Assembly: GCF_000380185.1 (NCBI RefSeq)
Contig: NZ_KB904791.1
Coordinates: forward strand, 1 to 64,000
Source of the DNA: Thiofilum flexile DSM 14609
GTDB taxonomy: Bacteria; Pseudomonadota; Gammaproteobacteria; Thiotrichales; Thiotrichaceae
Length of the DNA stretch: 64,000 nucleotides
Direction: 5' to 3'
Part shown: one piece after another, positions 1 through 64,000 of the stretch
Position numbering within the stretch: the stretch's first letter is position 1
Layout: each line of letters begins with the position of its first letter
The notes under the pieces: generated by a model
The model's input: only the letters and a program-made list of their open reading frames with translations
What the model was told of the DNA's origin: nothing
The model's database searches: none
Made by a program: the position numbers and the translations under genes

Positions 1-24
1 GGTCATGATTTAAAGGAGTTGAAT
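1..24 (+). repeat. IS left terminal inverted repeat
   Basis: Begins GGTCATGATTTAAAGGAG and matches the reverse complement of 782-805 except for a few central and terminal bases. Confidence 0.85.
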
Positions 25-82
25 CATACACCTACATCTCTTATAGTGATCGGTTTCCCCGCAAGTTCAGAAAGGTAAGTTC

Positions 83-394
83 ATGGCTACGATAGAGGTA
101 CCCTGCCGTTATTGTAACAGTCTATTAGTGTATAAACATGGATATGCCCGCAGTGGCGAACCGCGCTATCGATGCCGTGAGTGTCTGCGTAGTTTTCAGC
201 ACACCTATCGTTACGAAGGCAACAAGCCAGAGACGCCTGAAAAGATAGTAGAGATGGCCATGAATGGCAGTGGTGTCCGCGACACCAGCCGGGTGTTGAA
301 AGTGAGTATCACGACCGTGATTGCTCACTTAAAAAAAATTAGAACCGGTAAAAGTCAATCCATTACCGATACAAGAGGTGATGGAGCACCATAA
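83..394 (+). CDS. insA: IS1-family InsA-like DNA-binding protein
   Basis: 103-residue protein with an N-terminal zinc-binding motif (CRYC near residue 8 and CRECLRSFQHTY near residue 31), followed by a helix-turn-helix-like segment (SGVRDTSRVLKVSITTVIAHL). This is the architecture of IS1 InsA, which binds the element ends and represses transposition. The frame runs through an A8 tract at 331-338 and ends at 394, overlapping the downstream insB frame. By analogy with IS1 the active enzyme would be an InsA-InsB fusion. Here the fusion needs a shift to the +1 frame (equivalent to -2), not the -1 shift of the prototype. The call is firm; whether the element is active is uncertain. Confidence 0.85.
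   Translation: MATIEVPCRYCNSLLVYKHGYARSGEPRYRCRECLRSFQHTYRYEGNKPETPEKIVEMAMNGSGVRDTSRVLKVSITTVIAHLKKIRTGKSQSITDTRGDGAP
331..338 (+). other. A8 slippery tract between insA and insB frames
   Basis: Eight consecutive A residues where the InsA frame (ending LKKI) and the InsB frame (KKLEPV) converge. One A fewer would fuse the two frames into a single continuous ORF with no recoding. With A8, expression of the fusion needs loss of one base or gain of two during transcription, or ribosomal +1 slippage. Confidence 0.6.
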
Positions 395-803
395 GGTGGA
401 ACTTATCTGTGAAATGGACGAGCAATGGTCTTATGTGGGTCACAAGAAACAAAAGCGGTGGCTATGGTATGCGTGGCAACCGCATTTAAAGACGGTGTTG
501 GCCTATGAGCTGGGAAGCCGCGCGGATAAGACCCTAAAGCGTTTATTAGCTTCCTTACAGCGCTTCAAGATTCGGCTGTTTTGCACAGATGGCTGGGAGG
601 GGTATCAACGTCTCTTACCGAAGGATAAGCACCTGATCACTAAGCGTTATACCCAGTCTATTGAGCGCCAGAATCTTAATTTTCGCACCCGTATCAAGCG
701 GTTGGCACGCAAGACGATTTGCTTTTCTAAGTCGGTGGAGATTCATGATAAGGTGATCGGGGCGTTTATTAACAGAATGTTTTTCAACTCTTCTAAATCA
801 TGA
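381..803 (+). CDS. insB: IS1-family InsB-like DDE transposase
   Basis: About 140 residues of the IS1 catalytic domain. Visible signatures are EMDEQWSYVG (first Asp), CTDGWEGYQ (second Asp), KRYTQSIERQNLN (candidate Glu) and the terminal FSKSVEIHDKVIG, all diagnostic of IS1 InsB. The ATG at 381 is preceded by an in-frame GTG. The same frame is open from 333, just inside the A-tract, where it reads KKLEPVKVNP and joins smoothly onto the InsA helix. Translation probably enters from insA rather than starting independently. The stop lies in the right inverted repeat. Confidence 0.85.
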   Translation: MEHHKVELICEMDEQWSYVGHKKQKRWLWYAWQPHLKTVLAYELGSRADKTLKRLLASLQRFKIRLFCTDGWEGYQRLLPKDKHLITKRYTQSIERQNLNFRTRIKRLARKTICFSKSVEIHDKVIGAFINRMFFNSSKS

Positions 804-805
804 CC
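782..805 (-). repeat. IS right terminal inverted repeat
   Basis: Read on the minus strand it begins GGTCATGATTTAGAAGAG, matching the left end with only a short central difference. It overlaps the last codons of the transposase frame. Confidence 0.85.
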
Positions 806-1117
806 CGTTTGCTTTGGGTGGTGCCACGGCCGCTCCGAGATGCCCTATATAGCGTTGTCGCTCGAAATCGGTACTCGTGGTTTGGAAAGGCCGATACCTG
901 TTTAATACCAACACCCGAACTCAAAGCTCGGTTCAACTATGACTGAGCTGCAAGCCAATATTAATTGGTTTACATTGTTTATTTTTGGTACTAAATTGGT
1001 AGTATAAATGGTTGTTGTGAGGAACAAAGCATGAAAGCATTTAACAAGTTCCCAGCTACAATAGCAGTGCTATACACGGGGGCGCGCTGATTATGAGAAC
1101 CATAAGGAGAGTAGCGT
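806..1117. other. Intergenic region between IS and ecotin gene
   Basis: 312 bases with no convincing gene of normal size. The first half is GC-rich and resembles degraded coding sequence. The second half is AT-rich, with a TATAAA at 1003-1008 that could be a -10 element, although no well-spaced -35 was found. A 19-codon reading frame at 1031-1090 is listed separately. No tRNA, integron attC or terminator could be supported. Confidence 0.5.
1031..1090 (+). CDS. Possible 19-residue leader peptide
   Basis: ATG at 1031 follows GAGGAACAAAGC, an acceptable ribosome-binding site, and reads MKAFNKFPATIAVLYTGAR before TGA. It ends 27 bases before the start of the ecotin gene. It could be a leader peptide, a decayed signal-peptide relic (the N-terminus is basic then hydrophobic), or chance. 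No homology is recognised. Confidence 0.2.
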   Translation: MKAFNKFPATIAVLYTGAR

Positions 1118-1630
1118 ATGATGCTGAAAAATGTGTCCATAATAGCATTGGCGACTATGGTCTGGATGACATCGGGTCTAGTTCAGGCTACTGGTTCGGC
1201 TAGAGGCAATCCCGAATCCTACCAGTATGGCATGAAGCTTTATCCGGCTGCTCCTGCTGGTTATACCCGCATGAGCATACGCCTGCCTAAACTGGCGGGC
1301 GAGGAAGAACTTCTGCTGGTCTTTAGAGCAGGAAAGCAGATGATGACGGATTGCAACTATAAATCTATCCCTCATGGAAGTTGGCGAGAACAGACGGTGC
1401 AAGGCTGGGGACTCGACTATTACACCCTAAATACCAACGGAGAGGTGGAGACAACTGTGATGGAGTGTGTTGACAAGAAAGAAGAAAAACAGATTTTTGT
1501 GCGGGCAGGCGATGTGCAGTATGTGCGCTATAACAGCCGAATGCCGATCGTAGTTTATGTACCGAAAGGCTATGAGGTACGGTACAACGTCATGGTGTCG
1601 AAATCTGAAGGAGTTGGAAGTCCGGAATAG
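1118..1630 (+). CDS. eco: Ecotin-family periplasmic serine protease inhibitor
   Basis: 170 residues: a signal peptide (about residues 1-24, cleavage after VQA) and one ecotin domain. Landmarks match E. coli ecotin in order: DCN at 78-80 and MEC at 115-117 supply the conserved disulfide, GWGLDYY lies at 96-102, and RYNSRMPIVVYVP at 137-149 is the strongly conserved secondary-site segment. Ecotins are dimeric and inhibit trypsin-fold proteases in the periplasm. Aligning on the second cysteine puts Val114 at the P1 position, where E. coli has Met84, suggesting an elastase-like target preference (inference). A good AAGGAGA site precedes the ATG at 1118 by 7 bases. A second ATG follows immediately. 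Confidence 0.88.
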   Translation: MMLKNVSIIALATMVWMTSGLVQATGSARGNPESYQYGMKLYPAAPAGYTRMSIRLPKLAGEEELLLVFRAGKQMMTDCNYKSIPHGSWREQTVQGWGLDYYTLNTNGEVETTVMECVDKKEEKQIFVRAGDVQYVRYNSRMPIVVYVPKGYEVRYNVMVSKSEGVGSPE

Positions 1631-1716
1631 AGCGCAGTGCCAAAGGAGTGTTTTGGTTATAGCTACGGGTTTGTGTACATGCCAGAATAGGGACTATTCA
1701 AAGGATAGGATATTGC

Positions 1717-3183
1717 ATGTTTGAACAAACCTTTAAGAACATTGATGATGTGCTGTGGAAAGAGGCGGGCTGTTCTTCCGAACTGGACTACACAGAACAA
1801 ACCTCTTGGATTCTGTTTCTGAAATATCTAGACGATCTGGAGCAGGAGTGGGAGCAAGAAGCCGAGCTTGCCGGTAATGATTACGACTATATCATTGAAG
1901 CACCTTATCGCTGGTCAACGTGGGCAGCACCGAAGAAAAACGGTCAGATTGACCGTGATAGTGCTATGACTGGTAATGATCTGATCCGTTTTGTTGACAG
2001 TAAACTATTCCCCTATCTGCAAAATTTTAAAGAGTTAGCCACTTCTCCTGATACGATTGAATACAAGATTGGGGAAATTTTCGGGGAGATCAAAAACCGT
2101 TTTCAGAGTGGTTACTCCTTGCGGGATGCTCTTGATCTAGTCGATCAGCTACGTTTTGGTACACAAGAAGAAAAGCATGAGTTGTCCCACCTCTATGAAA
2201 CCAAGATCAAGAATATGGGCAATGCTGGGCGCAATGGTGGCGAGTATTACACCCCGCGTCCACTGATTCGCGCCATGATCCGTGTCACCCAGCCCAAGGT
2301 GGGAGAGACGGTTTATGATGGAGCCTGCGGGTCGGCTGGCTTTTTATGCGAAACCTTTAATTATCTGCGCTACGATGAGAGCGGGAACAGTAGACCCCTT
2401 AAAACCGCTGAGCTGAATACGCTGCAAACCAGCACTCTGTATGGCAAGGAGAAAAAGAGCCTTGCCTATGTCATCGCTATCATGAACTTGATCCTGCATG
2501 GGGTGGATGCGCCCAATATTATCCACACTAATACCCTGACCGAGAATCTAGATGATGTGCAGGAGAAAGACCGCTATGACGTGATCCTTGCTAATCCTCC
2601 TTTTGGTGGTAAGGAGCGCCCGGAGATTCAACAGAATTTCCCGATCAAGACCGGAGAAACCGCGTTCTTGTTTTTGCAGCATTTCATTAAGCACCTGAAA
2701 GCCGGTGGACGGGCTGCAGTGGTGATCAAGAATACCTTTTTGTCGAATTCGGATAATGCCTCCCGTGCCTTGCGGCAGGAGCTGCTGGAGAATTGTAATC
2801 TGCATACCGTGCTGGATTGTCCGGGGGGTACGTTCATTGGGGCGGGTGTTAAGACGGTGGTGTTATTTTTCACTAAGGGCGAGCCGACGCAAAAAATCTG
2901 GTATTACCAGCTTGATCCGGGGCGGAGTATGGGTAAGACCAATCCGTTGAATGATAATGATCTGAAAGAGTTTGTTGAGTTACAGGCCAGTTTTGCTGAT
3001 TCGGATAGGTCGTGGTCGGTGAGTAGGGCGGAGGTGGATCAGGCTACTTTTGATTTGTCTGTTAAGAACCCTAATAAGGGAGAGGAAGCACCGCTGCGTG
3101 AGCCATCCGAGATTCTGGATGAGATTGCTGCTCTTGATGCGGAGAGTGCTGAGATTCTTGAGACGATTAGGGGGCTGTTGTGA
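1717..3183 (+). CDS. hsdM: Type I restriction-modification DNA methyltransferase subunit HsdM
   Basis: 488 residues. An N-terminal HsdM helical domain (about 1-140, starting FKNIDDVLWKEAG) is followed by an N6-adenine methyltransferase domain. The AdoMet-binding motif VYDGACGSAGF begins at residue 199 and catalytic motif IV, NPPFGG, at residue 293. GRNGGEYYTPRPL, the usual entry to the Mtase domain, lies just upstream. The protein methylates adenine in the site chosen by HsdS and forms the core of the M2S modification complex. AGGATAGG lies upstream of the ATG. Its stop codon overlaps the hsdS start by one base, so the genes are translationally coupled. Confidence 0.95.
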   Translation: MFEQTFKNIDDVLWKEAGCSSELDYTEQTSWILFLKYLDDLEQEWEQEAELAGNDYDYIIEAPYRWSTWAAPKKNGQIDRDSAMTGNDLIRFVDSKLFPYLQNFKELATSPDTIEYKIGEIFGEIKNRFQSGYSLRDALDLVDQLRFGTQEEKHELSHLYETKIKNMGNAGRNGGEYYTPRPLIRAMIRVTQPKVGETVYDGACGSAGFLCETFNYLRYDESGNSRPLKTAELNTLQTSTLYGKEKKSLAYVIAIMNLILHGVDAPNIIHTNTLTENLDDVQEKDRYDVILANPPFGGKERPEIQQNFPIKTGETAFLFLQHFIKHLKAGGRAAVVIKNTFLSNSDNASRALRQELLENCNLHTVLDCPGGTFIGAGVKTVVLFFTKGEPTQKIWYYQLDPGRSMGKTNPLNDNDLKEFVELQASFADSDRSWSVSRAEVDQATFDLSVKNPNKGEEAPLREPSEILDEIAALDAESAEILETIRGLL

Positions 3184-4460
3184 TGGAAAAAACACCAGAT
3201 TATCAGAGGGTTGTTGTGATTAATCAATCCTCGCATTGGAAATCTGCAAAATTAGGTGATGTGGCCTATTTAGCGGGGCGTATTGGATGGAAAGGATTGA
3301 CGGCAAAAGAATATACAGATGCTGGCCCTCTTTTTTTGTCTGTCCATTCTCTGAATTATGGGGATTATGTTGATTGCCGAGATGCTTTTCATATTAGTCA
3401 GGCTCGGTATGATGAAAGCCCTGAAATCATGCTGCAAAAAAATGATGTCCTAATATGCAAAGATGGTGCTGGAATTGGAAAGGTTGGCATTGTTAAGGAT
3501 TTACCAGCTCTTGCAACAATAAATTCATCCTTGCTTTTGATTAGATCGGGAGACGCAGTTAATGCTAAATATCTCTACTATGTACTTTTAAGCCCCTATT
3601 TTCAGCGTATTGTGCAGTCACGATTGGAAGGTGCAACTACTCCTCACCTATATCAGAGAGATATTAAAGAGTTTCCTATTCATTACCCCCCTCTCCCCGA
3701 ACAAAAACGTATTGTCGCCATTCTCGATGAAGCCTTTGCAGGCATCAGCCAAGCGGTTGCCAATGCCGAGAAGAACCTTGCCAATGCCCGTGAGTTGTTT
3801 GATAGCTATTTGAATGAGGTGCTTACACGTAAAGAGGAAGGGTGGGGACAAGAGATTCTGTCTAATATCTGTACAGTTAAAGATGGAACTCATGATTCGC
3901 CTAAGTATGTTCAGCAAGGTATTCCTTTTATAACTCAGAAAAATATTAAGGATGATGGGCTAAATTTTGATGATGTTCGACTTATTTCAGCGAGTGATCA
4001 TAATAACTTTTACCGGAGATCAGATGTCGCAAAGGGTGATATTCTAATATCAATGATAGGTGTTAACCGTGGAATGCCCTGTTTAGTGGATGATGATCGG
4101 GTTTTTAGTATAAAGAATGTTGGATTGATTAAAAGTAGTGATAGTATAAATATGAATTTTCTACTTTTTTATTTAAAATCCAGTCTGGCCAGAAAATATG
4201 TTGAGATTTCATCTAATGGTGGAGCACAACCATTTATTGGTTTAACCAAGCTACGGAGCTTTCCCATTCTGATAGCTCCAAAACCTGCTCAGAATAAGAT
4301 TGTTGATACTTTAAATGCTATTCAAGGTGAGATTCGAGTTCTTGAAAGCATTTACCAGCGCAAACTAACAGCCCTAGTCGAGTTAAAACAAACTATCCTG
4401 CAAAAAGCCTTTACTGGAGAGCTGACCGCCGATTGGGTTGAAAAAGAGGTAGCCACATGA
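3183..4460 (+). CDS. hsdS: Type I restriction-modification specificity subunit HsdS
   Basis: About 425 residues with two target-recognition domains. Each is followed by a conserved helical spacer: LPEQKRIVAILDEAFAGI near residues 175-192 and NKIVDTLNAIQGEIRV near 370-385. The C-terminus LVELKQTILQKAFTGEL is typical of HsdS. The two TRDs set a bipartite DNA target that cannot be read from sequence alone. The ATG at 3183 overlaps the hsdM stop (an in-frame GTG lies just before), and the gene ends in an ATGA overlap with hsdR. The TRDs are more AT-rich than the flanking subunits, consistent with the known exchange of specificity domains. Confidence 0.95.
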   Translation: MEKTPDYQRVVVINQSSHWKSAKLGDVAYLAGRIGWKGLTAKEYTDAGPLFLSVHSLNYGDYVDCRDAFHISQARYDESPEIMLQKNDVLICKDGAGIGKVGIVKDLPALATINSSLLLIRSGDAVNAKYLYYVLLSPYFQRIVQSRLEGATTPHLYQRDIKEFPIHYPPLPEQKRIVAILDEAFAGISQAVANAEKNLANARELFDSYLNEVLTRKEEGWGQEILSNICTVKDGTHDSPKYVQQGIPFITQKNIKDDGLNFDDVRLISASDHNNFYRRSDVAKGDILISMIGVNRGMPCLVDDDRVFSIKNVGLIKSSDSINMNFLLFYLKSSLARKYVEISSNGGAQPFIGLTKLRSFPILIAPKPAQNKIVDTLNAIQGEIRVLESIYQRKLTALVELKQTILQKAFTGELTADWVEKEVAT

Positions 4461-6862
4461 CCATAGAACGTGACCTCAACGAAGCCAACACCCGTGCCGA
4501 ATACATCGAAGAACACTTAAAAGCCGCACACTGGGGCGAACGCCTCACCCCAAAATCACGTATAGACCGCGAACACAGCATTTCCGTCGGCAAACTAGTC
4601 GGGGGCGGCAAACGCGGTGAAGCCAAAGCCGCCGACTTTGTACTGCTCTACAAAGGCAAAAAACTAGCGGTTATTGAAGCCAAACGAGTACGCCTACACG
4701 CCACCGAAGGCGTACAACAGGCAAAAGACTACGCGGCATTACTCAACATCCGCTTTGCTTACGCCACCAATGGCAAACAAATCTGGCGTATTGACAGGCA
4801 AACCGGAGCCGAGGGCTATGTCGAGCGCTACCCGACCCCAGATGAACTCTGGAGCGCTACCTATACCCAGCCCAGCAACTGGCGTGACCGCTTCGCTACC
4901 ATCCCGTTTGAAGACAAAAGCGGTACTTGGCAACCGCGCTACTACCAGCACAACGCCATTGAAGCCACACTAGAAGCCATTATCAGCGGCAAAGATCGTA
5001 TCCTATTGACCCTAGCCACTGGCACTGGCAAAACCGCCATCGCCTTTCAGATTGCTTGGAAACTCTTTCACAGCCGCTGGAACGTCAAGCACTGGCACGG
5101 TGATGCCAGCGTCGACCGCCAGCCGCGCATCCTATTTCTAGCTGACCGCAATATTCTGGCGAATCAGGCCTACAATGCCTTTTCCCCTTTTCCAGAGGAT
5201 GCCATGGTGCGAATTTCCCCTGAAGCCATTAGCAAGAAAAAAACGGTTCCCAAAAATGGCAATCTGTTTTTTACCATCTTCCAGACCTTCATGAGCGGGA
5301 AAAAGGATGCTGATGGCAACCCGACTCCCAGTTTTGGCGACTATCCGCCGGACTTTTTTGATCTCATCATTATTGACGAATGCCATAGAGGCGGAGCCAA
5401 TGATGAAGGCAATTGGCGCAAGATCATGGAGTATTTTGCTCCAGCGGTACAATTAGGTCTAACCGCGACCCCGAAGCGGGCGGGTAATGTAGATACCTAC
5501 AAATATTTCGGCGAGCCAGTCTATACCTATGCCCTCAAGGATGGCATTAATGATGGCTTCCTCACTCCGTTTCGCATTCGCCGCATTGTCAGCACCCTAG
5601 ATGAATACACCTATGGCTCGGATGATGAAGTATTAGAAGGCGAAGTGGAGGAGGGCAGGGTTTACAAAGAAGCCGAGATAAACCGTCTCATTGAGATTGA
5701 CGAGCGGGAACAGCACCGAGTTAAAACCTTCATGGATATGATCGACCAACGTGAAAAGACGCTGGTATTCTGCGCCACTCAAGAGCATGCGCTGGCTGTG
5801 CGTAACCTGATTAACCAGATAAAGCTCAACAAACATCCGAACTATTGCGTCCGAGTCGCCGCACGAGATGGAGAAGAAGGGGAGCGACAGCTGCGCGAAT
5901 TCCAGAACAATGAAAAGACCATCCCCACTATCCTGACCACCTCGCGTAAACTATCCACTGGGGTAGATGCTCGCAATGTGCGCAATATTGTACTGATGCG
6001 TCCGGTCACTTCTATTATTGAGTTCAAGCAGATTGTGGGGCGTGGTACGCGCTTGTTTGACCAAAAGGACTACTTCACCCTCTATGACTTTGTGAAAGCC
6101 TATGAACATTTCAATGATCCAGAGTGGGACGGTGAGCCAGAACCCTGTCCGGTCTGTCAGCAGTCGGTGTGTAGCTGTGAACCTAAGCCCAAGCCAACTC
6201 CCAAACCCTGCCCTCAGTGCCACCAAAGCCCGTGCATCTGCGAACCAGAGGCTTGTCAGGTATGTGGGGAAATACCCTGTAACTGCTTAGTGCAGAAAAA
6301 AATCCGCATCAAGCTAGGCAATCGCACCATTGAAAACCTGATTGCTACCGAGTTTTTGGGTGAGGATGGTAAACCGATTTCGATGCAGGATTATTTGCGA
6401 CAGTTCTATGACAGCCTGCCGGAGTTCTTTAAGGATGAGGATCAGCTCCGTGCGCTTTGGAGTCAGCCAGAGACTCGTCAAGGTTTGCTGAATGGTTTAC
6501 AGGCTAAGGGATATAGCTTAGAGCAACTTAAGTTGATTGCTCAGGCTATCAATGCCACCAATAGTGACCTGTTTGATGTGTTAGCACATATAGCCTTTTC
6601 TTTGCCGACCAAAAGTCGAGAGCAGCGGGTGGCAGAACGTAAAGCGGCTATTAGTCGGGGGTATAATTACCAGCAACGCGACTTTATTAACTTTGTGCTG
6701 AGCCACTATATCGATGAAGGTGTGGGCGAGCTGGCAGACGATAAACTAAAAACGTTTATTGAGCTGAAATACCAAGGCGTACGTGATATGCCAGACGAGC
6801 TAGGGAAAGTTGCCGGAGTTAGGCAATTGTTTCTGGATGTTCAGCAGCGTTTATACCAGTGA
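4457..6862 (+). CDS. hsdR: Type I restriction endonuclease subunit HsdR with triple cysteine-cluster insert
   Basis: 801 residues, EcoEI-like R subunit. The N-terminal PD-(D/E)xK nuclease has Asp60 and Glu74-Ala-Lys76. The SF2 translocase follows: Walker A ATGTGKT at 187-193, DECH at 307-310, TATPKR at 336. An EcoEI_R_C-type domain fills the C-terminus. Between helicase and C-terminal domain, residues 564-610 hold three consecutive motifs of identical spacing, C-x2-C-x4-C-x-C (CPVC..CSC, CPQC..CIC, CQVC..CNC), separated by Pro/Lys/Glu linkers. They look metal-binding, although that is inference. The gene starts inside the hsdS stop (ATGA). The protein cleaves unmethylated DNA after ATP-driven translocation in complex with HsdM and HsdS. 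Confidence 0.95.
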   Translation: MTIERDLNEANTRAEYIEEHLKAAHWGERLTPKSRIDREHSISVGKLVGGGKRGEAKAADFVLLYKGKKLAVIEAKRVRLHATEGVQQAKDYAALLNIRFAYATNGKQIWRIDRQTGAEGYVERYPTPDELWSATYTQPSNWRDRFATIPFEDKSGTWQPRYYQHNAIEATLEAIISGKDRILLTLATGTGKTAIAFQIAWKLFHSRWNVKHWHGDASVDRQPRILFLADRNILANQAYNAFSPFPEDAMVRISPEAISKKKTVPKNGNLFFTIFQTFMSGKKDADGNPTPSFGDYPPDFFDLIIIDECHRGGANDEGNWRKIMEYFAPAVQLGLTATPKRAGNVDTYKYFGEPVYTYALKDGINDGFLTPFRIRRIVSTLDEYTYGSDDEVLEGEVEEGRVYKEAEINRLIEIDEREQHRVKTFMDMIDQREKTLVFCATQEHALAVRNLINQIKLNKHPNYCVRVAARDGEEGERQLREFQNNEKTIPTILTTSRKLSTGVDARNVRNIVLMRPVTSIIEFKQIVGRGTRLFDQKDYFTLYDFVKAYEHFNDPEWDGEPEPCPVCQQSVCSCEPKPKPTPKPCPQCHQSPCICEPEACQVCGEIPCNCLVQKKIRIKLGNRTIENLIATEFLGEDGKPISMQDYLRQFYDSLPEFFKDEDQLRALWSQPETRQGLLNGLQAKGYSLEQLKLIAQAINATNSDLFDVLAHIAFSLPTKSREQRVAERKAAISRGYNYQQRDFINFVLSHYIDEGVGELADDKLKTFIELKYQGVRDMPDELGKVAGVRQLFLDVQQRLYQ

Positions 6863-6926
6863 GAGCGTGGGAACCTCCCTGCCTTGCGCCATCATACCAG
6901 CACAAGGCAGTTGGCATGTTTACGCG

Positions 6927-7721
6927 CTAATTTGCCGTATCTGCTAATAAGCGGAAGGTGAAAACCCGTGTCCCTTTATAATCAAATAGGGTTAGTTTTT
7001 TGCCTAAACGCTGATAAGAGCGTACGCGTTGCCAAGCCGCTAAAAAGGCTTGTTCTTCTTTCATGACTCGGTCTGGTGTATGGCACATTTTGCGTGTGCT
7101 ACCCATTTTATCGACCTGCAGAGTGCCTTGGCTCGGATCGATTTTATAGCTCGCCCGATAGTGATTACAGCCTGCAAACCCACTGAGCTGCCCTTGTTTA
7201 TCAAAAGCGGCGGTCATCCGTGCTGAATTGACACTGGTTACTAAGGCATTACCGGAATTATAGGAGGCGACTTTCCATTGGGTATTGGGTAATTCGGTGA
7301 GTGGCTTACTAAAGCGGGCCAGCATTCTACCTTTTTTATCGAGTAAAGTGAGTTCTTTAGCCGTCATTTGATAATGGGTGGTGCGCTGTAGGACTTGTTG
7401 AAAATCTTGCGATAGATTTTCGGCTTTTGGTAGGCAAGCCATGCGAGTAGTCGCCATGCGCTGGGTATTAATAGTTAAGGTCGAGCGCTGCTCATTGTGC
7501 TGATAGCCGCTATGAAAACTATTACAACCATTAAAACCGTAAACCATGCCATGATTAAAGCCGAGTGTTAACGGGAGCCTGAGTTGCGGCAAGGATTGCG
7601 CTTGAGAAGGATTGAGTTGGATGAGTTCCCAATCGGTTTGCTCTAATGAAGTAGCGTGAGCAGTATGGATAGCACCTACAAGTAGCAAACTAACTGTTAA
7701 TAATTTTTTAAAATTTTTCAT
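6927..7721 (-). CDS. Secreted protein with two META (HslJ-like) domains
   Basis: 264 residues: signal peptide (about 1-23, cleavage near AHA-TS) followed by two tandem META domains. The first begins QTDWELIQL and contains GFNGCNSFHSGY. The second begins NTQWKVASY and contains FAGCNHYRASY. Single-domain relatives include the heat-inducible lipoprotein HslJ of E. coli. The paired domains each end with an LTLLDKKGRMLARF- or LTLFDYKGTRVFTF-like strand, so the protein looks like an internal duplication. No lipobox is present, so it is probably periplasmic. The gene stands alone on the minus strand, convergent with hsdR. Function unknown. Confidence 0.8.
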   Translation of the reverse strand: MKNFKKLLTVSLLLVGAIHTAHATSLEQTDWELIQLNPSQAQSLPQLRLPLTLGFNHGMVYGFNGCNSFHSGYQHNEQRSTLTINTQRMATTRMACLPKAENLSQDFQQVLQRTTHYQMTAKELTLLDKKGRMLARFSKPLTELPNTQWKVASYNSGNALVTSVNSARMTAAFDKQGQLSGFAGCNHYRASYKIDPSQGTLQVDKMGSTRKMCHTPDRVMKEEQAFLAAWQRVRSYQRLGKKLTLFDYKGTRVFTFRLLADTAN

Positions 7722-7776
7722 TTAGTTATCCTATTTCAAAGTAAAAGACGGCTGAAGTAGCTAACAAAAACTAACT

Positions 7777-7867
7777 GCATCTTGCTGTAGCAGTCTGCTG
7801 AATAGGGATGCCAACTTATAGCGTATAAGGACGTATTTTTTTTACAACAGCCATGCAAGGAAGATGC
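7777..7867 (+). repeat. Degenerate copy of the dispersed hairpin repeat
   Basis: Contains a core similar to the repeats at 12.4, 15.8 and 49.6 kb (GCAGTCTG...GGGATGCC...TAGCGTATAAGGACGTATT). The outer arms GCATCTT and AAGATGC are complementary. The inner pairing is imperfect and the right side carries a T-rich insertion. It lies upstream of the META-domain gene. Confidence 0.55.
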
Positions 7868-7962
7868 GATTATTTTTTGTGACTTAGAAATAATGACTTT
7901 AGTCAATCTAGGTAAAAAAAGTGAAAAAACTTGATGAGTAGCAAGATTGAGTAGGCCTGAAA

Positions 7963-7995
7963 AAACACTCTCTTAGCTAAGAGTAGAGAGTGTTT
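7963..7995 (-). terminator. Rho-independent terminator of the yqhA-like gene
   Basis: The perfect 11-bp stem AAACACTCTCT / AGAGAGTGTTT is followed on the minus strand by a run of T residues. It sits 20 bases past the stop of the minus-strand gene at 8016-8660. Confidence 0.8.
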
Positions 7996-8015
7996 CTGCG
8001 TAGGCGTCTTAGTGA

Positions 8016-8660
8016 CTAATGTGCAGCGAGTCTATCCATGACGGCATAGAGCAAACCTGAAATAACAAAGGTCATATGCAGTACCACCATCCAAATCAGA
8101 GCAGTGCTTTGTTCGGGTGTCATGCCGCCCTGCTCCAAAAATAGACTTACCCCCATAAACCCTTTGAGTAGCTCAATCCCCGAAATCGCCACCATAGAAC
8201 CAATCAGTTTAATCTTGAGATCACTAAAGCCAATTTGCCCCATCCAGTCGGGACGATCCGCGTGATCATGCAAGTCATCCATTTTAGAGACGAAGTTCTC
8301 ATAACCACTGAAAATAATAATAATCAGCAAATTCATCACCAATGATACATCGACTAAGGTCAAGACGCCGACAATTAAATCTTGACTGGTTGCCTCTAGA
8401 ATGGTGCTGAATAAAATCCACATTTGTTTGCCAAACTTAAACAGCATTAAGGCTAAGGATATAACTAAACCAAAGTAAATAGGGACTAGCAGCCAGCGGC
8501 TAGTGAATAATAGGTGTTCAAACGCGTGTTCCGCTTTTTTCAGTAATGACATCATTTTGCTCAGGTAGTGATAAAATGTGTGCATTATGCCGTAAGTATA
8601 TTGCACTGCAATAATCCAAGCTTTTGTAGAGTGTTTGCTAAATGACGTATTTAGCCCCAC
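8016..8660 (-). CDS. YqhA/UPF0114 family inner-membrane protein
   Basis: The C-terminal 178 residues match the YqhA family: FTSRWLLVPIYFGLV (first membrane segment), DVSLVMNLLIIIIFSGYENFVSKMD, a cytoplasmic stretch, VAISGIELLKGFM, and a last helix ending VMDRLAAH. Three or four membrane segments are expected. The function of the family is unknown. The GTG at 8660 has an upstream AGAGG and gives 214 residues. The ATGs at 8555 and 8552 give the family's usual length of about 165-180 but lack a clear ribosome-binding site, so the start is unresolved. It is divergent from murB. Confidence 0.8.
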   Translation of the reverse strand: MGLNTSFSKHSTKAWIIAVQYTYGIMHTFYHYLSKMMSLLKKAEHAFEHLLFTSRWLLVPIYFGLVISLALMLFKFGKQMWILFSTILEATSQDLIVGVLTLVDVSLVMNLLIIIIFSGYENFVSKMDDLHDHADRPDWMGQIGFSDLKIKLIGSMVAISGIELLKGFMGVSLFLEQGGMTPEQSTALIWMVVLHMTFVISGLLYAVMDRLAAH

Positions 8661-8705
8661 AATGCGCCTCTTGCCCGATTACCAGACTAGACTTTGCCCA
8701 AGATT

Positions 8706-9761
8706 ATGAATATTCGTGAACATTATTCTCTGCGTGCGCTCAATACTTTTGGTTTGGAAGTAAAAGCGCGTTACTTTTGCACACTAGCCACCTTAGGTGG
8801 CCTACGTACTGTATGGCAGTGGCAGCAGCAATACCCTGATTTACCTATCTTATTTTTAGGTGGGGGCAGTAATATGCTCTTTGTCGAGGATTTTCCCGGC
8901 TTAGTGGTGCATATTAAATTAATGGAGCGCACGATTATTGGCTCCGATGCTGAATATACCTATGTCAAAGCCGGGGCAGGGGAAAATTGGCATGACTTTG
9001 TGCGCTGGACGATTGATAAGGGGCTAGCCGGCTTAGAAAATCTATCCTTAATTCCGGGAACGGTGGGGGCGGCTCCGATGCAAAATATTGGTGCCTATGG
9101 GGTAGAGCTTAAAGATCATGCCTATGAAATCTTTGCGGTCGATTGGAAAACGGCAGAAATGCGCCATTTTAGCGTAGCAGAATGTGGATTTGGCTATCGC
9201 AATAGCCGCTTTAAATCGCTAGAACCAAATCGTTGGCTGATTGCTAGTGTGACCTTTCAATTGCCGAATAAACCGACTTGGCATTTAGATTATGCCGGAG
9301 TGAAGGAACAGCTCACGGGTGAGGTGACTGCGCGTAGTATTAGTGATGCGATTATACATATTCGTCAAAGTAAGTTGCCTGATCCTGCTCAATTGGGTAA
9401 TGCGGGGAGTTTCTTTAAAAACCCGATGATTAGCGATGAGCATTATCAAACCCTGAAAGAGCAATACCCTCATTTAAGTGGTTGGGTATTAGAGGAGGGA
9501 GTGAAGGTCTCAGCCGGCTGGTTGATTGATCAGTGTGGCTGGAAGGGTAAGCGTTTTGGCGATGCGGGTACCTATGAGCGACATGCTTTGGTATTAGTCA
9601 ATCATGGTCAGGCCAGTGGGGCACAGATTTGGCAATTGGCGTTGGATATTATTGATTCAGTCGAGCAGCGTTTTGGTATTACCCTAGAGCCAGAGCCGAA
9701 TGTGGTGGGTAAGCCTATGCTCTCTCAACGTATGCCGAATGTGGTTCTTACACAACCCTAG
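8706..9761 (+). CDS. murB: UDP-N-acetylenolpyruvoylglucosamine reductase MurB
   Basis: 351 residues of the E. coli-type (type I) enzyme, which reduces UDP-GlcNAc-enolpyruvate to UDP-MurNAc with NADPH and FAD in peptidoglycan synthesis. The N-terminus reads LRALNTFGLEVKA; the FAD-binding LGGGSNMLF follows; LIPGTVGAAPMQNIGAYG is the nucleotide-binding core. GNAGSFFKNP contains the catalytic Ser, and LEPEPNVVG ends the protein. ATG 8706 is preferred over the in-frame TTG at 8694. No obvious operon partners; modA follows after a short gap. Confidence 0.95.
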   Translation: MNIREHYSLRALNTFGLEVKARYFCTLATLGGLRTVWQWQQQYPDLPILFLGGGSNMLFVEDFPGLVVHIKLMERTIIGSDAEYTYVKAGAGENWHDFVRWTIDKGLAGLENLSLIPGTVGAAPMQNIGAYGVELKDHAYEIFAVDWKTAEMRHFSVAECGFGYRNSRFKSLEPNRWLIASVTFQLPNKPTWHLDYAGVKEQLTGEVTARSISDAIIHIRQSKLPDPAQLGNAGSFFKNPMISDEHYQTLKEQYPHLSGWVLEEGVKVSAGWLIDQCGWKGKRFGDAGTYERHALVLVNHGQASGAQIWQLALDIIDSVEQRFGITLEPEPNVVGKPMLSQRMPNVVLTQP

Positions 9762-9846
9762 TTGTCTTTCCTCAAGGTGTTTTTAGGCTGATTACTATAG
9801 TGTAAGCATTGGGTAGGCTTACTGATTTATGACAGGGAGTGTTTTC

Positions 9847-10659
9847 ATGCGCAGGTTAAAGTTAGGTTGGTTGACTGCGGCGATTATGTTGAGCACCGCT
9901 AGTGCTGGGGCGGAGGATCTAACCATTGCCGCTGCGGCTGACCTGAAATTTGCCCTCGAAGATATTAAAGCAGCCTATAGAGCAGCAAACCCCAATGATC
10001 AGGTAACCATTACCTTTGGCTCCTCCGGCAAACTCAGCACTCAGATTGAACAGGGCGCACCCTTTGATTTATTTTTCTCTGCTGATATTAAATACCCAGA
10101 GCAACTAGCCAAAGCGAATCAAGCAGCTTCCAAGGTAACACCCTATGCACGAGGGCATATTGTGTTATGGAGTAAGAACTATGATGCCAGTCAGCTAACC
10201 CTAGCTGATCTTAAGGATGCTAAGTTTCAGCATATTGCCATAGCCGATCCCGCGCATGCTCCCTATGGCAAACGTGCGGAGGAAGCCTTAAAAGCGAGTC
10301 AACTCTGGGACATCATAAAGCCTAAACTAGTATTCGGTGAAAATATTGCTCAAACCGCGCAATTCATCGAGTCGGGCAATGCCGATATTGGGATTATCGC
10401 GCTATCTTTGGCTGTTAACCCTGAACTCACCAAACAAGGCGGTTATGCTCCAATTGATGAAAAGCTGCATAACCCTTTAGAGCAAGCCTTTATTATTACC
10501 TCGCATGGCAAAGATAATGCCGCTGCTCAGCGCTTTGCGGACTATATACAGAGTGCGGAGGCTCGGCAGATTATGGTGAAATACGGCTTTGTATTACCCG
10601 GTGAAAGCACAGACACACTGGCTAACCAGACAGAGCCGGTCAGCACTGGCACACCATAA
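9847..10659 (+). CDS. modA: Molybdate ABC transporter substrate-binding protein ModA
   Basis: About 270 residues: signal peptide (MRRLKLGWLTAAIMLSTASA, cleavage near AGA-ED) then a periplasmic binding protein. Family motifs include LTIAAAADLKFALEDI, TFGSSGKLSTQIEQGAPFD and the late VKYGFVLP. ModA captures molybdate or tungstate for ModBC. The ATG at 9847 has GGGAG at a normal distance; the upstream in-frame ATG at 9829 would add an unneeded extension. The stop overlaps the modB start (TAATG). No ModE-like operator was recognised upstream. Confidence 0.92.
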   Translation: MRRLKLGWLTAAIMLSTASAGAEDLTIAAAADLKFALEDIKAAYRAANPNDQVTITFGSSGKLSTQIEQGAPFDLFFSADIKYPEQLAKANQAASKVTPYARGHIVLWSKNYDASQLTLADLKDAKFQHIAIADPAHAPYGKRAEEALKASQLWDIIKPKLVFGENIAQTAQFIESGNADIGIIALSLAVNPELTKQGGYAPIDEKLHNPLEQAFIITSHGKDNAAAQRFADYIQSAEARQIMVKYGFVLPGESTDTLANQTEPVSTGTP

Positions 10660-11360
10660 TGGATGGGTTGCCGTTTTCGGCTGAGGATTGGGCTGCTATT
10701 CGCCTCACGCTCACCCTTGCCGGTAGTGCCACACTCATCTTGCTTCTATTAGGTACGCCTTTGGCCTGGTGGCTGTCACAAACCCGCTCCCGTTTCAAAC
10801 CGATTATTGCCGCCTTAATAGCGATGCCCTTGATACTGCCCCCGACTGTATTAGGGTTTTATCTGCTCATGCTCATGGGGCCTTATGGGTGGGTGGGGCA
10901 ATTGACTCAGTCTCTTGGCTTGGGGCGCTTGCCATTTAGTTTTAGTGGCATGTTGGTAGCCTCCGTGCTGTTTTCTATGCCCTTTGTAGTACAGCCGCTA
11001 CAAAACACTTTTGAGGGTTTGGATGCACGTATGTTAGAAGCAGCGGCGACCCTGCGAGCTAGTCCGTGGGATGCCTTTTTTAGTGTGGTATTGCCCTTAT
11101 CACGGCGTGGGTTTCTCACCGCAACCATTTTAGGCTTTGCCCATACGGTGGGGGAGTTTGGGGTCGTGCTGATGGTGGGAGGCAATATTCCGGGGCAAAC
11201 GCGTGTGGTGTCTATGCAAATTTATAATCATGTCGAAGCCATGCAATATAGCCATGCTCATTGGTTAGCGGGACTAATGGTCGCCTTTTCGTTTTTGGTG
11301 TTGATTAGTATGCAACTCATGAATCAACGCCTCGATGTGGAAAAAGCGGTAAAAGTATGA
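10659..11360 (+). CDS. modB: Molybdate ABC transporter permease ModB
   Basis: 233 residues, five to six membrane segments starting LTLTLAGSATLILLLLGTPLAWWL. It contains the ABC-permease EAA loop (EAAATLRASPWDAFFSVVLP) that contacts ModC, and LPPTVLGFYLL, typical of ModB. It forms the membrane channel of the molybdate importer. It starts within the modA stop and ends in an ATGA overlap with modC. Confidence 0.95.
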   Translation: MDGLPFSAEDWAAIRLTLTLAGSATLILLLLGTPLAWWLSQTRSRFKPIIAALIAMPLILPPTVLGFYLLMLMGPYGWVGQLTQSLGLGRLPFSFSGMLVASVLFSMPFVVQPLQNTFEGLDARMLEAAATLRASPWDAFFSVVLPLSRRGFLTATILGFAHTVGEFGVVLMVGGNIPGQTRVVSMQIYNHVEAMQYSHAHWLAGLMVAFSFLVLISMQLMNQRLDVEKAVKV

Positions 11361-12427
11361 TTGAGGCGCGTTTTCGGGTGCAATTTCCCGATTTCTTGCT
11401 GAACACGGATTTACAGTTACCCGAACGAGGGGTGACAGCCTTATTTGGGCATTCTGGTTCTGGTAAAACCACCCTATTGCGTTGTATTGCCGGGCTACAA
11501 CGCTCAGATAGTGGTTTTTTACAAGTGCGCGGGCAGGTATGGCAGGATAGTAAAGCCGGGCTATTTTTACCAACCTATCAACGCCCCTTAGGCTATGTCT
11601 TTCAAGAGGCAAGCCTATTCCCGCATTTAACTGCACGCAAAAATATTGATTATGGGCGTAAGCGTTCCCCCCAAGCCGCTAATGAAACCGAGTTAGCCGC
11701 CCTTATAGAGCTTTTAGGGATTGGGCATTTACTCAATAAAATCCCGGCACAGCTTTCGGGAGGGGAACGGCAGCGGGTTGGTATTGCGCGTGCGTTGGCA
11801 CTTAAACCGCAAGTCTTATTAATGGATGAACCACTCGCTGCGCTTGATCTGCAACGTAAGCAAGAAATTCTACCCTTTTTAGAGCGCCTTCACCGCGAGC
11901 TAGACATTCCTATCTTGTATGTTACCCACTCCCCCCAAGAAGTTACGCGGCTGGCGGATCATTTAGTGGTGTTGGAGGCGGGGCAGGTAGTGGCTTCGGG
12001 TGCCTTAGCAGAAACACTGACCCGCTTAGATTCCCCGCTGGCTGAGCGTAAACAAGCATCGAGTGTGTTAGAGGTCGAGGTTTGCGGGCATGAACCGGAA
12101 TTTCATCTCACTCAAATGCAGTTTGTGGGAGGACTATTGAGTTTACCCTATCAACAGACGGCTGCTTTGGGTACACCACTACGCTTACGGGTATATGCGC
12201 GGGATGTTAGCATTACACTGCAAAAATCGGAGCACACTAGTATTCTTAATATCTTACCGGCTCAGATTGTGGAGATGGCGCAACCATTAGCCGGACAAGT
12301 GATGATACGCTTGAGTCTAGGGGGCGTCCCTGTATTGGCGCATATTACCCAAAAATCAGCGATACAATTGAATTTACAAGTGGGTATGCAGGTATTTGCC
12401 CAAATCAAAGCAACGGCTATTGTATAA
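11357..12427 (+). CDS. modC: Molybdate ABC transporter ATP-binding protein ModC
   Basis: 356 residues. An N-terminal ABC ATPase has Walker A GHSGSGKTT near residue 31, signature LSGGERQRVG, Walker B VLLMDEP and a switch His in YVTHSPQE. A C-terminal Mop/TOBE domain (about 290-356, SILNILPAQIVEM onward) probably binds molybdate and gates the ATPase. It completes modABC as a tightly overlapping three-gene operon. A hairpin repeat begins 18 bases after the stop. Confidence 0.95.
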   Translation: MIEARFRVQFPDFLLNTDLQLPERGVTALFGHSGSGKTTLLRCIAGLQRSDSGFLQVRGQVWQDSKAGLFLPTYQRPLGYVFQEASLFPHLTARKNIDYGRKRSPQAANETELAALIELLGIGHLLNKIPAQLSGGERQRVGIARALALKPQVLLMDEPLAALDLQRKQEILPFLERLHRELDIPILYVTHSPQEVTRLADHLVVLEAGQVVASGALAETLTRLDSPLAERKQASSVLEVEVCGHEPEFHLTQMQFVGGLLSLPYQQTAALGTPLRLRVYARDVSITLQKSEHTSILNILPAQIVEMAQPLAGQVMIRLSLGGVPVLAHITQKSAIQLNLQVGMQVFAQIKATAIV

Positions 12428-12444
12428 GTGTTGAAAGGAGTCAA

Positions 12445-12552
12445 GCCCGATAAGGGGGTATTTCTGGAGCAGTCTTGGCGGCATGGATGCCGCCTTGTAG
12501 CGTACAGGGATGTATTCACAGCGACTGCGGAAGAAATACCCCCTTATCGGGC
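12445..12552 (+). repeat. Dispersed hairpin repeat, copy A
   Basis: Perfect 21-bp inverted arms (12445-12465 and 12532-12552) enclose a core bounded by GCAGTC and GACTGC. Inside are a hairpin GGCGGCATGGATGCCGCC at 12477-12494 and the smaller TACAGGGATGTA at 12503-12514. The core is almost identical to copy C at 49.6 kb (two visible differences in 60 nt), but the outer arms are unrelated in their distal part. Located between modC and leuS. Confidence 0.9.
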
Positions 12553-12661
12553 AACAGATGCCTAAGTTTTGATGCTTATCTACCGGCCTGATTCAGATGA
12601 TACTGGCATAAATACCACAAAGTTTATATCCTTCATCTTTTCTAACTCACATTGCAAACTC

Positions 12662-15274
12662 ATGACCACCATGCAGGAACACTATAACCACAAAACGCTG
12701 GAACCCGCAGTACAAGATTACTGGGATAAACAGGCTACCTTTAAAGTCACCGAAGATCCTGATAAGGAAAAATTCTATTGCCTGTCTATGTTCCCGTATC
12801 CTAGCGGTGTGCTGCACATGGGGCATGTGCGTAATTACACCATTGGCGATGTGATTGCTCGCTTTCAACGTATGCAGGGCAAGAATGTACTGCAACCGAT
12901 GGGCTGGGATGCCTTTGGGCTTCCGGCTGAAAATGCCGCCATTAAAAATAAAGTCCCGCCGGCTGAGTGGACGTATCGCAATATTGATTATATGCGTGGT
13001 CAACTAAAATCCATGGGGCTAGGCATTGATTGGTCACGCGAAATTGCCACCTGTAAACCGGATTATTATCGTTGGGAACAATGGTTTTTCACCCAGCTCT
13101 ATGAAAAGGGCTTGGTTTACCGCAAAAAATCCACCGTAAACTGGGATCCAGTCGACCAAACCGTATTGGCGAATGAGCAAGTCATTGATGGACGGGGTTG
13201 GCGCTCAGGGGCTTTAATTGAGCAACGTGAAATTGATCAATGGTTTTTGCGTATTACCGCCTATGCAGATGAGTTATTAGAAGAATTAAAAAATATGCCC
13301 GGCTGGCCTCAGCAAGTGCGTACTATGCAGGAAAACTGGATTGGGCGCTCCGAGGGTTTAGAGCTGGAGTTTGGTATTAAAGGCTCCGATGAGCGTTTAA
13401 CCGTATTTACGACGCGCCCCGATACGCTAATGGGTGTGACCTATGTAGCGATTGCGCCACAGCATCCACTTGCCATCTATGCCGCCAATTCGAGTGCCGA
13501 GCTAACTGAGTTTATTGATTCCTGTAAGCAGGCTAAGGTGGCGGAAGCCGATATGGCGACCATGGAAAAACGCGGCATGGCTACGGGTTTAGAGGCCATT
13601 CATCCCCTCACGGGTGAGCGTGTACCGATTTGGGTAGCGAATTTTGTACTCATGTCCTATGGCTCAGGGGCTGTGATGGCAGTACCCGCGCACGATGAAC
13701 GCGATTGGGAATTTGCCACCAAGCATCATTTACCGATTAAACAGGTGATTGCACCCAGTGATGGCTCCGAGGTAGATATTAGCCAAGGGGCTTATACCGC
13801 ACGAGGTATATTGGTGAATTCAGGTGAGTTTACCGGCTTGAGTTCGGAAGATGCCTTTGAGCGTATTGCTAATGTGCTGACGGATTTGCATTGGGGGCGT
13901 CGTCAGGTCAATTATCGCTTACGGGATTGGGGGGTTTCACGCCAACGTTATTGGGGTTGTCCTATCCCTATTATTTATTGTGCGGATTGTGGTGCAGTTC
14001 CCGTACCGGAACAAGATTTGCCGGTAGTATTACCAGAAAATGTGGTATTTGATGAAACGGGCGGCTCTCCACTAAAGCGCATGCCGGAGTTTTATCAAAC
14101 CACTTGCCCAAGCTGTAATAAGCCTGCGACACGCGAAACCGATACCTTTGATACTTTCTTTGAATCCTCTTGGTATTTTGCCCGTTATGCCTGCCCAGAT
14201 AATAATGAGGCGATGTTAGATGAGCGGGCGAATTATTGGTTGCCGGTTGATCAATATATCGGTGGGATTGAGCACGCTATATTGCATTTATTGTATGCGC
14301 GTTTTTTCCATAAACTGATGCGTGACAGTACCTTAGTGGAGTCGGATGAGCCATTTACTAGTTTGTTAACGCAAGGCATGGTACTAGCCGATACTTTCTA
14401 TCGTGAAGACAGCAATGGACAGACTTGGTATTCACCTACTGCTGTGACGGTGGAATATGATGAAAAGGGACGCATCTTAAACGCCGTATTGAATGCCGAT
14501 GGTCAGGCAGTGGCGTATGGCGGTATGAGTAAGATGTCTAAGTCCAGAAATAATGGGGTAGACCCGCAGGATATGATCGAGAAATATGGTGCGGATACCT
14601 TACGCCTATTTTCTATGTTTGCGGCTCCACCTGATCAAAGTATGGAATGGTCGGATTCTGGTGTGGAGGGCGCACAACGCTTTTTACGCCGCCTATGGAA
14701 GCAAGTGTTTGAGCATGTCAATTTAGGGGTAGTGAATACCGCTATTTTAGCCGGAGCCGAGCTGAGTTCTGAGCAAAGTGCCTTACGCCGTAAAGTCTAT
14801 TTAGCCTTGCAAAAAGTCACTGATGATATGGGGCGTCGCCAGATTTTTAATACGGCGGTCGCGGCGAATATGGAGCTGATTAATGAAATTAGCCGTTTCA
14901 ATGATCCCTCCGAATTAGGGCGAGCCATTGTTCAAGAAACCTTAGAGATCATTACTTTAATGTTATCGCCCATTGCACCGCATATTTGTCATGAGCTATG
15001 GCATGCCTTAGGACATGAAGAGGCTGTGGTGAGTGTCGCTTGGCCTGAAGTGCTGGAGTCTGCTTTAGTACAAGACTCATTAGAGCTCATTGTGCAGGTG
15101 AATGGTAAGGTGCGCGGTAAGGTAAGAGTAGCGGCATCTGATGATGAGAGTATTATTAAGGTTGCAGCTTTGGCTCATCCTAATGTGAAAAAGTACATAG
15201 AAACCATGACTTTAAATAAGGTGATTGTGGTCAAAGGGCGCTTAGTGAATATTGTGGCGAGTGAAAATGCTTAG
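12662..15274 (+). CDS. leuS: Leucyl-tRNA synthetase
   Basis: About 870 residues, close to E. coli LeuRS (860). Class I synthetase: HIGH-type motif in [15 protein letters not shown] near residue 45, the CP1 editing domain ([14 protein letters not shown]), and KMSKS in [16 protein letters not shown] near residue 620. The C-terminal [13 protein letters not shown] segment is also typical. It charges tRNA-Leu. ATG 12662 (MTTMQEHY) or ATG 12671 (MQEHY, aligning with the E. coli start) are both possible; no strong ribosome-binding site decides. Downstream lptE overlaps it by eight bases, the usual gammaproteobacterial leuS-lptE pairing. Confidence 0.97.
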
Positions 15275-15788
15275 CGTTCAGTGGCTGCTAAGTAAAGGGC
15301 TAGTAGGGGGATGTCTCCTACTGCTCTTAAGTGCTTGCGGTAGTACAGAAGGTTTTCACTTACGCGGTACAGATCCCTTGGCGATGCAGCAGGCTAAAGT
15401 GGCAGTGCTGGGTGAAAGCGGTACGGAGTTTGGCAATTCAGTTCGCGCAGCCTTACAATCCCATGGAGCCGTTTTGAGTGATCCGAGTACAGCCAGCATA
15501 CTGTTAACGCTACAAGCTCCGGTTGAGCTGCGTCGAGTGTCTGGCTATTCAACAACTCGTGCTGTGAACGCCTTTCGTTATACCACCGAGGCAAAATTTA
15601 GCCTACAACGTCAAGGTACAGCCGAGGTAGTGGCTGACAGCGTGGCACAATCGCAAGTACAAACCTATGACAATGAATATGTACTAGGTGCTGAAGAAGA
15701 GTCAGATCAAATTAAAGCTGGTCTCAAGCGTGATCTAGCAAGGCTGTTAGCCTTAAAAGTGGCGGCCTTTCAGCGTAATTCGCCATGA
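15267..15788 (+). CDS. lptE: LPS-assembly lipoprotein LptE
   Basis: 173 residues. Signal peptide with lipobox LLSACG, then [12 protein letters not shown], the hallmark N-terminus of LptE (compare CGWHLRDT in E. coli). LptE plugs the LptD barrel in the outer membrane and guides LPS to the surface. The ATG at 15267 overlaps the end of leuS. holA, the usual next gene, is absent; instead a hairpin repeat and a thioesterase-like gene follow. Confidence 0.88.
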
Positions 15789-15813
15789 GTCGCCATCAAG
15801 GATAAGTAGACAT

Positions 15814-15923
15814 GTAAACGTAGGTGAGTATTTCTGAGGCAGTGTTGGCGGTAGGAATGCCGACTGGTAGCGTATAAGGCTGTATTCACAGCGACTACGA
15901 AAGAAATACTCATCTATGTTTAC
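15814..15923 (+). repeat. Dispersed hairpin repeat, copy B
   Basis: 22-nt outer arms (15814-15835 and 15902-15923) are complementary except at two positions where G faces T, which would be G-U pairs in RNA. The core resembles copies A and C: GGCAGTGTTGGCGG, GGAATGCC, TAGCGTATAAGG, TGTATTCACAGCGAC. The distal arm sequence is unrelated to the other copies. Confidence 0.88.
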
Positions 15924-15975
15924 CCCCTGTTTTGCCTAAAAGCTTAACCTATTCATTCAGGCTATAAGGATTGAT

Positions 15976-16530
15976 ATGTACCCCTGGTTTCGATTTTTTG
16001 TGGCAATGTATAAGGCCAAATCCGCGCCACCTTTGCAAATCTCAGAGACCTGCATTACACCGCTACGAGTGGGCTGGAGTGATAGCGATCTATTTGGTGA
16101 AATGAATAATGGGCGGCATTTAACCCTATTTGATATTGGGCGCTTTGTGTTTTCGGTGCGTACTGGACTTTGGAAAGCGGTTAAGCGCAATGGTTGGGGC
16201 TTTGTGGTGGCGGGGAGTAGTGTACGTTATCGCAAGCGTTTACACCCCGGGCAACGTTTTGAACAGCACACCTCAGTCATTGCCTATGACGACAAATGGT
16301 TCTATTTTCTGCAAACTCATCAGCGCGGTGAGGTATGGCATGCGGCGGCTTTGATCCGTGCGGCGGTGGTGAGTAAGGGGAAATTAGTCTCCACTCAAGA
16401 AGTACTAAGCACTATGGGGCAGACTGCATGGCAGCCTACGATGCCGGAATGGATACAAGCGTGGATTGAGGCCGATAAGCTCAGACCGTGGCCTGAGACT
16501 CATAGTGGTCTGGCTCAAAGTGAGGTTTAG
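15976..16530 (+). CDS. Thioesterase-like (hotdog fold) protein
   Basis: 184 residues resembling the 4HBT/THEM6-type acyl-thioesterase group. VGWSDSDLFGEMNNGRHLTLFDIGRF places an Asp and an Asn-Asn-Gly in the usual hotdog helix region, GSSVRYRKRLHPGQ follows as the central strand, and FEQHTSVIAYDDKWFYFLQTH forms later strands. The canonical Asp of DxDxxGHVNN is partly kept (SDSDLFGEMNN). Substrate unknown. It precedes the purine-degradation genes by 30 bases but has no obvious link to them. Confidence 0.7.
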   Translation: MYPWFRFFVAMYKAKSAPPLQISETCITPLRVGWSDSDLFGEMNNGRHLTLFDIGRFVFSVRTGLWKAVKRNGWGFVVAGSSVRYRKRLHPGQRFEQHTSVIAYDDKWFYFLQTHQRGEVWHAAALIRAAVVSKGKLVSTQEVLSTMGQTAWQPTMPEWIQAWIEADKLRPWPETHSGLAQSEV

Positions 16531-16560
16531 CGTTATTTAATTACCCTAAGGATTTTACCC

Positions 16561-17079
16561 ATGCGCATAGTTAAGCTGAATCAAATGTCGCCTGAGTCAT
16601 TGGCTCTGGCCTTTACTCAATGTTGTGTTGCTGAGCGTTGGGTGAGTCAGATGGTGGCGTCGGCTCCTTTTACGAGCGAGGAACACCTATTCACTCAAGC
16701 TGATAGTATTTGGGCTAACTTGGGGGAGGCGGATTATTTACAAGCTTTTGAGGGGCATCCCAAAATTGGTGATGTGAGTTCCTTAAAGCAAAAATATGCT
16801 AATACCAAAGCGCTGGCCTCTGGTGAGCAAGCCACTGTCAAACAAGCCGATGATGACACCCTGCAACGCTTAGCTACGGGTAATCAAGCCTATGAGGCTA
16901 AATTTGGCTTTATTTTTATTGTCTGTGCTACAGGGAAAAGTGCGGCTGAAATGCTCAAACTATTAGAGGCGCGTCTGCCGAATAATAGAGAGACTGAGGT
17001 ACAAAATGCCGCCGAAGAGCAGCGCAAAATCACCCGGATTCGTTTAGAAAAACTACTCAACTCTTTGGAGGCCGCATGA
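16561..17079 (+). CDS. uraD: OHCU decarboxylase (urate pathway)
   Basis: 172 residues. OHCU decarboxylase converts 2-oxo-4-hydroxy-4-carboxy-5-ureidoimidazoline to S-allantoin, the third step of urate breakdown. The catalytic His66 sits in FEGHPKIGD, and ASGEQ (with the conserved Glu-Gln) follows about 20 residues later; FGFIFIVCATGKSA is the conserved core strand. AAGGA lies upstream of ATG 16561. It overlaps uraH by ATGA. Confidence 0.93.
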   Translation: MRIVKLNQMSPESLALAFTQCCVAERWVSQMVASAPFTSEEHLFTQADSIWANLGEADYLQAFEGHPKIGDVSSLKQKYANTKALASGEQATVKQADDDTLQRLATGNQAYEAKFGFIFIVCATGKSAAEMLKLLEARLPNNRETEVQNAAEEQRKITRIRLEKLLNSLEAA

Positions 17080-17417
17080 GCCAGATTACCGTACATGTAT
17101 TAGATACCGCTTTAGGTAAACCTGCTCAAGGGATTAATGTGCAATTGAGTGCTTGGCGAGCGGGACAATGGCAATTAGTGGCGCAAGGTGTGACGAATGC
17201 TGATGGACGTGTGGTTGGTTTATTGCCATCTGAACAGGTACTAGAAGCAGGACGTTATCAAATGCATTTTGAGTTAGAGGCTTATTTAGCGCAAACCGCA
17301 CAGCCTTTGTTTTACCCTTATGCCGATATTGTGTTTCAGATCGGTGGTGACGGACAGCATTATCATATTCCCTTACTCCTAAGCCCCTTTGGTTATTCCA
17401 CCTATCGAGGAAGCTAG
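17076..17417 (+). CDS. uraH: 5-hydroxyisourate hydrolase (transthyretin-like)
   Basis: 113 residues, full length for the family. It hydrolyses 5-hydroxyisourate, the product of urate oxidase, to OHCU. Active-site residues are visible: His7 in ITVHVLD, Arg45 in ADGR, His95/His97 in HYHIPLLLSP, and the diagnostic C-terminal YRGS. No signal peptide is present, so it is cytoplasmic. It is coupled to uraD by ATGA and ends one base before the guaD ATG. Confidence 0.96.
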   Translation: MSQITVHVLDTALGKPAQGINVQLSAWRAGQWQLVAQGVTNADGRVVGLLPSEQVLEAGRYQMHFELEAYLAQTAQPLFYPYADIVFQIGGDGQHYHIPLLLSPFGYSTYRGS

Positions 17418-17418
17418 C

Positions 17419-18723
17419 ATGCAAAATAGTGGTGCATGGCGTGGTAGGGTGCTGCATTTTACAGCCGACCCTAGCATTGCAGGCGAGCAGGCTTATCAAT
17501 ACTGGGAAGATGGACTGCTGTGGGTTGAGGCGGGACGGGTCAAACAAGTCGGTGCAGCCCTTGATATACTACCTAACCTTCCTCCTTCCCTCTCCGTTCA
17601 ACACACCCCTGATTATTTTATTTTCCCCGGCTTTATTGATACGCATATTCACTATCCCCAAACGGAAATGATCGCGGCCTTTGGTACGCAACTCTTAGAG
17701 TGGCTCAATACCTATACCTTTCCGGTGGAGAGTCAATTTAAAGATGAAGCCTATGCCTCTGAAATAGCCAATTTTTTCCTCAAAGAGCTTTTGCGTAATG
17801 GCACAACGACCGCACTCGTATTCGGTACGGTACACCCTCAATCGGTGGATGCCTTTTTTAAAGTGGCTCAAGCACTGAATCTGCGCATGATCGCGGGCAA
17901 GGTCATGATGGATCGCCATGCACCGGCGTATCTAACGGATACACCAGAGAGTAGTTATGCTGATTCTAAGGCACTGATTGAGCGCTGGCAGGGGGTCGGA
18001 CGTTTGCAATATGCCGTGACCCCACGTTTTGCTCCAACAAGTACGCCGGAGCAATTAGCTAAAGCGGCACAGTTATTGCAGGAATATCCAGGTGTCTATT
18101 TACACACGCATTTATCCGAAAATCTCAATGAAATCGCTTGGGTTAAGGAGTTGTTCCCTAATGCAAGTAGCTATACCGATGTCTATCACCAAGCCGGATT
18201 GACAGGTAAGCGTAGTGTATTTGCTCATGGTGTGCATTTAAGTAGCGCTGAATGTGAATGTTTAGCACAGACCCACTCAGGGATTGCCCATTGTCCTACC
18301 TCGAATCAGTTTCTAGGTTCAGGTTATATGGATTTAAGCCAATTAGAACACTTTAACATCAAGGTAGGCTTAGGTACTGATATCGGTGGGGGGACGAGTT
18401 TTTCTCTGTTTAGGACCATGGCGAGTGCCTATGAGGTGCAACAAGCGCGGGGGCGTAGTTTAGACCCGTTTAAGGCATTGTATTTAGCCACCTTAGGGGG
18501 CGCAAACGTACTGGATTTAGTTGGGAAAATTGGTAATTTTGCGGTGGGTAATGAAGCCGATTTTATTTTAATCGATCCATCTGCAACGCCTTTATTAAAG
18601 TTACGCAGTAAACATTGCAAAACGCTAAAAGAGCAATTGTTTGTGCTGAATACTTTAGGTGATGATCGTTGTATTGCAGCGACTTATAGCATGGGACAAT
18701 TAGTGCATCAACGGGAGGCATAA
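17419..18723 (+). CDS. guaD: Guanine deaminase
   Basis: 434 residues of the amidohydrolase superfamily. Metal ligands are seen in PGFIDTHIHYPQ (His76, His78), HTHLSEN, FAHGVHLS and GLGTDIGGGTS; the FPVES motif after the first helix suits guanine deaminase. It deaminates guanine to xanthine. ATG 17419 is preceded by GAGG and fits the operon better than the in-frame start 30 bases upstream inside uraH. It directly abuts puuD. With uraD, uraH and puuD it makes a coherent purine-salvage/degradation unit, although xanthine dehydrogenase is not in the window. Confidence 0.93.
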   Translation: MQNSGAWRGRVLHFTADPSIAGEQAYQYWEDGLLWVEAGRVKQVGAALDILPNLPPSLSVQHTPDYFIFPGFIDTHIHYPQTEMIAAFGTQLLEWLNTYTFPVESQFKDEAYASEIANFFLKELLRNGTTTALVFGTVHPQSVDAFFKVAQALNLRMIAGKVMMDRHAPAYLTDTPESSYADSKALIERWQGVGRLQYAVTPRFAPTSTPEQLAKAAQLLQEYPGVYLHTHLSENLNEIAWVKELFPNASSYTDVYHQAGLTGKRSVFAHGVHLSSAECECLAQTHSGIAHCPTSNQFLGSGYMDLSQLEHFNIKVGLGTDIGGGTSFSLFRTMASAYEVQQARGRSLDPFKALYLATLGGANVLDLVGKIGNFAVGNEADFILIDPSATPLLKLRSKHCKTLKEQLFVLNTLGDDRCIAATYSMGQLVHQREA

Positions 18724-19905
18724 ATGGAAACCTATTTATATGAATGGCTCAATTTTGTAGTGCGCTTTTTACATTTAATCACAGGTATTGCTTGGATTGG
18801 CGCATCCTTTTATTTTGTGTGGCTCGATAATAGCTTGCGTGAGCCACCCCAATGGAAAAAAGATAAGGGTATTAAAGGGGATTTATGGGCGATTCATGGC
18901 GGTGGTTTTTATGAGGTCGCCAAATACTCCCTAGGCCCTGAGCAAATGCCTAAAACCTTACACTGGTTTAAATGGGAAGCCTATACTACGGGTATTACGG
19001 GGTTTATTTTATTAACCTTACTTTATTATATTGGTGCCTCTAGTTATACCATTGACCCTGCTAAAATGGCTTTGACCCCGTGGCAGGCTAGCCTCATCGG
19101 TATCGGGGCGATAGCTATTTTTATTGCCGCTTATGAGGTTTTATGCCGTACGGCCTTAGTGGAAAAAAGCTTACAGTTTGGTTTAGTGGTTTTAGCGATT
19201 TTAACGGTATTAGCCTTTGGTTTAGATCAGCTCATTAGTTCACGTGCCATGTATATTCATATCGGGGCTATGATTGGTTTGGCGATGGTATTTAATGTGT
19301 TTACTACCATTATGCCCTCACAGCGTAAAATGGTGGAGGCCATTAGTCAGGGGCAACAGCCTGATCCTAGTTGGGGGCATAAGGCTAAGCTACGCTCAGT
19401 CCATAATAACTATGCTACGTTGCCGGTTATTTTAATTATGATTAGTAATCATTATCCGATTACATATAGTCATAGTTATGGTTGGTTAATCCTAAGTGCT
19501 CTGATTGCGATCACAGCCTATGCTCGGCATTTCTTTAATTTAAAGCATCATGACATTATTAAGCCTAGTATTTTAATAGGTGCTTTGATTGCTTTTGCAA
19601 CGTTAATATGGCTGTTTGCACCTAAAGCAGTTAAAACGGAAGATAAAACTGTGACTACCGCGCAAATTATGCCGATTATTCAGAGTCGTTGTTTACAATG
19701 CCATGCAGCAAAACCGACAGATGATGTGTTTAAGTTTGCTCAAGGCGGGATTATGTACGATACCGAGGCTGAGGTATTAGCGAAAGCTGAGCGAATTCAT
19801 GCGCGTGCAGTGGTATCTAAAGATATGCCTTTTATTAATAAAACCCAGATGACCGATGAAGAGCGGCAGTTAATAGCGCAGTGGTATCAGGGGTTGAAGA
19901 AGTAG
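18724..19905 (+). CDS. puuD: Membrane-bound cytochrome-c-linked urate oxidase PuuD
   Basis: 393 residues. About eight N-terminal membrane segments, beginning LNFVVRFLHLITGIAWIGAS, form the PuuD urate hydroxylase domain with conserved WKWEAYTTG-like and AIHGGGFYEVAKY stretches. A C-terminal cytochrome c domain carries a haem motif C323-LQ-C326-H327 and a likely axial Met in KDMPFINKTQM. This enzyme oxidises urate to 5-hydroxyisourate and passes electrons to the respiratory chain instead of O2 directly. The ATG immediately follows the guaD stop. Confidence 0.93.
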   Translation: METYLYEWLNFVVRFLHLITGIAWIGASFYFVWLDNSLREPPQWKKDKGIKGDLWAIHGGGFYEVAKYSLGPEQMPKTLHWFKWEAYTTGITGFILLTLLYYIGASSYTIDPAKMALTPWQASLIGIGAIAIFIAAYEVLCRTALVEKSLQFGLVVLAILTVLAFGLDQLISSRAMYIHIGAMIGLAMVFNVFTTIMPSQRKMVEAISQGQQPDPSWGHKAKLRSVHNNYATLPVILIMISNHYPITYSHSYGWLILSALIAITAYARHFFNLKHHDIIKPSILIGALIAFATLIWLFAPKAVKTEDKTVTTAQIMPIIQSRCLQCHAAKPTDDVFKFAQGGIMYDTEAEVLAKAERIHARAVVSKDMPFINKTQMTDEERQLIAQWYQGLKK

Positions 19906-19942
19906 GGTACTGTTTGTAATTGATTCAATTGAGGTGATTATT

Positions 19943-19980
19943 TCCTACTATTTCTATAGTCCACTATAGGGATAGTAGGA
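19943..19980 (+). terminator. Hairpin downstream of puuD
   Basis: An 18-nt stem (TCCTACTATTTCTATAGT against ACTATAGGGATAGTAGGA) pairs throughout in RNA, with two G-U pairs and a two-base loop. There is no long U-tract, so termination is plausible but not certain. Confidence 0.5.
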
Positions 19981-20002
19981 GGACTAGCTTGTTATTAACC
20001 GT

Positions 20003-20173
20003 CTAATTAAATGGTTGATGGCGAAAACTAAGAGCAGCTGCCTCTAAAAAAGCCGTTTTCCCAACATTATTTCTACCTGATATTAGATTAACTCTACCAA
20101 ACCCCTTGGCTTCAAAATTATGAAAGCATTTGTAGTTTTCAATGTTGAGTGTTTTTATAAAATGTTCAGACAT
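20003..20173 (-). pseudogene. Truncated N-terminus of an AAA/OLD-like ATPase
   Basis: A 56-codon minus-strand frame begins ATG at 20173 and reads IKTLNIENYKCFHNFEAKGF, then LISGRNNVGKTAFLEAAAL, then a few unrelated residues before TAG. This is the first 45 residues of an SMC/OLD-type ATP-binding protein, including its Walker A (GRNNVGKT). The rest of the ATPase is missing. It is a decayed remnant, possibly of a defence ATPase (such proteins are often OLD or AbiE/Septu-type), though the specific family cannot be told from this piece. Confidence 0.7.
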
Positions 20174-20251
20174 GGCTTATGATTATCCGATTGAAAGGAT
20201 ACTGTTAGTGTGGCAGGCAATGCTTGAGTGTCAAGCACTCTCATTCAAGAA

Positions 20252-20279
20252 AACAGGCAAAGAATAATCTTTGCCTGTT
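20252..20279 (-). terminator. Rho-independent terminator of the transglutaminase operon
   Basis: Perfect 11-bp stem AACAGGCAAAG / CTTTGCCTGTT with a 6-base loop, followed on the minus strand by TTTTCTTG. It lies 28 bases after the stop of the minus-strand gene. Confidence 0.85.
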
Positions 20280-20306
20280 CAGGTGCAGATAGGGGATTAC
20301 TTAAAA

Positions 20307-23300
20307 CTAAACCCGTCTGAGATCCAAGGTATTAGGGAAATCAGGATTAACTTCTTCCCTCGGTGGTTCCATCGGTTTAACCATACCATTGGTGTAGAAC
20401 TGATAGGTTCCGCCTGAAATAGGCTTAGGTTCAATAACATCCGGTGTATTGGTGGTCATTTGGAAACGTGAGAAACGTCTACCTTCTGCCTCATATGCAT
20501 TAATCGGGAAGGTTTCATAACTACGTCCGCCCGGATGCACCACATGATACGTACAGCCACCAATCGAGCGCCCATTCCATGTATCCACCAGATCAAATAC
20601 TAGCGGTGTTTGCACGGGAATAGTGGGGTGTAAAGCGGAAGGCGGTTGCCATGCACGGAATTTAATCCCTGCCACATATTCGCCTTGAACCCCGGTATTT
20701 TTCAGGGGCACACGGCGTCCATTACAGACCAATACATAGCGCTCACTACGAATACCTGAGACTTTCACTTGAATGCGTTCCATCGAGGAATCCACAAAGC
20801 GAGCAGTCCCGCTGCTACTCATTTCCTCACCCAACACATTCCAAGGCTCAAGTGCGGCACGGAGTTCAATTTCCATGCCTTGATATTGCACGCGCCCAAA
20901 GACAGGGAAACGGAACTCATGGAAAGGTTCGAGCCATTCTAATTGGAAGGGGAAGCCCGCCGCTTGTAGATCAGCACAGACATCACGCATATCTTCCCAC
21001 ACATAATGCGGCAGCATGAAACGGTTGTGTAGATCGGTGCCCCAACGTACTAATTTTTTCTGATAAGGCGTTTTCCAGAAATGTGCAACTAAAGTACGTA
21101 ATAACAGCATTTGTACCAAAGACATGCGAGCATGCGGTGGCATTTCAAACGCACGTAGCTCTAATAAACCTTGGCGTCCGCTGTAAGAATCGGGTGAATA
21201 GAGTTTATCAATACAAAACTCAGCCCGATGGGTATTGCCAGTGATATCCGTTAATAAGTTACGCAATAGGCGATCGACCAGCCATGGCTGATTCACATCC
21301 CCAGTAGGCATATGTTGGAAGGCAATTTCCAATTCATACAAGCTACTATCACGCGCTTCATCAACCCGTGGCGCTTGGCTAGTAGGGCCTATAAAGGTGC
21401 CAGAGAATAAATACGAAAGCCCAGGGTGATTTTGCCAATAGGTAATCAAACTACGCAGCAAATCAGGACGACGCAAGAAGGGGCTATCGGTAGGGCGTGC
21501 GGCACCTAGGGTGACGTGATTACCACCCCCCGTTCCGGTGTGACGACCATCGAGCATAAACTTCTCAGCCACTAAGCGAGATAAACGTGCCTCTTCATAC
21601 AGTGTTTCGGTGTTATGCACCAATTCATCCCAAGCGGAAGCTGGATGAATATTCACCTCAATGACCCCCGGATCAGGCGTGACCTTAAAGGATTTTAAGC
21701 GTGCATCACTAGGGGGTTCATAGCCTTCAATCAATAAGGGCATATTGAGCTGTTTAGCGGTGGTTTCCAGAGCGTTAATCAGTTCAACATATTGATCGAG
21801 ATAATTAAACGGTGGCAAGAAGGCATGCATCCGTCCTTGTCGCGCTTCAATACACAGAGCGGTGCGAATAATTTCGCCGTGATAGTCCTTAGGATAAGGC
21901 TTCACAGGTTTTGAATTAGCCGCAGCAGCGAGTACTTCTGGTGTATCAAACGGATCGGGTTTAGCCTCCACTTCACGCTCAGCAAAAGGGGTATATTGCA
22001 ACGCATCTAAAGGTAAACGTAAGCCCATGGGGGAGTTACCCGGAATCAGGTACATGGATTCGCGACGGAAATACCACGGTGCACTATCCCAGTTTTGCTC
22101 CATAAAATTCCAGCGTAAGGGTAGAGCATAACCATTGGGCTGATTGAGGCCGCGTTGCAGAGCCAGCACTAAATCATTGCGATATTCGCTATTTTTTAAA
22201 TCCAGCCCTAACCAGTCGATATTAATCGGCTGACTGGCTTCTTTCCATAAGTAGTACAGTCTATCTTCATAGCCCGGTACTAGAAACTCATTAGAAAGAC
22301 CGAGGTTTTGACACAACAAGTCAGCAAAGCGTTTGGTATCCTCTAAATCATAGCCATAGTCTTTGGTATCGTCGGCAATTAATTGCGGGTCATTCCATAA
22401 TGGCTGTCCATCAGTACGCCAGTAACAGGCTAAAGCCCAACGGGGGAAGGGTTCGCCGGGATACCATTTGCCTTGACCAAAATGGAGTAAGCTACCGGAG
22501 CTAAACACTTGTTGCATGCGACGGAATAAGACGCCAGCGCGTTCGCGTTTATGCTCGCCGAGAGCGGCTTGATTCCATTGCGGACTATCCACATCATCCA
22601 CAGACACGAAAGTAGGCTCGCCACCCATAGTGAGACGTACATCTTGCGCGGTTAGGCTCGCTTCCACCTGACGCCCTAAAGCCATAATATCCGCCCATTG
22701 TGCATCACTATAAGGCTTAGTGACCCGTGGGTCTTCGTGAATACGCACGACGGTATTGGAATACTCCATCGTGGATTCACATGGATCAGTAAAGCCGTGA
22801 ATCGCCGCTGCACTGCTAGGGGAAGGGGTACACGCTAAGGGAATATGTCCGGTACTCGCAAATAGCCCTGAAGTGGGATCTAGTCCCACCCAACCCGCAC
22901 CGGGGAGATAGACTTCCGTCCACGCATGTAAGTCAGTGAAATCCTCTTTAGGGCCACTAGGGCCATCGAGTGCCTTCACATCTGGGGTCAGTTGTACTAA
23001 GTATCCCGAAACAAAGCGGGCCGCTAAACCTAAATGGCGTAAAATCTGTACTAGTAACCAAGCACTATCCCGACAAGAGCCGGTGAGTATATCAAGGGTA
23101 TGCTCTGGGCTTTGTACGCCCGGCTCCATACGGATATTGTATTTAATATCGTGCTGTAAACGTTGATTCAGGGCAACTAAAAATAAAATAGTATTGGTTT
23201 GGCTGTAATCAATACCTTTAATCCACTCTTGCAGTAAGGGGCCGTTGTCACGCACTTCTAAGTAAGGAATTAGCTCCTTAGCCACTTCTGCGTCGTATTT

Positions 23301-23612
23301 AAAGGGGAAATGCTGAGCATATTCCTCGACGAAGAAGTCAAAAGGATTAATCTCTACCAGATCAGCAGTGAGATTGACCTCAACACTCATTTCCTTGGCA
23401 CGTTCATTAAACACGATACGGGCAAGCCAATTGCCAAAGGGGTCTTGTTGCCAGTTAATGAAGTGATCTTCTGGTTTAACAGTTAAGGAGTAAGCCAGAA
23501 TCGGGGTACGAGTATGAGGTGCCGGACGTAAGCGGATAATGTGGGGGGATAAATTAACAAATCGATCAAATTTATAAACCGTACGATGGTTCAGGGTAAC
23601 GTGAATACTCAT
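20307..23612 (-). CDS. Transglutaminase-like / DUF2126 protein
   Basis: 1101 residues. N-terminal bacterial transglutaminase-N domain (IHVTLNHRTVYKFDR onward), then a transglutaminase core with a visible catalytic triad: Cys180 (TGSCRDS), His229 (DLHAWTE), Asp245 (GLDPTSG). The remaining roughly 800 residues are a DUF2126 region. ATG 23612 is chosen because AAAGAGA precedes it and because the earlier ATG at 23645 overlaps a hairpin. It is the last gene of a reverse operon with alpha-E and ATP-grasp proteins. That set is predicted in the literature on permuted ATP-grasp enzymes to make or modify peptides; the actual product is unknown. Confidence 0.9.
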   Translation of the reverse strand: MSIHVTLNHRTVYKFDRFVNLSPHIIRLRPAPHTRTPILAYSLTVKPEDHFINWQQDPFGNWLARIVFNERAKEMSVEVNLTADLVEINPFDFFVEEYAQHFPFKYDAEVAKELIPYLEVRDNGPLLQEWIKGIDYSQTNTILFLVALNQRLQHDIKYNIRMEPGVQSPEHTLDILTGSCRDSAWLLVQILRHLGLAARFVSGYLVQLTPDVKALDGPSGPKEDFTDLHAWTEVYLPGAGWVGLDPTSGLFASTGHIPLACTPSPSSAAAIHGFTDPCESTMEYSNTVVRIHEDPRVTKPYSDAQWADIMALGRQVEASLTAQDVRLTMGGEPTFVSVDDVDSPQWNQAALGEHKRERAGVLFRRMQQVFSSGSLLHFGQGKWYPGEPFPRWALACYWRTDGQPLWNDPQLIADDTKDYGYDLEDTKRFADLLCQNLGLSNEFLVPGYEDRLYYLWKEASQPINIDWLGLDLKNSEYRNDLVLALQRGLNQPNGYALPLRWNFMEQNWDSAPWYFRRESMYLIPGNSPMGLRLPLDALQYTPFAEREVEAKPDPFDTPEVLAAAANSKPVKPYPKDYHGEIIRTALCIEARQGRMHAFLPPFNYLDQYVELINALETTAKQLNMPLLIEGYEPPSDARLKSFKVTPDPGVIEVNIHPASAWDELVHNTETLYEEARLSRLVAEKFMLDGRHTGTGGGNHVTLGAARPTDSPFLRRPDLLRSLITYWQNHPGLSYLFSGTFIGPTSQAPRVDEARDSSLYELEIAFQHMPTGDVNQPWLVDRLLRNLLTDITGNTHRAEFCIDKLYSPDSYSGRQGLLELRAFEMPPHARMSLVQMLLLRTLVAHFWKTPYQKKLVRWGTDLHNRFMLPHYVWEDMRDVCADLQAAGFPFQLEWLEPFHEFRFPVFGRVQYQGMEIELRAALEPWNVLGEEMSSSGTARFVDSSMERIQVKVSGIRSERYVLVCNGRRVPLKNTGVQGEYVAGIKFRAWQPPSALHPTIPVQTPLVFDLVDTWNGRSIGGCTYHVVHPGGRSYETFPINAYEAEGRRFSRFQMTTNTPDVIEPKPISGGTYQFYTNGMVKPMEPPREEVNPDFPNTLDLRRV

Positions 23613-23639
23613 GGCGTTCTCTTTGGTAAGCTCGTAGAA

Positions 23640-23664
23640 GGGCAAATCTAAACTAGATTTGCCC
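23640..23664 (-). terminator. Intra-operon hairpin upstream of the transglutaminase gene
   Basis: Perfect 10-bp stem GGGCAAATCT / AGATTTGCCC with a 5-base loop, between the alpha-E stop (23717) and the transglutaminase start. On the minus strand it is followed by TTCTACGAG, a weak U-tract, so it may attenuate or mark an RNA-processing site rather than fully terminate. Confidence 0.5.
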
Positions 23665-23716
23665 AGGGTACTAACTAATCCTAATCCTTGGCTTGTTGTA
23701 GGGATGATTAGCCAGA

Positions 23717-24685
23717 CTATGATTGGGCTTGCGTTTGCGTTTGACTAAAGGTCGGGTAGAACCATGTTTTAGCAATTTTCTCTTGGAGGTCGCCCATTTC
23801 GCTTTGTAAGGAATCCATCAATAGATGGACTTGATCAGCTGGAATGGAAGTAATATCAGCACTCGCGAGTCGATCACGTATTTTTTGCACTTTAGCAATA
23901 GGGAACTCAGGCTGCGGTAAATAACACATGCGTCGAATAATCGCGGCTAATGAATAACCGACGGAACCGGGGAAAATAGTGTCCTTCAGTAGGAAGTTCA
24001 TGGCTTTAACTCCATTGAGTCTAGCATGAACGTGCTGCATATACATCTGCCGCGCACTTAAAGCTTGTAATAAATTCCCCCAGAGAATGCCCTCATAGCG
24101 CCGTAGTATATCACTGCGGTCATCGGCTAATAGTAATGAAGTCATTTCTAGAATCCGCGTGCTCATATCCGCGCGTTCAATGTGTTTGCCGATCTGCATA
24201 AAGTCGAAGGTATTATCCCGACTCATGTGGCTATCGAGCGCACCACGAATACATTGGCAATGCTCCATGACCTGACGCATAAATTGTTGGCGCAAGTGTC
24301 GATCTGAAGTATTAGGGAGGGATTCATTCATCAAGAGATGAATCCGGTTCGCCTGCTCCCATACTTCTTCGGGCAATACATTGAGCGAGGTACGAATATT
24401 TTCCCTCACCATCGCGAGTGATGTTGCGAGCGAGGAGGAGTTATTCCGATCCGCCACGAGGAACTGCATAATATTGCGTTCACTCGCCTCATTGTAATGC
24501 TCACGGAAATCGTGCTCGGCATTAAACAAGCGCACGAGGGTATACCAGTCGATTTCCATGCGATCCGGTAAATCCATGAGTAAGGAGGTGTGGACGTGAA
24601 TCAGGCGTGCCGTTTTTTCTGCTCGCTCTAGGTAACGAGCCATCCAGTACACGCGTTCAGCAACTTGGGACAGCATAGTAATCAT
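23717..24685 (-). CDS. Alpha-E domain protein
   Basis: 322 residues, all-helical alpha-E family, starting MLSQVAERVYWMARYLERAE, the family's signature N-terminus. Further conserved helices include NSSSLATSLAMVRENIRTS and FMQIGKHIERADMSTRI. Alpha-E proteins occur almost always with a circularly permuted ATP-grasp enzyme and a transglutaminase, as here; biochemical role unproven. The ATG at 24685 overlaps the stop of the upstream ATP-grasp gene by ATGA; a second ATG nine bases later is possible. Confidence 0.93.
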   Translation of the reverse strand: MITMLSQVAERVYWMARYLERAEKTARLIHVHTSLLMDLPDRMEIDWYTLVRLFNAEHDFREHYNEASERNIMQFLVADRNNSSSLATSLAMVRENIRTSLNVLPEEVWEQANRIHLLMNESLPNTSDRHLRQQFMRQVMEHCQCIRGALDSHMSRDNTFDFMQIGKHIERADMSTRILEMTSLLLADDRSDILRRYEGILWGNLLQALSARQMYMQHVHARLNGVKAMNFLLKDTIFPGSVGYSLAAIIRRMCYLPQPEFPIAKVQKIRDRLASADITSIPADQVHLLMDSLQSEMGDLQEKIAKTWFYPTFSQTQTQAQS

Positions 24686-26163
24686 GCTTCAATCTCCTGC
24701 GTGGGGTCATCAAAATTGGGCATGAATTCATTCACAATCCAAGTATCCTTACTGCCGCCCCCTTGCGAGGAGTTGACGACTAATGAGCCTTTGACTAAGG
24801 CCACACGAGTTAGCCCGCCCGGCGTGACATAAATATCTTTACCGCTCAAAATAAAGGGACGTAAATCCACATGCCGCCCTTGAATACCTTCATCCGTTGC
24901 GGTTGGAGTGACGGATAGGCTTAAAGTGGGTTGGGCAATGTAGTTATTCGGATTCTCCTGAATCAGTTTGCGGAACTCTTCCACTTTCTCAGGGGTAGAG
25001 TGTGGGCCTACTAACATGCCATAACCACCGGATTCATTAGCTGGTTTTACCACTAACTCAGGCAGATGATCGAGCACATATTCACGGTCTTCAGGACGAC
25101 GACATACCCAAGTTGGGACATTTGGTAAGGAAGCTTCTTCGCCCAAATAGTATTTGATCATATCCGGGACATAGGCATAAATCACTTTATCATCCGCCAC
25201 ACCACACCCCGGTGCATTGGCAATGGCAACTTTACCATCGCGCCATGAGCGCATAATGCCCGGAATGCCTAAAATAGAATCTTTGCGGAACACTTCGGGG
25301 TCAATAAAGTCGTCATCAATACGGCGATAGATCACATCAACCCGCTCAAGCCCCTTAATGGTTTTCATATAGACATAGTTGTCTTTGCCCACCGTTAAAT
25401 CCGAGCCTTCTAATAAAACTAACCCAGCTTGGCGTGCTAAAAAGGCATGCTCAAAATAGGCTGAGTTATAAATGCCGGGGGTGAGTAGGGCAATGGTCGG
25501 ATGATCTAGATCAGGGCGCAGCGAGGCGAGCATCTCATAGAGCTGTGAGGGATAAGCACTCACAGGGCGGATGGGCATGAGTTTGAAAATTTCAGGCAAC
25601 ACGCGCTTAGTAATGGTGCGGTTTTCTAGCATATAAGCTACACCAGAGGGAACGCGTAAATTATCCTCTAGTACATACATAACACCATCACTGTGACGCA
25701 CTAAATCCGAGCCGCAAATATTCGCCCAAACACCATGAGGGGGCGTCATGCCTTCACAAGCTTTGCGATAGCCCTTAGATTGATAGACTACATCGGATGG
25801 AATCACTCCATCTTTAACAATCTGCCCACCATTATAGAGATCCTGAATGAACATATTAAGAGCGCGAATACGCTGCTTAAGCCCCATTTCAGTGCGATCC
25901 CATTCCGCGCCGGGAATAATGCGGGGAATAATGTCAAAAGGCCAAGCACGATCAATATTGCCCGCGTCACTATATACCGTAAAGGTAATACCCATTTGAC
26001 GAATAGTCGCCTCTGCCTCACTCACACATTGTTTAAAATGTTGAGGGGTCTGTGAGCTTAAAAAGTCAACTAAGCGTTCGCTAGTAGGGCGTGGCTGTCC
26101 GGGAGCAGCAATCAGCTCATCATAATAAGTTTGCGAGTGGTATCGGTTCCATTCCTGGCGCAT
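24682..26163 (-). CDS. Circularly permuted ATP-grasp protein
   Basis: 493 residues. Features of circularly permuted ATP-grasp type 2 include an N-terminal helical lead (SERLVDFLSSQTPQHFKQCV), FDIIPRIIPGAEW, VLEDNLRVPSGVAYMLENR and NAPGCGVADDK. Near the end, VVKPANESGGYGMLVGP provides the nucleotide-binding loop, and the C-terminus reads LVVNSSQGGGSKDTW. The enzyme probably forms a peptide-like bond with ATP. First gene of the three-gene reverse operon; its promoter should lie in 26164-26296. Confidence 0.93.
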   Translation of the reverse strand: MRQEWNRYHSQTYYDELIAAPGQPRPTSERLVDFLSSQTPQHFKQCVSEAEATIRQMGITFTVYSDAGNIDRAWPFDIIPRIIPGAEWDRTEMGLKQRIRALNMFIQDLYNGGQIVKDGVIPSDVVYQSKGYRKACEGMTPPHGVWANICGSDLVRHSDGVMYVLEDNLRVPSGVAYMLENRTITKRVLPEIFKLMPIRPVSAYPSQLYEMLASLRPDLDHPTIALLTPGIYNSAYFEHAFLARQAGLVLLEGSDLTVGKDNYVYMKTIKGLERVDVIYRRIDDDFIDPEVFRKDSILGIPGIMRSWRDGKVAIANAPGCGVADDKVIYAYVPDMIKYYLGEEASLPNVPTWVCRRPEDREYVLDHLPELVVKPANESGGYGMLVGPHSTPEKVEEFRKLIQENPNNYIAQPTLSLSVTPTATDEGIQGRHVDLRPFILSGKDIYVTPGGLTRVALVKGSLVVNSSQGGGSKDTWIVNEFMPNFDDPTQEIEA

Positions 26164-26296
26164 AGGATAATTTCCAAACTGAGTTGTTGTTAGTGGGGTA
26201 GTGGTTGAGTTACGGTATCTACCACGCCCATACTTCCTACTATTAGTAAAGCAAAAAGCATACCGTTTAGTGCGTTATCACACTCGATTAAGAGTA

Positions 26297-26539
26297 TTAT
26301 TGAGGTTTAGCTGTTTTTGAGCCAAAGGGACTAAATAATTCAGTCCATTTAGTCCAGGTATCGGTGTTGCCCATAATGCCCGCACGGAAGAATTGCAACG
26401 GATCATAGCCTTCTGTACCCGCTTTAAGGCGTAATAGCATTTCTTCCATTACGGCCTCATTAAACTGCTGTACATCGGGAAAACCAATGAGTCGACGCAT
26501 TTCTTCTGGGGTTAGATCCACATCTATTGTTACTTTCAT
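26297..26539 (-). CDS. DUF6489-like small protein
   Basis: 80 residues starting MKVTIDVDLTPEEMRRLIGF, then PDVQQFNEAVMEEMLLRL, a pattern I associate with DUF6489. It is acidic, with no signal peptide and no membrane segment. A strong AGGAGG lies 9 bases upstream of ATG 26539, which overrides the 15-residue longer reading. Function unknown. It lies upstream of the ATP-grasp operon on the same strand. Confidence 0.65.
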   Translation of the reverse strand: MKVTIDVDLTPEEMRRLIGFPDVQQFNEAVMEEMLLRLKAGTEGYDPLQFFRAGIMGNTDTWTKWTELFSPFGSKTAKPQ

Positions 26540-26769
26540 CGCTGATTTTCCTCCTACGGTGCTGATCCCCGTTATCATGATCACATTTGCAGGGATTTTC
26601 TAGCGTCGAACAGAAAAATATTGTTATTTTTATCATAATGCAAGTTAAGTGTTTGAACTTCTGCAATACTTTTGTAGGAGAGGGGCTGAGATGGGTGAAA
26701 ATAAAAGAGGTTACTTGCTACTAGCCTAATTGAAGTGCTAGGCCTGAGTGAGGAAGGGGAGAGGATTAA

Positions 26770-26798
26770 AGCCAGCAAACCCTAAGGGCTTGCTGGCT
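26770..26798 (-). terminator. Hairpin after the repeat-rich GDPHF protein gene
   Basis: Stem AGCCAGCAA / TTGCTGGCT around ACCCTAAGGGC-like inner pairing, 34 bases past the minus-strand stop at 26832, followed by TTTAATCC on that strand. Confidence 0.6.
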
Positions 26799-26831
26799 GT
26801 ATGGTCGTGTGAAAATGCTAATGAGTTAGGC

Positions 26832-28295
26832 TTAGTCAGCACTACCTGCGGCAGCTACTTGAGCATTACCGACATGACCGGTGTTACCATTAAAGCGATT
26901 GAAGTTAGTAAAGCCGGTGTCAAATAGGTCTTTAACTTCATAGAGTTTAAAGGTTTGTGTATCGCCTTTACTGGAGATAGAGCCATCTAGTTTTTGGAGT
27001 ACACCACCCCCTTGGGCTTTATCACCGGTTTCACCATCGCGTTTTTTGCCATTACCATCAGCCGTTTGACCCCAGAAGCCGTGAGGTAAAACGCCATCTG
27101 CAGCAACGTTACTGCTCTTGAATTTTAACGCTAATTCGCCACTTGAAGGGCCGGCACCGATTTCATACTCAGGTGTTTTAATGGTGACTTGATTGCCTTG
27201 CTTTTTAACAGCGCTTGAACCTAATTGATAAGTCCCATCTTTCATTTGCTCATTGTTAATGGTTAACTCACCTTTTTCAGTAACCTTAACGTTATAAGTA
27301 CCATTTTCATTTTGAATGGTAGCACCAATAGCCCCCATGAGGGTTTGATTGGAGCCTTTAGCTCTAAAGGCAGCATTGAGCTGGAAGCCTTTGTCACTGA
27401 TGATATTGAAGGTTTTGCCTGCTTCACCCTTAATATCATATTTCTCACCATCGGCACCAACAAAGTGAGGGTCACCCCAAATGGTGGCACCATGACCAAT
27501 AGAAACGGGGGCGATAGGAGCGGGAGCCGGAACTGGAACAGGCACCGGCATAGGTACTGGAACAGGCACGGGTACAGGGATTTGTGTAATAACACTACCG
27601 CCTCCTCCCCAACCGCCCCAACCATTCATGCCGTTCATGCCGTTCATGCCGTTCATGCCGTTCATGCCGTTCATGCCGTTCATGCCGTTCATGCCGTTCA
27701 TGCCGTTCATGCCGTTCATGCCATTTGTGCCGCCCCAGCCACTCCAGCCATTCATGCCATTCCAGCCGGTTCCACCATTACCACCCCAACCAAGTGATAC
27801 TGAGCCGCTAGTGCCACCTTGACCAAATGAGGAGAGCATTTGTGAAATTAGATTCATGATTGATGGGCTGATACTAGAGCTACCACCGCTTGATTGGCTA
27901 GGAGTGCTAACAGAGCTAGCACCACCTAGTAAACTGGGGATACTAGCAGAACCACTACCACTGGATTGGTTAGTAGAGCTGCCGCCACTTAATAGGCTGG
28001 ATAGGTTGGATAAACTTGGCATGCTAGTAGAGCTGCCGCCGCTTGATTGGCTAGTAGAACTACCACCACTTAATAGGCTGGATAAATTAGATAAACTCGG
28101 CATGCTAGTAGAGCTACCACCGCTTGATTGGCTAGTAGAACTACCACCACTTAATAGGCTGGATAAATTAGATAAACTCGGCATGCTAGTAGAGCTAGCA
28201 CCACTTAATAAACTTGTCCCACCACGAATAGTAGGGAGGGTATTAGTTAAAGTGGAGTTAGTAGTCACCGGGCGTTGTGTTATCGTGTTATTCAT
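26832..28295 (-). CDS. Repeat-rich protein with DUF1521/VWD-like domain and GDPHF site
   Basis: 487 residues. Residues 1-150 are Ser/Gly-rich and include three near-identical 27-residue repeats (37-63, 64-90, 91-117; core MPSLSNLSSLLSGG). Residues 165-225 are Gly/Trp/Asn-rich with an (Asn-Gly-Met) run, then a Val-Pro repeat near 235-258. From about 270, TIWGDPHFVGADGEKYDI starts a domain like DUF1521 or von Willebrand type D. Asp275-Pro276 is the bond cleaved in GDPH proteins of both groups (metal-induced autocleavage in rhizobial NopE effectors; GDPH cleavage in mucins). No classic signal peptide is present, so any export route is unknown. Cleavage here is inference. Confidence 0.75.
   Translation of the reverse strand: MNNTITQRPVTTNSTLTNTLPTIRGGTSLLSGASSTSMPSLSNLSSLLSGGSSTSQSSGGSSTSMPSLSNLSSLLSGGSSTSQSSGGSSTSMPSLSNLSSLLSGGSSTNQSSGSGSASIPSLLGGASSVSTPSQSSGGSSSISPSIMNLISQMLSSFGQGGTSGSVSLGWGGNGGTGWNGMNGWSGWGGTNGMNGMNGMNGMNGMNGMNGMNGMNGMNGMNGMNGWGGWGGGGSVITQIPVPVPVPVPMPVPVPVPAPAPIAPVSIGHGATIWGDPHFVGADGEKYDIKGEAGKTFNIISDKGFQLNAAFRAKGSNQTLMGAIGATIQNENGTYNVKVTEKGELTINNEQMKDGTYQLGSSAVKKQGNQVTIKTPEYEIGAGPSSGELALKFKSSNVAADGVLPHGFWGQTADGNGKKRDGETGDKAQGGGVLQKLDGSISSKGDTQTFKLYEVKDLFDTGFTNFNRFNGNTGHVGNAQVAAAGSAD
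27622..27720 (-). repeat. Tandem 9-bp repeat (about 11 units)
   Basis: Unit CCGTTCATG on the plus strand; ten identical units at 27631-27720 plus one variant (CCATTCATG). On the coding (minus) strand it gives the Asn-Gly-Met run. Copy-number change keeps the reading frame, so length variation between strains is likely. Confidence 0.95.
27945..28187 (-). repeat. Three tandem 81-bp coding repeats
   Basis: Encode the 27-residue Ser-rich repeats (residues 37-117 of the minus-strand protein). Two copies are nearly identical at DNA level and the third diverges at its end, consistent with recent duplication. Confidence 0.85.
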
Positions 28296-28815
28296 AACGT
28301 ATACCTGAAATAAAATGAAAAACCATTAGTATTAATTTCTAACTGAGGATATTCACTAAGTAGTAAGGTATATTAAATTGAATAGTAATTTAGTTGTAAA
28401 TGTTATGTGTAACAATATTGAGTTATCCATTTGCAAACTTTAAATAACCCCTATCAACACATAATATATATGTTATTAACGTCCATATTAATTAAAATAT
28501 ATCGCGAACATTACTTACTTTACTTCCTGTTAGATAGCACTATTTAGATATTCCTAGGGGTTGTGCGACAATATTTTTTAGATAGGCTGTCAACATCTAG
28601 CTATGAAAGGTAGCGTATTGTACCCGATTCAGGTATTTACTTTTTAAGCAATAAAAGTCACTATAATTTTTTAATGACCGCCTATAAAAATATTGTATGA
28701 CATATGTTTCAATAGGAATAAGTTTTTTCTTATTCAATTAGTTTAAGTTTTAATTAATTTACAGCAAGATAGCACTCAAGGTATGCTCTCTGACTTTTTA
28801 TGGAGAGGGTAACTT
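28296..28815. other. AT-rich intergenic region between divergent genes
   Basis: About 520 bases separating the minus-strand repeat-rich protein from the plus-strand TSUP transporter. It is distinctly AT-rich with many TATAAT-like words, so it must hold both promoters, but none can be singled out. No gene, tRNA or clear hairpin is visible. Confidence 0.6.
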
Positions 28816-29589
28816 ATGGATGGTAGCTTAGGTTTGGGATTTTTATCCGGTGATGTGGTAGTAATACTAGTCGCTTTAGCTGTACTTGCAGGCTGGGTGG
28901 ATTCTATTGGTGGGGGCGGCGGATTAATTACATTACCAGCTTTGTTATGGGCAGGTATTCCCCCTGTGCAGGTATTAGCAACTAATAAATTACAAAGCAG
29001 TTTTGGCTCATTGACGGCTACTTTAAACTATACGCGCCAAGGTTTATTAAAGCCGAGTGATTATAAGTTGGCGGTATTATTAACTTTTATCGGGTCAGTT
29101 TTAGGCGCTTTAACGGTACAACAATTGGATAGCTCTATTTTAAATAAAGTGATTCCATTTTTAATGATTTTATTTGCTTTATACTTTATTTTTGCCCCCT
29201 CTTTAAATGATCAAGAGCGTCAGCGCCGAATTAGCCATACGGGGTTTGCCATTATTATCGGGACAGGGGTTGGCTTTTATGATGGCTTTTTTGGTCCAGG
29301 AACAGGAACATTTTTTGTTATGGCAGCGGTGTTATTATTAGGGTTAGGAATTCAGCGGGCGACAGGTTTAACTAAATTACTTAATTTCACCAGTAACTTA
29401 GCAGCCTTGATAGTTTTTGCCTTACATGGTGAGGTATTATGGGTATTAGGTTTACTAATGGGGCTAGGGCAAATAGCCGGAAGCTTTATAGGATCACAAA
29501 TGGCGAGTAAGCATGGAGCTAAATTAATTCGCCCGGTTTTAATTGTGGTATCCCTAGTGGTATCCGTCAAGCTATTGATTTTTAGCTAA
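28816..29589 (+). CDS. TauE/SafE (TSUP) family anion permease
   Basis: 257 residues with about eight membrane segments and two family repeats. The first repeat has LAGWVDSIGGGGGLITLPAL followed by PVQVLATNKLQSSFGS; the second has GFYDGFFGPGTGTFF followed by GLTKLLNFTSN. This group (YfcA-like TSUP) exports or imports sulfite, sulfoacetate or related anions. The substrate cannot be set from sequence, though sulfur compounds would suit a sulfur-oxidising host. GGAGAGGG precedes the ATG. Confidence 0.9.
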   Translation: MDGSLGLGFLSGDVVVILVALAVLAGWVDSIGGGGGLITLPALLWAGIPPVQVLATNKLQSSFGSLTATLNYTRQGLLKPSDYKLAVLLTFIGSVLGALTVQQLDSSILNKVIPFLMILFALYFIFAPSLNDQERQRRISHTGFAIIIGTGVGFYDGFFGPGTGTFFVMAAVLLLGLGIQRATGLTKLLNFTSNLAALIVFALHGEVLWVLGLLMGLGQIAGSFIGSQMASKHGAKLIRPVLIVVSLVVSVKLLIFS

Positions 29590-29892
29590 TCAACACAGTG
29601 AGAATGACCCTCTACTAAGCGTATTTACTATACATCGTACGGTGGCAAGTAGTCTCTGGGCAGAAAGATCACCGACGAGGTAGAAGGCCATCCTCGCTAT
29701 GCTGATTAGAGGTCCTATTTGACGAATAATCTTTAGCGTGTTGTCTACATAAATAGCATATTTTTTTGAAAAGTAAAGTGCGCTTTGATTAATTTTTTGG
29801 CCTAAAATAACAGCAGAGCGCTTGATTTTTATCATAATAACGGGTGGCATCAGGGGGTATAAACCACCCGTTAAACGGTAGGAAAAATACGA
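29590..29892. other. Intergenic region between convergent genes
   Basis: 303 bases between the TSUP gene and the SH3 protein gene. It contains the SH3 gene's terminator (29839-29872). A minus-strand 86-codon frame here lacks a ribosome-binding site and starts inside the terminator, so it is not called. The plus-strand text around 29600-29760 looks like decayed coding sequence, but no family is recognised. Confidence 0.5.
29839..29872 (-). terminator. Rho-independent terminator of the SH3-domain protein gene
   Basis: Stem AACGGGTGG / CCACCCGTT with a 16-base loop, 21 bases after the minus-strand stop, followed on that strand by TATTATGAT. Confidence 0.65.
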
Positions 29893-30570
29893 CTATTGGT
29901 TAATGACGCGGCAGCAACCGGATACTACTTGGCGCTCATCCAAGGATCCGGTAAGGCTGTAGTTATAAGACGCATTACCTACCGAGCAAGACGCTACCTT
30001 TTGTAGAAAGAGCTGGGTCGTGCGTTGATCTTTTTTGCCTCCGACCATGGCAATGCTGGATTGATTAGCGGATTGTTGGCGGAAGGTAACCGGAACCGTA
30101 TACGATTTTTTACTAGGATCGATGACATGTACACTGGTGGCACTAATGTGAATAGTCCAGCGTGGCTCGGCTCCCATACAACTCATCACCACGCGTTTTG
30201 CCGTTTGAGGTTTAGCAGGTGCTGATGCTTGAGGTTTGTGTGTATTGGCAGCTACCGTGCCAGATTCTGCGACGAGATAACGTTGATTAACCCAACCTTC
30301 TACACCAGCCCAAGTCACTTGCTTCCAAGTGCTAGAGCCTTGAGTGGCTTGCTTACCCGTAGCGATAACGCCTTTGCCATTAAAGGGGAGTACCGCCGTC
30401 ACAGGGTAGTTGACACCAGGGCCTGAGCGTACATTGAGATTATCGTTAGGGGTAATACGTGTCACTGAATAGACACGGCTTTGCTTATCTACTTGAGTGG
30501 TCGATGCGGATAAAGGTGCAGCAGTAGCTAGCAAAATACTGGTAGTTAAAAGAGTGGTTAATAATTTCAT
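29893..30570 (-). CDS. Secreted protein with bacterial SH3 domain
   Basis: 225 residues. Signal peptide MKLLTTLLTTSILLATAAPLSA, then a bacterial SH3 (SH3_3) domain at about 40-98 with NVRSGPGVNYPVTAVLP and GVEGWVNQRYL. A Pro/Ala/Lys linker follows, then a C-terminal beta-rich region with paired cysteines (SCMGAEPRWTIHI, VASCSVGNASYNY, SGCCRVINQ). Bacterial SH3 domains commonly bind peptidoglycan or peptides. ATG 30570 is preferred: AGGAG lies 7 bases upstream. The C-terminal region resembles small periplasmic proteins of unknown function. Confidence 0.8.
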   Translation of the reverse strand: MKLLTTLLTTSILLATAAPLSASTTQVDKQSRVYSVTRITPNDNLNVRSGPGVNYPVTAVLPFNGKGVIATGKQATQGSSTWKQVTWAGVEGWVNQRYLVAESGTVAANTHKPQASAPAKPQTAKRVVMSCMGAEPRWTIHISATSVHVIDPSKKSYTVPVTFRQQSANQSSIAMVGGKKDQRTTQLFLQKVASCSVGNASYNYSLTGSLDERQVVSGCCRVINQ

Positions 30571-30851
30571 GGAGACTCCTATCAAATCAACTTCCTATTG
30601 AACAGCAACACAAATGAATAGTTTTTGAGCTAAACTACGAGTAGTGTTGTGGACGTGCCTACTAGTGTAATGGCATTTATGAAAATATCTGCATTAAAAA
30701 ACTATTTTTGAGTAGATTAGGGATTTTTTTGCTCTATTTTTGAACAGACTCCTATAAAAATGGCCGTCTAGCAGGCTCTACTAAATTAAACCAAGGCTGT
30801 GATATATAGTGGTGAGTGTGTAGCTGACCCCTATTAACGAAGGATGACCCC

Positions 30852-32138
30852 ATGATCCGACCTGCTAGAGTAGCCCCTGAAGCTACTGCTCATCATTACT
30901 ATCAACAAGCAGTAATTTTATATAAACAAAGATACTATCCTGAAGCATTAAAACAGTTGGCATTGGGTCTGCAAGTCGATGCGGATTATAAATTACTTTA
31001 TTTATTAGCCAGAGATATCTTTGCTAAATTAAATGGAGCAGAAGAGCGGCGCTTATTTGCCATTGCCTTAAGTGACTTTAATCAGTTTCAAGCCTTTTTT
31101 GATTTAGGCTATCATTTTATTGATACCGAGCACTATGAGTTAGCAGCAGCTTTACTCGAAAAAGCCTTAAAACTAGCCCCGACTAATATCGATGCAGCCT
31201 ATGAGTTGGCTTTTGCCTATATGGCACGCTTTAAGAATCAAGAAGCTTTAGCGGCATTGAGTAAGGTAGATTATGAAAGCGATTTTTGGGCAGCCTATTT
31301 ATACTATCAATGTAAGCTATGGTTGAAGCAACCTGAGGGTATTATTGAGTTTATTGATGATGTACAGTTATTACTGGATAATAAAAAGCTCAATGAATCG
31401 GCTGATTTGATTCAAGATAAAGTGACCGAGCTACAAGAAAGTTTAAAGCGTTATCAGCAAGTAAGCTTTAATGATCAAGTGCCTATTCGAGAATGGCACT
31501 TTGTACAATATGGTTGTGCTATTTTAGCTTATAACGAAGAAAATACTGCTATTGCGGGGGGGCGTTATACTCATTTAGTAGGTGATTTATCTTTTGTACA
31601 TTTAATTTTAGATAACTTAACCCGATATTTAGCTAGCACTCAGCGTATCCCTAAAAAAATAGTCGCTTTACCCGATCCTGAGTCAATGTTATTAGGTTTA
31701 GTATTAGCAGAGTTACTACAGCTACCTTGTAACCTATTGGAAATCATGGAGGATTTTACGGATTGCTTAGTAGTGGCAGCAGATAGTCAATCATTTAATG
31801 GTATTGAGCCATTGATTGATATTTTACCTAATCAAACCGTATTTGCTTTGCATCATACTTGGCTAAGCCGCTCAATGATTATACCCGATGTAGTAGGGGT
31901 TATTAGTCAATTTTATACCTCACCATGGTCTGAGTTAGGTTTAACAGACGATAGTGAAATGCTCACAGGGTTGACAAAGCGTATCTTAGCTGCTTCTATT
32001 GAACGAAAAACTAGTTTTGATAGACATCTCACTTTTTATCAGCAACACGCGGAGTGGTTAAAAGGTGGGAAACTAGGCGGAAATAAACGCTCGCCTTATA
32101 GCATTGAAAGCCCTATTGGTGGTGAGTATTATTTTTGA
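30852..32138 (+). CDS. TPR-repeat protein with uncharacterised C-terminal domain
   Basis: 428 residues, cytoplasmic by appearance. The N-terminal half (about 12-190) is TPR-like, with repeats such as AHHYYQQAVILYKQRYYPEA and YELAAALLEKALKLAPTNID. The C-terminal half (about 215-405) is an alternating hydrophobic/helical domain (IVALPDPESMLLGLVLAELL, CLVVAADSQSF, VFALHHTWLSRS) that I cannot assign. AAGGATGACCCC precedes the ATG. It stands alone between intergenic gaps. Its role is unknown. Confidence 0.75.
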   Translation: MIRPARVAPEATAHHYYQQAVILYKQRYYPEALKQLALGLQVDADYKLLYLLARDIFAKLNGAEERRLFAIALSDFNQFQAFFDLGYHFIDTEHYELAAALLEKALKLAPTNIDAAYELAFAYMARFKNQEALAALSKVDYESDFWAAYLYYQCKLWLKQPEGIIEFIDDVQLLLDNKKLNESADLIQDKVTELQESLKRYQQVSFNDQVPIREWHFVQYGCAILAYNEENTAIAGGRYTHLVGDLSFVHLILDNLTRYLASTQRIPKKIVALPDPESMLLGLVLAELLQLPCNLLEIMEDFTDCLVVAADSQSFNGIEPLIDILPNQTVFALHHTWLSRSMIIPDVVGVISQFYTSPWSELGLTDDSEMLTGLTKRILAASIERKTSFDRHLTFYQQHAEWLKGGKLGGNKRSPYSIESPIGGEYYF

Positions 32139-32321
32139 TTGATGGTGCTTATATAGAATCAAAAAAATAATTAAACGATGAACCTATTATTTTTTATACC
32201 TCTTGTCTTTTAAACTTTACCGCTTATCCATTTTGGATCTTAAATTATGGCGTAATGATTAAACTCTATAGCTATCACTTACCCAATTTAAAACAACTGA
32301 TCTGAAAAGGAGTTCTGGCTT

Positions 32322-32603
32322 ATGAAAGCAACAACAACATTAAGTGGTTTAGTAGCAAGTGCTGTATTAGCAGTGTCTATGATTGCACCCGGTACAGCAA
32401 GTGCTGCGAGTAAGCCTAATCCAGCTTGCAAAAAAGCGGAGAAACAGTTGACTGCTAAAATTAAGCGTTTAAAAAGAATGGCGGCTGAGCGTCGTAGCAA
32501 AGGGGATGCTTATGGTGAGCGTCGCTTAAAAAGCCTAGCTAATGTGATTGCTGCACACCGTGGTAATTTACCTTGCGTAAATAAACAAACCTGCGGTATC
32601 TAA
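32322..32603 (+). CDS. Small basic secreted protein
   Basis: 93 residues. Signal peptide of about 28 residues (MKATTTLSGLVASAVLAVSM..., cleavage near ASA-AS). The mature part is very basic (KKAEKQLTAKIKRLKRMAAERRSKG) with three cysteines (PACKKAE, LPCVNKQTCG). AAGGAG precedes the ATG. It is followed directly by a strong terminator, so it is monocistronic. No family recognised; the basic periplasmic helix could bind an anionic polymer, but this is speculation. Confidence 0.7.
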   Translation: MKATTTLSGLVASAVLAVSMIAPGTASAASKPNPACKKAEKQLTAKIKRLKRMAAERRSKGDAYGERRLKSLANVIAAHRGNLPCVNKQTCGI

Positions 32604-32614
32604 TGTCTTCCTCT

Positions 32615-32644
32615 ACCCCGCTCATGCTTTAGGCTGAGCGGGGT
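32615..32644. terminator. Bidirectional terminator between small secreted gene and pntB
   Basis: Perfect 10-bp stem ACCCCGCTCA / TGAGCGGGGT with a 10-base loop, followed by TTCTATTT on the plus strand. It sits between two convergent stops (32603 and 32651) and can serve both. Confidence 0.8.
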
Positions 32645-32650
32645 TTCTAT

Positions 32651-34027
32651 TTATAGTTCTTTGATATGATGGATTAAGTCATTAGCGGCTGCTTGACCAT
32701 CACCATAGAGCATTCGGCAATTATCCGCATAGAATAAATGATTTTCTACACCAGAAAAGCCTGCCCCTTGACCGCGTTTAATCACAATGACATTTTTAGC
32801 GTCTTGTGCATTTAAAATCGGCATACCATAAATGGGGCTCGCAGGATCGGTTAATGCCACCGGATTAACGACATCATTAGCCCCAATGACTACTGCGACA
32901 TCGGCTGTTTTAAATTCCTCATTAATTTCATCTAGGTCATAAATTAAATCATAAGGAACCCCAGCTTCGGCGAGTAATACATTCATATGTCCGGGCATAC
33001 GTCCTGCGACGGGATGAATAGCAAATTTCACCATCACACCGCGTTGTTGCAGTAATTTGCACAGTTCCCAGACTTTATGTTGTGCCTGAGCGACTGCCAT
33101 ACCATAGCCCGGAATGACTATCACTTTTTCAGCAAAGGCGAGCATAATCGCACTATCTTGGGCTTCAATCGCCTTCATGGAGCCAGCAATGGGCTTTTCT
33201 TCACCAGAGCTGGTACCAAATTGGCTAAAGAGCACATTGCTAATGGGGCGATTCATGGCTTTAGCCATTAATTGAGTCAATAAAGTACCCGCTGAGCCGA
33301 CGACCATACCGGCAATCATCATGGCAGGATTATCTAATACATAGCCCTCAAAGCCGACCGCTAAACCCGTAAAGGCATTATAAAGTGAAATCACCACGGG
33401 CATATCCGCTCCACCAATCGGTAGCGTCATTAATACCCCAAAAGCGAGTGCTGCTACAAAGAAGAGGGCGAGGATAAACAAGCTATAGTCATTACCACTG
33501 AAGATAATCACTAACCCTAATAACACCGCCACAGCAAACACAACACCATTGATTAATTGCTGATTGGGAAAACGAATACTAGCGCGGAAGGCTTTAATCC
33601 CTTGTAATTTAGCAAAGGCAATGCCTGAACCTGCAAACGCAATCGCACCAATTAAAGCCCCTACTACCGCTAGTGTTTGTACACCCGTACTTAGACCATG
33701 ATGTTTCATCAGCTCCACGGCGGCAATCGCGGCAGCCGCACCCCCACCCATACCATTATAAAGGGCAATCATTTGCGGCATATCGGTCATGGCGACCGTT
33801 TTAGCACTCTTCCAAGCAAGACCACCGCCAATCGCAATCGCTAAAATGATCAGAATATAATTGGTATTAATGCTAGGATGAACAAAGGTCACGACGGTGG
33901 CTAATACCATCCCCGCGCCCGCCCATTGAATCCCGCGTTGCGCGGTCGTAGGCGAGGCCATTTGCTTTAAGCCAATAATAAACAGCACCGCAGCGATATA
34001 ATAGGCCAGTTCTACTATAAAGTTCAT
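32651..34027 (-). CDS. pntB: NAD(P) transhydrogenase beta subunit PntB
   Basis: 458 residues. Nine or so membrane segments form the proton channel half (MNFIVELAYYIAAVLFIIGLK onward, LPIGGADMPVVISLYNAFTG). The cytoplasmic NADP-binding domain III starts at about 285 with VIVIPGYGMAVAQAQH, then AIHPVAGRMPGHMNVLLAEA and VVIGANDVVNP. The complex couples hydride transfer from NADH to NADP+ to proton entry. It overlaps pntAb by ATGA. Confidence 0.96.
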   Translation of the reverse strand: MNFIVELAYYIAAVLFIIGLKQMASPTTAQRGIQWAGAGMVLATVVTFVHPSINTNYILIILAIAIGGGLAWKSAKTVAMTDMPQMIALYNGMGGGAAAAIAAVELMKHHGLSTGVQTLAVVGALIGAIAFAGSGIAFAKLQGIKAFRASIRFPNQQLINGVVFAVAVLLGLVIIFSGNDYSLFILALFFVAALAFGVLMTLPIGGADMPVVISLYNAFTGLAVGFEGYVLDNPAMMIAGMVVGSAGTLLTQLMAKAMNRPISNVLFSQFGTSSGEEKPIAGSMKAIEAQDSAIMLAFAEKVIVIPGYGMAVAQAQHKVWELCKLLQQRGVMVKFAIHPVAGRMPGHMNVLLAEAGVPYDLIYDLDEINEEFKTADVAVVIGANDVVNPVALTDPASPIYGMPILNAQDAKNVIVIKRGQGAGFSGVENHLFYADNCRMLYGDGQAAANDLIHHIKEL

Positions 34028-34317
34028 GAGCGTTTACCTCCTTTGCTGGTTTGGAACATTTCCAGCATGCGCTCAGTGACCACATAGCCACCCACAGCAT
34101 TACCGGCGGCGAGTAATACCGCAATAAAACCAACGATTTGTTGTCCCACACTCTCCGCTTGACCCAGAGCGACCATGGCACCGACTAGAACAATACCGTG
34201 GATAAAGTTAGAGCCAGACATTAAGGGGGTATGTAAAATCACCGGAACTTTAGAAATAACCTCATAGCCCGTAAACGCGGCTAGCGTAAAAATATAAAGA
34301 GCAATCCAACCTTCCAT
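34024..34317 (-). CDS. pntAb: NAD(P) transhydrogenase alpha-2 subunit (PntAb)
   Basis: 97 residues, three or four membrane helices (LYIFTLAAFTGYEVIS, PLMSGSNFIHGIVLVGAMVAL, FIAVLLAAGNAVGGYVVTERML). It is the membrane part of the split alpha subunit; E. coli PntA carries it fused to the NAD-binding domain. It immediately follows pntAa on the minus strand and overlaps pntB by ATGA. Confidence 0.95.
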   Translation of the reverse strand: MEGWIALYIFTLAAFTGYEVISKVPVILHTPLMSGSNFIHGIVLVGAMVALGQAESVGQQIVGFIAVLLAAGNAVGGYVVTERMLEMFQTSKGGKRS

Positions 34318-35436
34318 TTAAGCCTCCGCAGCGCGGCGTACCGCCTCATTTGCAATCTTACCTTGATGCGTTAATAACGAACCCGCAATAATTTCATCAT
34401 TGAAATCAGGCTGATAGTTGCCATCCTTCAGTGATAAGCTCAAAAAGCTCAAGAGGTTTTTGGCATACATTTCACTGGCATGGGTGGGGAGTTGGCTCGG
34501 AACATTCAGCGGGGCATGAATCGTGACATAGTGCTGAGTGATGGTATGTCCGGGGACACTTAATACACAGTTGCCTCCGCCTTCGGCAGCAATATCAATA
34601 ATCACCGCACCCGCTTTCATGACTTTAACCATTTCCGCCGTAATGATTTTGGGCGAGGGGCGACCCGGAATCGCTGCGGTGGTAATCAGCACATCGGCAC
34701 TAGCAAAATATTGTGCTAACTCCGCTTGTTGCTGAGCTTGCTCTTCGGCGGTGAGTTCACGCGCATAGCCGCCACTGCCTTCGGCTTTAATCCCTAGCTC
34801 AATAAACTTAGCTCCAAGGGATTGCACCTGTTCTTTCGTCGCAGAGCGTACATCATAGGCCTCGACAATTGCCCCTAAGCGCCGTGCGGTAGCGATTGCT
34901 TGTAAACCGGCTACACCTGCACCAATGACAATTACTTTAGCCGGGCGAATCGTACCCGCAGCGGTGGTGAGCATAGGGAAAAAACGACTCGCTAAGTCCG
35001 CACCCATAATCGCCGCCTTATAACCTGCGACTGATGCTTGTGACGACAATACATCCATGGCTTGAGCGCGGGAAATACGCGGGATGAGTTCCATGGCAAA
35101 GCTGGTGATGCCGCGTGCGGCGAGTGCTTTCACCTGCTCCAAGCGTTGATAGGGATTGAGCATGCCAATCAAAATACTATTCGGCTTGAGTAGGGCTATC
35201 TCCTCAAGGCGGGGCATTTGTACCGTGAGGGTAATATCAGCATTATAGAGGTCTGCTTTAGGGCTAATAGTCACCCCTTGAAAGGCAGTGTCCGGGTAGT
35301 GGGCATGAGTACCGGCACCCTGTTCGAGCAACACTTGAGCACCGAGTTTAAGCAGTTTGGTGGCGACACTGGGTTCAAGGGCAACCCGTTTTTCGCCGGG
35401 GGTCGTTTCTTTAGGAATCGCTATGGTAGTTGACAC
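34318..35436 (-). CDS. pntAa: NAD(P) transhydrogenase alpha-1 subunit (PntAa)
   Basis: 372 residues, NAD-binding domain I, related to alanine dehydrogenase. Starts TIAIPKETTPGEKRVALEP; Rossmann motif VIVIGAGVAGLQAIATARRLGA; mobile loop and SVPGHTITQHYVTIHAPLNVPS near the end. It starts at GTG 35436 with GGGAGGA about 9 bases upstream. First gene of pntAa-pntAb-pntB. The split alpha arrangement is common outside the enterics. Confidence 0.96.
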   Translation of the reverse strand: MSTTIAIPKETTPGEKRVALEPSVATKLLKLGAQVLLEQGAGTHAHYPDTAFQGVTISPKADLYNADITLTVQMPRLEEIALLKPNSILIGMLNPYQRLEQVKALAARGITSFAMELIPRISRAQAMDVLSSQASVAGYKAAIMGADLASRFFPMLTTAAGTIRPAKVIVIGAGVAGLQAIATARRLGAIVEAYDVRSATKEQVQSLGAKFIELGIKAEGSGGYARELTAEEQAQQQAELAQYFASADVLITTAAIPGRPSPKIITAEMVKVMKAGAVIIDIAAEGGGNCVLSVPGHTITQHYVTIHAPLNVPSQLPTHASEMYAKNLLSFLSLSLKDGNYQPDFNDEIIAGSLLTHQGKIANEAVRRAAEA

Positions 35437-35586
35437 AATTGTTTATCCTCCCATGTGTAACTGTGACCGCATCATCATATAACAAATTTTGCTAAAAAGT
35501 TTGGCGGCTTAAGGGAGGCGTGTGCTATCTATTGCTAGCTAGTACTTTGTCCCTATACGGTGTATGGATTAAGGAGGTTGGGATGT

Positions 35587-36435
35587 TCATTTTTGATCAG
35601 GAAGAGCAATTTGAAACTTGACCCTACGACGGGCGACTACTGATTCATTAGGAATCATGGCCTCTGTTATATTTCTATCTAGGTCTATTAAGGTGATACC
35701 ACGATAGGTTGTTAATAACACAATACTATCGCTTAATTTGATCATGCTATTGGGGAAATTACGGTACCACCCTTTTACACTCATTAGCTTTTGACTATAG
35801 GATTTCGCATTAGCTCTATAAATGAGTTTAACGAGTTCACCCTTAAACGTTACAAATAAAAACTCGCCTTTTTCTTCATTTAGTACAATAGCTTGAGTAA
35901 TCGCAATATCCCAATCTATTATTTTTCTAAGATAAGGTTTTTTGCCCTTAACATTAATTTCATATACACCTCTTCCCGATGATGCAACGCTAGTTAGCTC
36001 ACCACCAACAGAAGTAAATGCCACCGCCTTTTTATTCAATAATAGCAAGGATATAGTTCTTTCTGGTAAAACTAACTTTTTCTTATTGTTTAATAATAAT
36101 GTGACAAAGCCACTGTTTTTGTTCCAGCCATTTTCATTATTTTTGCATATTATATATTTATCTAGTTTATTACAGGTGTCTGTTTTCTTGGTATCGTAAT
36201 CTTCAGTATTATTAATAGATAGAATGTTATTGCTTAAGCTAGCATTGATAGCATTTATATTTCTTTCTTTTAGCCATAATCGGATTCTATTGACCTGAAA
36301 GTTGCTTTTTGTAGATAAAGTTATATCACCAAGGCTTATAAAGCCATGGCGAATGAATTGATTTTTCATATAGAAAAATAGTTTATCATCGGCATTGCCA
36401 TTCACGCTCCAACACTCAACGACTGATAAGCACAA
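35587..36435 (-). CDS. AT-rich orphan protein, unknown function
   Basis: 282 residues, rich in Asn/Lys/Ile and short beta-type repeats (SLGDITLS, AVAFTSVGGELTSVAS, EFLFVTFKGELVKLIY, SIVLLTTYRGITLIDLD), suggesting a small beta-propeller-like fold. The start is TTG 36435, six bases after a perfect AGGAGG; no ATG lies nearby in frame until residue 23. Base composition is much more AT-rich than pntAa or the CoA-transferase around it, which points to recent acquisition. A MITE-like element lies upstream. No family recognised. Confidence 0.6.
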   Translation of the reverse strand: MCLSVVECWSVNGNADDKLFFYMKNQFIRHGFISLGDITLSTKSNFQVNRIRLWLKERNINAINASLSNNILSINNTEDYDTKKTDTCNKLDKYIICKNNENGWNKNSGFVTLLLNNKKKLVLPERTISLLLLNKKAVAFTSVGGELTSVASSGRGVYEINVKGKKPYLRKIIDWDIAITQAIVLNEEKGEFLFVTFKGELVKLIYRANAKSYSQKLMSVKGWYRNFPNSMIKLSDSIVLLTTYRGITLIDLDRNITEAMIPNESVVARRRVKFQIALPDQK

Positions 36436-36601
36436 TATTAACCTCCTAAATAAATAGGCGACATAGTTAAACTAAATTCTATTTATTTTTTATTAAAAAT
36501 CAATAGGTTATAATTTGTTCTATCTACTATTTAATTGGTGGGTTAATAAATATCTTATTATAACTTTCATAATGAGCGTCCATTAAAATGAAAAGAATTA
36601 A

Positions 36602-36755
36602 GGCTCTTTGGGATTTTCCGTGGTAATGATCAATTTTTGATCAGATTAAGGGCAAAACTTAGCAAACTGAACATCTCAACTTGTTGATTTCGTTAAGAAG
36701 AATTATCCAACAGAATAATGAGAAAGGTTCTCACCACGGAAGATCCTGAAGAGCC
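36602..36755. mobile_element. 154-bp MITE-like element with 23-bp terminal inverted repeats
   Basis: Ends GGCTCTTTGGGATTTTCCG... at 36602-36624 and its complement at 36733-36755 match at 20 of 23 positions. Flanking octamers AGAATTAA (36594-36601) and AGAAGTAA (36756-36763) differ at one base, a likely 8-bp target duplication. There is no coding capacity. The end sequence and 8-bp duplication are reminiscent of ISL3-family elements, which would have to supply transposase in trans. Confidence 0.75.
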
Positions 36756-36931
36756 AGAAGTAATTCCAGACTCGTGAATAAGACTGAGGTCTTGTTTTAA
36801 GTGTGGGCGCTGCAACCTAGAGATGTCAATGCTGTTAGGAATATTCTCGTGCTGCTTCACGCCTGTTATTTAACCCGCTGGTAATTGGCATGAATGATTA
36901 TAGGTGAGTGTTGTTTTACGTGCTGATCGCG

Positions 36932-37627
36932 CTAGCGGGTAGGCACAAAACCTTTAGGGGTTAGGGTCATTTGATCGAGGGCTAAACCGGATTGTTGTGC
37001 TTCATTTAATACCGACTCACTCAGTTGCTGGAGCAACGAGGGATTAGAGTGTACGTGGGTCAGTGTGGTATCCAGCAGTAGCGCTTGGAGTAATAAAGTT
37101 TCAGCTAATTCTTGTTTACTGCCATCCGGCGTGGTTTTAAATACCCCAGTTTTTAAGAGTGCTTGGGTGGCTTGTTGGCGTACTGCTTGTGCGGTTTCAC
37201 GGTTCAACTCATAAGGCTTGCCTTGTGCCGCTTGCCACATACTCACCCACCACACCGTATACGCATCAGCTAAATGCGTGACGGTTAGATTCTTAGCCGC
37301 CAGAGTGGTTTCGATGGTGGCAATAATATCGCCTTGTGCTTGTAGGGTGATAAGTGCCTCAGCGCCTAAGGGGTTTTGGCTTTGGATTCTATCGATAAAC
37401 TGTTGGGTGAATTGACGGCGCAAGTTTAAATCGGCTTTAAAACTTAAATAATCCACCTCTGGCTGGGGAGGTGTGGGCTGGGTATCTGTTGGTGCGGCTG
37501 CCATCCTAAGGGAATGCAAAGCATCTGTTTTAGCAATAGGGTGTTTATAACTCGCATAAGAATTGACCATTGTGAGATGTAAAGTCACTAATAACTTGAC
37601 AGGTAAGACTATTTTTATGCTTCTCAT
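36932..37627 (-). CDS. DUF6683-like secreted protein
   Basis: 231 residues. N-terminal signal-like segment (IKIVLPVKLLVTLHLTMVNSYA), a Pro-rich linker (PTDTQPTPPQPEVD), then a helical domain with FTQQFIDRIQSQNPLGAEAL, LTVTHLADAYTVWWVSMWQA and ELAETLLLQALLL. The ADAYxxWW-type helix resembles DUF6683. Probably periplasmic. Function unknown; monocistronic. The region 36436-36931 upstream and downstream of it holds only the MITE-like element and AT-rich sequence. Confidence 0.55.
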   Translation of the reverse strand: MRSIKIVLPVKLLVTLHLTMVNSYASYKHPIAKTDALHSLRMAAAPTDTQPTPPQPEVDYLSFKADLNLRRQFTQQFIDRIQSQNPLGAEALITLQAQGDIIATIETTLAAKNLTVTHLADAYTVWWVSMWQAAQGKPYELNRETAQAVRQQATQALLKTGVFKTTPDGSKQELAETLLLQALLLDTTLTHVHSNPSLLQQLSESVLNEAQQSGLALDQMTLTPKGFVPTR

Positions 37628-37806
37628 CTCGTGGGTCTCAATTATTAAGGCGTGTACTGAGTGTAGTGAGTCGCATCATTATTAGGGGGGAGACTAAAGG
37701 GGCTAATAGCTTAAGCGTAGGGGATTCAACGATAGGTGGTAAAGCTTTAGTGCATCCCTCCTTAAGATAGCTATAATTCCCGCACTATTTGGCTTGAGTA
37801 TTCCCT

Positions 37807-39411
37807 ATGAAACAACATCCGCGCTTCACTGCTTTATATCCCCATACTCACTCAAAAATCCTCACCGCACGTCAAGCCGTGAGTCTGATTCAAGAAAACG
37901 ATACCGTCGCTACAGGGGGCTTTATTGGTATTGGATTTGCAGAGAATATTGCCGTAGCCATCGAGCAGCGCTATGTCGAGAGTCAAGAACCTAAAAACCT
38001 CACCCTCGTCTATGCCGCTGGTCAAGGCGATGGTAAAGAGCGGGGGCTAAATCATTTTGGGCATAAGGGGTTAGTCAAGCGCGTGATCGGTGGGCATTGG
38101 GGCTTAGCACCGAAACTAGGTGCATTAGCAGCAGCCAATGCAATTGAGGCATGGAATTTACCGCAAGGGGTGATCTGTCATTTATTCCGCGATATTGCCG
38201 CCGGTAAGCCGGGCACTTTAACCCGTGTGGGATTAGGTACATTTGTTGATCCGCGCTTTGGGGGCGGTAAATTGAATGCGGTGACTCAGCAGGACTTAGT
38301 CCGGCTCCTAGAGATCGAGGGCGAGGAATATCTGCTCTATAAAAGTTTCCCGATTCAGGTGGGTATTATTCGGGGGACCACCGCTGATTTAGCGGGCAAT
38401 ATTAGTATGGAAAAAGAAGCCCTCACCCTAGAAGCGCAAGCGATTGCTATGGCAGCTCATAATAGTGGTGGCATTGTGATTGCTCAGGTCGAACGTATCA
38501 CAGAGCGCGGTACGTTAAACCCTAAATTAGTCAAAGTGCCGGGCATATTAGTCGATGCCATTGTGGTAGCGGAAAAAGCCGAGTATCAGCATCAAACCTT
38601 TATTGAACCCTATAATCCGGCTTTTTCGGGTGAGTTACGTACTCCCGTGTCGGCGATGGCTCCGATGCCTTTGGATGAGCGCAAAATTATTGCCCGCCGT
38701 GCTGCGATGGAATTAGACGCGGGTGCTGTGGTGAATCTAGGGATTGGTATGCCCGAAGGGGTCGCAGCCGTGGCAGCAGAGGAGGATATTTTTAACCTCA
38801 TGACCCTCACCGCTGAGCCGGGGGTGATTGGCGGAATTCCAGCCGGGGGTTTAAATTTTGGGGCGGCGATTAATACCCAAGCAATTTTAGACCAGCCGAA
38901 TCAATTTGATTTTTATGACGGGGGCGGCCTCGATATTGCGGTCTTAGGCTTAGCGCAGGCCGATGAAGAGGGTAATCTCAATGTGAGTAAGTTTGGGGTG
39001 AAATTAGCGGGAGCGGGGGGCTTTATTAATATTTCTCAAACCGCCAAAAAGGTGGTGTTTGTGGGGACTTTCACCGCTGGAGCTTTAGAACTCGCTATCC
39101 ATAATCAAGCACTTCAGATTATCCAAGAAGGTAAAACGCGCAAATTTGTTAAAACCGTCGAGCATCGCACCTTTAGCGGGCGAGTCGCCTTTGCCTCTAA
39201 GCGTCCAGTGTTATATATCACTGAGCGAGCGGTGTTTCGCTTATGTGCAACGGGTATAGAGCTGATTGAGCTGGCCCCCGGAATGGATTTAGAGCGCGAT
39301 ATCTTGGCACAAATGGATTTTAAACCCGCGCTTGCGCCTGATCTAAAGCTCATGGATGCACGTATTTTTGCGGATCAACCCATGGGCTTAAAAGCAGATT
39401 TAGCGGGGTAA
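37807..39411 (+). CDS. Acyl-CoA:carboxylate CoA-transferase (YdiF/propionate CoA-transferase type)
   Basis: 534 residues: fused alpha and beta halves of family I CoA-transferases. The alpha half opens [22 protein letters not shown]. The beta half contains the catalytic Glu in [19 protein letters not shown] and [16 protein letters not shown]. This type moves CoA between acetate, propionate, acetoacetate or similar acids. The nearby acetoacetyl-CoA synthetase gene (44.6 kb) makes a short-chain acid role plausible. The ATG has a poor ribosome-binding site. sbcD begins five bases after the stop. Confidence 0.88.
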
Positions 39412-39415
39412 TGTG

Positions 39416-40627
39416 ATGAAATTACTGCATACCTCCGACTGGCATTTAGGGCGTTTGCTCTATGGTAAAAAGCGTTATAGTGAATTTTCTGCCTTTTTAA
39501 CGTGGCTCATCACAACAATTCAAGCGGAAGAGGTGGAGGTGTTAATTGTCGCAGGCGATATATTTGATACCACCACACCCGGTAATCAAGCCCAAGAGCT
39601 GTATTACTCGTTTTTGCGTGCAGTGGGCAATACCTGTTGTCGGCATGTGGTGATTACGGCGGGCAATCATGATTCCCCGGCGTTTTTAAATGCACCGAGT
39701 GCGTTATTGCGTTGTTTGAATATTTATGTGGTCGGTGCCGCCACACCGGATTGGCGTGATGAGCTGATTACGCTTTGTGATGCAAAGGGGCAACCGCAAG
39801 CCCTGATTTGCGCCGTACCCTATTTACGGGATCGAGATCTGCGCCATGCGGAGGCAGGGGAGACGATTGAAGATAAAGAGCTGAAGTTATTGCAAGGTAT
39901 TCAGACCCACTATGCGCAATTAGCCGAACTTGCATTGCAGGCTCAAGCACAATGCTCTGAGCCTATCCCGATTATTGCCACCGGACACTTATTTACTAGT
40001 GGGGCGCAAACCGCCGAGGGGGATGGGGTGCGGGAATTGTATGTGGGGTCTTTGGGGCATATTCCGGTGTCTTATTTTCCTGCTTGTTTTGATTATGTGG
40101 CGTTAGGGCATTTGCATGTGCCGCAAGTGGTCGGGGGCGTTGCCACACGGCGCTATAGTGGCTCGCCGCTTGCGATGGGGTTTGGGGAGGCGCGGCAAAC
40201 TAAAAGTGTGTGTGTGGTGGAGTTTGGTACTGCAGCGCCGGTGGTAAAGCTCGTACCTGTTCCGGTGTTTCAGGTGTTAGAGCAAGTGCGGGGTTCTTTG
40301 AGTGTTTTACAGCAGCGTTTGGCGGATGCAGTAGCGCTGCAGCAATCGATGTGGGTGGAGGTGATTTATGAGGGTGAGGAGGTCATTGGGGATTTACGCG
40401 AGCAATTAGAGTTGATTACGGCGGGGAGTCAGGTCGAGATTTTACGCATTAAAAATACCCGTATCAGTGATCAGGTGTTGCAGCCGCTACAACTGGGTGA
40501 GAGTTTAGATGATTTGGATACCTTTGAGGTGTTTGAGCGCTGTTTACAAGCTCATCAAGTGCCAGAGTCGCAATGGGCTGATTTACAGCTTTTGTATAAA
40601 GAGGTGGTTGCGACTTTGCAGCAATGA
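39416..40627 (+). CDS. sbcD: SbcD-type DNA repair exonuclease subunit
   Basis: 403 residues, Mre11/SbcD metallophosphoesterase. Metal-binding motifs appear in order: HTSDWHLG (about 5-12), VAGDIFD (about 45), TAGNHDSP (about 83), ATGHLFT and ALGHLHVP. SbcD works with the SMC-like ATPase SbcC to cut hairpins and DNA ends. No sbcC follows; the next gene is the Roco-TIR protein. ATG 39416 is preferred over the preceding GTG. Confidence 0.93.
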   Translation: MKLLHTSDWHLGRLLYGKKRYSEFSAFLTWLITTIQAEEVEVLIVAGDIFDTTTPGNQAQELYYSFLRAVGNTCCRHVVITAGNHDSPAFLNAPSALLRCLNIYVVGAATPDWRDELITLCDAKGQPQALICAVPYLRDRDLRHAEAGETIEDKELKLLQGIQTHYAQLAELALQAQAQCSEPIPIIATGHLFTSGAQTAEGDGVRELYVGSLGHIPVSYFPACFDYVALGHLHVPQVVGGVATRRYSGSPLAMGFGEARQTKSVCVVEFGTAAPVVKLVPVPVFQVLEQVRGSLSVLQQRLADAVALQQSMWVEVIYEGEEVIGDLREQLELITAGSQVEILRIKNTRISDQVLQPLQLGESLDDLDTFEVFERCLQAHQVPESQWADLQLLYKEVVATLQQ

Positions 40628-40725
40628 GTTCTAGTGTTTAGTCATCTATCAATTCAAGTTTAATGTAGTGTTGAAGCGTTAAGGTTTGGGTTAAGATGCC
40701 GGGGTGCTGTTGGTGAGAGTGATTT

Positions 40726-43428
40726 ATGGCATCAGATAAAACCCCAGAAGAGATTGTTTTAGAACGAATTGACGAGTGTCGGCAAACGCGCTCGCCACGT
40801 TTAGATTTAAGCAAGCTAGATTTGGCAGAAATACCCGAATCGGTGTTTGAGCTAGAGTGGTTGACGGAGTTAGATGTTTCAGGGTCTTGGGGTAAGCACG
40901 GTACTATATGCTCTATTTCTCCTCAAATTAAAAAGCTTACACAACTAACGAAATTAAATATTAGTCGCAATAAGTTTGCTGACTTAGATTGGTTGCAATA
41001 TATACCACTATTGCAAAGTTTAGACTGTAGTTATAATAGATTGATGACGTTAGATGGCTTGGGGTATGTTCCATTACTACGAACCTTAGACTGTCATAGT
41101 AACGGATTGGAGACGTTAGAGGGTTTAGGTGCTGCTCTGCAGCTACAAGACTTAGACTGTAGTCGTAATAGATTGGAGACGTTAGCGGGCTTGGATGCTG
41201 CTTCACAGCTACAAAGCTTATATTGTCGTAATAATAGGTTAACAACATTAGATGGCTTAGGTGCTGCTTCACAGCTACTAATCTTATATTGTAGTGATAA
41301 TAGATTGGAGACGTTAGCGGGCTTGGATGCTACTCCACAGCTACTAATCTTAGACTGTCGAAACAATCAACTTTTGTCCATAGAGCTGATTAAAACATTA
41401 GGATTGATTAATCAGCTTAAGAGCCTAAATCTTTATGGTAATCCTATAACATATATTCCGCCGTATATTTTTAGTAGTCACATTAGTAGTGGTTGCCTCG
41501 AACCACTTAGGCACTATTGGCAAGCTCTAGCCAAAGGCGCTACTAGAGTCCAGCAACTCAAAGTCCAGTTAATCGGCAATGGACTAGTCGGCAAAAGTAC
41601 ACTCGCCTATGCACTTGAGCATCGCAAAGCCCCAACTGAAAACTTTACCACCACACATGGCATTGTGGTGAAAAACATTGACCTCAGGGTCGAGGGTTTA
41701 GAGCAACCAGTAACGCTCAATCTATGGGATTTTGGTGGGCAAGAAATTTATCACGCGACCCACCGCCTATTTTTATCCAATGATCGCGTTTATCTCCTCC
41801 TCTGGGCAGAGGATACAGAAGAGCATGAAAATGAAACTCGCCATCCGGTGAGCTACTGGCTCGAATTGATTCATGATTTAGGTGAAAATTGTCCCATTAT
41901 TTTAGTGAAAAACCAGATTGATAAGAGTGATTACGATGGTTTTAGCCCACCAGAATTAGATAAAAACTGTATCGGATACGATCAAGTCGAGCATGGAATT
42001 AAAGTTTCGGCTTTGAAGTATGAGGGTTTAAACACTCTACGAGGTGCATTAGAAGATGCCATCAACAAGCTAAGTGGCAAAGTTTGCCTTGATCTACCCA
42101 ATTCATGGCTCTCTGTGCAAAGTGAATTAGAGCGTTTACGCTCGGAAAATACTAAAACAATTCCCTTTGCCCATTTTGAGCAGCTTTGCATTGGGCATGG
42201 TATAAGTAATACTGCTTGGTTTGTAAAGTACTTGCATGATACAGGAGTGCTTTTTTATAAAGCAGATATATTTCAAAATCAAATAATTCTAGATCAAAAC
42301 TGGGCGATTGAGGCGGTATATAAGGTTTTTGATCCCAATAAGAAGTTTCGTGCTCGGATTGAGCGGGCAGGTGGTCTTTTGGCTCCAGATGATTTGGAAG
42401 ATATTTGGCCTAATGAGAAAGAGGCTGAGCGAGAAATCTATCTGGAGTTTATGAAAAACTGCCACATTGGTTATGCTAAAACCTATGATTATAAAAAGAG
42501 ATTAACACAATATGATTTTATTATTCCTGCTTTATTGCCACAAAATACACCTATTAAAACTAGTTGGGGGCGTGACCAAGCAGATGATTGGATTTTAACT
42601 GTCGATTATCCTTTCTTGCATCGTAGTATTGTTGAGCGTTTAATTATTAAATTAGGAGAGAAGTATCAAGACCAAAGTACTCCATGGTTTAATGGGGTTT
42701 ATTGTGTTACTCCACAAGGGAAAATCTTAATGGAGGCTATGCTAGATAATAAGAAGCTCTCTAATAAAGGCCAAGTATGCTTTAAACTAAGAGGAGAGCG
42801 CCTAGATCCTTTACTTCTAGAGTTGCGTAAGTTTATTCAAGATGCTAGTCCCCATAGGCGTTATGAAGAGTCTCTAACCAAACAAGGCGCTACTGAACCA
42901 CTAAAGCCCTTAACAGCAAATTCATTTCAAGAAGAGGAATCGACAATGGATCAAAAAATCAAAATTTTTATTTCTTATTCTCATGCCGATGAAAAGCCTT
43001 TTTTAGAAAAAACGGAGCAATGCCTCAAAAACCTCGGACGCGCCCTACCCATCGAGTTTTGGCATGATCGTAAACTACTAGCAGGTTCTTCCGTTCATGA
43101 TGTGATCTTTAAACAACTTAAACAAGCCGATATAGTGATTCTGCTGGTAAGCCCTGATTTTATCGCATCGGACTATTGTTTCACTAGAGAAATTGTGGAA
43201 GCACTCAAAATCTATGAAAAAGAGCAAAATATTATAATTCCAATTATTATTCGTGAAACTGAGGGTTGGAGGGATTATGATATTGGTAATATCACAGCAC
43301 TGCCAACTGATGGTAGGCCATTTAAAAAATGGGCTGATCCCGATGAATTTTGGGCAGATGTACAAAAAGGTTTGCGTTTAACCATTCAAGCCCTACTTGA
43401 GAAAAAAGGAGTAACCAATGTCTCATGA
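40726..43428 (+). CDS. LRR-Roc-COR-TIR protein (bacterial Roco, candidate defence sensor)
   Basis: 900 residues. Leucine-rich repeats occupy about 20-250, six of them near-identical 22-residue units (L..LDCS.NRLETL.GL) at 96-227. A Roc GTPase follows: P-loop GNGLVGKST at 284-292, switch II DFGGQEIYHATHR, and specificity motif KNQIDKSD. A COR-like dimerisation region spans about 450-720. A C-terminal TIR domain (about 744-895) opens KIKIFISYSHADEKPF and has a candidate catalytic Glu822 in SDYCFTREIVEAL. TIR domains of this kind often act as NADases or produce cyclic ADP-ribose signals. The gene overlaps a small membrane protein gene by 11 bases. An antiphage role is inference. Confidence 0.93.
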   Translation: MASDKTPEEIVLERIDECRQTRSPRLDLSKLDLAEIPESVFELEWLTELDVSGSWGKHGTICSISPQIKKLTQLTKLNISRNKFADLDWLQYIPLLQSLDCSYNRLMTLDGLGYVPLLRTLDCHSNGLETLEGLGAALQLQDLDCSRNRLETLAGLDAASQLQSLYCRNNRLTTLDGLGAASQLLILYCSDNRLETLAGLDATPQLLILDCRNNQLLSIELIKTLGLINQLKSLNLYGNPITYIPPYIFSSHISSGCLEPLRHYWQALAKGATRVQQLKVQLIGNGLVGKSTLAYALEHRKAPTENFTTTHGIVVKNIDLRVEGLEQPVTLNLWDFGGQEIYHATHRLFLSNDRVYLLLWAEDTEEHENETRHPVSYWLELIHDLGENCPIILVKNQIDKSDYDGFSPPELDKNCIGYDQVEHGIKVSALKYEGLNTLRGALEDAINKLSGKVCLDLPNSWLSVQSELERLRSENTKTIPFAHFEQLCIGHGISNTAWFVKYLHDTGVLFYKADIFQNQIILDQNWAIEAVYKVFDPNKKFRARIERAGGLLAPDDLEDIWPNEKEAEREIYLEFMKNCHIGYAKTYDYKKRLTQYDFIIPALLPQNTPIKTSWGRDQADDWILTVDYPFLHRSIVERLIIKLGEKYQDQSTPWFNGVYCVTPQGKILMEAMLDNKKLSNKGQVCFKLRGERLDPLLLELRKFIQDASPHRRYEESLTKQGATEPLKPLTANSFQEEESTMDQKIKIFISYSHADEKPFLEKTEQCLKNLGRALPIEFWHDRKLLAGSSVHDVIFKQLKQADIVILLVSPDFIASDYCFTREIVEALKIYEKEQNIIIPIIIRETEGWRDYDIGNITALPTDGRPFKKWADPDEFWADVQKGLRLTIQALLEKKGVTNVS
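41011..41406 (+). repeat. Six tandem 66-bp leucine-rich-repeat units
   Basis: Units begin at 41011, 41077, 41143, 41209, 41275 and 41341; the last is partial. Units 3-6 are strongly similar at DNA level (for example TTGGAGACGTTAGCGGGC recurs), implying recent duplication or gene conversion within the LRR. Confidence 0.9.
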
Positions 43429-43840
43429 CGCACCCATCAATACCGGACGTTTAAAACACCTCGAAATGATTCAGCAAGTCATTAATCGTCTGGCGGGTAA
43501 TGCCTTTATTATCAAAGGCTGGAGTATTACCCTCACCTCAGCTTTACTACTCTTTATAGCCAAAGAAGATAAAGATCAAATTGCATGGGCAGCCGTCTTA
43601 GTCATACTCGCCTTTTGGCTACTCGATGCACTCTATCTACAAAAAGAACGGCAATTTCGAGCGCTTTACAATCACTATATTCAACAACCCCAAAATAGCG
43701 CAACAGATTTCAAAATGGATATTAGCCAGTTTAAAGACCAAGTTGGTTCCGTTTGGAAAGTTCTCTTCGCACCCTCACTAATTAGCCTACATCTACCGCT
43801 ATTGATTGGCCTTGTACTGGTCTTAGTGCTTATTCGTTAA
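43418..43840 (+). CDS. Small three-helix membrane protein paired with the Roco-TIR gene
   Basis: 140 residues. A conserved-looking soluble N-terminus (RLKHLEMIQQVINRLAGNAF) precedes membrane segment 1 (WSITLTSALLLFIA, about 35-48), segment 2 (IAWAAVLVILAFWLLDALYL, about 55-74), a charged cytoplasmic loop (KERQFRALYNHYIQQ) and a C-terminal helix (LISLHLPLLIGLVLVLVLI). It overlaps the Roco-TIR ORF by 11 bases, so the two are almost surely co-translated. It resembles the small membrane effectors seen in nucleotide-signalling defence operons (SLATT-like in layout), but no family can be named with certainty. Confidence 0.8.
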   Translation: MSHDAPINTGRLKHLEMIQQVINRLAGNAFIIKGWSITLTSALLLFIAKEDKDQIAWAAVLVILAFWLLDALYLQKERQFRALYNHYIQQPQNSATDFKMDISQFKDQVGSVWKVLFAPSLISLHLPLLIGLVLVLVLIR

Positions 43841-43947
43841 GCACTGACTCCACTGGTCTACTGATCATAACATCCATTTTAGCTGCCATTGACCCGCTGC
43901 TAGTGCCGTACCATAATCCTAATTAATTGTAATCTTGGAATTTAAAC

Positions 43948-44583
43948 ATGGAATTATTTAGTTACTTTCGATCCTCAGCCGCATTTCGCGTGCGCCTCGC
44001 GCTGAATTTGAAAGATATTCCACACACCATTACTCCAATCAGTTTAATAAAAGGTGAGGAAAAATCGGCGGAGTATCTAGCAGTCAACCCTCAAGGCTTT
44101 GTCCCCGCGCTACGCCTAGATAGTGGGCAAGTGCTGACTCAGTCACAGGCGATTATTGAATATTTAGAAGAAACCTATCCCGATAAACCTTTGTTAGCGA
44201 CTGATCCTATTGTGCGAGCAGAGCAACGCGCTTTTGCAGCAGTGATTGCCTGCGATATTCACCCCTTAAATAACACCCGTGTGCTGAATGACCTAGAGCA
44301 ACGCTTTGGAGCAGGGAAGGAGCAAAAAGAAGCGTGGTATCGCCAATGGATTCAAGAGGGTTTCGATGTGCTAGAGGCGCGATTGCAAAATCATGCCGGA
44401 CGCTTTGCTTGGGGCGATACTCCGTCAGTCGGCGATGTGTTTTTATTGCCGCAGACTTTTAATGCCTTACGCTTTAATGTACCCATGGATGCTTATCCTA
44501 CTATTATGGCGATTTATCATCACTGTTTAGAATTACCCGAAATAGTCGCCGCAACCCCCGCCCAGCAGGCCGATGCATTTTAG
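43948..44583 (+). CDS. maiA: Maleylacetoacetate isomerase (GST zeta class)
   Basis: 211 residues, typical length. The N-terminal thioredoxin-like GST domain starts MELFSYFRSSAAFRVRLALN, equivalent to the zeta-class SSCSxRVR active site, and then NPQGFVPAL and LTQSQAIIEYLEETYP. The C-terminal helical domain includes CDIHPLNNTRVLN. It isomerises maleylacetoacetate (or maleylpyruvate) to the fumaryl form using glutathione. hmgA and fahA, usual neighbours, are not here, so the isomerase substrate is open. The adjacent acetoacetyl-CoA synthetase uses acetoacetate, a product of that pathway. Confidence 0.88.
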   Translation: MELFSYFRSSAAFRVRLALNLKDIPHTITPISLIKGEEKSAEYLAVNPQGFVPALRLDSGQVLTQSQAIIEYLEETYPDKPLLATDPIVRAEQRAFAAVIACDIHPLNNTRVLNDLEQRFGAGKEQKEAWYRQWIQEGFDVLEARLQNHAGRFAWGDTPSVGDVFLLPQTFNALRFNVPMDAYPTIMAIYHHCLELPEIVAATPAQQADAF

Positions 44584-44622
44584 GGTAATATTTATTTTTA
44601 AGGCTGCTAGGAGTGTACTTTG

Positions 44623-46566
44623 ATGTCAACTTTACTGTGGCAACCGTCCGCTAAACAAATGCAAAGCAGTACCTTATGGCACTTTATGCAGTGGGCAGCG
44701 ATGCAAACCCAACAAGTATTCAATACTTATGCAGAGCTGTATCAGTGGTCGATAGAGGACAGTCCGCGCTTTTGGTCATTACTGTGGGACTATACCCAAA
44801 TACGCGGCGTCAAAGGCGAGCAAATAGTCGTCAATCAGGACAATATTGAGAAAGCAGTCTGGTTTCCTGACGCACAGCTCAATTTTGCTGAGAATCTATT
44901 GCGTGAACCCGATGCTGGGGGCGATACAGTCGCGATTTATTTTAAGGTTGAAGATCAAGCCATTCGCACCCTGACTTTTGATCAACTACTCGACCAAACC
45001 CAAAGGGTAGCGACTTGGCTGAAAGCACAGGGCGTGACGGCGGGTGATCGGGTGGCGGGCTATGTGGCGAATACACCTGAAACCGTGATTGCTATGCTGG
45101 CTGCCACCAGTTTAGGGGCGATCTGGACTTCAACCTCGCCCGATTTCGGGGAGGAGAGCGTGATTGAGCGCTTCGGACAGACTGAGCCTAAAGTACTGTT
45201 TGCAGTGGATGGTTATTTTTATAATGGTAAGCGTGTCGATATTCGGAGCAAAGTTCAGACGGTACAAGCCGCACTTCCAAGTATTGAGCAGACTGTGATT
45301 GTGCCCCTACTAGAGGCGGATACAACGGGGTTGGGAGTCGCTTGGGCAGAGGTGCTACAAACGCCCAGCCTACCGCTGGAGTTTGTGCCGCGTGGTTTTA
45401 ATGATCCTCTGTATATTTTGTATTCGTCTGGTACGACGGGCAAGCCTAAATGTATTACCCATAAAGTCGGGGGCGTATTACTCCAGCACCTGAAAGAACA
45501 GCAATTGCATAGTGATATTCGCGCCGGCGACCGGGTGTTTTATTTCACCACTTGCGGCTGGATGATGTGGAATTGGTTAGTGAGTGCTTTGGCTTCCAAA
45601 GCGGCTTTAGTGCTGTATGAAGGTTCGCCCTTTTATCCTTCAGGCGAGGTATTGTGGGATTATGCCGAGGCGGTGGGAGTCACCTTATTTGGGACTTCAG
45701 CTAAGTATTTAGAGGCCTTGAATAAAGCCAATATTCAACCTAAAACCACGCGGCGGCTACATACTTTACGCACCCTATGTTCGACCGGCTCCGTGTTGGC
45801 ACCAGAGAGTTTTGACTATGTCTATGCGGGCATTAAACGAGATATGTGTCTGGCCTCGATTTCTGGGGGGACGGATATTGTGTCTTGCTTTGTGTTGGGT
45901 AATCCACTCTTACCCGTGTATCGCGGGGAAAGCCAATGCCGTGGGTTAGGGATGGCAGTTGAGGTATTTAATGAAGAGGGTAAGCCAGTAGTAGGGCAAA
46001 AAGGCGAGCTGGTGTGTACCCAAACCTTTCCCTCACAACCCGCCTTTTTCTGGGGGGATAGCACTGGCGAGAAATACCATAATGCCTATTTTGCTCAATA
46101 CCCGAATGTGTGGCAGCACGGTGATTATGTAGAACTAACCGAGCACGATGGGGTAATTATCTATGGGCGTTCCGATGCGACCCTTAATCCGGGGGGCGTG
46201 CGGATTGGGACGGCTGAGATTTATCGCTATGTCGAGCAATTAGACGAAGTGCTAGAGAGTATCGCGATTGGGCAGGATTGGGATAACGATGTGCGAGTGG
46301 TGCTATTTGTGGTGCTTAAGCCTGCTTATGTACTTGATGCTGCACTGATCCAGAAAATTCGCTCGACTATTCGTCAGCACTGTACTCCGCGCCATGTTCC
46401 TGCCAAGGTAATACAGGTCGCTGCGATACCCCGTACCAAGTCGGGTAAAATTGTGGAGTTAGCGGTGCGCGAGGTAGTGCATAATCGGGTGGTCAAGAAT
46501 ATTCATGCCCTCGCCAATCCAGAAGCATTAGAGTACTATCGGAATTTAATCGAATTGCAGACTTGA
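44623..46566 (+). CDS. aacS: Acetoacetyl-CoA synthetase
   Basis: 647 residues of the adenylate-forming superfamily. ATP-binding motif YILYSSGTTGKPKCI; FYFTTCGWMMWNWLVSAL is characteristic of AacS; CLASISGGTDIVSCFV and the C-terminal lysine motif IPRTKSGKIVELAVRE follow. It activates acetoacetate to acetoacetyl-CoA. ATG 44623, preceded by TAGGAG, is preferred over the TTG just before. It is co-directional with maiA 40 bases upstream, and both fit degradation of aromatic amino acids to acetoacetate. Confidence 0.93.
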   Translation: MSTLLWQPSAKQMQSSTLWHFMQWAAMQTQQVFNTYAELYQWSIEDSPRFWSLLWDYTQIRGVKGEQIVVNQDNIEKAVWFPDAQLNFAENLLREPDAGGDTVAIYFKVEDQAIRTLTFDQLLDQTQRVATWLKAQGVTAGDRVAGYVANTPETVIAMLAATSLGAIWTSTSPDFGEESVIERFGQTEPKVLFAVDGYFYNGKRVDIRSKVQTVQAALPSIEQTVIVPLLEADTTGLGVAWAEVLQTPSLPLEFVPRGFNDPLYILYSSGTTGKPKCITHKVGGVLLQHLKEQQLHSDIRAGDRVFYFTTCGWMMWNWLVSALASKAALVLYEGSPFYPSGEVLWDYAEAVGVTLFGTSAKYLEALNKANIQPKTTRRLHTLRTLCSTGSVLAPESFDYVYAGIKRDMCLASISGGTDIVSCFVLGNPLLPVYRGESQCRGLGMAVEVFNEEGKPVVGQKGELVCTQTFPSQPAFFWGDSTGEKYHNAYFAQYPNVWQHGDYVELTEHDGVIIYGRSDATLNPGGVRIGTAEIYRYVEQLDEVLESIAIGQDWDNDVRVVLFVVLKPAYVLDAALIQKIRSTIRQHCTPRHVPAKVIQVAAIPRTKSGKIVELAVREVVHNRVVKNIHALANPEALEYYRNLIELQT

Positions 46567-47035
46567 CCCTAGCTTCGATCCCTGATGCTGTATTTCGCCA
46601 TCAGACATGAACAGGTATGAATCAAAGACCTAATTTAGCTTTGTTTGATAAATATGAGTTCCCTTTTTGTGGTTCATGTGTAGTATCATGGGTTAGAGTG
46701 ATAATAAAAACTAAATCTTGACTATTTTGCTCTTGAAATCTCAGTTGGCTGTCCATATCTAGTGTATAAGTATTTAATAATAGACTTTAACTGATCACTA
46801 TATGATCGATTTTTGTTATTAAATGATTAGTAAATAAGTAATTGATATTAATTAGTTTATTCAAGGGTTCCGGTATTAAATAAATGCCTTGTCCCTACTC
46901 TCATAACATTACTTAGGTCTTTTTACGCATTGCAAGCACTGCCTACTAGAGGCGAACGAATCAACCATCGTTTACACCTCTAACTATCAGTGCGGCAACC
47001 CAAATGATAGAAAATAGAAACTGTGAGGTTACGCT
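46567..47035. other. Long AT-rich leader and promoter region of lon
   Basis: 469 bases without a gene. The AT-rich stretch 46780-46880 shows no hairpin of note. A heat-shock-type promoter candidate is listed separately. The region is long enough for a second promoter nearer the lon start, but none stands out. Confidence 0.5.
46732..46758 (+). promoter_or_regulatory. Candidate sigma-32 (heat-shock) promoter upstream of lon
   Basis: CTTGAAA (46732-46738), 12 bases, then GTCCATAT (46751-46758) resembles the E. coli sigma-32 pattern CTTGAAA / CCCCATnT. lon is a classic sigma-32 gene. The long distance (about 275 bases) to the lon ATG weakens the call. Confidence 0.4.
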
Positions 47036-49438
47036 ATGACTGAATCTAATGTTCGCGCAGCGCAAGGGTATGATTCTACCCCCTCAAATTTGCCTGACGA
47101 TATTTTAATTGTGTTACCGACTCGTAATATGGTGCTATTCCCCGGAGTAGTTGCCCCCATTACCCTGAGTCGAGAAACCAGTATTACCACCGCTCAAGAA
47201 GCCATTCGCCAAGGCAAGCGCTTAGGCTTAGTAATGCAACGCGATCCCGATCAAGATAATCCGGGCGTGAATGACCTTCATGCGGTCGGCATTCAAGTCA
47301 ATATCTTGCGCTATGTGACCACTAAAGATGGGAGTCACCACCTTGTAGTACAGGGTGAGGAGCGTTTTCAGGTATTAGATTACGTGATTCAAGGGGGCGC
47401 TTATTTAGGGGCTAAGGTTAGACACTTACCGGATGTCGACGATCAAGATCCCACGATTAAAGCCAGAATGCGTCATTTACAGCAGATGGCACTGGAAGTT
47501 GCAGGCTTACTCCCGCAATTGCCGGAAGAGGTGATCCAGACCCTGCGTAATATTAAAGAAGCCGGTGCTTTGGCGGATTTAATCGCTAACTTTATGGATA
47601 TGACCCCAGAGGCCAAACAAGCCTTATTGGAGATTACTGATCTACAAGAGCGCTTGGATAAGGTGTCTGAGCTACTCACACGCCAATTAGAAGTGCTCAA
47701 GCTTACCAATGAAATCGACAAGAAGGCGCGTGCCTCGATGGATGAGCGTCAACGTGAGTATCTCTTACGTGAGCAATTGAAAACGATTCGCCAGCAACTC
47801 GGCGATGATGATGACAATAGCACTGAACTAGAGGAATTACGGGCGCGTTTAGAGGCGGCAGAATTACCGAATGAGGTTTATGAACAAGCTAAAAAAGAGC
47901 TACGGCGTTTAGAGCAAATGCAAGATTCCTCCAGCGAGTACTCCATGGTGCGTACCTATTTGGAGTGGTTGGCTGAGTTGCCTTGGAGTCGCTTGGATGC
48001 TGAAACCATTGATATTGCTAAAGCGCGGCAGATTCTAGATGACGAACACTTTGGCTTGGAAAAAGTAAAGCAGCGCATTATTGAATATTTAGCGGTACGT
48101 AAGCTCAATCCAGAAGGACGCAGCCCTATCCTATGCTTTGTAGGCCCTCCGGGGGTAGGCAAAACCTCGATGGGGCAGAGTATTGCGCATGCGATGGGCT
48201 TGGAGTTTGTGCGTTCGAGCTTAGGTGGGGTACATGATGAGGCGGAAATTCGCGGGCATCGGCGCACCTATCTAGGCGCTTTACCGGGTAATATTATTCA
48301 AGCCTTGCGTAAAGCCGGCACCCGTAATCCGGTGTTTATGCTCGATGAGATTGATAAGCTAGGGGGCGGCGGTTTCCACGGTGATCCCGCAGCGGCACTC
48401 TTAGAGGTACTTGATCCTGAGCAAAACGGTACGTTTCGGGATAATTATCTAGCCCAAGCATTTGATTTACGCAACGTCGTCTTTATTGCTACGGCGAATG
48501 TGCTGGATGCGATTCCAACACCTTTGCGGGATAGAATGGAAGTGATTGAGCTGCCGGGCTATACCGAAGAGGAAAAGGTCGAGATTGCTAAACGCTATTT
48601 GGTCAAACGCCAATTAAAAGATAATGGCCTCACCGCCGAGCAAGCACTGATTACCGAGGCGGCTCTGCGTAGCCTGATTAGTGAGTATACCCGCGAGGCT
48701 GGGGTGCGTAATCTGGATCGTAAGCTAGGTGCTGTATTGCGTCGTGCAGCGGTACAGGTGGCAGAAGGTGCGGCTACACCGATTATCATTGATGCAGAGC
48801 AAGTGCAAAGTGTTTTAGGTGCGCAGCGCTTTGAAAGTGAAATCGCTATGCGTACTAGTATGCCCGGCGTGGCAACAGGCTTGGCATGGACGCCCGTGGG
48901 TGGGGATATTCTCTTTATCGAAACCACTAAAATGCCCGGTCATGGTAAGTTAATTATTACCGGACAGCTGGGGGACGTGATGAAAGAGAGCGCTCAAGCG
49001 GCCTTGAGCCTAGTTAAATCTCGTGCAGATGCTCTGGGGATTGATGCTAAGGTGTTTGATGAACATGATATTCACCTACACGTACCGGCAGGGGCGATTC
49101 CTAAAGATGGCCCTAGTGCTGGGGTGGCGATGTTTACCTCACTGGTATCCTTACTCACCGGACGCTGTGTGCGTAGTGATGTAGCGATGACGGGTGAGAT
49201 TAGTTTGCGCGGCCTCGTGTTACCGATTGGGGGTGTGAAAGAAAAATGCTTAGCGGCTTTACGCGCAGGTATCCATACGGTGTTATTACCCGCTCGGAAT
49301 CGTAAAGATGTAGATGATGTGCCGGAAAATGCGCGTAAACAACTAAACTTCATCTTTATGGAGCGCGTAGAAGATGCTATGAAAGCGGCGCTAGAGACGA
49401 ATGAGTCAATGGTCGCCGCCTATCAATCGGCAGCTTAG
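47036..49438 (+). CDS. lon: ATP-dependent protease Lon
   Basis: 800 residues. N-terminal substrate-binding LAN domain (about 20-215, LPTRNMVLFPGVVAPI), AAA+ domain with Walker A GPPGVGKT from residue 370 and Walker B VFMLDEIDKL, and C-terminal Ser-Lys protease domain with Ser694 in GPSAGVAM. Lon degrades misfolded and regulatory proteins in the cytosol. The upstream region has a possible heat-shock promoter; a terminator follows. Slightly longer than E. coli Lon (784) at the N-terminus. Confidence 0.97.
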   Translation: MTESNVRAAQGYDSTPSNLPDDILIVLPTRNMVLFPGVVAPITLSRETSITTAQEAIRQGKRLGLVMQRDPDQDNPGVNDLHAVGIQVNILRYVTTKDGSHHLVVQGEERFQVLDYVIQGGAYLGAKVRHLPDVDDQDPTIKARMRHLQQMALEVAGLLPQLPEEVIQTLRNIKEAGALADLIANFMDMTPEAKQALLEITDLQERLDKVSELLTRQLEVLKLTNEIDKKARASMDERQREYLLREQLKTIRQQLGDDDDNSTELEELRARLEAAELPNEVYEQAKKELRRLEQMQDSSSEYSMVRTYLEWLAELPWSRLDAETIDIAKARQILDDEHFGLEKVKQRIIEYLAVRKLNPEGRSPILCFVGPPGVGKTSMGQSIAHAMGLEFVRSSLGGVHDEAEIRGHRRTYLGALPGNIIQALRKAGTRNPVFMLDEIDKLGGGGFHGDPAAALLEVLDPEQNGTFRDNYLAQAFDLRNVVFIATANVLDAIPTPLRDRMEVIELPGYTEEEKVEIAKRYLVKRQLKDNGLTAEQALITEAALRSLISEYTREAGVRNLDRKLGAVLRRAAVQVAEGAATPIIIDAEQVQSVLGAQRFESEIAMRTSMPGVATGLAWTPVGGDILFIETTKMPGHGKLIITGQLGDVMKESAQAALSLVKSRADALGIDAKVFDEHDIHLHVPAGAIPKDGPSAGVAMFTSLVSLLTGRCVRSDVAMTGEISLRGLVLPIGGVKEKCLAALRAGIHTVLLPARNRKDVDDVPENARKQLNFIFMERVEDAMKAALETNESMVAAYQSAA

Positions 49439-49493
49439 GGTATTATAAAGTTACTTGACTGGTACTAGCCCCTAATAAGGCTAGTACACTTTT

Positions 49494-49536
49494 AAAGCAC
49501 CTCTTGGGTTATTTGCACCAAAGAGGTGCTTTTTTG
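49494..49536 (+). terminator. Rho-independent terminator of lon
   Basis: 12-bp stem AAAGCACCTCTT / AAGAGGTGCTTT ending in a run of T residues, 56 bases after the lon stop. Confidence 0.92.
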
Positions 49537-49566
49537 TTTTAGTAGCAGGGTAAAATAAGGACACAG

Positions 49567-49674
49567 AGAAAGTCAGTAGGTCTTTCTTCCGCAGTCTTGG
49601 CGGCATGGATGCCGCCTTGTAGCGTACAAGGACGTATTCACAGCGACTGCGGAAGAAAGACCTACTGACTTTCT
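49567..49674 (+). repeat. Dispersed hairpin repeat, copy C
   Basis: Perfect 30-bp inverted arms (49567-49596 and 49645-49674), including the shared GCAGTC/GACTGC, enclose the same core as copy A (GGCGGCATGGATGCCGCC, TAGCGTACAAGGACGTATT). The distal arm sequence differs from copies A and B but remains fully self-complementary. It sits between the lon terminator and ureE. Confidence 0.92.
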
Positions 49675-49771
49675 TCTCTAATAGCTGAACAAAGTCGAGT
49701 ACTTAGCTCAGCACTATTTTTTGGCATAAAAACTGCTAACGGTTAGTATTGGTGCTTGAATAGGTTTATCT

Positions 49772-50245
49772 ATGCTCAAATTGACGACGAAACTCCCGAA
49801 TCCTCCTAAAACGACAGCCTTCACGCTGACGCTGCCTTATGAAAAACGCATTATTACGCGTCAACGGGTGATGCTAGATCAAGGGCTGGAGGCGGGTTTA
49901 TTTTTAGAGCGCGGTGGTACGTTGCAACAAGGGGATTGCTTGCAAGCTGAAACCGGCGAGCAGGTAAGGATACAAGCGGCTCTGGAGGCGGTTTCAACCG
50001 TTTATTGCGAGGATGCTTTATTACTCGCGCAGGTATGCTATCACTTAGGCAATCGCCATATACCACTGGAAATCAGTGCGGGGCGTGTGCGTTATCTACA
50101 GGATCATGTCTTAGATGATATGGTGCGCGGCTTAGGATTAAGTGTGGTATTAGAGCAAGCAAGCTTTGAACCAGAGGCGGGTGCCTATGCGGGTGCTCAT
50201 GCTCATAATAGCCATCCCTATATTAGCTTTAACCATGGGCATTAA
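49772..50245 (+). CDS. ureE: Urease accessory protein UreE (nickel chaperone)
   Basis: 157 residues. N-terminal peptide-binding half (TLPYEKRIITRQRVMLDQG, FLERGGTLQQGD), then a ferredoxin-like nickel-binding half with YHLGNRHIPLEI (conserved metal-site His) and LDDMVRGLGLSV. The C-terminal tail is His-containing (GAHAHNSH, FNHGH), though shorter in His than Klebsiella UreE. UreE hands nickel to UreG/UreF/UreD for urease maturation. ureF overlaps the end. Urease subunits and ureG are not in this window. Confidence 0.93.
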   Translation: MLKLTTKLPNPPKTTAFTLTLPYEKRIITRQRVMLDQGLEAGLFLERGGTLQQGDCLQAETGEQVRIQAALEAVSTVYCEDALLLAQVCYHLGNRHIPLEISAGRVRYLQDHVLDDMVRGLGLSVVLEQASFEPEAGAYAGAHAHNSHPYISFNHGH

Positions 50246-50921
50246 TGCTTCTACAGATGTGGCACTCATTCGGCTCATGCATTTGGTGAGTCCTTCGCTG
50301 CCCATTGGATCTTTTACCTATTCGCAGGGGATTGAGTGGGCAGTTGAGCAGGGATGGATTAAAACAGTTGCTGACTTGAAAGCTTGGTTGCTCAGTCAAT
50401 TAAATAGCAGTTTAATTTATGTCGATATTCCCATCGTTAAACGCTTATATAGTGCAGCGCAAGCACAGGATTTAACTGCACTCATCTATTGGGTGGAGGT
50501 GTTGCTGGCGAATCGTGAAACGCGTGAGCTGATGTTAGAGGAAATCAATCGGGGGCGAGCTTTAGCCGATTTATTGATTGCCTTGGATATCCCAAATGCT
50601 AAAGAGTGGAAACCTATATTAGCCCAAAGCCAAGCGGCTGGCTTTGTATTGGCCTCGGTACATTGGCAGATTCCTTTAGAGCAGGCTTTATATGGGTATG
50701 TGTGGAGCTGGTTAGAAAATCTAGTGCTCTCAGCCGTGAAAATTATCCCGCTGGGGCAAACGCAGGGACAGGCTTGTTTGCATCAATTAATTCCTACCGT
50801 ATTGCCCGCCATTGAGCAGGGGTTATTGCTGGGTGATGAAGATTTGGGTGGCTCTAGCTTTGCGTTAGCCCTAGCGAGCAGTCGTCATGAAACTCAATAC
50901 ACACGTCTGTTTCGTTCCTAA
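50235..50921 (+). CDS. ureF: Urease accessory protein UreF
   Basis: 228 residues, all-helical UreF. IRLMHLVSPSLPIGSFTYSQG is the family's N-terminal signature, then GIEWAVEQGWI, ANRETRELMLEE and a late LASSRHETQYTRLFRS. UreF scaffolds UreD and UreG during nickel insertion. ATG 50235 (overlapping the ureE end by 11 bases) is chosen because it aligns with the family start; the longer in-frame extension to 50166 lies wholly within ureE. The expected ureG is absent downstream. Confidence 0.93.
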   Translation: MGINASTDVALIRLMHLVSPSLPIGSFTYSQGIEWAVEQGWIKTVADLKAWLLSQLNSSLIYVDIPIVKRLYSAAQAQDLTALIYWVEVLLANRETRELMLEEINRGRALADLLIALDIPNAKEWKPILAQSQAAGFVLASVHWQIPLEQALYGYVWSWLENLVLSAVKIIPLGQTQGQACLHQLIPTVLPAIEQGLLLGDEDLGGSSFALALASSRHETQYTRLFRS

Positions 50922-51092
50922 AGTTAACAATTTTGTAAAATATTCACCTTTTGCTCAATAAGGCATGGGTGGAGCTTTACCACTTGCATTATTCCTCCTA
51001 CAGTAATGGCTATCAGTTGATCAATAATGCCTAATGACCTGATCAACTCTTATTTGCACTAAACCATTATCATGTTAACAAGGAGTTTGATG

Positions 51093-51503
51093 ATGAATAA
51101 TCCCTATAAAGCTAAAGTAGCCGCTATGGCACTCTCTTTTGTGGCAGTAGGCTTTACCTCGGTAGCTTCAGCTAATCCTAATCAAGCCTCTCAAACCGGA
51201 GCTGTTACACAAGCTGTGCCACCTAAGCCAGCGGTTAAAGCCCCGAAACCAGCTCAAAAGCCACCGAAGAAAGTAAAACAAAAGAAAATTACGCCTAAGC
51301 CTGTGGCTAAGCCGAAACAAGAAGTACCGGTTCCACCAATAGCTGTGAATCCAGCAGGTCCCGTATCAACAACAACAGTCACTGTAGAGCCAATTAAACC
51401 TAAGCAAGAAGTACCGGCTCCACAAATCTCTGTGAACCCAGCGCCACCTATGCCAAAACCTACAGTTTCTGTTCAAACGATACCGACTCAATCTTCTAAA
51501 TAA
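51093..51503 (+). CDS. Secreted Pro/Lys/Val-rich protein
   Basis: 136 residues. Signal peptide (YKAKVAAMALSFVAVGFTSVASA, cleavage before NPNQ) and a low-complexity mature region rich in Pro, Lys and Val: KPAVKAPKPAQKPPKKVKQK, then two imperfect 31-residue-spaced repeats of KQEVPxPxIxVNPA. Probably an extended, basic periplasmic or surface protein. AAGGAG lies 7 bases upstream of ATG 51093. No family recognised. Confidence 0.65.
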   Translation: MNNPYKAKVAAMALSFVAVGFTSVASANPNQASQTGAVTQAVPPKPAVKAPKPAQKPPKKVKQKKITPKPVAKPKQEVPVPPIAVNPAGPVSTTTVTVEPIKPKQEVPAPQISVNPAPPMPKPTVSVQTIPTQSSK

Positions 51504-51557
51504 AGCAAGTCAGGTATACTAAGTGGTAAGGGTCGGTTGATAAGTTTAGGAGCTATT

Positions 51558-52271
51558 ATGTCAATGGGTGAGCAACAACGATTAATAACATTTTGGCAAA
51601 ATCAGGTCTTAGCCGAGTATGCCTCGGCGTCTATGACGGCTCATTTTACCCATTGGCTGATTCAACTCGGCGCACCCTTAGAGTTAATTCGACAGGCTTT
51701 GGCGATTGCTCAAGATGAGGTCACTCATGCCGAAGTCTGTCATCAAGTAGCCGCCACTTTAGGGGCTACTCAATTATTAGATACCACTAAGGCGCAAATG
51801 AGTTTTGCCGAACCCTTTGCTGATCCGCGCAAAAACTGTTGTGCGGCCTTATTAGACTTTTATTGCTTAGGTGAAACCGCTGCAGTACCTCTGTTTGCAG
51901 CCATGCGTAAAAACACGACTGAACCTATAGCACTACAAGCTTATGAGCGTATTATTGCCGATGAGCCACGTCATTCAACCTTTGGCTGGTTAACACTTGC
52001 GTGGGCGGATGAAGTGTGGAGCGAGGCAGGGCAATGGCTACAGGAATTATTTCCAGCGGCCTTAGAACGTATCGCAGCGCCTTATTATTGTGTGGAAGAG
52101 TATCAACCCGCACTCTCTGCTCACGAGCTTCAATGGGGCATGTTGCCACGCTTAGACTATGCACAGGTATTTGAAAATAAAATTATTCCCCTCTATGCCA
52201 AGCAATTACAGTATTACGATATTGATGTGCTGGCACAGTGGGAGTCATTAAAAGTGCGTAGATTTGCCTAG
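51558..52271 (+). CDS. Ferritin-like diiron protein
   Basis: 237 residues, four-helix ferritin-like fold with a complete diiron ligand set in the classical order: Glu20 (LAEYASAS), Glu54-x2-His57 (QDEVTHAEV), Glu106 (LGETAAV), Glu136-x2-His139 (DEPRHSTFGW). Such proteins act as oxygenases, oxidases or peroxide-reducing enzymes; substrate unknown. ATG 51558 has AGGAG five bases before it; the longer reading starts at TTG. The next gene starts right after its stop. Confidence 0.8.
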   Translation: MSMGEQQRLITFWQNQVLAEYASASMTAHFTHWLIQLGAPLELIRQALAIAQDEVTHAEVCHQVAATLGATQLLDTTKAQMSFAEPFADPRKNCCAALLDFYCLGETAAVPLFAAMRKNTTEPIALQAYERIIADEPRHSTFGWLTLAWADEVWSEAGQWLQELFPAALERIAAPYYCVEEYQPALSAHELQWGMLPRLDYAQVFENKIIPLYAKQLQYYDIDVLAQWESLKVRRFA

Positions 52272-53075
52272 GTGCGTTTTTCGTTAACAGCCTATCAGCT
52301 CAAATTATTGGGTGTACTGCTCATGGTCGGGGATCATGTGCATTACTTCTTTATGGAGCTAGGAGTACCAACGGTATTATATGCTGTAGGGCGTATTGTC
52401 GCGCCTATCTTTATTTTTCTAAGTATCGAGGGCATGGTTCACACCCATAGTCGGGAGCGTTATTTAGTACGTTTATTAGGCTGGTCTTGGGTCATGACGG
52501 CGGGTAATGTCTGGCTGGAGCAGGTACTACCGACCGAAAAAGCGTTATTTGCCAATATTTTTGCCTGTCTGTTTTTGGGTGGATGGTTTATTTACTTTAT
52601 CGATTTATGCCTACAGTCATCCAAGCAATCCCCTAGAGCTGGATGGAAAATAATCATTAGCTTGCTTGCTTTACTACTACCTTGGTTAGTCGATTTAGCC
52701 AAGGTTAGCATACTCGCCCAAGAGCCAGTAAATACCCCCTTACTGACGGCGCTGCATTTTATCCCTAGCCCACATTTCATCGAGGGCGGTTTATTATTTT
52801 TTCTCTTGGCACTCTGGTTTTACTATACCCGCTCCCAGCGCGAGGTACAGTTATTGGGGTTAGTCCTATTAGGAGGCATGCTGTATTTGCAAACCAACTC
52901 CGCCGAGCGCTGGTCGAGTGATTTGCAATGGATGATGCTGGGGGCGGTATTACCTTTAGCCTATTATAATGGGCAGCGCGGAGCCGGGCATAAGTACTTT
53001 TTTTATCTGTTTTATCCCTTGCATCTCTGGCTATTGTATGGATTGTATTACGTGCTAGTGACCAGCAAGGCTTAA
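52272..53075 (+). CDS. TraX family membrane protein
   Basis: 267 residues, about seven membrane segments. Starts AYQLKLLGVLLMVGDHVHYF and ends NGQRG...KYFFYLFYPLHLWLLYGLYY, the two most conserved parts of the TraX family. F-plasmid TraX N-acetylates pilin; chromosomal relatives are of unknown substrate and belong to the acyltransferase-3-like membrane group. The GTG start directly follows the ferritin-like gene's stop. No conjugation genes are nearby. Confidence 0.8.
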   Translation: MRFSLTAYQLKLLGVLLMVGDHVHYFFMELGVPTVLYAVGRIVAPIFIFLSIEGMVHTHSRERYLVRLLGWSWVMTAGNVWLEQVLPTEKALFANIFACLFLGGWFIYFIDLCLQSSKQSPRAGWKIIISLLALLLPWLVDLAKVSILAQEPVNTPLLTALHFIPSPHFIEGGLLFFLLALWFYYTRSQREVQLLGLVLLGGMLYLQTNSAERWSSDLQWMMLGAVLPLAYYNGQRGAGHKYFFYLFYPLHLWLLYGLYYVLVTSKA

Positions 53076-53144
53076 AATCGCTTGCGCTACTAGTACTTTG
53101 ACCGCATGCTTGGGGTTATGACTAATAATATTTAATTAGCTGGC

Positions 53145-53894
53145 ATGAGTACTTGGTTTATTTCAGATTTACATCTTTTTCCTACCCGTCCGCAGAGCAT
53201 TGAATTATTACTCCAATTCCTCACCTATCTAGAGCAGCAGCGCCCACAGGGGTTATATGTATTGGGTGATTTGTTTGAGTATTGGGTGGGCGATGATGTA
53301 TTAGAGCATCCCATGGGGGCGGGGTTTGTGCCAGTGATAGAGGCCTTTCAGCGCTTAGCAGCTCAAGGGGTGCCCATTGCCTTTCAGCACGGTAATCGTG
53401 ATTTCCTCCTAGGTAAGCATTGCGCTGAGCAAGCAGGTTTTACGCTGTTACCAGAGCACTATGTAGTAGATCTATATGGGGTGCCGACCCTACTCATGCA
53501 TGGTGATAGCTTATGTACGGAGGATAGGGATTATCAGCGCTTGCGTATGCAATTACGTGATCCAGTATGGCAACAGCAATTTCTCGCACTGCCCTTAGCA
53601 CAACGTATCGAGCAGGCTCAAGCACTACGTGCCGAAAGCCATACCCAGATGCAAGCTAAAGCAGAGGCTATTTTAGATGTGACCCCGACAACGGTTGAAA
53701 GTGTCATGCAGTCTCACGGTGTGACTCAACTCATTCATGGTCATACCCATTGCCCAGCGATACATCCATTTATTGTTCAAGGCCAATGCTATCAGCGCAT
53801 AGTATTAGGGGATTGGTATGGGGATAAAGGCAGTTTTTTAAAAGTTAGTTATCAAACGGTAAAGCTATTGAATGACTATCAGAGCGCTTATTAG
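53145..53894 (+). CDS. lpxH: UDP-2,3-diacylglucosamine diphosphatase LpxH
   Basis: 249 residues, calcineurin-like phosphoesterase. Motifs: ISDLHLF, LGDLFEYWVGDD, HGNRDFLLG, LMHGDSLCTEDRDYQ and HGHTHCP. It removes UMP to give lipid X in lipid A synthesis at the inner-membrane face. It fits the LPS export gene lptE seen earlier. Full length for the family (240 in E. coli). Confidence 0.95.
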   Translation: MSTWFISDLHLFPTRPQSIELLLQFLTYLEQQRPQGLYVLGDLFEYWVGDDVLEHPMGAGFVPVIEAFQRLAAQGVPIAFQHGNRDFLLGKHCAEQAGFTLLPEHYVVDLYGVPTLLMHGDSLCTEDRDYQRLRMQLRDPVWQQQFLALPLAQRIEQAQALRAESHTQMQAKAEAILDVTPTTVESVMQSHGVTQLIHGHTHCPAIHPFIVQGQCYQRIVLGDWYGDKGSFLKVSYQTVKLLNDYQSAY

Positions 53895-54103
53895 CTATAA
53901 ATATTACTTTGCTTTTCGTCTTATTTTTAATAAACTAAGTTTATAGCATATAATATTAAGTGTTGTAATTAAGTCTAAGTGGTAATAATACTACACACTT
54001 TTAAAAGTGTTTCTTTAAAAATAGCACAAATGGTTTATAATGGATTGTGTAGAAAATATACAACAAATACTAGTTTTTACTACCGGCCTAGGAGATGTCA
54101 GTT

Positions 54104-54373
54104 ATGCTTACTTTAGATGAATGCCGTGAGTTCTGTGGGCTGAATGAGTGCCAAATGCATGCTATTGAATATAGTGGTCATTTAACTCATATCGAAGCGC
54201 TCGTTTTAGCACAAGAAGCAGACCATGATCGCAGTGCCTGCCTTAAAGTGGTAGAGTGCCTATATGATTATTCAGATCGGGCTTGTGGTAGTCGAGAGAC
54301 TACTTATGATCGTCAGGAAATGAATTATTCCATCCGTCAATACATGAAAACCCATAGGCAGTTTTTTTCCTAA
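54104..54373 (+). CDS. Small hypothetical protein
   Basis: 89 residues, acidic, with LTLDECREFCGLNECQMHAIE, SACLKVVECLYDYSDRACGS and five cysteines. No signal peptide and no membrane segment. AGGAG lies 9 bases upstream of ATG 54104; a more upstream ATG at 54095 has no spacing to that site. No family recognised. It stands alone between AT-rich gaps. Confidence 0.6.
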   Translation: MLTLDECREFCGLNECQMHAIEYSGHLTHIEALVLAQEADHDRSACLKVVECLYDYSDRACGSRETTYDRQEMNYSIRQYMKTHRQFFS

Positions 54374-54512
54374 TTGATTAATTAATGTCACCACCTTGTA
54401 TTTACGCCTAGGGTTTAGGGAGTACTAAGCACTAGGCCTATTAGCGTTTAATAATAAATACTTGCTTGTTAATCAATAAGAGGAGCTGGTTTATTTTGGT
54501 AATGATTTTTTC

Positions 54513-56657
54513 ATGAAAAAACTATTATTAGTTGTTGTATTATTTGTTTTAGTTATTTTATTTTTTAGTTTTGATGGACAAACTTTTTTAACATTAGATT
54601 ATCTAAAGTCTAGTCATTTGCAGTTTACGCGCTGGTATGAGCTGCATCCTTGGTTAGTTACAGGTGTCTTTTTTCTATTTTATATAGCTATCACGGCCTT
54701 ATCTTTACCCGGAGCGGCACTGTTGACCCTAGCCGCAGGCGCTTGGTTTGGGCTGGGTGTGGGGCTGGTATTGGTGTCTTTTGCCTCCTCTATTGGTGCT
54801 ACATTGGCTTTTCTGGTAGCACGTTATCTCGCGCGTGATCATGTTCAACAGCGATTTGCGCGGCAGTTACAAGCGCTTAATGCGGGCATTGAGCAAGAAG
54901 GTGCTCTTTATCTATTGACGTTGCGCTTAGTGCCTCTAATTCCTTTTTTTATTATTAATATGCTGATGGGCTTAACACGTATGCCCGTGCGTACCTTTTA
55001 TGGGGTGAGTCAATTGGGGATGTTGCCCGGAACGTTGGTTTATGTGAATGCGGGTACGCAATTGGGGAAGGTGCAATCCACGGCTGAAATATTGTCGCCA
55101 GCCTTAATCGGGTCTTTGGTGGTGTTAGCGCTGTTTCCGTGGTTGGCTAAAGCAATAGTGAATTATTGGAAGCGTCGTCAAGTGTACCATGGCTGGTCAA
55201 AGCCAAAGCAATTTGAGCGTAATTTGATTGTCATTGGTGCAGGGGCAGCGGGTTTAGTGAGTAGTTATATTGCCGCAGCGGTTAAAGCTAAGGTGACTTT
55301 GATTGAGGCGCATAAGATGGGGGGCGATTGTTTAAATTATGGCTGTGTACCCAGTAAGGCTTTAATTAAGAGTGCCAATGTCGCGCATCAAGTCGCTAGG
55401 GCGCAGCAGTGGGGGATAATGGCTTCAGGGCAAGTGGATTTTAAGGCGGTCATGCAACGCTTAGCACAGGTGATTAAAGCGATAGAACCCCATGATAGTA
55501 TGGAGCGTTATACCGAGCTAGGGGTGGAGGTAGTGCAGGGGAGGGCGACTTTAACCGATCCTTGGACGGTTGAAGTGAGTTTGCCAGATGGCAGTACGTG
55601 CCGTTTAACAGCACGCAGTATTATCTTGGCTACCGGTGCTAGTCCAGTCATTCCTAAGATTAAAGGGATTGAAAAGAGTGGCTATGTCACGAGTGAGACG
55701 CTGTGGGAACGTTTGGCGCAATATGAGCAGATACCTAGTGAGATTGTGATCATGGGGGGCGGGGCGATAGGCTGTGAGTTAGCCCAAGCCTTACAACGTT
55801 TAGGCGCAAAAGTGACCCTCATTGTGCGTGCAGAGCGCCTTATTCGCCGTGATGATGAGGAAATAAGCCTATTAGTGCAGCAGCACTTAGAGCGTGAGGG
55901 GGTAAGGGTATTAACACAATGCGAGTGGCTAGCCTGTGAGCAAGGGGCGATGAATACAGTTGTGTTGCAACAACAAGAGCAAATTTTAACCTTGCCGTAT
56001 GAGTTATTAATTTTTGCGCTAGGGCGTGAGCCACGTTTAAAGGGTTTAGGTTTAGAGCGTTTAGGTATTGAGCCGGATAGCCCCTTAGCGGTAGATGATT
56101 ATTTAGCCACCCGTTATCCCCATATTTATGTGGCTGGGGATGTGGTCGGGGAGATGCAGTTTACCCATGTTGCCGCACATCATGCTTGGTATGCGGCAGT
56201 TAATAGTTTGTTTGGGATAGTCCGACGCTTTAAAGTTGATCGGCGTGTGATTCCACGGGTCATGTTTACCGACCCAGAAGTGGCTCAAGTGGGTTTAAAT
56301 GAGCAAATGGCACAGCAACAAGGCATTACCTATGAAGTGAGTCGTTTTGACTTGGCTGAATTAGATCGGGCGATCACGGAAGGCTTAAGGGATGGGTTTA
56401 TTAAGGTCTTAACCGTACCGCAGTCGGATAAAATTTTAGGTGTAACGATAGTGGGTACTCATGCGGGAGAGCTATTAGCGGAGTATACCTTAGCGATGAA
56501 GCAAGGGATTGGATTAAATAAATTACTAGGCACCATTCATCCTTACCCTACATGGGGCGAAGCTAATAAATACGCGGCGGGTGTCTGGAAAAAAGCGCAT
56601 GCGCCCCGGTTTTTGTTAAAGGTAATAACCTATTTCCACCAATGGCGACGGGGGTAG
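54513..56657 (+). CDS. TVP38/TMEM64 membrane domain fused to pyridine nucleotide-disulfide oxidoreductase
   Basis: 714 residues. The N-terminal 225 form a TVP38/TMEM64 (SNARE-associated) membrane domain: LPGAALLTLAAGAWFGLGVG and RLVPLIPFFIINMLMGLTRM. From about 237 an FAD oxidoreductase begins (LIVIGAGAAGLVSSYIAAA) with the redox disulfide C273-LNYG-C278, an NAD-binding motif (VIMGGGAIGCELAQALQRLG) and a C-terminal dimerisation domain (GTIHPYPTWGEA, catalytic His). The C-terminal cysteine pair of mercuric reductase is missing, so mercury reduction is unlikely. Probably membrane-tethered disulfide reductase of unknown substrate. Such fusions occur in several bacterial groups. Confidence 0.9.
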   Translation: MKKLLLVVVLFVLVILFFSFDGQTFLTLDYLKSSHLQFTRWYELHPWLVTGVFFLFYIAITALSLPGAALLTLAAGAWFGLGVGLVLVSFASSIGATLAFLVARYLARDHVQQRFARQLQALNAGIEQEGALYLLTLRLVPLIPFFIINMLMGLTRMPVRTFYGVSQLGMLPGTLVYVNAGTQLGKVQSTAEILSPALIGSLVVLALFPWLAKAIVNYWKRRQVYHGWSKPKQFERNLIVIGAGAAGLVSSYIAAAVKAKVTLIEAHKMGGDCLNYGCVPSKALIKSANVAHQVARAQQWGIMASGQVDFKAVMQRLAQVIKAIEPHDSMERYTELGVEVVQGRATLTDPWTVEVSLPDGSTCRLTARSIILATGASPVIPKIKGIEKSGYVTSETLWERLAQYEQIPSEIVIMGGGAIGCELAQALQRLGAKVTLIVRAERLIRRDDEEISLLVQQHLEREGVRVLTQCEWLACEQGAMNTVVLQQQEQILTLPYELLIFALGREPRLKGLGLERLGIEPDSPLAVDDYLATRYPHIYVAGDVVGEMQFTHVAAHHAWYAAVNSLFGIVRRFKVDRRVIPRVMFTDPEVAQVGLNEQMAQQQGITYEVSRFDLAELDRAITEGLRDGFIKVLTVPQSDKILGVTIVGTHAGELLAEYTLAMKQGIGLNKLLGTIHPYPTWGEANKYAAGVWKKAHAPRFLLKVITYFHQWRRG

Positions 56658-56854
56658 ATCGCCACTTTGTTGAGTTGTTGTTATTACTTTAATTCTTATA
56701 ATTTTAATTATGTAAAATAAATAATAACAATAAACAACAGTAAACTTCCTTTAAATCCAAAAATAAGCCACCATATTGCTTAATTAGGCTCCTAGCGACC
56801 CTTATAAAATAAGCAATACAATTGCTCCATTAAACATTACAGCGAGCTTGTTGA

Positions 56855-57169
56855 ATGTCTCAAAAGCAAGATAATGATTCTGGTGTAGTGGTACAAGAAT
56901 CCCGTCCGAAGGTGAAAGAACCAACACGATTTAAAGTTATACTATTAAATGATGATTTCACTCCCATGGATTTTGTGATTGAGGTTCTACAAACATTCTT
57001 TCACCTCGATCACGAAGCCGCAACGCGTATCATGTTACTGATCCATACTAAAGGTAAGGGGGTTTGTGGTGTATATACACGCGAAATAGCAGAAACTAAG
57101 GTTGCTCAAGTCAACCAATTTTCAAAGGAAAACAGTCATCCCTTATTGTGTACGATGGAAGAGGCGTAA
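56855..57169 (+). CDS. clpS: ClpAP adaptor ClpS
   Basis: 104 residues. Conserved [17 protein letters not shown] (N-degron-binding Asp) and [19 protein letters not shown]. ClpS delivers N-end-rule substrates to ClpA. It ends six bases before the clpA ATG. The N-terminus is flexible and charged. Confidence 0.97.
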
Positions 57170-57175
57170 ATATCT

Positions 57176-59470
57176 ATGTTAAGTGCAGAAGTCGAATACT
57201 CCATCAATGCGTTATTCCGTGACGCACGCGCAAAGCGCCACGAGTTTGTAACGGTTGAACATCTATTGCTAATTATGCTGGATAATCCTAGTGCAGCCGA
57301 CGTACTACGCGCCTGCCAAGTAGACATACCAGCCTTACGAAACGAAATTAAACAATTTGTTGACGACAATACCCCCCTGATCCCTAATGGACAGCAGGAG
57401 CGGGACGTTCAGCCTACCATCGGTTTTCAACGGGTCATTCACCGTGCTGTTTATAGTGCTCAATCTACCCGTAAAGGCGAAGTGACTGGCGACATGATTT
57501 TGGTAGCTATTTTTGGTGAGCCGGAATCACATGCGGTTTTTTTCCTGAAACAGCATAATGTCGAGCGTCTAGATTTAGTCAACTACATCGCTCACGGTAT
57601 CCGTAAAGGCGACAACTCCGATGAGGAGCGTGATTTTCAGGATTCTAGCACGCACTCAGCAGAAGCCAGTGGCGAAGAGGGCGGCGATAAACCCCTAGAA
57701 AAATACGCGACCAACCTTAATCAACAAGCCTTAGAGGGTAAAATTGATCCTTTGATTGGGCGTGATAATGAAATTGAGCGCACCGTTCAAGTCCTCTGCC
57801 GCCGCCGTAAAAATAACCCCTTACTAGTAGGTGAGGCCGGTGTGGGTAAAACAGCCATTGCTGAAGGGTTGGCTAAGCGCATTGTAGATGGTGAAGTACC
57901 CGAAATCCTAGCAAATGCCGTGATCTACTCTCTTGACCTCGGTGCTTTATTAGCAGGTACTAAATATCGCGGGGATTTTGAAAAACGCCTCAAAGCGGTG
58001 ATTAATCAGCTAAAACAAGAAACTAATGCCATCCTGTTTATTGATGAAATCCACACCATTATTGGGGCGGGTGCGACTTCTGGCGGCACCATGGATGCTT
58101 CTAACTTGATTAAACCCGTGCTTTCTAACGGGGAAATGAAGTGCATTGGTTCAACTACCTATCAAGAGTACCGCAGTATCTTTGAAAAAGATCGTGCGCT
58201 GGCGCGTCGGTTCCAAAAAATTGATGTGGTTGAGCCTAGCGTGGATGAAACCTATGAAATTCTCAAAGGTTTGAAAACTCGCTTTGAAGAGCATCATGAT
58301 GTGCGCTATACCCAAACCGCACTCAGAGCAGCGGCTGAGCTTTCCGCTAAATATATCAATGATCGTCATTTGCCGGATAAAGCCATTGATGTGATTGACG
58401 AGGCAGGGGCTAATCGACGTCTAAAACCTGTGGCTAATCGTAAGAAAACCATTTCGGTAGGCGATATTGAAGAAATCATCGCCAAGATTGCTCGTATTCC
58501 GCCTAAGACTGTATCTAGTTCGGATGTGGATGTATTACGCAATTTAGATCGTGATCTAAAAATGGTTATTTTTGGACAAGATGATGCGATTGTACAACTC
58601 ACCGCCGCGATTAAAATGGCGCGTTCGGGTCTGCGTGAAGATACTCGTCCGATTGGTTCCTTCTTATTTGCAGGACCTACTGGTGTGGGTAAAACCGAGG
58701 TCACTAAACAGCTCGCTCAACGCTTAGGGATTGAGTTCTTACGCTTTGATATGTCGGAATATATGGAGCGCCATAGTGTCTCACGTCTGATTGGTGCGCC
58801 CCCTGGTTATGTGGGCTATGACGAAGGTGGCTTACTCACGGATGCCGTGAATAAACATCCGCATGCGGTGTTATTACTGGATGAAATTGAAAAAGCTCAT
58901 CCTGATGTATTCAATCTACTGTTACAAGTGATGGATCACGGGACTTTGACCGATACCAATGGACGTAAAGTCGATTTCCGTAATGTGATCTTAGTCATGA
59001 CCAGTAACGCGGGGGCGGAGAATATCAGCCGTAAATCCTTAGGGTTTGCCCATCAGGATCATACTAGTGATGCGATGGAGGCGGTCAAACGCATGTTTAG
59101 CCCTGAATTCCGCAATCGTTTAGATGGCATTATTCAGTTTAACCCATTAACCGAAACCGTCATTAAATCGGTCGTCGATAAATTCATTATCCGTCTTGAG
59201 GCACAACTAGAGCCTAAGAAAGTCACTCTTATTGTGAATGAGGATGCGCGTGAGTGGTTAGCGAAAAAAGGCTATGACCGTCTCATGGGTGCTAGACCGA
59301 TGGAGCGGGTGATTCAAGAGCACATTAAAAAGCCTTTAGCAGAGCAAATACTCTTTGGTGAGTTAGTCCATGGTGGACGTGCTGAGGTGTTTGTGTGTGA
59401 AGATCAAGACGATTTATGCTTGAAATACATCAGCATGCAACAAAAACAACCTGAAGAGGCCGCTGTTTAA
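57176..59470 (+). CDS. clpA: ClpA ATPase subunit of ClpAP
   Basis: 764 residues, two AAA+ modules. Clp-N domain (about 1-145); D1 Walker A GEAGVGKT near 220 with [13 protein letters not shown]2 Walker [10 protein letters not shown] near 498 with [14 protein letters not shown] and the [14 protein letters not shown] signature. It unfolds substrates for ClpP. It lies directly behind clpS. An unpaired-U hairpin (59488-59513) separates it from convergent infA. Confidence 0.97.
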
Positions 59471-59487
59471 TCTTCTTTACTTTCATG

Positions 59488-59513
59488 GATACCCAGCTAA
59501 TCAGTTGGGTATC
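59488..59513. terminator. Hairpin between convergent clpA and infA
   Basis: Stem GATACCCAG / TTGGGTATC (one G-U pair) with an 8-base loop. No clear U-tract on either strand, so termination is uncertain. Confidence 0.4.
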
Positions 59514-59572
59514 TGATAGGGATAAGATAATCCTAAAGAGGACTACGTTACCTTGCTTGATGGTAGTGCTAG

Positions 59573-59791
59573 CTATTTACTACGATAGCTGATGCGCCCT
59601 TTGGTTAAATCATAAGGGGTCAATTGCACCGTTACACGGTCGCCTGTTAATATACGAATGTAGTTTTTACGCATACGCCCCGAAATATGGGCAATCACTT
59701 CATGATCGTTGTCTAATTTAACGCGGAATGTGGTATTAGGTAGTGTATCGACTACAGTCCCTTCCATTTCAATATAATCTTCTCGTGCCAT
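59573..59791 (-). CDS. infA: Translation initiation factor IF-1
   Basis: 72 residues, the standard length. OB-fold protein with [40 protein letters not shown] and [13 protein letters not shown]. It binds the ribosomal A site during initiation. Convergent to clpA, a frequent proteobacterial arrangement. Confidence 0.98.
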
Positions 59792-59938
59792 AACTCAGTT
59801 ACTAATTAAATGATGCGCGTATTATCGCTTGACTTGCCGAGATGACAAGTTCTTTTTACGTTAAGCGCGTGATTTAGCGTTTTGTTTCGATTAGGATAGC
59901 TAAATTTACTAACTTTTATAGGGTTATGGAGGCTAACT

Positions 59939-60889
59939 GTGGCTATTGCGGCGCTCTTTCCGGGGCAAGGTTCACAATCGGTGGGTATGTTAGCAGAATT
60001 GGCTAATAGTTTTCCTATTGTGACCGATACCTTTCAACAAGCATCCGACAGCTTAGGCTACGATCTATGGCATTTGGTTCAGGAAGGACCAGACAGCGAC
60101 TTAAATAAAACCACGATTACTCAACCAGCTATGTTAACAGCAGGTGTTGCGGTATGGCGGGTGTGGTTAGAGCAGGGTGGGCCAGAACCTAAAGCGGGAG
60201 CTGGGCATAGTTTAGGTGAATATTCTGCATTAGTAGCTGCCAATTGTTTGGATTTTACCCATGCGGTACATCTAGTAGCCGAGCGGGCACGCCTAATGCA
60301 AAGTGCTGTGCCAGCAGGAACGGGAGCCATGGCGGCGGTATTAGGTGCAGAGGATGAGCAGATTATTCAGGTCTGTCAGGATATTAGCGCTCAAGGAGAA
60401 GTCGTTGAGGCTGTTAATTTTAACTCACCCGGACAAGTAGTTATTGCGGGGCAAACGGCTGCTGTGGATAAAGCACTAGCTGCCTTAGTGGAGCTAGGGG
60501 CTAAAAAATCGGTAAAACTCCCGGTCAGTGTACCTTCACATTGCAGCTTAATGAAAGAAGCTTCGACTATTTTAGCCAAAGAGCTGAGTCATGTTTTATT
60601 AAACGCCCCCGAATTTACCGTGCTACACAATATTGATGCTCAAACGCGGAACAGCTCAGCGGGTGTGCGGGAGGCATTAGCGGAACAGCTTTATAGGCCA
60701 GTACGTTGGACACAAACTATTGAAGCCTTACGAGATCAATATGGCGCAACGCTATTGCTTGAGTTTGGACCGGGGCGGACATTGACGGGCTTAAACCGTC
60801 GCATTGATCGTAAACTAAACGCTTTAGCGATTTATGATAATGCGAGCTTAGAGGCCGCATTACAGGCAGCTAGTGAGGTTGCAGCATGA
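59939..60889 (+). CDS. fabD: Malonyl-CoA-ACP transacylase FabD
   Basis: 316 residues. FPGQGSQSVGML at the N-terminus, the nucleophile Ser in AGAGHSLGEYSALVAA, and VPSHCSLM with the catalytic His. It loads malonyl onto ACP for fatty-acid synthesis. The start is GTG with GGAGG 7 bases upstream. fabH and plsX, often upstream, are missing. It overlaps fabG by four bases (ATGA). Confidence 0.96.
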   Translation: MAIAALFPGQGSQSVGMLAELANSFPIVTDTFQQASDSLGYDLWHLVQEGPDSDLNKTTITQPAMLTAGVAVWRVWLEQGGPEPKAGAGHSLGEYSALVAANCLDFTHAVHLVAERARLMQSAVPAGTGAMAAVLGAEDEQIIQVCQDISAQGEVVEAVNFNSPGQVVIAGQTAAVDKALAALVELGAKKSVKLPVSVPSHCSLMKEASTILAKELSHVLLNAPEFTVLHNIDAQTRNSSAGVREALAEQLYRPVRWTQTIEALRDQYGATLLLEFGPGRTLTGLNRRIDRKLNALAIYDNASLEAALQAASEVAA

Positions 60890-61638
60890 ACTTATTTGAT
60901 TTAACAGGTGAAATTGCCCTTGTCACAGGTGCAAGCAGGGGTATTGGACGAGCCATTGCCGAAACATTAGGGCAATACGGGGCTACTGTTATTGGTACAG
61001 CAACCAGTGAAGCGGGTGCTACTGCTATTAGTGAATATCTAGCACAGGCCGGTATTAAAGGCGAAGGACGTGTCTTAAATGTAGCCGATCCGACCTCTGT
61101 AGAGGCGTTCATGGCAGCACTTAGTACCAATCATGGAGCCGCCACTATATTGGTGAATAATGCGGGTATTACGCGCGACAATTTACTAATGCGGATGAAA
61201 GATGAGGATTGGGATGCGATTATTGCCACCAATCTCACATCGGTCTTTCGTATGAGTAAAGCCTGTATGCGCGGCATGATGAAAGCTAAAAAAGGCCGTA
61301 TTATTTCGATTTCATCCGTTGTGGGTAGTATGGGCAATGCCGGACAAGCCAATTATGCCGCCGCTAAAGCCGGACTTGTTGGGTTTAGTAAATCGCTAGC
61401 CCGTGAAGTTGGCTCACGCAATATTACCGTTAATGTAGTCGCCCCCGGATTTATTGATACGGATATGACCCGTGAGTTAAATGAGGCTCAACGGAATGCC
61501 ATGTTAGCGGGTATTCCTTTAGGGCGTTTAGGGCAAGCGCAGGAAATTGCGAATACTGTCTTGTTTTTAGCCTCACCGGCGGGTAGTTATATTACGGGTG
61601 AGACTTTGCATGTGAATGGCGGTATGCTAATGGTCTAA
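60886..61638 (+). CDS. fabG: 3-oxoacyl-ACP reductase FabG
   Basis: 250 residues, short-chain dehydrogenase. TGASRGIGRAIA nucleotide motif, NNAGITRDNLLMRMKDEDW (typical FabG), the catalytic Ser in SISSVVGSMGNAGQANY and Tyr-x3-Lys in YAAAKAG, C-terminal ITGETLHVNGGM. It reduces 3-oxoacyl-ACP with NADPH. Confidence 0.97.
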   Translation: MNLFDLTGEIALVTGASRGIGRAIAETLGQYGATVIGTATSEAGATAISEYLAQAGIKGEGRVLNVADPTSVEAFMAALSTNHGAATILVNNAGITRDNLLMRMKDEDWDAIIATNLTSVFRMSKACMRGMMKAKKGRIISISSVVGSMGNAGQANYAAAKAGLVGFSKSLAREVGSRNITVNVVAPGFIDTDMTRELNEAQRNAMLAGIPLGRLGQAQEIANTVLFLASPAGSYITGETLHVNGGMLMV

Positions 61639-61771
61639 ACCTTAGGATATTATGACAGCACCGTTATTATTGTGCTAATTTTGTTATTATTCTTGCTGGC
61701 GAGCGTGCCTAGTTTTCACTAGAATACGCCGCTGTGAGTGTTGACCAGTTTTTTAATGAGGAAAAAATACT

Positions 61772-62011
61772 ATGGGTATTGCAGAGCGCGTCAAATCAAT
61801 TGTTGTTGAACAATTAGGCGTAGATGAAGAAGAAGTGAAGACAGAAGCTTCTTTTACAGAGGATTTAGGCGCGGATTCACTGGATATTGTTGAATTAGTT
61901 ATGGCGTTTGAAGAAGAGTTTGGAATCGAAATTCCAGACGAGGAAGCTGAAAAAATTGCTACCGTGCGCGATGCTATTGACTATATCGAAGCACATAAAC
62001 AAGAAGCTTAA
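61772..62011 (+). CDS. acpP: Acyl carrier protein AcpP
   Basis: 79 residues. The phosphopantetheine Ser36 lies in [19 protein letters not shown]. Highly acidic. GAGGA precedes the ATG. Placed between fabG and fabF as in E. coli. Confidence 0.98.
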
Positions 62012-62080
62012 TTAGATTCGTCTTATCGGGTTGCAGTCTTTGGCTGCAACTACTATTGACCTGACTAAGGGGCGATTAGT

Positions 62081-63325
62081 TTGTCTAAACGACGTGTAGT
62101 AGTAACGGGGCTGGGTATTGTGTCCCCGGTTGGTTCTCAGTTAGAAGCCGCTTGGGATAATATCAAAGCAGGTCGCAGCGGTATCAACCGTATTAGTGCT
62201 GATTTATTTGATGCTAGCGCCTTTGCGGTACAGATTGCGGGTAATGTAAAGGGCTTTGAAGCCACTAATTACATTAAATCCAAAGATTTGAAAAAAATGG
62301 ATACCTTTATCCATTATGGTATTGGTGCTGGCATTGATGCCTTTAAAGACTCTGGTTTAGAAGTCACTGAGGCTAATGCTGAACGTATCGGTGTATTAGT
62401 AGGGTCGGGTATCGGTGGTCTGGAGACTATCGAGCGTAATTATGAGGCTTTCCTCAATGGCGGCCCACGCAAGATTTCTCCTTTTTTCGTGCCTAGTAGC
62501 ATTATTAATATGGTGGCAGGCAATCTATCCATCATGTTAGGTCTAAAAGGCCCGAATATGTCGATTGTCTCGGCTTGTGCTTCAGCGACCCATAGTATTG
62601 GGGATGCGGCTCGGATGATTGTCTATGGTGATGTGGATGCTATGCTCGCCGGTGGTGCTGAAATGGGATCAACGCCATTAGGTATTGGTGGCTTTGCTGC
62701 CGCTCGTGCCTTATCCACGCGCAATGACGCACCAGAGGCCGCCAGCCGTCCTTGGGATAAGGATAGGGATGGGTTTGTGCTAGGTGATGGCGCGGGCATT
62801 TTAATGCTAGAAGAATATGAGCATGCTAAAGCACGCGGCGCACGCATCTACTGTGAGCTAATTGGCTATGGTATGAGCAGTGATGCCTATCATATGACTT
62901 CACCCTCAGAAAGTGGGGAAGGTGCGGCGCGTTGTATGCGTAATGCACTACGTGATGCGGGTATTAACGCAGAACAAGTGGATTATATCAATGCACACGG
63001 TACGTCCACACCTGCTGGTGATAAAGCAGAAACGCAAGCGGTAAAAGCCGCGTTAGGCGATTATGCGTATAAGGTAGCCGTCAGCTCTACTAAATCCATG
63101 ACCGGACATTTACTCGGTGCTGCAGGTGGTGTTGAGGCTGTGTTCAGTGTCTTAGCCATTCGTGATCAAGTATTGCCACCGACCATTAATTTAGACACAC
63201 CTGATCCTGAGTGTGATCTGGATTATGTACCGAATGTCGCACGCGAAACTAAAGTTGATATTGCCATGAGCAATTCGTTTGGTTTTGGCGGTACGAATGG
63301 TACTTTGATCTTTAAACGTATCTAA
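62081..63325 (+). CDS. fabF: Beta-ketoacyl-ACP synthase II FabF
   Basis: 414 residues. Active-site Cys in [17 protein letters not shown], His in [14 protein letters not shown] and [17 protein letters not shown]. It elongates fatty acyl-ACP. The start is TTG 62081, eight bases after AAGGGG, giving [16 protein letters not shown], the family N-terminus; no ATG alternative exists. Confidence 0.97.
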
Positions 63326-63341
63326 TGAGGCACGCTTACTA

Positions 63342-64000
63342 GTGCTGCATTACATCGCACAGGGCGAGTATTCACTACTGGCCCTGCATCAAACTCATCC
63401 TAAACTCTATCCCTTCTTACTCGAAAGTGTTGCTCATAGTGCTAATGCTCGCTTTAGTCTATTGTTTTGTTATCCACAGGAAAGGCTTACTAGCTCGATT
63501 CTGGGCGACAAAACTTTTCTAGAGCAATTACAAACCGCGTGGCAACAAGAAGCTATTAAGCAGGATGATTTAAGCCCACCCCTCTTAAATCATTTACCCT
63601 TTGCAGGGGGATGGTTTGTCTATTTAGGCTATGAGTTAGCTCAAAGCATTGAGCCGGTACTAAATCTCACCGCTGATCGCCAGCAATTACCCATTGCTTG
63701 TGCAGTGAGAATACCTGTCGCACTCATCGTAGATCACCATAGCCATACTACCCACCTCATAGCCGAGCCAACGTATTTAACAGAGTTTAATGAGCTAAAA
63801 CAACAGCTCGCTAATTCACTAACTTTGAAGTCTATCGATCTTCAGACGGTAGCCATGCACGAGGACGCACCTGAGCAATTCATACACGGGGTAGAACGGT
63901 GTAAAGATTATATTGTCGCGGGTGATGTGTTTCAGGTGAATTTATCGCGGGCTTGGCAGGGGCATACAGCATTAAGTGCGAGTACCTTGTATCAGCAATT
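63342..64000 (+). CDS. pabB: Aminodeoxychorismate synthase component I (PabB), cut by window end
   Basis: 219 codons are open to the window edge with no stop. FAGGWFVYLGYELAQSIE and CKDYIVAGDVFQVNLSRAW are conserved in the PabB/TrpE family, with the FAGGW motif favouring PabB. The protein makes 4-amino-4-deoxychorismate for folate. The start is probably GTG 63342 (GAGG 11 bases upstream); no ATG is in frame. It follows fabF as in many gammaproteobacteria, where pabC comes next. Confidence 0.88.
   Translation, partial: MLHYIAQGEYSLLALHQTHPKLYPFLLESVAHSANARFSLLFCYPQERLTSSILGDKTFLEQLQTAWQQEAIKQDDLSPPLLNHLPFAGGWFVYLGYELAQSIEPVLNLTADRQQLPIACAVRIPVALIVDHHSHTTHLIAEPTYLTEFNELKQQLANSLTLKSIDLQTVAMHEDAPEQFIHGVERCKDYIVAGDVFQVNLSRAWQGHTALSASTLYQQ

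What the first reader, a model, noticed from the sequence alone, without database searches (positions are those of the whole stretch)
12445..12552. Dispersed hairpin repeat with covarying arms
Copies at 12445-12552, 15814-15923 and 49567-49674 share a 60-nt core containing two small hairpins and a fixed GCAGTC/GACTGC-type closing stem. The distal arms of each copy are unrelated to those of other copies yet fully self-complementary (21, 22 and 30 bp), and copy B has two G-U pairs. This is strong evidence that the long stem matters rather than its sequence. A fourth, decayed copy lies at 7777-7867. All sit between genes. They could be a MITE or REP-like element, a processed RNA, or an mRNA-end stabiliser. 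I have an impression of similar GGATG-hairpin cores elsewhere in Gammaproteobacteria but cannot verify it.
Basis: seen in the sequence. Interest (0 to 1): 0.75.

Follow-up and report, generated by a model that had tools for sequence, protein, structure and literature searches.

The report
Mobile hairpin repeat with CsrA-like sites
The window holds four copies of a mobile palindromic repeat, found in many Gammaproteobacteria, whose RNA would fold into a long stem carrying two small loops that match the docking sequence of the regulator CsrA, so a jumping element may be scattering docking sites for a global regulator.

Summary
Besides the decayed copy, the genome has 83 core matches and 4 further places with end and arm. 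The arms are not unrelated: they are one arm, aligned without gaps, changed on both sides at once. A covariance model built from other genomes finds the three window copies, Yersinia and Pectobacterium copies of the YPAL type, and 54 of 276 genomes of the class, own included. The nearest Rfam RNA, TwoAYGGAY, stays below its cut-off. The fold is a long stem of free sequence bearing two hairpins whose loops keep GGA. The second loop fits CsrA's SELEX consensus fully in 46 of 83 copies, and 20 bases usually separate the two GGA. Outer stems tolerate G-T but hardly A-C (104:14 in 88 stems from named genomes; 20:0 in 21 end-less copies here), so the GGA strand is the one that folds, whichever way neighbouring genes point. 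Best reading: a mobile element whose sense-strand RNA presents a double CsrA site. Binding and transcription are untested, and the lack of orientation bias relative to genes speaks against it. Main rival: a fold needed as single-stranded DNA.

The parts
12445..12552 (+). Copy A: outer arms 12445-12465 / 12532-12552 (21 bp), GGA/GGA internal loop, closing stem 12469-12474 / 12523-12528
   Evidence: model R1 69.6 bits at 12457-12540
12477..12494 (+). Copy A hairpin 1, loop TGGA at 12484-12487
   Evidence: sequence, fold
12503..12514 (+). Copy A hairpin 2, loop GGGA at 12507-12510; 12502-12513 reads GUACAGGGAUGU, a full match to CsrA's SELEX consensus
   Evidence: sequence, fold, consensus from PMC7652899 passages
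15814..15923 (+). Copy B: 22-bp outer stem with two G-T pairs; loop of hairpin 2 reads AGGC, so GGA is lost and this copy looks worn
   Evidence: R1 45.3 bits at 15827-15910
49567..49674 (+). Copy C: outer stem with the internal loop converted to perfect pairing (TCC against GGA)
   Evidence: R1 82.0 bits at 49579-49662
7777..7867 (+). Decayed copy D, core string intact at 7819-7837; lies between two ORFs of the minus strand
   Evidence: not found by R1 at E up to 1

Best explanation
The repeats are copies of a mobile palindromic element of the kind known in Yersinia as YPAL/RU-2, a family spread over the Gammaproteobacteria (shown by sequence and fold). Its working form is the GGA strand folded on itself: a stem of about 20-30 bp of free sequence carrying two short hairpins, each with GGA in its loop (shown by paired changes and by the excess of G-T over A-C). 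As RNA, one copy would bind one CsrA dimer across both loops, the long stem holding and protecting the pair (inferred). Copies that have lost the recognisable ends have kept the fold, which suggests that some were retained as RNA sites near gene ends (inferred). Part of the paired change in the arms comes from copying one arm from the other at the DNA level (supported by four loop conversions), on top of selection for the fold.
For: 83 core matches, 0 in the reversed-pattern control, and 4 further places with end and arm. Model R1, built from 57 loci of named genomes, finds the three window copies, Yersinia similis (68.3 bits) and Pectobacterium (65.5), and 54 of 276 genomes of the class, own included. 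Paired changes: 90.2% of cells paired against 61.2% shuffled, covariation 0.711 against 0.168; in 29 distinct matches found by R1 in other loci 96.0% and 0.793 against 0.182, with hairpin 2 covarying too. Hairpin 1 keeps GGA in 57 of 57 aligned loci and in 121 of 128 of all named and same-family hits looked at, although the search pattern did not ask for it. Hairpin 2 fits RUACARGGAUGU fully in 46 of 83 own copies and ACANGGANGU in 80 of 83; 20 bases lie between the two GGA in 151 of 200 elements, inside the 10-63 nt that one CsrA dimer can bridge (PMC7652899 passages). G-T to A-C in the outer stem: 104:14 in named genomes, 71:13 here, and 16:2 and 16:3 in the copies antisense to both neighbours; 20:0 in the 21 end-less copies. 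The genome has one CsrA, with R44. CsrA is found in 53 of 54 genomes with the element and 189 of 222 without.
Against: No strand preference relative to genes: own copies ++20, --22, +-30, -+9, 2 unclear; named hits ++20, --17, +-15, -+6, 38 'inside' an ORF, 20 unclear of 116; same family ++6, --3, +-2, 5 unclear of 16. Many copies would need antisense or own transcription to make the GGA strand. No transcript was seen; the Yersinia sRNA model Ysr224 is the opposite strand. In predicted folds the GGA of hairpin 1 / hairpin 2 is open in 56 / 52 of 77 own copies, 83 / 37 of 101 named and 13 / 5 of 14 same-family ones; copy C prefers another fold. In the 57 aligned named loci the first consensus base (R) is C in 38 and U in 4, so the full 12-mer is mostly a feature of this genome. 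Inside one young family (Methylotuvimicrobium) the G-T excess is weak, 9 types to 3, p 0.15. The CsrA co-occurrence is not corrected for descent or genome size. Copy B has lost one GGA.
Confidence: 0.58

Rival explanations
1. The fold is needed as single-stranded DNA (or as an RNA intermediate) while the element moves; the GGA loops are read by a transposase or a partner, not by CsrA. Copies simply record the constraint on their parents.
For: G-T over A-C on the same strand whatever the direction of neighbouring genes; no strand preference relative to genes; recognisable ends in many copies; G-T is also better than A-C in DNA (established knowledge).
Against: Copies without the recognisable ends have the cleanest stems (WC 392, GT 20, AC 0, other 8 of 420 cells) although their arms differ most. 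The loops fit the CsrA consensus, and I know of no transposase that reads such loops (recalled). In Methylotuvimicrobium 2 of 30 left-end loci (L302, L328) are short units with no core, so a core is not required for ends to persist.
Confidence: 0.22
2. mRNA-end element: the stem blocks exonucleases or ends transcription in both directions, and the core is passenger.
For: In this genome most copies lie within some tens of bases of a stop codon and 30 of 81 lie between convergent genes, against 4 of 28 other gaps in the window; arms mostly begin with A and end with T.
Against: A role read from both strands would not favour G-T over A-C on one strand; the two GGA loops would not be kept; in Methylotuvimicrobium no preference for gene ends is seen (++13, --9, +-12, -+14, 12 inside an ORF, 1 unclear of 61).
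Confidence: 0.12
3. No selection: arms stay complementary only because replication copies one arm from the other (quasi-palindrome correction).
For: In 4 of 83 copies the GGA/GGA loop has become an exact complement of one side. Among end-less copies pairwise double transversions outnumber double transitions, 741 to 517.
Against: Among copies with both ends the order is reversed, 188 to 303. Such copying treats both strands alike and would give G-T and A-C equally; observed 104:14 and 20:0. It does not explain GGA kept in loops of changing stems.
Confidence: 0.05

Closest known systems
YPAL / RU-2 repeats of Yersinia and Erwinia (De Gregorio 2006, not held; Delihas 2007, PMC2759123, passages and Table 1b)
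   Same: Same core and architecture: the printed RU-2 carries two GGA hairpins and the string TACATGGATGTATTTACGGCG; model R1 scores Yersinia similis and Pectobacterium copies 68.3 and 65.5 bits. Many intergenic copies in Y. pestis (PMC2267715 passages).
   Different: YPAL is reported with target duplications of 3-26 bp and no TA ends (PMC2229807 passages); a subset of copies here has recognisable inverted ends. No CsrA link in the passages read.
TwoAYGGAY RNA motif, Rfam RF01731
   Same: Two GGA hairpins inside a closing stem with tandem G-A and a poorly conserved outer stem; proposed as CsrA-binding (PMC4333381 passages).
   Different: Copies score 31.7 and 28.5 bits against a cut-off of 43; listed for human gut, Gammaproteobacteria and Clostridiales as a probable RNA, not as a repeat (table row of PMC2864571).
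Ysr224, Rfam RF02770
   Same: Matches the same elements in Yersinia similis and Pectobacterium (126.5 and 73.3 bits).
   Different: It models the opposite strand, which lacks the GGA loops.
CsrB / RsmZ sponge RNAs (recalled, and PMC7652899 passages)
   Same: GGA in hairpin loops, spaced so that a CsrA dimer can bridge them.
   Different: Those are stable genes with many sites; this is a dispersed two-site repeat.
ERIC / RUP and other bacterial MITEs (PMC2229807 passages)
   Same: Short intergenic palindromes, TA at the ends.
   Different: Comparison by description only; sequences were not compared here.

Membership tests
YPAL / RU-2 | Conserved core sequence and fold | tested here: met
   R1 finds window copies and Yersinia/Pectobacterium copies alike; the printed RU-2 contains the core string
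YPAL / RU-2 | No TA at the ends, inverted repeats internal | tested here: inconclusive
   of 81 copies 37 have both recognisable ends, 21 neither, 23 mixed; the flanking TA was read, not counted
YPAL / RU-2 | Target duplication of 3-26 bp, empty sites in relatives | not tested
   only one species of the genus is held; an empty-site search elsewhere failed and was not repeated
TwoAYGGAY (RF01731) | Score over Rfam's cut-off of 43 bits | tested here: not met
   31.7 and 28.5 bits; none over cut-off in the window or in 18 loci; none in the genome, where the control rang in no genome either
TwoAYGGAY (RF01731) | Two GGA hairpins and tandem G-A in the stem | tested here: met
   GGA in hairpin 1 of 79 and hairpin 2 of 80 of 82 copies; GGA/GGA internal loop in 67 of 83
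CsrA-binding RNA | GGA in hairpin loops fitting RUACARGGAUGU, two sites 10-63 nt apart | tested here: met
   46 of 83 full, 80 of 83 ACANGGANGU, 20 nt apart in 151 of 200 (PMC7652899 passages); openness of the second loop only partly predicted
CsrA-binding RNA | Binds CsrA; is transcribed | not testable with these tools
   no expression or binding data
TA-type MITE | Inverted ends bounded by TA, same unit at unrelated loci | tested here: met
   Methylotuvimicrobium unit of about 162 bp, TATACC...GGGTATA, at 8 of 8 loci shown; similar but other ends in a subset here
TA-type MITE | Partner transposon with the same ends | tested here: inconclusive
   none seen in 30 loci with the left end, of 444 counted; transposase genes were not searched

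The most novel reading that the evidence does not exclude
A mobile element family carries a strand-specific double CsrA site as its conserved cargo and in some genomes multiplies to dozens or more than 300 copies. It thereby titrates CsrA and drops ready-made Csr sites beside many genes; end-less copies with renewed but fully paired arms are ones the host has taken into use.
Probability: 0.33. Interest if true: 0.86.

Novelty: new variant of a known kind. Interest (0 to 1): 0.66.

Why it matters
It ties together a DNA repeat (YPAL), a resembling orphan RNA motif (TwoAYGGAY) and a counted 'sRNA' (Ysr224, the opposite strand), and gives a direct test of whether mobile DNA spreads binding sites for a global RNA regulator. 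It also warns that the antisense strand of such a repeat stands in Rfam as an sRNA family.

Tried and rejected
Insertion of a fixed core into host terminators or other palindromes: rejected, because arms have a fixed register and a shared consensus here, nearly the same arms recur at 8 unrelated loci in Methylotuvimicrobium, and the G-T excess does not follow the strand of the neighbouring gene.

Integron attC and RAYT/IS200-type ends: set aside on anatomy as recalled (there the ends are conserved, here the core); no call tested them.

An apparent plus-strand bias of copies in the first part of the Methylotuvimicrobium chromosome was rejected as a listing limit: one search shows minus copies there, and the whole counts are 165 forward to 157 reverse.

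Known phage or plasmid carriage: no match for copy C in plasmids or phages, none for L182 in plasmids; 3 hits in viral contigs, one of them reading like the printed RU-2.

Mutations inside one young family (Methylotuvimicrobium, 30 of 72 distinct copies usable): G-T 21 copies in 9 types, A-C 8 copies in 3 types, p 0.15 on types; not decisive.

Limits of the counts: the 57-row alignment was chosen for having a stem at the expected place (57 of 116 hits), so its percentage paired is raised; without that choice 88 distinct stems came from 116 hits, with 16 below the score and 12 too near a contig end or duplicates, against 5 of 197 control places. The second alignment holds 32 matches (29 distinct) from 28 of the 32 loci then at hand, found by the model itself and so leaning towards its fold. 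One search scored at most 16 candidates a genome with strict filters, so copy numbers there are floors. Dropped rows: L062 (half lost) and L045 (one extra base); L062. The 38 'inside ORF' hits are probably spurious ORFs in GC-rich genomes, not checked. The base rate for gene-pair types rests on 28 gaps of one window; the other control (5 convergent of 44 gaps beside the copies) is biased by geometry. The match of element and CsrA by genome was read by eye from the two lists. The 4 extra places were recognised by position only, their cores not read.

Full report
What is there. Each of the three folds better than all of 200 shuffles, and the core string occurs four times in the window against 0.03 expected. 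The whole genome (3.79 Mb, the only species of its genus held) has 83 matches to a 28-base core pattern with up to 3 mismatches and none to its reversed control, and 4 further places with end and arm.

Anatomy. From the outside in: in a subset, ends TAAGTA...TACTTA with an 8-base spacer; an arm of mostly 20-22 bp; a GGA/GGA internal loop (67 of 83); a 6-bp closing stem; then two hairpins, GGCGGCA-NGGA-TGCCGCC and TACA-NGGA-NGTA. GGA is kept in hairpin 1 of 79 and hairpin 2 of 80 of 82 copies. Read outward from the core, the arms line up without gaps, so they are one arm that has changed on both sides, not unrelated sequence. In four copies (L030, which is copy C, and L031, L063, L069) the internal loop has become the exact complement of one side. 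That is the mark of one arm copied from the other, and is part of how the arms change together.

The family. A pattern from hairpin 2 hits at least 119 stretches in named genomes (the scan stopped at its limit), all but two titled as Gammaproteobacteria or taxa of it: Marinobacter, Microbulbifer, Halomonas, Stenotrophomonas, methanotrophs, Pectobacterium, Yersinia and others (the two are a Nitratireductor MAG and a 'Proteobacteria bacterium'). Of 116 hits analysed, 88 give distinct long outer stems (median 27 bp), against 5 of 197 control places 600 bases away. Between organisms the arms share almost nothing (pairwise identity 0.29-0.35 per block). A model of 57 of these loci finds the window copies at 82.0, 69.6 and 45.3 bits and the Yersinia and Pectobacterium copies at 68.3 and 65.5. 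It also finds matches in 54 of 276 genomes of the class, own included, in 49 of 215 genera. So the window repeat, and the Yersinia repeat printed as RU-2/YPAL (PMC2759123, passages and Table 1b), are one kind.

What is conserved. In the 57 loci, 513 cells are changed on both sides and the covariation score is 0.711, against 0.168 in shuffles and at most 0.141 when slid. Hairpin 1 varies in its stem but keeps GGA in 57 of 57, and in 121 of 128 of all named and same-family hits looked at, the 7 exceptions being listed; the search pattern did not contain it. Hairpin 2 was fixed by the pattern, so I looked at matches found by the model in other loci. There its stem covaries too (UA to CG and AU to CG in the upper pairs; C-G, G-C, U-A and A-U in the lower one), and by reading of the rows GGA stays. 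The model itself expects GGA, so this last point leans towards it.

Which strand. If the fold mattered on both strands alike or on neither, G-T and A-C mismatches in the stem would be equally common. They are 104 to 14 in named genomes, 71 to 13 here and 16 to 6 (p 0.05) in the same family. The excess is the same in copies that lie antisense to both neighbouring genes (16 to 2 named, 16 to 3 here). So the GGA strand is the one that folds, whichever way genes point. Among own copies with neither recognisable end (21), arms are only 62% alike and cores 92%, yet 412 of 420 cells pair, with G-T 20 and A-C 0; copies with both ends (37) have arms 88% alike and G-T 50, A-C 6. Inside one young family elsewhere the excess is weak (9 types to 3, p 0.15).

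Reading. GGA in the loop of a small hairpin is the recognition element of CsrA. The review PMC7652899 (passages) gives the SELEX consensus RUACARGGAUGU and bridging by one dimer over 10-63 nt. Hairpin 2 fits it fully in 46 of 83 own copies and as ACANGGANGU in 80 of 83; the two GGA lie 20 nt apart in 151 of 200 elements. In the 57 named loci the first base is mostly C (38), so there the fit is to ACANGGAYGU rather than to the whole 12-mer. The genome has one CsrA with R44. Among 276 genomes CsrA is found in 53 of 54 with the element and 189 of 222 without (Fisher p 0.005), a weak point because descent and genome size are not removed. TwoAYGGAY was already proposed to bind CsrA (PMC4333381, passages).

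Against it. There is no preference for the sense strand of genes, here or elsewhere. A role in RNA then needs transcription that does not follow the genes, or matters only in the copies that are read. The Rfam transcript family on such elements, Ysr224, is the other strand. It is called temperature-responsive and stands among the 20 most prevalent sRNAs in PMC9029176 (passages), and several of its copies were reported as transcripts in Y. ruckeri (PMC12112432 passage, which does not say on which strand). Predicted folds open both GGA in 52 of 77 own copies, 34 of 101 named and 4 of 14 same-family ones. A fold needed as single-stranded DNA during movement explains the strand signal equally well; I keep it as the main rival. 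What tips me to RNA is the fit to the CsrA consensus and the clean stems of end-less copies.

Mobility. In Methylotuvimicrobium the unit is about 162 bp, TATACC...GGGTATA, at 8 unrelated loci with nearly identical arms, which shows that arms travel with the element. There are 322 cores and 444 left ends, and some copies have lost the core by internal deletion. Ends differ between lineages while the core stays. Here, convergent gaps hold 30 of 81 classified copies against 4 of 28 other gaps of the window; in Methylotuvimicrobium no such preference is seen.

Print. Six exact core strings were searched; one occurs, in one paper of the library, the RU-2 paper. Searches for CsrA with repeats, sponges or MITEs, and for TwoAYGGAY and YPAL, gave no paper that joins them among those I looked into; not all hits were listed or opened (one search listed 20 of 123), the library is open-access only, and De Gregorio 2006 was not read. 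The kind is known; the union, the strand evidence and the CsrA reading of the mobile repeat appear new within these limits.

Noticed in passing
L194:7888-7994, L218:638-745: Rfam family Ysr224 (RF02770) is the opposite strand of the YPAL-type repeat, so a widely counted 'sRNA' lies on a repeat.
   Followed up: partly
L009, L011, L051, L053, L061, L067, L069, L075, L079, L081: The core lies inverted relative to the end sequences (ACTTGAG on the left instead of GTAGGTATA), as if flipped through its own arms; read by eye.
   Followed up: no
L030, L031, L063, L069: The GGA/GGA internal loop is replaced by exact complementarity, a sign of arm-to-arm copying.
   Followed up: yes
L302, L328: Methylotuvimicrobium copies reduced to short units that keep the ends and lack the core.
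   Followed up: partly
L323: A Methylotuvimicrobium copy with an extra perfect hairpin next to hairpin 1 and an altered core.
   Followed up: no
window 49494-49535: An ordinary terminator-like hairpin with a T run follows the Lon protease gene, just before copy C, so copy C may not be needed to end that transcript.
   Followed up: no
G238: A genome with 9 element matches but no CsrA listed; the assembly is 98% complete in 270 contigs, so this may be a gap or a counter-example.
   Followed up: no
L334: A YPAL-type copy lies in a contig classed as viral.
   Followed up: no
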